From contig CAMLME010000018.1 of the NCBI GenBank assembly GCA_946481235.1, forward strand, positions 1 through 17,305: a stretch of DNA of 17,305 nt, read 5' to 3'. The stretch is from an uncultured Methylobacillus sp. (GTDB taxonomy: Bacteria > Pseudomonadota > Gammaproteobacteria > Burkholderiales > Methylophilaceae). Position numbers and translations under genes: made by a program. Below the pieces are notes generated by a model, which saw nothing but the letters and a program-made list of their open reading frames with translations, did no database searches and had not been told where the DNA came from. The stretch's first letter is position 1. Every line of letters begins with the position of its first letter. Shown here piece by piece: positions 1 to 17,305 of the stretch.

Positions 1-551
1 ATCACGAGCTTCTTGCCGTCCTTGGAAAACTCGATGCCTTCGGTTTCCGGGCCGCCGGTGATCTCCTGAACGACCTTGCCTTGTTTCAGGTCGACCACGG
101 AAATCTTGGCCGGTACTTTGTCTTCGTCATCATCGTCGTCTTCAACGGGGGCTGCGCCCGGCTTGGGAGGAGGCCCGCCCTTGGAGCTGGGCTCGTAGGA
201 AATATAAACCTTGTCGCCCAGCACGCGGACGAACTCGGGGTTTTTGCCGATGGGAATATGTTTTACGGCCTTGCCGGTGGAGAGGTCGATGACGGCGATA
301 TTGCCGTCGTCGCGATTTGCCGTGACCAGCCATTTGCCATCCGCCGTGACGCCAATGCCGCGCGGACCCTTGGCGCCGATATCGAGGGAGCCCTTGGTTT
401 CCATTGTCGCGAGGTCGATCACCGTCACACCGCCGTCCTGGTTGGTAACATAAGCCACGCCTTTATTACCTGCCAGTGTGCAGGAGGCGTTGCCCAGGCC
501 AAGCGTGAGCAGCAGTGCAGCATATAAATTTTTATTGTGCGGATGTTTCAT
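1..551 (-). CDS. Exported YVTN/YncE-type beta-propeller protein, N-terminal part (C-terminus off the left edge)
   Basis: The frame is open from an ATG at 551 to the window edge, so about 183 residues are visible. A GGAGA ribosome-binding site lies 9-10 bases upstream. The N-terminus has a short basic stretch, a hydrophobic Leu/Ala core and a plausible signal peptidase site near TLA-G, so the protein is probably periplasmic. The mature part repeats a blade pattern: GVAYVTNQDGGVTVIDLAT, then WLVTANRDDGNIAVIDLSTG, then KISVVDLKQGKVV. This is typical of YVTN-repeat surface or quinoprotein-associated propellers. A Pro/Gly-rich insert followed by eight acidic residues in a row (EDDDDDED) sits between two blades. 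The substrate or partner cannot be told. The SDR gene upstream on the same strand is 219 bp away, so an operon is uncertain. Confidence 0.85.
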   Translation of the reverse strand, partial: MKHPHNKNLYAALLLTLGLGNASCTLAGNKGVAYVTNQDGGVTVIDLATMETKGSLDIGAKGPRGIGVTADGKWLVTANRDDGNIAVIDLSTGKAVKHIPIGKNPEFVRVLGDKVYISYEPSSKGGPPPKPGAAPVEDDDDDEDKVPAKISVVDLKQGKVVQEITGGPETEGIEFSKDGKKLV

Positions 552-770
552 GCAGATAGTCTCCGTATTTGATGAAGGATTGCCACAGGTCATGAGCGCC
601 TCCGTGCCCGGCGTCATGTACTGATATGAGAATCAAGCAAAGGCAAAAGGTTCCCGAGGGCGCGGAGGATTCTGGACCAGAAACTCCCCGTGCGCAAGCC
701 GCGCCGCGACTTGATTCGGGCTGAATGATCGCCAAGCGCGATGCATCGTACTCTTTAAAAGTCCGACCGA

Positions 771-1466
771 TTACCAGGCTACCTCGGTTCCATCGAAACT
801 GATGAAGCGACCCGAGTCTTCGTCGGTAAGGCGATCAAGCACCTGGCGCATGCCGGCGATGCTTTTCTCAGCGGTGATCAGCGCATTCGGCCCGCCCATG
901 TCGGTCAGTACCCAGCCCGGATGCAGCACGACCGCTCGTATGCCGCGCGGTGCCAGATCCAGCGACAGGCTTTTGACCACCATGTTGACCGCGGCCTTGC
1001 TGGAACGGTAGAGATAGCAGTCGCCGCTGGTATTGTCGGCCATGCTGCCCATCTTGCTGCTGACCGTGGCGACCGTCTTGCCGCTGCCCAGCTCAAGATT
1101 GGAAACGAAGGCTTCGGTAATCTTCATCGGCGCCATGGTATTGACCAGGAATGCCATCATCCACGCATCATAGTCGGTGTGTCCGAATCCGCCGTGGCGA
1201 TCCGGGTAGATGCCGGCATTGTTGATGATGAGGTCGATAGGTATGCCGCGCAGCTGCTGTGCCAGCGCATCGATGGCCGTCAATTCCGCCACGTCGAGCG
1301 CATGCAGTGTTACCCGTCCTTGCGCGGTGTCAGCCAATGCCTGCAATTCGGTGGCTTCCTGCGGCGCACGGCAGCAGGCCAGCACGCGCCAGCCGGCAGC
1401 GGCGTATTGCTTTGTAAATTCGAGTCCCAGGCCACGGTTGGCGCCGGTAATCAGTAAGGTAAACAT
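771..1466 (-). CDS. Short-chain dehydrogenase/reductase (SDR)
   Basis: 231 residues, the usual length of a classical SDR. The Rossmann dinucleotide motif TGANRGLG is at residues 7-14, NNAG at 82-85, a catalytic Ser at 136/137 (VSSKMGS), and the catalytic Tyr153-x3-Lys157 pair in YRSSK. The LHPGWVLTDMGG stretch after the active site resembles the C-factor (CsgA)-like SDR subgroup. It should be a cytoplasmic NAD(P)-dependent oxidoreductase, but the substrate cannot be deduced. The ATG at 1466 has GGAGAA five bases upstream, which fixes the start. The codon before the window's propeller gene is 219 bp away, with no evident terminator between them. Confidence 0.9.
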   Translation of the reverse strand: MFTLLITGANRGLGLEFTKQYAAAGWRVLACCRAPQEATELQALADTAQGRVTLHALDVAELTAIDALAQQLRGIPIDLIINNAGIYPDRHGGFGHTDYDAWMMAFLVNTMAPMKITEAFVSNLELGSGKTVATVSSKMGSMADNTSGDCYLYRSSKAAVNMVVKSLSLDLAPRGIRAVVLHPGWVLTDMGGPNALITAEKSIAGMRQVLDRLTDEDSGRFISFDGTEVAW

Positions 1467-1719
1467 AGGTTCTCCATTCGTTTCAGTCCTGGCCAGGAAT
1501 CAGTGCGACCAGGTCGGTTATCCTTAGCTCGCGCGATAAGTCCTCGCTCCGTTAGCACGGTTGTCCATGCGTTGATCATGCCATCCATTTTTTTCGATAA
1601 CCAGTTAGCGCTTCCAGTTCACCAAACAGCAAATTATCCAGCGCAGTCTGGGTCGTCATGTTGTCGAGTTATTGAATGCTGATTGCACGAAGCCATCAGG
1701 ATCACCTGCCTGCAATCGT
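1467..1719. other. Intergenic stretch between SDR and GNAT genes
   Basis: About 250 bp that should hold the promoter of the SDR gene (-). I see no convincing ORF, RNA motif or terminator here. A short C-rich/T-rich stretch around 1582-1596 is not preceded by a hairpin. Confidence 0.4.
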
Positions 1720-2157
1720 TCATGCCAGCGCTTTCGCAAAATGATGCGAGGTGATCTGCATCTTGCGGCCGAGATATAGCCGGTGCGCGTCGTGCCGCTG
1801 CACGCCGGAATCTAGATGAAATTGCCGGCAGCCGAGGTTGTCCGCTTCGGCCATCAGCCAGTCCAGCAACATGCCGCCATAGCCATGCCTGCGTGCCGAT
1901 TCGCGTGTAACAAGATCGTCGAGATAAAAAGTTTTGCCCCATGCAAGGAACTCCGCTATTCGATAGCCGGCCGCCGCCATCACTTCCCCGCCTGCGGCAA
2001 TATAGACGAGCACGTAGCCATGATTCCGCATCTGGCGCTGCACCTGCACGACAAACTCCTCCTCGCTCAAATGCGGCCGCAATTCGCCCATCGCGGCATA
2101 GCAGGTGCGAATCTCGCTTTCGGTGATGGCTGTGCGGATATCCATGGTCTGTTCCAT
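1720..2157 (-). CDS. GNAT family N-acetyltransferase
   Basis: 145 residues from the ATG at 2157, or 141 from the internal ATG at 2145 (MDIRTAI). The internal start fits the family better, but neither has a strong ribosome-binding site. The acetyl-CoA pyrophosphate-binding signature RRHGYGGML (R-x-x-G-x-G) is at about residues 89-97, preceded by the beta4 strand FYLDDLVT. The C-terminal AHRLYLGRKMQITSHHFAK is the usual GNAT ending, with the Tyr that can act as general acid. The gene probably encodes a stand-alone cytoplasmic acetyltransferase of unknown substrate. No partner gene is evident: the SDR gene lies 250 bp downstream. Confidence 0.88.
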   Translation of the reverse strand: MEQTMDIRTAITESEIRTCYAAMGELRPHLSEEEFVVQVQRQMRNHGYVLVYIAAGGEVMAAAGYRIAEFLAWGKTFYLDDLVTRESARRHGYGGMLLDWLMAEADNLGCRQFHLDSGVQRHDAHRLYLGRKMQITSHHFAKALA

Positions 2158-2224
2158 ATTGTTTGAAAAGGACTTTTTATGATCTTAGCGGTGTTTTAGG
2201 GCCGTTCCGCATTAAAGTAAATTA

Positions 2225-2255
2225 CCGTTAGTCGGTTGAAAGTGCCGTTAGTCGG
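2225..2255 (+). repeat. Tandem 11-bp direct repeat, possible operator
   Basis: CCGTTAGTCGG occurs twice, at 2225-2235 and 2245-2255. The copies are exactly 20 bp apart start to start, about two helical turns. They sit just upstream of the putative promoter of the riboswitch transcript, where paired activator or repressor sites would be expected. The repeat is seen directly; the operator role is inferred. Confidence 0.5.
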
Positions 2256-2263
2256 CCTGAACA

Positions 2264-2290
2264 TAATCGTTTGGAACTTTCTTCCGATAA
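2264..2290 (+). promoter_or_regulatory. Sigma28 (FliA)-like promoter candidate
   Basis: TCCGATAA at 2283-2290 matches the sigma28 -10 consensus GCCGATAA at seven of eight positions. TAATCGTT at 2264-2271 sits at the canonical 11-bp spacing and matches TAAAGTTT at five of eight. Initiation would fall near 2297, immediately before the riboswitch. No good sigma70 pair with 16-18 bp spacing is visible in the same place. This is a sequence match only. Confidence 0.4.
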
Positions 2291-2297
2291 TGTCAAT

Positions 2298-2382
2298 GTA
2301 TCAAAGGCAAACCCATCGAAAGGTGGGGACGCAAAGTCTCCGGTCTAAGGGAATTATCCTACGACAGCGGGACTGCCGGGGC
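2298..2382 (+). ncRNA. Cyclic di-GMP-I (GEMM-I) riboswitch
   Basis: The GEMM-I core is clearly present. GGCAAACCC begins at 2306, followed by the CCCATC/GGTGGG hairpin capped by a GAAA tetraloop (2312-2327). Then come GGGACGCAAAG, CTCCGGTCTAAGG and the terminal ACAGCGGGACTGCCGG with the conserved AGCGGG. These elements follow the order of the known class I aptamer: P1 GNRA-loop hairpin, then the second hairpin containing its receptor. The next gene on this strand is the exported protein at 2724, whose expression it presumably controls. The 340-nt stretch to that start contains no obvious U-tract terminator, so the control mechanism (translation, processing or Rho) is open. Confidence 0.9.
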
Positions 2383-2723
2383 GGGTTTAAGTCGCCATCC
2401 TCGTCAGACCATCTTCCATTTCCTGGACGGTTTCTTAGCTTCATTGCCTCGACTGATTCGCATCTGGTGTTGTCTGCCTGCCACAAAGCTTCTGCAGAAT
2501 GGCGCACCGAGGGAGGAGTCAGTCACATTCATACACCCGGGTCTTTATCCAATCAGGTTTATTGTTTGGCCTGACCTGGTCTGTATGAACTGCACGTTCA
2601 CGTTCAGCGATCAAGAACAAGGACAAGAGCAGCTCCAGCAAATCCGCTCTTCGCGGTCAAGTCGGAACTCGCCGTTGCCATGCGTGGGTGAAGCCTTATT
2701 AAACCTTTTGCCAGGAGTCTCTC
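2383..2723 (+). other. Long leader between c-di-GMP riboswitch and exported protein gene
   Basis: About 340 bp of untranslated leader. I see only small hairpins, such as CCGC/GCGG near 2643-2655, and no intrinsic terminator. An open frame on the plus strand begins at 2444 and overlaps the following gene out of frame; I treat it as spurious. The leader is unusually long for a simple riboswitch expression platform. Confidence 0.45.
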
Positions 2724-3809
2724 ATGAAATTGAACAAACAATGGTTAGCCGCCGGAATCATCATTGCGCTTCCCTTGGGCGCAACAGCGGAAACGCTGGT
2801 GACCGACGCCGTTTTTGGACCTACCAGTTTCTGGTATACGCCGATTCCACTGGATGCGCCTCTGCATTCCAATTCCGCAAATTTCGCGAAGGAAATCCTG
2901 CGTCAAAAAGCGACCTATTACGGTACCGTCACCATCAATACCAAGGACTACACCAGCCCCGTGTATACCGCCGCCGCCAGTGCTCCGACGGTAAAGGTGA
3001 CGCAATGGGATTGCCAGAAAAAGGGCTACTCGGATGCCAGCCTCGCGGAGCAATGGGCAGCGGTTCCTATCCCCAGCTACGCCGTGCCTTCCCGTGGAAC
3101 CGACGCGGAAATGACGATTTACCAGCCCTCGACCGATACCGTCTGGGAATTCTGGCAAGCCAAGAAGGTGGACGGCCAGTGGTTCGCCTGCTGGGGCGGC
3201 CGCATGCAGCAAGCCTCGCAAAGTGATGGCGTGTTTTACAAACACTACGGTACGACCGCCACCAGCCTGCCTTTCCTGGGAGGGCAAATCACTGCCGAAG
3301 AATTGCAGCGAGGTGAAATTCGCCACGCCATTGGGTTTTCGGTCGTGGATGCCGAACACAACACGACCTTCTCCTGGCCGGCGCATCGCTCCGATGGATA
3401 CAACCCCACCAATGTCGCCAATCGTATTCCGGAAGGGCTGCGCTTCCGGCTCGATCCCAGAGTCAATGTCGATGGTTTGTCGATGAGCAGGGCCGGCAAG
3501 ATCATCGCCAAGGCCGCGCAGAAGTACGGTTTCGTAGTGTGGGACAGGTCGGGCGCTTTGGCCTTGCGGGCACAAAATTCCGTTTCATATACTGCGCTGG
3601 GCCAGCCCGATCCTTATCCCACACTCTTCGGCGGTCTTCCGAACTATGCTGTGCTGAATGGATTCCCCTGGGACAAGCTGCAATTCATGCCCATGGATTA
3701 TGGCAAATACACATCTACCACTTCCACCACCTCAGATACCTCCACGACTACTACAACCACGACCACAACTACCACTAAATCCAGACCGGTTAAATCAAGA
3801 CGTAAATAA
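2724..3809 (+). CDS. Uncharacterised exported protein with Thr-rich C-terminal tail, under c-di-GMP riboswitch
   Basis: 361 residues; the ATG has AGGAG eight bases upstream. Residues 1-22 form a Sec signal peptide (MKLNKQ, hydrophobic core, cleavage at ATA-E), so the protein is exported. The mature domain (about 24-328) is rich in Trp and Tyr and has only two cysteines, Cys97 and Cys156, which could form a disulfide. Notable segments are TDTVWEFWQAKK, GEIRHAIGFSVV, a SWPAHRSDG stretch, IPEGLRFRLDP and FPWDKLQFMPMDYG. They read like a folded extracellular enzyme or binding domain, but I cannot name the family. I have a faint impression of similar secreted proteins in actinobacteria. Residues 330-352 are almost pure Thr/Ser, followed by the basic end KSRPVKSRRK. 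The riboswitch upstream suggests a role in the motile-sessile switch, for instance in matrix or cell surface. A terminator follows 26 bp downstream. Confidence 0.85.
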   Translation: MKLNKQWLAAGIIIALPLGATAETLVTDAVFGPTSFWYTPIPLDAPLHSNSANFAKEILRQKATYYGTVTINTKDYTSPVYTAAASAPTVKVTQWDCQKKGYSDASLAEQWAAVPIPSYAVPSRGTDAEMTIYQPSTDTVWEFWQAKKVDGQWFACWGGRMQQASQSDGVFYKHYGTTATSLPFLGGQITAEELQRGEIRHAIGFSVVDAEHNTTFSWPAHRSDGYNPTNVANRIPEGLRFRLDPRVNVDGLSMSRAGKIIAKAAQKYGFVVWDRSGALALRAQNSVSYTALGQPDPYPTLFGGLPNYAVLNGFPWDKLQFMPMDYGKYTSTTSTTSDTSTTTTTTTTTTTKSRPVKSRRK

Positions 3810-3834
3810 AGATATTCCGTTGATGAAATAAGGG

Positions 3835-3863
3835 AAGGGATCGCACAGGCGATCCCTTTTTTT
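3835..3863 (+). terminator. Intrinsic terminator of the riboswitch-controlled gene
   Basis: A 10-bp perfect stem AAGGGATCGC/GCGATCCCTT with an ACAG loop, ending in a run of seven T. It lies 26 bp after the stop at 3809 and also precedes the 3' end of the convergent srkA gene. Confidence 0.93.
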
Positions 3864-3886
3864 AGCTTTGTTGCAGGATTGAGGTA

Positions 3887-4870
3887 TTACACGCTGAGGG
3901 TTGGCTCATCCATCAGCGCAATTTGTTCGCGCAGTTCCAGGATACGGTTTTGCCAGTAATGCTGGGTATTGAACCAGGGAAAATTCATGGGAAAGGCCGG
4001 ATCGTCCCAGCGACGGGCGAGCCATGCGGAATAATGGATAAGCCGCAGGGTGCGCAATGCCTCGATCAGATGCAGTTCGCGCGGGTCGAATTCGCAAAAA
4101 TCCTCATAGCCGGCCAGCACGTCGGACATTTGTCGCGTCATGTCGCCGCGTTCGCCGGAAAGCAGCATCCACAGATCCTGTATCGCCGGCCCCATGCGGC
4201 AATCGTCGAAATCGACAAAATGCGGGCCGTCGTCCGTCCACAGCACATTGCCGGGGTGGCAGTCGCCATGCAGCCGGATACGATTGACGTTGCCGGCCCG
4301 GGCGAAGCAGTGGCGCACACCGTCCAGTGCTTGATCGACAACGCTGCGGTAGGCCGCATCGAGGTCTGCCGGGATGAATCCATGCGACAGCAAATAATCG
4401 CGCGGCTCTTCACCGAAGCTGGCGATATCCAGCGTAGGTCGGTGCACGAAATCGGCAGTGGAACCGATGGCGTGGATGCGCCCGATGAAGCGCCCTAGCC
4501 ATTCCAGAGTCTCGGGGTCACCCAGTTCTGGAGCGCGCCCGCCGCGCCGCGGGAAGAGGGCGAAGCGAAAACCCTCGTAGAAAAGCAGCGATTTCCCATC
4601 GGTAATCAGCGGAGCAACTACCGGGATTTCGCTTTCCGCCAGTGCCTGAACGAAGTCGTGCTCTTCCTGTATGGCCGCGTCGCTCCAGCGGTGCGGGCGA
4701 TAGAACTTTGCCACCAGTGGCGGCGCGTCTTCCATGCCGACCTGGTAAACGCGGTTTTCGTAACTGTTGAGCGCAAGCAAGCGGCCGTCGCAATGAAGGC
4801 CCAGGCTTTCCAGCGCATTCAGGATGAAGTCGGGCGTGAGCTCGGAAAATGGAGTGGGGTGATCGGCCAT
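3887..4870 (-). CDS. srkA: Stress response kinase A (SrkA/YihE/RdoA family)
   Basis: 327 residues, practically the length of E. coli SrkA. It is a cytoplasmic Ser/Thr protein kinase with an aminoglycoside-phosphotransferase-like fold, known in E. coli for protecting against envelope and oxidative stress. Seen here: the ATP-binding Lys in VAKFYRP (residue 55), the catalytic loop HGDCHPGNVLW (Asp203), and the metal-binding Asp220 in FVDFDDCRMGP, followed by QDLWMLLSGE. N-terminal TPDFILNALESLG and SYENRVYQVG are also family-typical. It starts 40 bp after the stop of the Rrf2 regulator on the same strand, so the two are probably co-transcribed. The ribosome-binding site is weak, in keeping with translation from a shared mRNA. 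Confidence 0.93.
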   Translation of the reverse strand: MADHPTPFSELTPDFILNALESLGLHCDGRLLALNSYENRVYQVGMEDAPPLVAKFYRPHRWSDAAIQEEHDFVQALAESEIPVVAPLITDGKSLLFYEGFRFALFPRRGGRAPELGDPETLEWLGRFIGRIHAIGSTADFVHRPTLDIASFGEEPRDYLLSHGFIPADLDAAYRSVVDQALDGVRHCFARAGNVNRIRLHGDCHPGNVLWTDDGPHFVDFDDCRMGPAIQDLWMLLSGERGDMTRQMSDVLAGYEDFCEFDPRELHLIEALRTLRLIHYSAWLARRWDDPAFPMNFPWFNTQHYWQNRILELREQIALMDEPTLSV

Positions 4871-4910
4871 GCCGGCATTCTACAGGCAGCAGGCCGGACG
4901 GCGGCAAAGC

Positions 4911-5381
4911 CTATTTAACAGCGTCCAAATCGGGGCAGAGCGAGCCGGGAAGATCGGTGAGGCGGTATTTCCCCTCACGTACAGCATTGGCTACCGTTTC
5001 CAGGTTCTGGCTTTCGAGCATCTGCAGAATACGTTCCTTGATGGGCTTCCAGACCGGGTGCATCGGGCAGGCCGTTTCATCGCTGCATACCTTGAGCCCG
5101 AGCAGGCACTCCTTGGTGAACCCGGCGCCTTCGGTAATGTTGATCACGTTCATCAAGCTCAGCTTTTGCGGAGCCTCGGACAAGCCGAAGCCGCCGAGCC
5201 GGCCGCGATGGGACGTGAGCAAGCCCCCTTTGCACAGCGATTGCAGGATTTTTGCCAGGTATGCGGATGGCACATCCAGGCTGGCAGCGATTTCACGGCT
5301 CAGCAGTGGCCCTTCGCCGCCATGCAGGGCGATGTAAACCAAAGACTGAATTGCATATTGGCTCGTATGGGAAAGCAGCAT
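4911..5381 (-). CDS. Rrf2-family Fe-S-type transcriptional regulator
   Basis: 156 residues from the ATG at 5381. An in-frame ATG exists at 5432, but only the shorter form begins like the family (MLLSHTSQYAIQSLVYIA). The longer form would also put the promoter inside the gene. The winged helix spans about 1-75, with recognition-helix region SREIAASLDVPSAYLAKILQ and wing HRGRLGGFGL. Cys92, Cys99 and Cys105 (C-x6-C-x5-C, then PMHPVW) form an IscR/NsrR-like Fe-S ligand set, so the protein probably senses redox state, NO or iron. It is divergent from the SRPBCC gene and leads into srkA, both candidate targets. It cannot be called IscR or NsrR from this alone. Confidence 0.9.
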   Translation of the reverse strand: MLLSHTSQYAIQSLVYIALHGGEGPLLSREIAASLDVPSAYLAKILQSLCKGGLLTSHRGRLGGFGLSEAPQKLSLMNVINITEGAGFTKECLLGLKVCSDETACPMHPVWKPIKERILQMLESQNLETVANAVREGKYRLTDLPGSLCPDLDAVK

Positions 5382-5394
5382 ATTTAAGAACTCT

Positions 5395-5408
5395 GGATAT
5401 TTATGTCC
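5395..5408. promoter_or_regulatory. Imperfect palindrome, possible Rrf2 operator
   Basis: GGATATTTATGTCC is a 14-bp imperfect inverted repeat, with GGA/TCC ends and an AT-rich centre. It lies just downstream of the predicted transcription start of the rrf2 gene. An autoregulatory operator is a natural reading, but this is inference. Confidence 0.35.
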
Positions 5409-5415
5409 TATTACG

Positions 5416-5444
5416 ATTTTATAGGAAAACATCCGCTATCCCAA
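5416..5444 (-). promoter_or_regulatory. Sigma70-like promoter of the rrf2-srkA unit
   Basis: On the minus strand TTGGGA (5444-5439) and TAAAAT (5421-5416) are separated by 17 bp. Initiation would fall near 5409, about 28 bp before the ATG at 5381. The match is fair and the position is sensible. Confidence 0.5.
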
Positions 5445-5506
5445 GTACTTATTTTCCCGGTTTATTTCGGCAAAAACTCCTACAGCCGAATCGGAATAAA
5501 TCCGAC

Positions 5507-5534
5507 TTCAAACGCGAGGTGATCCGCCTAGAAT
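5507..5534 (+). promoter_or_regulatory. Candidate promoter of the SRPBCC gene
   Basis: TTCAAA and TAGAAT with a 16-bp spacer, about 65 bp before the ATG at 5600. The -10 is good and the -35 is poor, so an activator or an alternative sigma factor could be needed. Confidence 0.3.
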
Positions 5535-5599
5535 TTCCAACGTGATTCATTGTTTTTAATTCGCAGAAAAACAGATTGCGACCCTTGAAGGAGGACAAA

Positions 5600-6055
5600 A
5601 TGTCTACAGTACAAAAATCGATCGATATCAACGCGCCCGTCAATTCCGTCTACAACCAATGGACCCAGTTCGAAGATTTCCCAGCGTTCATGGAAGGTGT
5701 AAAGGAAGTTCGCCAGCTGGATGACTCGCACCTGCATTGGTGCGCTGAAATTGCAGGCAAGGATGTTGAATGGGATGCCGAAATCACCGAGCAGATTCCC
5801 GATCAGCGCATCGCCTGGCGTAGCGTGGATGGAAAGCAGAATGCCGGTGTCGTCAGCTTCCACAAGCTGAATGACGGTTCGACCCGCGTCATGGTGCAGA
5901 TGGATTACGATCCGGAAGGCACCATGGAAAATGCCGGCGATGCGATAGGCCTTCTCTCGCATCGTGTCGAAGGCGACCTTGAGCGTTTCAAGGATTTCCT
6001 CGAAGCGCGCGGCACCGAAACCGGCGGCTGGAGAGGGACGATACGTCCGTCCTGA
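5600..6055 (+). CDS. SRPBCC / cyclase-dehydrase-like protein
   Basis: 151 residues from the ATG at 5600, which has a perfect AAGGAGG site six bases upstream. An upstream in-frame ATG at 5576 lacks such a site. The N-terminus STVQKSIDINAPVNSVYNQWTQFEDFPAFMEGVKEV is the typical opening of the START-like SRPBCC (polyketide cyclase/dehydrase, COG5637-like) family. It continues with WDAEITEQIPDQRIAWRS and GSTRVMVQMDYDPEG, strands that line the hydrophobic pocket. Family members bind lipids or other hydrophobic ligands, and several are stress-induced, but the ligand here is unknown. It is cytoplasmic, with no signal peptide or membrane segment. It is divergent from the Rrf2 regulator, which may control it. 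A large palindrome follows the gene. Confidence 0.9.
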   Translation: MSTVQKSIDINAPVNSVYNQWTQFEDFPAFMEGVKEVRQLDDSHLHWCAEIAGKDVEWDAEITEQIPDQRIAWRSVDGKQNAGVVSFHKLNDGSTRVMVQMDYDPEGTMENAGDAIGLLSHRVEGDLERFKDFLEARGTETGGWRGTIRPS

Positions 6056-6081
6056 TCTTGTTTATTTAGCGGGCCTTAACC

Positions 6082-6182
6082 AAGGTTTTGTGCAGTGCCA
6101 GTTTGGGTTATGGCGGTGCGAGAAGTCTGAATTGCTCATCCGACTTCTGCGCGCCCGACCCAAACTGGCAGGCGCAAGCCTT
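6082..6182. repeat. Large imperfect palindrome (about 100 nt hairpin)
   Basis: Nested inverted arms: AAGG (6082-6085) with CCTT (6179-6182); TTGTGC (6088-6093) with GCGCAA (6172-6177, one G-T pair); TGCCAGTTTGGGT (6096-6108) with its exact complement at 6158-6170; and AGAAGTC (6121-6127) with GACTTCT (6142-6148). There is no T-run on either side, so it is not a standard intrinsic terminator. It lies between the SRPBCC and topoisomerase genes. It may be a REP/MITE-like element, an RNA processing site or a Rho-independent barrier. Confidence 0.75.
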
Positions 6183-6264
6183 CCCTATAACCCCGTCAAC
6201 CGCGGCTCGGCAACGACGACGCTCACCGCCGTAAAGCCACGCGAAAAAGCCGCATAAGATTTAC

Positions 6265-7365
6265 ATGCCAGATACCGCAGCCGACATCGAGCCGGATCAG
6301 CCGGCTGCATCAGATGCGCCACTCATGGCAGGGCTGGTGCTGGCGGCGGAAACAGGCGGACTACGTTACGTCGCCGACAACATTCCCGGCTTCAGCCGCA
6401 AGCAGACGAGAAGCGGCTTTCGATATCTGGATACCGCTGGCAAGCCATTAAACGACCCCGCACAGATCGCCCGCATCAAATCCCTCGCTATCCCCCCGGC
6501 CTGGACCGACGTCTGGATCTGTCCCGCTAAAAACGGTCACCTGCAAGCCACCGGTCGCGATGCACGCGGCCGCAAGCAATACCGCTACCACAAGAACTGG
6601 CGCGAGGTGCGCGACGAAGCCAAGTACGAACGCATGATAGGCTTCGCCATGCTGCTCCCCGCCATACGTGCCCGGCTAGAAGAAGACATCCGTCGCCCGG
6701 GCTTGAGCCGCGAAAAAGTCATCGCCACCATCATCCGCCTGCTCGACGTGACGATGATCCGAATCGGCAACGAAGAGTATGCCCAGGCCAACAAATCCTT
6801 CGGCCTCACCACGTTGCGCAACCGCCACGTCACCATCGAAGGCGCCGCCATCGAATTTAATTTCAAAGGCAAAAGCGGCATTGCGCATACCATCCGCATC
6901 ACCGAACCGCGCCTTGCACGCATCGTCCGGCGCATGCGCGAATTGCCGGGGCAGGAGCTGTTCCAGTACGTCGACAGCGAAGGTGCGCGCCACTCCATCG
7001 GCTCGGCCGATGTAAATGATTACCTCAAAACCATCACCGGCGAGAACTACACCGCCAAGGATTTCCGCACCTGGTCCGGCACCGTCCAGACTGTCATCGC
7101 GCTTAAAGCGCTCGGGCCGTCCGAAACCGTTACGGATGCAAAAAAGAAAATACGTGTAGCCATCGAAGTGGCTGCCAAAAAGCTCGGGAATACGCCGACA
7201 ATCTGCAGGAAGTGCTATGTGCATCCAGCGGTGCTGGAGGCTTATGAAAACGGGGTTTTGTATGAGGTTGCGGAGAAGAGGTTAAATGGAGAGATGCAGC
7301 CATTCATTGATGGGGAGGAGGCGTTTGCATTGGAGTTATTGCAGCATGCGTTGACGAGGCATTAG
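6265..7365 (+). CDS. DNA topoisomerase IB (poxvirus/eukaryote-like)
   Basis: 366 residues, typical of bacterial type IB topoisomerases, which relax supercoils through a 3'-phosphotyrosyl intermediate. The N-terminal domain contains ADNIPGFSRKQTRSGFRYLD and IPPAWTDVWICP. The catalytic domain starts near KQYRYHKNWREVRDEAKY. RIGNEEYAQANKSFGLTTLR, FNFKGKSGIAH, DFRTWSGT and the nucleophile Tyr318 in RKCYVHPAVLEAY supply the expected Arg, Lys, Arg, His and Tyr chemistry. The ATG at 6265 has no clear ribosome-binding site; ATG 6325 (MAGLVLAAETGG) is an alternative start. The last 60 bases of coding sequence are noticeably less GC-rich than the body. No obvious functional link to its neighbours is visible. 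Confidence 0.95.
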   Translation: MPDTAADIEPDQPAASDAPLMAGLVLAAETGGLRYVADNIPGFSRKQTRSGFRYLDTAGKPLNDPAQIARIKSLAIPPAWTDVWICPAKNGHLQATGRDARGRKQYRYHKNWREVRDEAKYERMIGFAMLLPAIRARLEEDIRRPGLSREKVIATIIRLLDVTMIRIGNEEYAQANKSFGLTTLRNRHVTIEGAAIEFNFKGKSGIAHTIRITEPRLARIVRRMRELPGQELFQYVDSEGARHSIGSADVNDYLKTITGENYTAKDFRTWSGTVQTVIALKALGPSETVTDAKKKIRVAIEVAAKKLGNTPTICRKCYVHPAVLEAYENGVLYEVAEKRLNGEMQPFIDGEEAFALELLQHALTRH

Positions 7366-7421
7366 GATACCTGCTTTACGCTTAACCCTTTAACCAGCAA
7401 TCGCAGGAGATATCTCAAGCA

Positions 7422-7751
7422 ATGTATTCATCGACATTCATCTTTGCCAAGAAGCAGTTTGATAATGACTTCTATCGCCTCGATCAGGCAATTGCAGAGG
7501 CCGCAAAGGAAATTCCTGGATATATGGGCGAAGAGGCTTGGGAGAACCCAGGTACCGGACTGGTTTCGAATGTCTACTATTGGGAAACTCTGGAGGCCCT
7601 GCAAGCTTTGGTTACGCACCCTAAGCACTTGGAAGCAAAAGCTGCTCAAGAAAATTGGCTGGATGGCTATCAAGTCATTATTTCTGAAGTCATCAAGACT
7701 TATGGCGATTCCAAGCTTACGAACTTGCCTACAGCTAAGCTTCCCCTTTGA
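7422..7751 (+). CDS. Small ABM-fold protein (antibiotic biosynthesis monooxygenase-like)
   Basis: 109 residues. AGGAGA lies about 12 bases before the ATG. The pattern MYSSTFIFAKKQFDNDFYRLDQAI, a middle PGYMGEEAWEN, VYYWETLEALQALVTHPKH and WLDGYQVIISEVIKTYG is the alpha/beta dimeric ferredoxin-like ABM/YgiN-type fold. The conserved WET-x3-L and H-x2-H/K elements are in place. Such proteins include quinol or haem-related oxygenases and many of unknown role. It precedes the peroxiredoxin gene by only 12 bp, so the two are probably one transcript, which would fit an oxidative-stress or quinone detoxification role (inference). The sequence is AT-richer than its neighbours. Confidence 0.8.
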   Translation: MYSSTFIFAKKQFDNDFYRLDQAIAEAAKEIPGYMGEEAWENPGTGLVSNVYYWETLEALQALVTHPKHLEAKAAQENWLDGYQVIISEVIKTYGDSKLTNLPTAKLPL

Positions 7752-7763
7752 AGCGTCGTCAGT

Positions 7764-8324
7764 GTGAATCCTGCCTTCTTGCAACTCCCTGTGAATTTAC
7801 CCATTCCTGCCGATGATGGCGCTGCGGCGCATCTTACGGGTTTGCTATTGCCTGACCTGGAGTTGCCGGGTACGGATGGCTCCTGCACTAAACTCGCCGG
7901 GCTACATGGGCGCTGGGTGATCTACATTTACCCCATGACCGGGCGTCCGGATGTGCCGTTGCCTGACGGCTGGGACGGTATTCCCGGCGCGCGCGGCTGT
8001 ACGCCGCAGTCGTGTGGTTTCAAGGATCATTTTGTCGAATTGCAGCGCTTGCGGACGGGCGTGTTCGGCTTGAGCACGCAGGCGAGCGATTACCAGCGCG
8101 AGGCGCGCGACCGGCTGCATTTACCGTTCGAGCTGCTGAGTGATACGGAGTTGAAGCTCAAGGCATTGCTGCGCCTGCCGACCTTCACCGTTGCTGGCAT
8201 GGAGTTGTACAAGCGACTCACCTTGATTGTCGAGGATGGGGTGATTGTGAAGGTGTTTTATCCGGTGTTTCCTCCTGACAGGAACGCGGACGAGGTGCTG
8301 GCCTGGTTGCGACTAGGCGCTTAG
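7764..8324 (+). CDS. PrxQ/BCP-like peroxiredoxin
   Basis: 186 residues from a GTG at 7764. A thioredoxin-like fold starts near GLLLPDLELPGTDGSCTKLAGLHGRWVIYIYP. Two cysteines in GCTPQSCGF, Cys79 and Cys84, have the C-x4-C spacing of PrxQ/BCP, so Cys79 is probably peroxidatic and Cys84 resolving. Compared with the compact BCP active-site loop (YP-x4-PGCT), there is an insert of about 15 residues between YP (56-57) and GC (78-79), and the Thr normally three residues before the Cys is missing. The Arg in KRLTLIVEDG probably serves the active site. It reduces peroxides in the cytoplasm using an unknown thiol donor. It follows the ABM-fold gene by 12 bp and converges on the C-S lyase gene with a 10-bp gap. 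Confidence 0.88.
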   Translation: MNPAFLQLPVNLPIPADDGAAAHLTGLLLPDLELPGTDGSCTKLAGLHGRWVIYIYPMTGRPDVPLPDGWDGIPGARGCTPQSCGFKDHFVELQRLRTGVFGLSTQASDYQREARDRLHLPFELLSDTELKLKALLRLPTFTVAGMELYKRLTLIVEDGVIVKVFYPVFPPDRNADEVLAWLRLGA

Positions 8325-8334
8325 CGCCTCGATT

Positions 8335-9495
8335 CTACCCAATCGCCGCTTTCAATTTCCCCAATGCTTCCATCACCAAGCTTCGCGGCGCGCCGATATT
8401 CATCCGCATGAATCCCGAGCCGCCCATGCCGAAGGCGACGCCGGGCGAGAGGCCGAGGCCGGCTTCGTGGATCATGAAGCGTTTCAGCTCCGCGTCGTCC
8501 ATGCCAAATTCGCGGCAGTCCAGCCAGATCAGGTAAGTGCCTTCGGGTTGGATCAGGCGGATTTTCGGCAATTCCTTTTCGATGTAGTCCGTAACTTCAT
8601 CGCGGGTCTGCTGCAGATAGGCCATCAGGCTTTCCAGCCACGGTGCGCCTTCGCGGTAGGCAGCTTCGAAGGCAACCAGGCTGAAGGGGTTGCCGGCGGT
8701 CATGTGCACCATGTCCAGCACCTTGTTGATCTTCGCGCGGCGTGCGGGGTCGGGGACAATCAATGCGGAAAGGCCGAGCCCGGGGATGTTGAAGGTTTTG
8801 CTCGGGGCGATGGCGGTGACGATATTCGTGACGTCGTCGGTCAGCGTCGCGAGGGCATGGTGGCGGTATTCCGGATAGATCAGGTCGGCGTGGATTTCGT
8901 CGGCCAATATCGTGAGGTCGTGGCGGCGGGCGATGTCGAGCACGCGTTTGAGTTCTTCCGGCTGCCAGACGCGCCCGACCGGGTTGTGCGGTGAGCAGAG
9001 CAGCAGCAGTTTGGCTTCTTGCGCGCATTGTTCCAGGTGCTCGAAATCGATGCTGTAGCGACTATTGTCGAGCTTGAGCGGATTCTGCACGAGCCGCCGC
9101 CCGGTTTTGGTAGCGGCCGAGAAAAACGGAAAATACACCGGCGGCTGCACGATGACGCCTTCGTCCGGTTCCGTCAGCGCCATCGCCACGGCATTGAGCG
9201 AAGGCACCACGCCGGGCACGAGCACGATCCATTCGCGCTGGATGGCCCACGCATGGCGCGTCTTCATCCAGTCGATCAGCGCGGCGTACACGCCCTCTGG
9301 CGGCAGGGTGTAGCCGTAGATGGGGTGCGTGGCGCGTGCTATCAGCGCGCGGGTGACGGCTTCGGGCGCAGCGAAATCCATGTCAGCCACCCACAGCGGC
9401 TGCACGTCGCTGGTGCCGAAATAGGCTTCGCGGCCATCGTATTTGAGCGCACTTGTGCCTTCGCGCGGGATCACGCGGTCGAAATCGAAACTCAA
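8335..9495 (-). CDS. MalY/PatB-type PLP-dependent C-S lyase, probable ovothiol sulfoxide lyase (OvoB)
   Basis: 386 residues from a TTG at 9495, or 391 from a GTG at 9510. I prefer the TTG: GGAG lies eight bases before it, the product then begins SFDFDRVIPREGTSALKYD like MalY/PatB proteins, and TTG overlaps the ovoA stop as TTGA. This is a fold-type I aminotransferase-like lyase. Residue numbers are for the GTG form (subtract 5 for TTG): PLWVADMDFAAPEAV (38-52), PHNPVGRVW (174-182), ADEIH with the PLP Asp204, and SKTFNIPG with Schiff-base Lys238. MalY/PatB enzymes cleave cystathionine-type C-S bonds. Next to OvoA, it most likely cleaves 5-histidylcysteine sulfoxide to 5-thiohistidine, the OvoB step. 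The function is inferred from context; generic cystathionine beta-lyase activity is the alternative. Confidence 0.88.
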   Translation of the reverse strand: MSFDFDRVIPREGTSALKYDGREAYFGTSDVQPLWVADMDFAAPEAVTRALIARATHPIYGYTLPPEGVYAALIDWMKTRHAWAIQREWIVLVPGVVPSLNAVAMALTEPDEGVIVQPPVYFPFFSAATKTGRRLVQNPLKLDNSRYSIDFEHLEQCAQEAKLLLLCSPHNPVGRVWQPEELKRVLDIARRHDLTILADEIHADLIYPEYRHHALATLTDDVTNIVTAIAPSKTFNIPGLGLSALIVPDPARRAKINKVLDMVHMTAGNPFSLVAFEAAYREGAPWLESLMAYLQQTRDEVTDYIEKELPKIRLIQPEGTYLIWLDCREFGMDDAELKRFMIHEAGLGLSPGVAFGMGGSGFMRMNIGAPRSLVMEALGKLKAAIG

Positions 9496-11606
9496 CGCAC
9501 CTTCTCCCACACCGTGACTTCAGAGATTGTGTGCTGGAATTTACGGCGCGTTTCGCGGATGACGAAAGGCACCTCCAGCGGGCCCTGGACCAGCCGGAAA
9601 TGTGGCCCGAGTTCGATTTTCAACCCGTCGAGCGTGCTCATGTTTTCGCCGGATTGCTTGAATCCGCCTATCCATTCTTCGCGTGGGGTGTGTTCTTCCA
9701 GCCAGGTGTAGGGCGAGGCGATCAGCAGCAGGCCGCCGGGGTTGAGCCGCTCGTGCACGGTGCCGAGGAACTTGCGCGGGCTGTAGAGGCGGTCGATCAG
9801 GTTGGCGGCGAGGATGAGGTCGTAGCCGGCAAAATGCGGTTTCAGGTTGCAGGCGTCGCCCTGGAAGAATTCCACCTTGTCGCGCACATCATCCAGCCCA
9901 AGATCGGACAGCCTGCGTTCCTTGTAGAACACCAGTTCGCCTTCGTCGGCGAGGGTGTAACGCAGCACGCCCTGCTGCGCGAGTTGCACGCCCAGCCCGA
10001 TAAAGCGCGCCGAGAAGTCGATGCCGGTGACATGCTCGAAGTGTTTTGCCAATTCAAAGGTTGCGCGGCCGGCAGCGCAGCCGAGATCCAGCGCGCGGCG
10101 CGCCGGTTTGCCTTGCATGGCCGCAATGGCGATTTCGCTTAATGCCTTGGAGAAATTCGGCACGTTGTAATAGATGTCGCCATAGTGGAATTCGGCGTAT
10201 TCCGACAGCATCTTGTCGGTTTCGTAATGCGAGGCGGGCATCGCTTCGGGCGGCTCGTTATCCGAAATCACATAGCGGAAACCGGCATGCTGGAAGAAAT
10301 GGCGGCGGAAGGCATAGCGGGCGCTTTTCAAGGATTCGTTGCCGCATGAAACCCACGAGCCGCCCTTCATCAGGTTGTGGCGGTTGTCGTAGGTGGGCAC
10401 CGTGAAGTCGTCATAAAGCGGGTGCACCTTGAAGCCGTCGAACGGATAGATCGGCGTTTCCGTCCATTGCCACACGTTGCCGACCACGTCGTACAACTCA
10501 CCTTGGCGGAATTGGGTGACCGGACAGGAAGAGGCGCAATGGTCGAGATGAATGTTTGCTGCAGCAGGTCGGTCGGCCGGGACTTCCGAAAGTCCGGCAA
10601 CCTCATGCAGGCGATACCACTCGTCTTCAGTCGGCATGCGCACAGGTTGGCCGGTTTCGGCTTTTTTCCAGTTACAGAAGGCCTTGGCTTCGTGATAATT
10701 CACTTCCGCCGGCCAATCCCACGGCATCGCGACTTCTTCCGTCATCAAACGCAGCCGCCAGGCGCTGCCGTCTGGCACCCAGAAAGTGGGATGCTGCACT
10801 TTGGTGTAGTCCTTCCAGTGGCGGCCTTCGTCTTCCCAGTAGCTGTCGTTGCCGTAACCGCCGGCTTCGACGAACCCGAGGAATTCATGGTTGCTGACCA
10901 GGTAACGACTGACCTGGAACGCCGGTACTTCGGCTTCATGGCTGCCGTATTCGTTGTCCCAACCGTAAGTTGGATCAGATGCCGGCTTGCCCAGCCGTAC
11001 CGAACCGGCGGGGATATCGACGATATCGTTGTGCGGCGCGTCGCCACTGACTTGGCAGGGTAGCCACTCCGGGTGCGGCTTCACGTAATGCAATGAATGC
11101 TGCCGGATCAGGACGGACGAGGTTTCGAGATGGATGCGTTCGTGTTCGATGCCCATCAGGATCGGCCACCACGGATGATCCCAGTCTATGGGCAGCGCGA
11201 GCGGCGTGTTCGCGATCACTTCATCGATTACCCGGCGCATCTCGGCGCGGTAAGTGCGCACTTCGGCCACGGTCGGCCATTTGTAGTTGGTTTCGTCGAG
11301 ATCGTCCCAGCTCATTTCATCGACGCCGATGGCGAACATCGATTCAAAATCGGGGTTGAGACGTTGCGGCACCAGCCCGGCCAGCACGAGCTTGTTGATG
11401 AAAAAGGTCGCGGTATGGCCGAAATAGAAAATCAGCGGATGGCGCAGCGCAATCGGCTTGCGGTAAAAAGCCTCGTCGCTGGCGAGCGTTTCGAACAACT
11501 GCTCGTAGCGGTCGCATGTGGCATGGAAGTAGTCGCGGATTTCCTGACGTTTGCGTTCGGTATCGGAGCCGTTCAGCAAGGGAGTACGGTTAAAAAGAGT
11601 TCTCAT
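9492..11606 (-). CDS. ovoA: Bifunctional OvoA: 5-histidylcysteine sulfoxide synthase / thiohistidine N-methyltransferase
   Basis: 704 residues from the ATG at 11606; a TTG six bases upstream is less likely. The three parts of OvoA are all present. An N-terminal DinB-like domain carries FGHT (His64) and HERIHLE (His155, His159), the H...HxxxHxE ligands of the non-haem iron. A formylglycine-generating-enzyme-like domain spans about 190-440 (VRLGKPASDPTYGWDNEYG, MPTEDEWYRLHE, VGNVWQWTETP, LMKGGSW, YAFRRHFF). A class I SAM methyltransferase starts near residue 504 (ALDLGCAAG, VTGIDFS). OvoA joins Cys sulfur to C5 of His using O2, and the C-terminal domain N-methylates thiohistidine to ovothiol A. 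The stop codon overlaps the start of the C-S lyase gene, so the two are translationally coupled. Confidence 0.96.
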   Translation of the reverse strand: MRTLFNRTPLLNGSDTERKRQEIRDYFHATCDRYEQLFETLASDEAFYRKPIALRHPLIFYFGHTATFFINKLVLAGLVPQRLNPDFESMFAIGVDEMSWDDLDETNYKWPTVAEVRTYRAEMRRVIDEVIANTPLALPIDWDHPWWPILMGIEHERIHLETSSVLIRQHSLHYVKPHPEWLPCQVSGDAPHNDIVDIPAGSVRLGKPASDPTYGWDNEYGSHEAEVPAFQVSRYLVSNHEFLGFVEAGGYGNDSYWEDEGRHWKDYTKVQHPTFWVPDGSAWRLRLMTEEVAMPWDWPAEVNYHEAKAFCNWKKAETGQPVRMPTEDEWYRLHEVAGLSEVPADRPAAANIHLDHCASSCPVTQFRQGELYDVVGNVWQWTETPIYPFDGFKVHPLYDDFTVPTYDNRHNLMKGGSWVSCGNESLKSARYAFRRHFFQHAGFRYVISDNEPPEAMPASHYETDKMLSEYAEFHYGDIYYNVPNFSKALSEIAIAAMQGKPARRALDLGCAAGRATFELAKHFEHVTGIDFSARFIGLGVQLAQQGVLRYTLADEGELVFYKERRLSDLGLDDVRDKVEFFQGDACNLKPHFAGYDLILAANLIDRLYSPRKFLGTVHERLNPGGLLLIASPYTWLEEHTPREEWIGGFKQSGENMSTLDGLKIELGPHFRLVQGPLEVPFVIRETRRKFQHTISEVTVWEKVR

Positions 11607-11793
11607 GGTCAAGCATAGTCAATCGTTAGCGGCAATGGTTCGATTAAACATCATGCCGATGACGATGTCATGCTTAAGTCGCAACTATGTGGACATAGAG
11701 GTAGGATGGATGAGCGGAAGGCGTGATTCGCCGAAAGCGGACGCCGCGGGGTGAAGTGCGCTCAAGTCCCCATCTGACGAAAGTACAGGAGAG

Positions 11794-11827
11794 CCCGTAG
11801 CGTTGGCGTCTCTGCCAGCGCTACGGG
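11794..11827. repeat. 14-bp stem hairpin downstream of the chemoreceptor gene
   Basis: CCCGTAGCGTTGGC (11794-11807) and GCCAGCGCTACGGG (11814-11827) form a 14-bp stem with one G-T pair and a six-base loop. There is no T-run on either strand. It lies 44 bp after the chemoreceptor stop and about 190 bp before ovoA. It could be a REP-like element or act as a 3' end for the chemoreceptor mRNA. Confidence 0.7.
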
Positions 11828-11870
11828 TTGGTGTCTGGCGAACGGTGGAGTGAACCGCGACAGGCATACC

Positions 11871-14036
11871 TCAGGCCGAGAACTTGTTCACCGCTTTCTG
11901 CAAATCCGTCGCAAGCTGTTCCAGCGTATAAGCGGCACGCGAGGCATCCTGTACCTGCGCGTTGTTTTCACCGGCCATGCGCGCGATCTGTTCGATGTTC
12001 TGTGCGATGTCGGCGCCGGTTTTGCTCTGTTCGCGCGTTGCCATGACGATTTCTCCTACCATCCTTCGCGTGTGATCAGCGCCGCCATTGATTTTTTCCA
12101 GCGATTCGCCGGCACGGGCAGCTAGCGCAACGCCGCGCTCGGCCTGATCGCGGCAGACTTGCATGGTTTCGACCGCGCGTTGCGTTTCTTCCTGGATGGT
12201 GCCGACCATGCCGGTGATTTCGGTGGTGGATTGCGCGGTGCGTTCCGCCAGCTTGCGAACCTCATCGGCCACCACGGCAAAACCGCGGCCTTGCTCGCCG
12301 GCGCGCGCAGCCTCGATGGCGGCGTTGAGTGCGAGCAGATTGGTCTGGTCTGCGATTTCCTTGATAACGTTGAGGATCACGCTGATTTCGTCCGAGCGCC
12401 GGTCGAGATTGGAAATCAGGCTGGAGAGATCAGCGATGGACCCCGCAGTCTTCTGCATTTCATGAATGGCATCACGCACGACGTGTTTGCCTTCCTCCGA
12501 GAGATCGCTGGCGTTGCGCGAAATTTCTTCGGTGGAATTGGCGTGCGAGGAAACTTGCGCGATGCTGGCGCTCATCTGTTCCACCGCGCCTGCGGTGGCA
12601 GTCGCCGAGTTGTTCTGGTGATGCGAGCTTTCTGCCACTTTCGCCGAAATCTTGCTCAATGACGAAGCCGAGGCCCCCACGCGCTCGGCCACGCCAAGGA
12701 CGCTGCTCACGGTATCGTCGATCTTGTCGACGAAACTGTTGGTCCAGCGCCCGATATCGCCAATTTCGTCGTGCACCAGCGTATCCCAGTCCAGCCGCCG
12801 TTCAAGCGAACCGCCGCATTCGGCGGTATCCAGCAGGAAATGCGAAATACCGTCCAAACGCTTCGAAAGCGGCCTGAGCGTGGTGAAATGGAAAAGCAGC
12901 ATGGCCGCAACCAACGTCACCTGTGCCAGTACCAGCATGTCGATCAGGGCAGGGTGCAGAAAAATCCAGACGCCGGAGAGCAGGGCCGCACTTCCTAGGC
13001 CAATGACTGCCAGCCGTTTGATCATGCGGTAAGGCAGCGGGCGGCGGCGATACACCTCTTCCAGGTCGCCTTCGCACATCATCCCCCAGCGGTCGGGCGA
13101 GCCGGGCATCTCGAAAGTGAGGCCCTTGCCGACGACAGGGATGTGACGGTAATCCGGATACCCGGGATAAGTGACGAACAGGTTCTGCCCGCGCCGGATG
13201 GTTTCGCGCACGCCGGGGTGGAGGTCGTTGGTCGCTGGGTCGGTAAAGCGCAGTTCCAGCTCGGTATGGTTGCTGACCTTGACGGTGCCGAAAGAGGTGC
13301 GAACACCGCTTTTCAGATTATCGCCGCCGGTGAATGCGCCGTCCTCGAAGCGCGAGCGCGACAGCGCGGTGCCAGGTTTGATGGCAGGGTCGAAGCGGGA
13401 CTCGACCATGAAAACGTAATTGTCGCCGGAGTCGCGGTAAACATGCCCGGCCTCGCGCTGGATGATGTCGCTCATCGCATCGTTGGGAATGCGCCCGCAC
13501 AGGCAGCCCACGGTTTTTCCGCTGCGCACGATGGGCTGGTAGAACATCAGCGTCACCGCATCGTGAAACTTGGAGGAAGTCGGGCCGATGTCCTGCGTTA
13601 GCGGGTCAAGGTAAGGCCCATGCAGAAAGCGCGCTTTCAGGCCTTCCGACAATGCCTTGGGGTTCAGGTCGTTCTTGCCGATATGCCTGGCGCAAGTGGA
13701 AGCGAGCACTTTGCCGGCAGTGTCGACAACGAACAGCTCGGAATAATCCTCCGCATGCGACAGCCACTCCGTCAGCAGCGCCTGAAGGTTGTCGTTCTGC
13801 TCTTCAGCAATTTGCCGCGCCAGCGCCCCCAGGAATTCCCAATTGCCATCCGCCCAATGAATGAGATGCTGGCGCCGGGTATGCGCAATGCCTTCAAACG
13901 TTTTCTCGACAACCGGGTAAGTCTCGCGATTCAGCCAGCACGACCAACCCATGCGCAGCTTCCCGGTCGCCCCCAGCCACGGCAACCAGCGCCGCTCGGT
14001 TGATGAAAAATCTGCCTCGTAACTTTTCAAATGCAT
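11871..14036 (-). CDS. Methyl-accepting chemotaxis protein with N-terminal Cache-like domain and central two-TM hairpin
   Basis: 721 residues from the ATG at 14036, which has a strong GGAGGAG site seven bases upstream. Longer in-frame starts at 14135 and 14093 lack one and overlap a terminator. Residues 1-340 hold no membrane segment. They contain a Cache/PAS-like part ([17 protein letters not shown] at 97-113, [25 protein letters not shown] at 157-181), followed by a second region to [17 protein letters not shown]. Two adjacent membrane helices (about 342-360 and 363-385) lead into a HAMP-like linker. The methyl-accepting domain follows, with the hairpin tip [20 protein letters not shown] at 560-579 and [18 protein letters not shown] after it. 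It should relay signals to CheA/CheW. By this topology the sensor part faces the cytoplasm, unlike classical receptors. No che genes are nearby. The transcript has a structured leader. Confidence 0.93.
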
Positions 14037-14098
14037 TGCGTTTCTCCTCCGCTCTCGCCGATCTTTGCCGACTAGTTTTTTTACGGTACGCATGGACG

Positions 14099-14148
14099 AA
14101 AAAAAACGCCCATAACCCACAGCGATGAGAATCACTGAAGTTATGGAC
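14099..14148 (-). terminator. Intrinsic terminator inside the chemoreceptor leader (attenuator candidate)
   Basis: On the minus strand GTCCATAAC (14148-14140) pairs with GTTATGGGC (14116-14108) as a 9-bp stem with one G-T pair, plus an inner CAG/CTG pairing, and is followed by eight T (14106-14099). It lies about 60 bp before the chemoreceptor start, not after a gene. The small membrane protein gene further upstream already has its own terminator at 14344-14383. A leader attenuator is therefore the more natural reading. Confidence 0.75.
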
Positions 14149-14194
14149 GTCGTTGTCCGGATGGCGACCCCGCCGTTGGGGTCGCTCGTTATGG
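14149..14194 (-). ncRNA. Leader RNA with two AACGRC-loop hairpins, riboswitch candidate
   Basis: Read on the minus strand, the leader first gives CCATAAC (14194-14188), identical to the left arm of the terminator. Next comes an 8-bp hairpin GCGACCCC/GGGGTCGC with loop AACGGC. A second small hairpin GGAC/GTCC follows with loop AACGAC. Both loops therefore contain the ACGR motif. Two ACGR-loop hairpins followed by an expression platform is the architecture of guanidine-II (mini-ykkC) riboswitches. The A-C bases closing these loops differ from the Watson-Crick closing pair I know for that class, so a variant, another class, or chance are all open. Confidence 0.4.
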
Positions 14195-14200
14195 AGAGGA

Positions 14201-14229
14201 AATATAAACGAGTAATGTAGTCGCCACAA
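14201..14229 (-). promoter_or_regulatory. Sigma70-like promoter of the chemoreceptor leader
   Basis: On the minus strand TTGTGG (14229-14224) and TATATT (14206-14201) are 17 bp apart, putting initiation near 14194, right at the leader structure. An 8-bp inverted repeat, CGCCACAA at 14222-14229 and TTGTGGCG at 14259-14266, overlaps the -35 and could be an operator. Confidence 0.5.
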
Positions 14230-14343
14230 TCAATTTGATCCGCAATCCCATAAATAGGTTGTGGCGCCCATAAAAGTACGGAGCCGGCGATTTTGGTCGG
14301 TTGCTATTCAGGCCAAAAAATTTCACTCACATCCGAGGGTGGA

Positions 14344-14383
14344 CCAATAAAAAAGGCTCGCTTATGCGGGCCGTTTTTATTGG
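14344..14383. terminator. Bidirectional terminator 1 (CCAATAAAAA...TTTTTATTGG)
   Basis: A long hairpin with A-tract and T-tract arms around a GC-rich GGCTCGC/GCGGGCC stem and a TTAT loop, so it works in both directions. It ends transcription from the small membrane protein gene (-), whose stop is at 14430. It is closely similar to the terminator at 14899-14940. Confidence 0.88.
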
Positions 14384-14429
14384 GTTGAAGTCAACAAGAT
14401 ATTCCGGATGATATTTCGCAGTGGCATCC

Positions 14430-14687
14430 CTAAGCAGGCAAACTGCGAGAAAACGAACGCCTTTCTTTCACGCGACGGGGCTCGTCCCCCGCATCGCGTT
14501 GGCTCTTTCTTCGATTCTCCGTGCTCTGCCGCCTATCCATTCTTCTTCGATCCGGATTGATGTTGTTTTGCCTAAATATTTGGGTAATTAATGTGATCAA
14601 AACTAGATAGATCAGCAGTCCGGCAGACCAATATAAAATTTCCACGGCGTGTCCCCCAACCCAGACCATGATGAAAACTGAATGCAA
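14430..14687 (-). CDS. Small single-pass membrane protein with Arg-rich tail (hypothetical)
   Basis: 85 residues if started at the TTG at 14687. An ATG at 14669 gives 79 residues. A GTG at 14645 is preceded by GGGGGA about seven bases upstream and gives MEILYWSAGLLIYLVLITLITQ-type protein of 71 residues; I favour this last start, but the choice is open. One hydrophobic helix (EILYWSAGLLIYLVLITLI) is followed by a charged tail with repeated DRR/NRR/PRR/ERR motifs. I do not recognise the family. The gene is isolated, lies between two bidirectional terminators, and its reading frame is uninterrupted. A real small membrane protein is likely but unproven. Confidence 0.55.
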   Translation of the reverse strand: MHSVFIMVWVGGHAVEILYWSAGLLIYLVLITLITQIFRQNNINPDRRRMDRRQSTENRRKSQRDAGDEPRRVKERRSFSRSLPA

Positions 14688-14898
14688 GCATATTTCTTAT
14701 TGATAATCTGGATCATCATGGGCAATTGTTCGCGTGCAAAGACTATGCCATTCGGATATGTCGGCCATATAAACAATGGGTTGGAAGCTACAATCTGCTT
14801 TCATGACGTTGTGTTGTAAAGAATCCTGACACGGTTAGATCTGAAAGGATTCATGACTAAGCACGACTGCAGTATTGAAGTTCCAGTCAAATCTACAC
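14688..14898. other. Intergenic stretch upstream of the small membrane protein
   Basis: About 210 bp, AT-richer than the surroundings, with no convincing coding frame. It should carry the promoter of the small membrane protein gene (-). A plus-strand frame starting at 14853 runs straight through the terminator palindrome and is not believed. Confidence 0.4.
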
Positions 14899-14940
14899 CC
14901 AATAAAAACGGCCTCCAGTTCAGGAGGCCGTTTTTATTGG
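14899..14940. terminator. Bidirectional terminator 2 (18-bp perfect palindrome)
   Basis: CCAATAAAAACGGCCTCC (14899-14916), loop AGTTCA, and the exact complement at 14923-14940. A- and T-tracts in the arms make it work on both strands. It lies about 105 bp after the stop of the ABM-domain membrane protein gene (-) and closes the porin-ABM unit. Confidence 0.92.
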
Positions 14941-15046
14941 TGGGATTGGGTTCACCAAACAAATTGCCGGAAGACCTTAACTATCAATACAACGGATTGA
15001 AGTGTTGCCCCAGCAGTTGCTGCCGCCTTAAATCAGCAAAACATCA

Positions 15047-15613
15047 TTAATCGTATAACCAGTGATGTATCAGCTTTGTATATCGCGGCATGACGATGTA
15101 AACCATCAACAAAACGACAATGCCGGTGACCAACAGCGTATTCAGGTAGTAGTGAGTCGGAATGCCGAGAGATCTGTAAAGTGCGCTCACGAGCAAGGTA
15201 ACGCTCAGTACGAGGGGGTAAATGGCAGACCAGGTCACTAGGCTTTGCTTCCACTTTTTCGGAATTTTAGGCTTCACACCTTCCGGTGTGAACCAGAAAT
15301 CCAGTCCACTCTGCACCTGATAACGGTCCTCCTCTACGATGCAGGGTTGCACCTTCTCGATGAGTCGGGCGCGCTCCTTGGAGCTCATCCAGGCGACGAG
15401 ATGTTCCCGGGTATCGAAACGAATCACGACGGTATAGGTGGAAGAAGCCCCGGGGACCGGGCGAATGATCATGGCACCTAGATGGCCGGGTTGGGAGCTC
15501 GCCACCGGCACGATCTCCTGCAGCCAGTTTTCGTAATCGCTCTCATGGGTTGCGCGAACGTGATGCGTAATGACGACAGTCGCATTTTCATCGGTTTCAA
15601 CAGCGATGGACAT
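15047..15613 (-). CDS. Membrane-anchored ABM-domain protein (antibiotic biosynthesis monooxygenase family)
   Basis: 188 residues; GGAGA lies seven bases before the ATG at 15613. The N-terminal half (about 10-108) is an ABM/ferredoxin-like domain: ATVVITHHVRATHESDYENWLQEIV, GHLGAMIIRPV, YTVVIRFDTREHLVAWMSSKER. The C-terminal half has two membrane helices (about 125-147 and 157-175) and a basic end. This soluble-domain-plus-two-TM layout is known from COG3224-type proteins, whose substrate is unknown. With no signal peptide, the ABM domain most likely faces the cytoplasm. It begins 40 bp after the stop of the porin gene on the same strand, so the pair is probably an operon ending at the terminator at 14899-14940. 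Confidence 0.88.
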   Translation of the reverse strand: MSIAVETDENATVVITHHVRATHESDYENWLQEIVPVASSQPGHLGAMIIRPVPGASSTYTVVIRFDTREHLVAWMSSKERARLIEKVQPCIVEEDRYQVQSGLDFWFTPEGVKPKIPKKWKQSLVTWSAIYPLVLSVTLLVSALYRSLGIPTHYYLNTLLVTGIVVLLMVYIVMPRYTKLIHHWLYD

Positions 15614-15652
15614 ATGGATCTCCGTAATGAATTGTTTGAAACGTTTTGTTAA

Positions 15653-17194
15653 TTACCAAAGGAAACTGATCCAGGTGGCAAGGTAATCAATATCCCCTCC
15701 GCCTGCATCGTCCACATAGCTGCTTGTGAACATGTGCACATAGGAAACGGTAGCGACCAGGTGGCGGTTCAGCTTCCATTGGGCGGCGGCTTCTGCGGTC
15801 GTCCCGACATATCTGGAGGCACCTGTGGCCGGCAGCAATACGGCACCGCCTGTCGCGTAAATCGCATCCTGCTTCGTTTGCCGCCAGATCGCATCGCTTC
15901 CTACCGTGATCGTCAGGTCTTCCCGCGGCTGAATCTGAAGTGAAAGATGGACGTCTGTCAGGTTCGCCGGGCGGAAGAAAGCGGCATCGTTGAAATAATT
16001 CGCCCGGAAGAATAGCGGATTGAAGGTTTCCAGTTTTCCATCGTTGCGATGCCTGTCGCCGCTGGCCGTATCCACCTTCAAGCCTATCCGGGGCCTCCAT
16101 GCCTGGTCGTCGAATGTGTAACCCGTATCGGAAGCAAAGGTCCAGGCCGCGATGTTCTGGTCTGCGATCTCGCCCAGCTGTACGACCGTCTCCCAGTCGT
16201 GATCCCATCGGCCTGATTTTCCGAACCAACGGAAGCCGAGCGTGTGGCGGTCTTCCGTGCCCTGGGAATCGACATAACTGGCCTCTTCATTTCGATAGCC
16301 CAAGTAGTACGCATCCAGGCTGGAGCCGGACCCGCCTAGCGGCCAACTTGCATAAAGTCCGCCGAAGCTTTGCGAATGGTCGGCGCGGTCGGGCTCGTAT
16401 CTGTACTCTTTTACCGGGCGTGTCATGAATCCGTAGAGTTTCTTGTTGCCATCCTTGGAATAGATGAATTGCAGCCCGTCGAACTTGATGGGCGTGTTCG
16501 GGCCGGCGCGGGTCGCGATCAATCTCCCCGAGCCGTACGTCATGGAGAACCTGCCGCCGCGAATGGTCTGCCGCTCCCCATCGGGCGTTGGCTCGCCGAA
16601 AGTGTAATCGACGAAAGCTTGCTGCAGGTCGAGCGGGTTCTGGTTCATATCGGCCTTGGGTTCCCCGCCGAACTGCAAACTCGATATTCCCTGCACAAAA
16701 AACCTCAGCCGTTCGGTCGCGTGCAGGTCGGCATGCAGCATGATCCGCTGCAAGCCATAATCGGTCTCGTCCCGGCCGCCGATCCCGAACCCCGGGTTCT
16801 GGTAATACTCGTAGCGCTCGCGTATTTCGCCCCCAAGGCTGAGATAGCTTTCGGGGTTATCTGAATCCAGCGGAATGTATTTGTAGGCATCAAAAAAATC
16901 CGTACGCCTGGCAGGGTCGGCAAGGTCCGAATACCGCTCCGTGTAGCGCAGCAGGGTGTAAGGCGGCGGCCTGGAATTAGGCGACCCGACGGGGACATCT
17001 TCCGAAAGTATCGAATCCTGCGGCCTGACCAGAACCTTCCCGGTTACCGGATCATAAGGAAGTACGTAATCGGCGGCCACGGCAGGGAAAGTCATGGCAG
17101 AGGCCAGGAGTGCAGATGCCAGCTCCCGTGGGAGCTTCAGATCGCCCAGCCCGTGCAGATTTTTGCGCATCATTTTCATCCCCAACTCAAACAT
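15653..17194 (-). CDS. AlgE-like outer-membrane porin (alginate export family)
   Basis: 513 residues from the ATG at 17194, with AAGG seven bases upstream; the ATG at 17179 (MKMMRKN) is a second possibility. A long signal peptide ends near FPAVAA-DYVLP. The mature part opens with GEIRERYEYYQNPGFGIGG and QRIMLHADLHATERLRFFVQG. These are the typical first strands of the alginate-export (AlgE, PF13372-like) barrel, an 18-strand anion-selective channel in the founding member. The chain ends in WISFLW, an aromatic C-terminus expected for outer-membrane insertion. No alginate synthesis gene is in view, so the solute is unknown, and many such proteins in non-pseudomonads are general porins. A terminator separates it from the gene to the right. 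Confidence 0.9.
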   Translation of the reverse strand: MFELGMKMMRKNLHGLGDLKLPRELASALLASAMTFPAVAADYVLPYDPVTGKVLVRPQDSILSEDVPVGSPNSRPPPYTLLRYTERYSDLADPARRTDFFDAYKYIPLDSDNPESYLSLGGEIRERYEYYQNPGFGIGGRDETDYGLQRIMLHADLHATERLRFFVQGISSLQFGGEPKADMNQNPLDLQQAFVDYTFGEPTPDGERQTIRGGRFSMTYGSGRLIATRAGPNTPIKFDGLQFIYSKDGNKKLYGFMTRPVKEYRYEPDRADHSQSFGGLYASWPLGGSGSSLDAYYLGYRNEEASYVDSQGTEDRHTLGFRWFGKSGRWDHDWETVVQLGEIADQNIAAWTFASDTGYTFDDQAWRPRIGLKVDTASGDRHRNDGKLETFNPLFFRANYFNDAAFFRPANLTDVHLSLQIQPREDLTITVGSDAIWRQTKQDAIYATGGAVLLPATGASRYVGTTAEAAAQWKLNRHLVATVSYVHMFTSSYVDDAGGGDIDYLATWISFLW

Positions 17195-17216
17195 ATTTGC
17201 CTTGCAGCATCCTGAT

Positions 17217-17248
17217 ACCCGAAAAGGAGCCGTAGCCCCTTTTCGGGT
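17217..17248. terminator. Terminator hairpin downstream of the right-edge gene
   Basis: ACCCGAAAAGGAGC (17217-17230), loop CGTA, and GCCCCTTTTCGGGT (17235-17248) pair with a single mismatch. On the minus strand it starts six bases after the stop of the partial gene at the right edge. The T-run is inside the stem, so it is a less typical intrinsic terminator. Confidence 0.7.
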
Positions 17249-17254
17249 TAAGCA

Positions 17255-17305
17255 CTACTTCTTGGCGGTCAGCGTCGTGTACGAATTAATGAGGTTGCGA
17301 TAGTC
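17255..17305 (-). CDS. C-terminal end of a gene entering from the right edge
   Basis: Read on the minus strand from the window edge, the last 16 codons give DYRNLINSYTTLTAKK followed by TAG at 17257-17255. A hairpin terminator lies directly downstream, which supports a real gene end. Too little is visible to name the product. Confidence 0.45.
   Translation of the reverse strand, partial: DYRNLINSYTTLTAKK

Follow-up and report, generated by a model that had tools for sequence, protein, structure and literature searches.

In the 17,305-nt stretch of Methylobacillus DNA analysed here (the window), the gene of a probably exported 361-aa protein appears to have captured a c-di-GMP-I riboswitch from a broken phosphodiesterase gene, and the riboswitch would now control a protein that binds or processes exopolysaccharide. 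We give this reading a probability of roughly 0.6. A duplicated or moved copy of the protein family's gene would have landed behind the riboswitch of the disrupted phosphodiesterase gene, its transcript would now begin before the aptamer and its expression would respond to c-di-GMP. The exported protein would then bind, trim or otherwise process the cell's own exopolysaccharide, coupling a sessile signal to matrix properties. Riboswitches control many genes, but how a gene comes under one is seldom visible. The window seems to preserve an intermediate in which the aptamer is sound, its former target survives as a decayed start and a new target follows.

A canonical c-di-GMP-I aptamer

The upstream part of the unit holds the following features.

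2219..2255, + strand: two 17-nt direct repeats, start-to-start 20 nt, 88% alike (repeat search)
2286..2291, + strand: possible -10 element GATAAT (by eye; not passed by the promoter scan)
2296..2380, + strand: c-di-GMP-I riboswitch aptamer (RF01051, 82.8 bits, E 2.3e-15)

Judged by its covariance-model match, the element at 2296-2380 is a genuine, canonical c-di-GMP-I riboswitch aptamer. The Rfam scan aligned it to the whole RF01051 model (1-87) with an accuracy of 0.99, and its 82.8 bits compare with a gathering score of 35. Besides one overlapping match of the same clan, it is the only Rfam match in the window at gathering score. The original prediction, made from the letters alone, had named a GEMM-I (c-di-GMP-I) riboswitch and proposed the comparison with RF01051, which bears it out. 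The base that we tentatively place at the equivalent of Vc2 G20 is a G. This Vc2 position is described as a selectivity factor between cyclic dinucleotides in PMC9262584.

No sigma-70-like promoter exceeded the scan threshold in 1800-4400 (1.6 in shuffles), neither before the aptamer nor, as the original prediction presupposed, between aptamer and gene. The GATAAT at 2286-2291 would possibly set a transcript start near 2298. The direct repeats share the core CCGTTAGTCGG, at 2225 and 2245, and are a possible activator site; further exact copies of this core were found neither in the window nor in the 183 loci compared. A look-alike repeat pair with the same 20-nt spacing was seen by eye upstream of the riboswitch of Methylobacillus sp. 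MM3.

Traces of a probable former target behind the aptamer

A 343-nt leader separates the aptamer from the gene at 2724-3809. Two parts of it were delimited by alignment with the MM3 riboswitch locus (L084/L188).

2386..2509, + strand: probable former 5' untranslated leader of an HD-GYP-type gene (weak; alignment with MM3)
2510..2648, + strand: remnant of the 5' coding part of an HD-GYP-type gene, decayed, without its start codon and with small indels (alignment with MM3)

On this alignment, the 5' part of an HD-GYP-type phosphodiesterase gene survives in decayed form in the leader, 3' of the aptamer. The aptamers of MM3 and the window are identical at 77 of 83 nt (92.8%), and, counted from the first base of the aptamer core, the start codon of the intact MM3 gene comes 199 nt later. 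The product of that gene carries DUF3391 and HD domains (Pfam), which we take to mark it as HD-GYP-type. The MM3 leader and the first codons behind it align collinearly with the window leader (local score 93; the highest of 1000 random MM3 stretches was 40); whereas the MM3 gene is intact, the window keeps only its 5' start, followed by another gene.

Individual segments were each judged against 500 random stretches. The 150 nt upstream scored 32 (random maximum 27), with a best stretch of 53/82 identical positions, and segment 2385-2460 scored 26, a value reached by 11 of the 500. Scores of 33 (maximum 31) and 37 (maximum 32) were obtained for 2520-2600 and 2600-2700, and 76 (maximum 34) for 2500-2720, where 99 of 150 positions are identical (66%). 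Segments 2460-2520 and 2690-2800 were not above chance. From these scores, homology to the HD-GYP-type gene is clear at about 2500-2648 and patchy before. The triplet 2510-2512, which aligns to the MM3 start codon, is no start codon, and the remnant shows small insertions and deletions relative to MM3. Searched against the whole window, the MM3 protein gave no match at E <= 1, so no 3' remnant or HD domain was found.

In 187 related genomes, the window leader matches second best at G185:C21 (L209), where a 90% identical aptamer also precedes an HD-GYP-type gene, and this gene scored 60 against the window leader (maximum 43 of 1000 random). Leaders of 38 other riboswitch loci, comprising L085-L126 (42 loci) without L088, L094, L110 and L114, scored at most 35. 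The more distant HD-GYP-type leaders L110 and L114 gave 32 and 28 and were not above chance.

The aptamer looks selected because it is 93% identical to that of MM3, against 66% in the remnant, 53/82 in the best upstream stretch and 78% over 943 nt between the protein-coding region and its MM3 relative. The promoter region and aptamer resemble those of a former phosphodiesterase gene. The simple riboswitch-gene pair originally described has to be amended for a leader that contains the remnant of such a gene.

The probably exported protein and its family

2713..2717, + strand: probable ribosome-binding site AGGAG (by eye)
2724..3809, + strand: gene of a 361-aa probably exported protein (ORF; conserved domain at about residues 24-330, Thr-rich tail)
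3829..3864, + strand: intrinsic-terminator-like hairpin (16 pairs, loop 4, T run)

By eye, the N-terminus of the 361-aa protein reads like a Sec signal peptide, so it is probably secreted, in agreement with the exported protein originally proposed. The accompanying description as Trp/Tyr-rich applies only mildly (W 3.0%, Y 4.7%), and Thr is richer at 11.9%. The strong terminator said to close the unit was recovered as the 16-pair hairpin at 3829-3864 with T's after it, the only noteworthy one among six terminator-like sites in 1800-4400 (2.8 in shuffles); none of them lies between aptamer and gene. Inspection by eye of the sequence beside the window ATG gave no convincing acyltransferase remnant. 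Of ten window neighbour genes scanned, six fall into cellular families (E <= 1e-20) and the other four gave no match.

The protein has 1,544 relatives at E <= 1e-3, with identities of 64-100% among the matches listed (best 120 of 1,544). P0001, from a separate 1,620-nt contig record and a cluster of 27 member sequences, is identical over the full length, and the metagenome proteins P0002-P0017 are 78-83% identical. Neither Pfam nor NCBIfam gave a match up to E 10, in keeping with the earlier view that no family could be named. The PDB sequence search returned nothing convincing (best E 1 for the single sequence and 0.25 for a 41-row profile). An AlphaFold model from 28 rows was poor (pLDDT 72.6), and one from 117 more diverse rows, covering residues 24-330, was confident (pLDDT 96.6, pTM 0.93). 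Foldseek found no PDB match at E <= 1e-3 with either, so the structural comparison suggested with the original prediction yielded a confident model and no PDB counterpart. Eleven residues are invariant in the 117 rows (full-length numbering: D127, W153, W157, G176, H201, P219, A220, D224, G238, G269 and D274), and Asp/His chemistry is possible from this pattern.

Two named families were compared. DUF4124 (PF13511) gave no Pfam match up to E 10; some relatives bear this name in databases, and the riboswitch-linked relative L033 does match the domain (23.4 bits, cut-off 22). MltA lytic transglycosylase (PF03562) likewise gave no Pfam match up to E 10, and profile comparison assigned it a probability of 0.2%. 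In a structural second look, MltA-type lytic transglycosylases made up 6 of 14 rows and aligned over most of the model.

Phage tail proteins usually have a job that involves the cell surface. Run against a viral library, the confident model had five Foldseek matches at E <= 1e-3. One is a minor tail protein of a Gordonia phage (TM 0.72 on the query), and another comes from an uncultured phage and bears the label parallel beta-helix repeat. At the profile level, residues 31-282 of the window protein match PHROG 17388, 'minor tail protein' (E 7e-15). A tblastn search found 69 phage records, all of Gordonia phages and none covering 80% of the query. The Gordonia proteins thus share a homologous domain over residues 31-282, and differ in identity (24.8-29.4% in the 20 matches listed) and in that no phage neighbours were recognised among the window neighbours scanned.

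Additional Pfam domains at E <= 0.01 were present in 7 of 10 relatives scanned, which had been picked mostly for extra length or distance: F5/8 type C in one, NPCBM in two, malectin in one, Laminin_G_3 in one and InlB-type repeats in two. Carbohydrate-binding-type domains occurred in 5 of the 10. For a distant viral member, 10 of 96 relatives had precomputed Pfam domains (malectin 5, NPCBM 2, PF17957 3).

Gene neighbourhoods of relatives

The best 80 genome loci of 110 relatives were kept from the alignment search; 3 viral contigs were found besides. Neighbouring ORFs were clustered in 65 loci and representatives identified by Pfam, using a simple ORF caller that missed the family gene in 14 of the 80 loci and mis-called a few more. 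The most recurrent neighbours in the 65 loci were GT2 (21), GT4 (17), Wzy (15) and acyltransferase (14), followed by WecG (13), hexapeptide transferase (12), epimerase (9) and UDP-glucose dehydrogenase (6). By gene neighbourhood, the probably exported family is often linked to exopolysaccharide.

Some of these loci are of the EpsL type (methanolan-like). The relatives in L006 and L004 are neighbours of EpsL and of genes for a glycosyltransferase or Wzy, for an acyltransferase and for sugar nucleotides. TIGR03014, a family of XrtB/PEP-CTERM-associated polysaccharide loci, identifies the beta-barrel neighbour as EpsL (395.6 and 415.1 bits, cut-off 275), and the L006 neighbourhood also has GalU above cut-off. 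Methylobacillus sp. 12S has a methanolan exopolysaccharide locus that PMC1569441 and PMC4195743 describe as similar to the Herbaspirillum seropedicae eps cluster. In contrast to the EpsL-type loci, the window copy has no exopolysaccharide marker gene within 1-8600.

Among the 64 loci with both ORFs called, 11 have an acyltransferase ORF directly upstream of the family gene, and 10 of these 11 are among the 16 riboswitch-free Methylophilaceae-type copies. In six loci (L001, L002, L005, L006, L012 and L039) the acyltransferase and the family gene overlap by 14 nt. Since the family gene overlaps its upstream neighbour in several clusters, it probably lacks its own promoter, which would make the riboswitch promoter the likely source of the window transcript.

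When two of six core markers were required for an exopolysaccharide locus, 11 of 16 riboswitch-free Methylophilaceae-type copies and 20 of 44 copies in other taxa qualified, and none of the 8 riboswitch-linked copies did, the window entering with 1-8600; 5/16 and 24/44 riboswitch-free loci fell below two markers. The contrast of 0/8 with 11/16 (Fisher p 0.002) is not corrected for kinship and is biased toward the riboswitch-free side, as the markers came from the surroundings of riboswitch-free copies. L014 (a near copy of L008), L065, L067-L074, L076-L080 and L081-L083 were left out of the count. As a control, 19 arbitrarily placed 11-kb regions of related genomes contained no marker. The split is not clean, since in two Methylovorus riboswitch loci a lone bacterial sugar transferase gene (PF02397) lies on the opposite strand, within 1 kb beyond the family gene. 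In L063 a gene for a sigma-54 activator comes next, and L064 and L185 gave weak epimerase matches.

Together with the carbohydrate-binding-type domains, these neighbourhoods suggest that the protein binds or processes exopolysaccharide. The candidate surface or matrix component of the original prediction is sustained in its link to the matrix; a structural component is one option, and a binder or processor is at least as likely.

Distribution of the riboswitch pairing

RF01051 was found upstream of the family gene in 5 loci (L063, L064, L033, L040 and L054), with a core-motif search on 83 loci and Rfam on 13 of them; the other 70 were covered by the core-motif search, plus whole-genome scans where the genome was included. 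The core-motif search also matched a few places away from the family gene, not all of which were checked.

Across 187 genomes of the family of Methylovorus mays (G015), 39 carry RF01051 at 69 sites, 68 of them over the cut-off, in a scan whose strict filters lose weak sites. The family protein occurs in 26 of the 187 at E <= 1e-3. Strong copies (E < 1e-100) number 25 in 15 genomes, and weaker matches are proteins of about 420-495 aa. Matched by hand, 7 of the 25 strong copies, in 6 of the 15 genomes, have RF01051 on the same strand within 1 kb upstream (G015:C8, G184:C2, G007:C6, G168:C1, G014:C126, G014:C183 and G013:C30). A rough hand estimate puts the number of such links expected by chance far below one; three of the seven are orthologous Methylovorus loci. 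Most relatives examined have no riboswitch. The nearest genome-borne relatives of the window protein, L006 (85% identical) and L001, lie in exopolysaccharide clusters and have no RF01051 by Rfam, nor has L006 in a permissive search.

In a tree of 70 of the 75 gathered rows, built by a quick method with no bootstrap, the riboswitch label requires 5 changes, of which well-supported branches force at least 4, a count that cannot separate gain from loss. Shuffled labels need 7.7 changes on average, and none of 500 shuffles was as low as 5. In a literature search over listed titles and abstract starts, with most subscription papers outside its scope, neither a riboswitch in Methylophilaceae nor the protein family was described, and the one paper found with both 'Methylovorus' and 'riboswitch' was a Leptospira genome paper.

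Probable control by c-di-GMP and alternative readings

On sequence grounds, control of the window gene by c-di-GMP is likely. Constrained folding gave no convincing expression platform, single-sequence folding being unreliable over about 450-500 nt. Mean unpaired probability of the ribosome-binding site was 0.42 free and 0.43 with the aptamer formed (0.52 and 0.54 for a wider stretch), and forcing the aptamer cost about 2-7 kcal/mol at various lengths. For MM3 the folding predicts an anti-P1 pairing with a probability of 0.35-0.93 at positions 73-79, and the window has no equally strong counterpart. The expression platform of the window may be damaged, as these models suggest, or control may run via Rho or via a structure beyond the reach of folding methods. 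We lean slightly to high c-di-GMP raising rather than lowering expression, because PMC4744006 reports positive control of gbpA by Vc1.

The failure to find a platform, the unchanged accessibility of the ribosome-binding site and the weak anti-P1 pairing would also suit an aptamer that is a relic, its platform having decayed after the phosphodiesterase gene broke and the new gene being expressed free of c-di-GMP control from the same or another promoter. We consider this unlikely, although it is the strongest competitor: the aptamer has kept 93% identity to MM3 and 82.8 bits while the surrounding sequence decayed, and RF01051 is also linked to other family copies (7 of the 25 strong copies in the 187 genomes). 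The recurrence of the pairing could instead be ancestral, the riboswitch having stood with the family gene in early Methylophilaceae and been lost in most lineages. The riboswitch-linked rows are indeed clustered (5 changes against 7.7 shuffled, 0/500 as low), and the tree count does not distinguish gain from loss. Yet the closest resemblance of the window aptamer is to aptamers that precede HD-GYP-type genes, and its leader carries a remnant of such a gene, so at least the window pairing looks secondary, and the two nearest genome-borne relatives sit in exopolysaccharide clusters without a riboswitch; an ancestral link is therefore improbable.

The protein might also be neither an exopolysaccharide enzyme nor a binder, and descend instead from a phage tail or receptor-type domain that was retained for adhesion or defence; this reading draws on the PHROG 17388 match, the 69 Gordonia phage records and the five viral models. 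It seems rather improbable, given that the scanned window neighbours match cellular families with no phage gene recognised in that scan and that bacterial copies recur in exopolysaccharide clusters. That the junction is an assembly or binning artefact joining unrelated pieces is very improbable. Synteny with MM3 is indeed missing beyond the aptamer in 19.5 kb, but the remnant shows decay of its own (66% identity, a lost start, indels), unlike what a recent joining of intact pieces would leave, and related, separate riboswitch-gene pairs occur in other genomes.

Comparison with known systems

Riboswitch capture with control of an exopolysaccharide-directed protein would place the window beside the Vc1 riboswitch of Vibrio cholerae, which lies before gbpA and, according to PMC4744006, exerts positive control by c-di-GMP. 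Both have a c-di-GMP class I aptamer in a long 5' leader, ahead of a gene whose product is exported (in the window, probably) and linked to carbohydrate. GbpA binds N-acetylglucosamine-containing surfaces, whereas the window protein belongs to another, unnamed family whose members often lie in exopolysaccharide loci. In the window the leader also contains a gene remnant and with it a visible history of capture. This would give a large unnamed family, one tied to phage tail proteins, a testable part in exopolysaccharide biology, controlled by c-di-GMP. The riboswitch would formerly have provided feedback on c-di-GMP breakdown through the HD-GYP-type gene. More tentatively, and with some doubt, the protein could represent a new carbohydrate-active family, its fold without a PDB match and common to exopolysaccharide loci and phage tails, with a signalling RNA retargeted by gene breakage and riboswitch capture arising more than once in methylotrophs. 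Ten other c-di-GMP-I targets were scanned in related genomes. Three are HD-GYP-type, and the other seven are one each of GGDEF (with PAS), GGDEF-EAL, EAL, HDOD, protoglobin-PAS-HisKA, ShlB and beta-helix.

Direct repeat upstream of the riboswitch

A direct repeat lies upstream of the c-di-GMP-I riboswitch:
2219-2255, + strand, direct repeat CCGTTAGTCGG, two copies, 20 nt apart
In Methylobacillus sp. MM3, a similar-looking repeat pair was found upstream of the riboswitch, with a spacing that appeared by eye to equal that of the window pair. The window repeat may serve as an activator binding site.

Riboswitch-linked relatives

N-terminal extensions were present in four riboswitch-linked copies of the gene for the probably exported protein, at loci L033, L040, L063 (Methylovorus mays), and L064. 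Two of these were scanned: the L033 extension matched DUF4124 with 23.4 bits against a cut-off of 22, and no DUF4124 match occurred in the L063 extension at E <= 0.01. Genes for a sugar transferase (PF02397) and a sigma-54 activator adjoin the riboswitch-linked gene in M. mays (L063 6711-8555), and a sugar transferase gene (PF02397) likewise adjoins that of L064. In Methylotenera PB2.3.53, the riboswitch is separated from the family gene by a 109-aa ORF (L054 4654-4983) that overlaps this gene by 4 nt. The N-terminal start of the ORF product resembles a signal peptide, and a Pfam search of the ORF returned no match.

Distant relatives, aptamer numbers, and a further window gene

Distant relatives of the window protein (L142-L152), approximately 24-31% identical and with open frames of 420-494 aa, come from other genomes of the same family, with at most three per genome; none of the three scanned had a Pfam match. 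In the RF01051 scan, one related genome (G185) carried 13 c-di-GMP-I aptamers, well above the 1-4 in each of the 38 other genomes with a match. Elsewhere in the window, the product of 9492-11612 looks like OvoA by its domains, with 5-histidylcysteine sulfoxide synthase and 4-mercaptohistidine methyltransferase each scoring above the cut-off.
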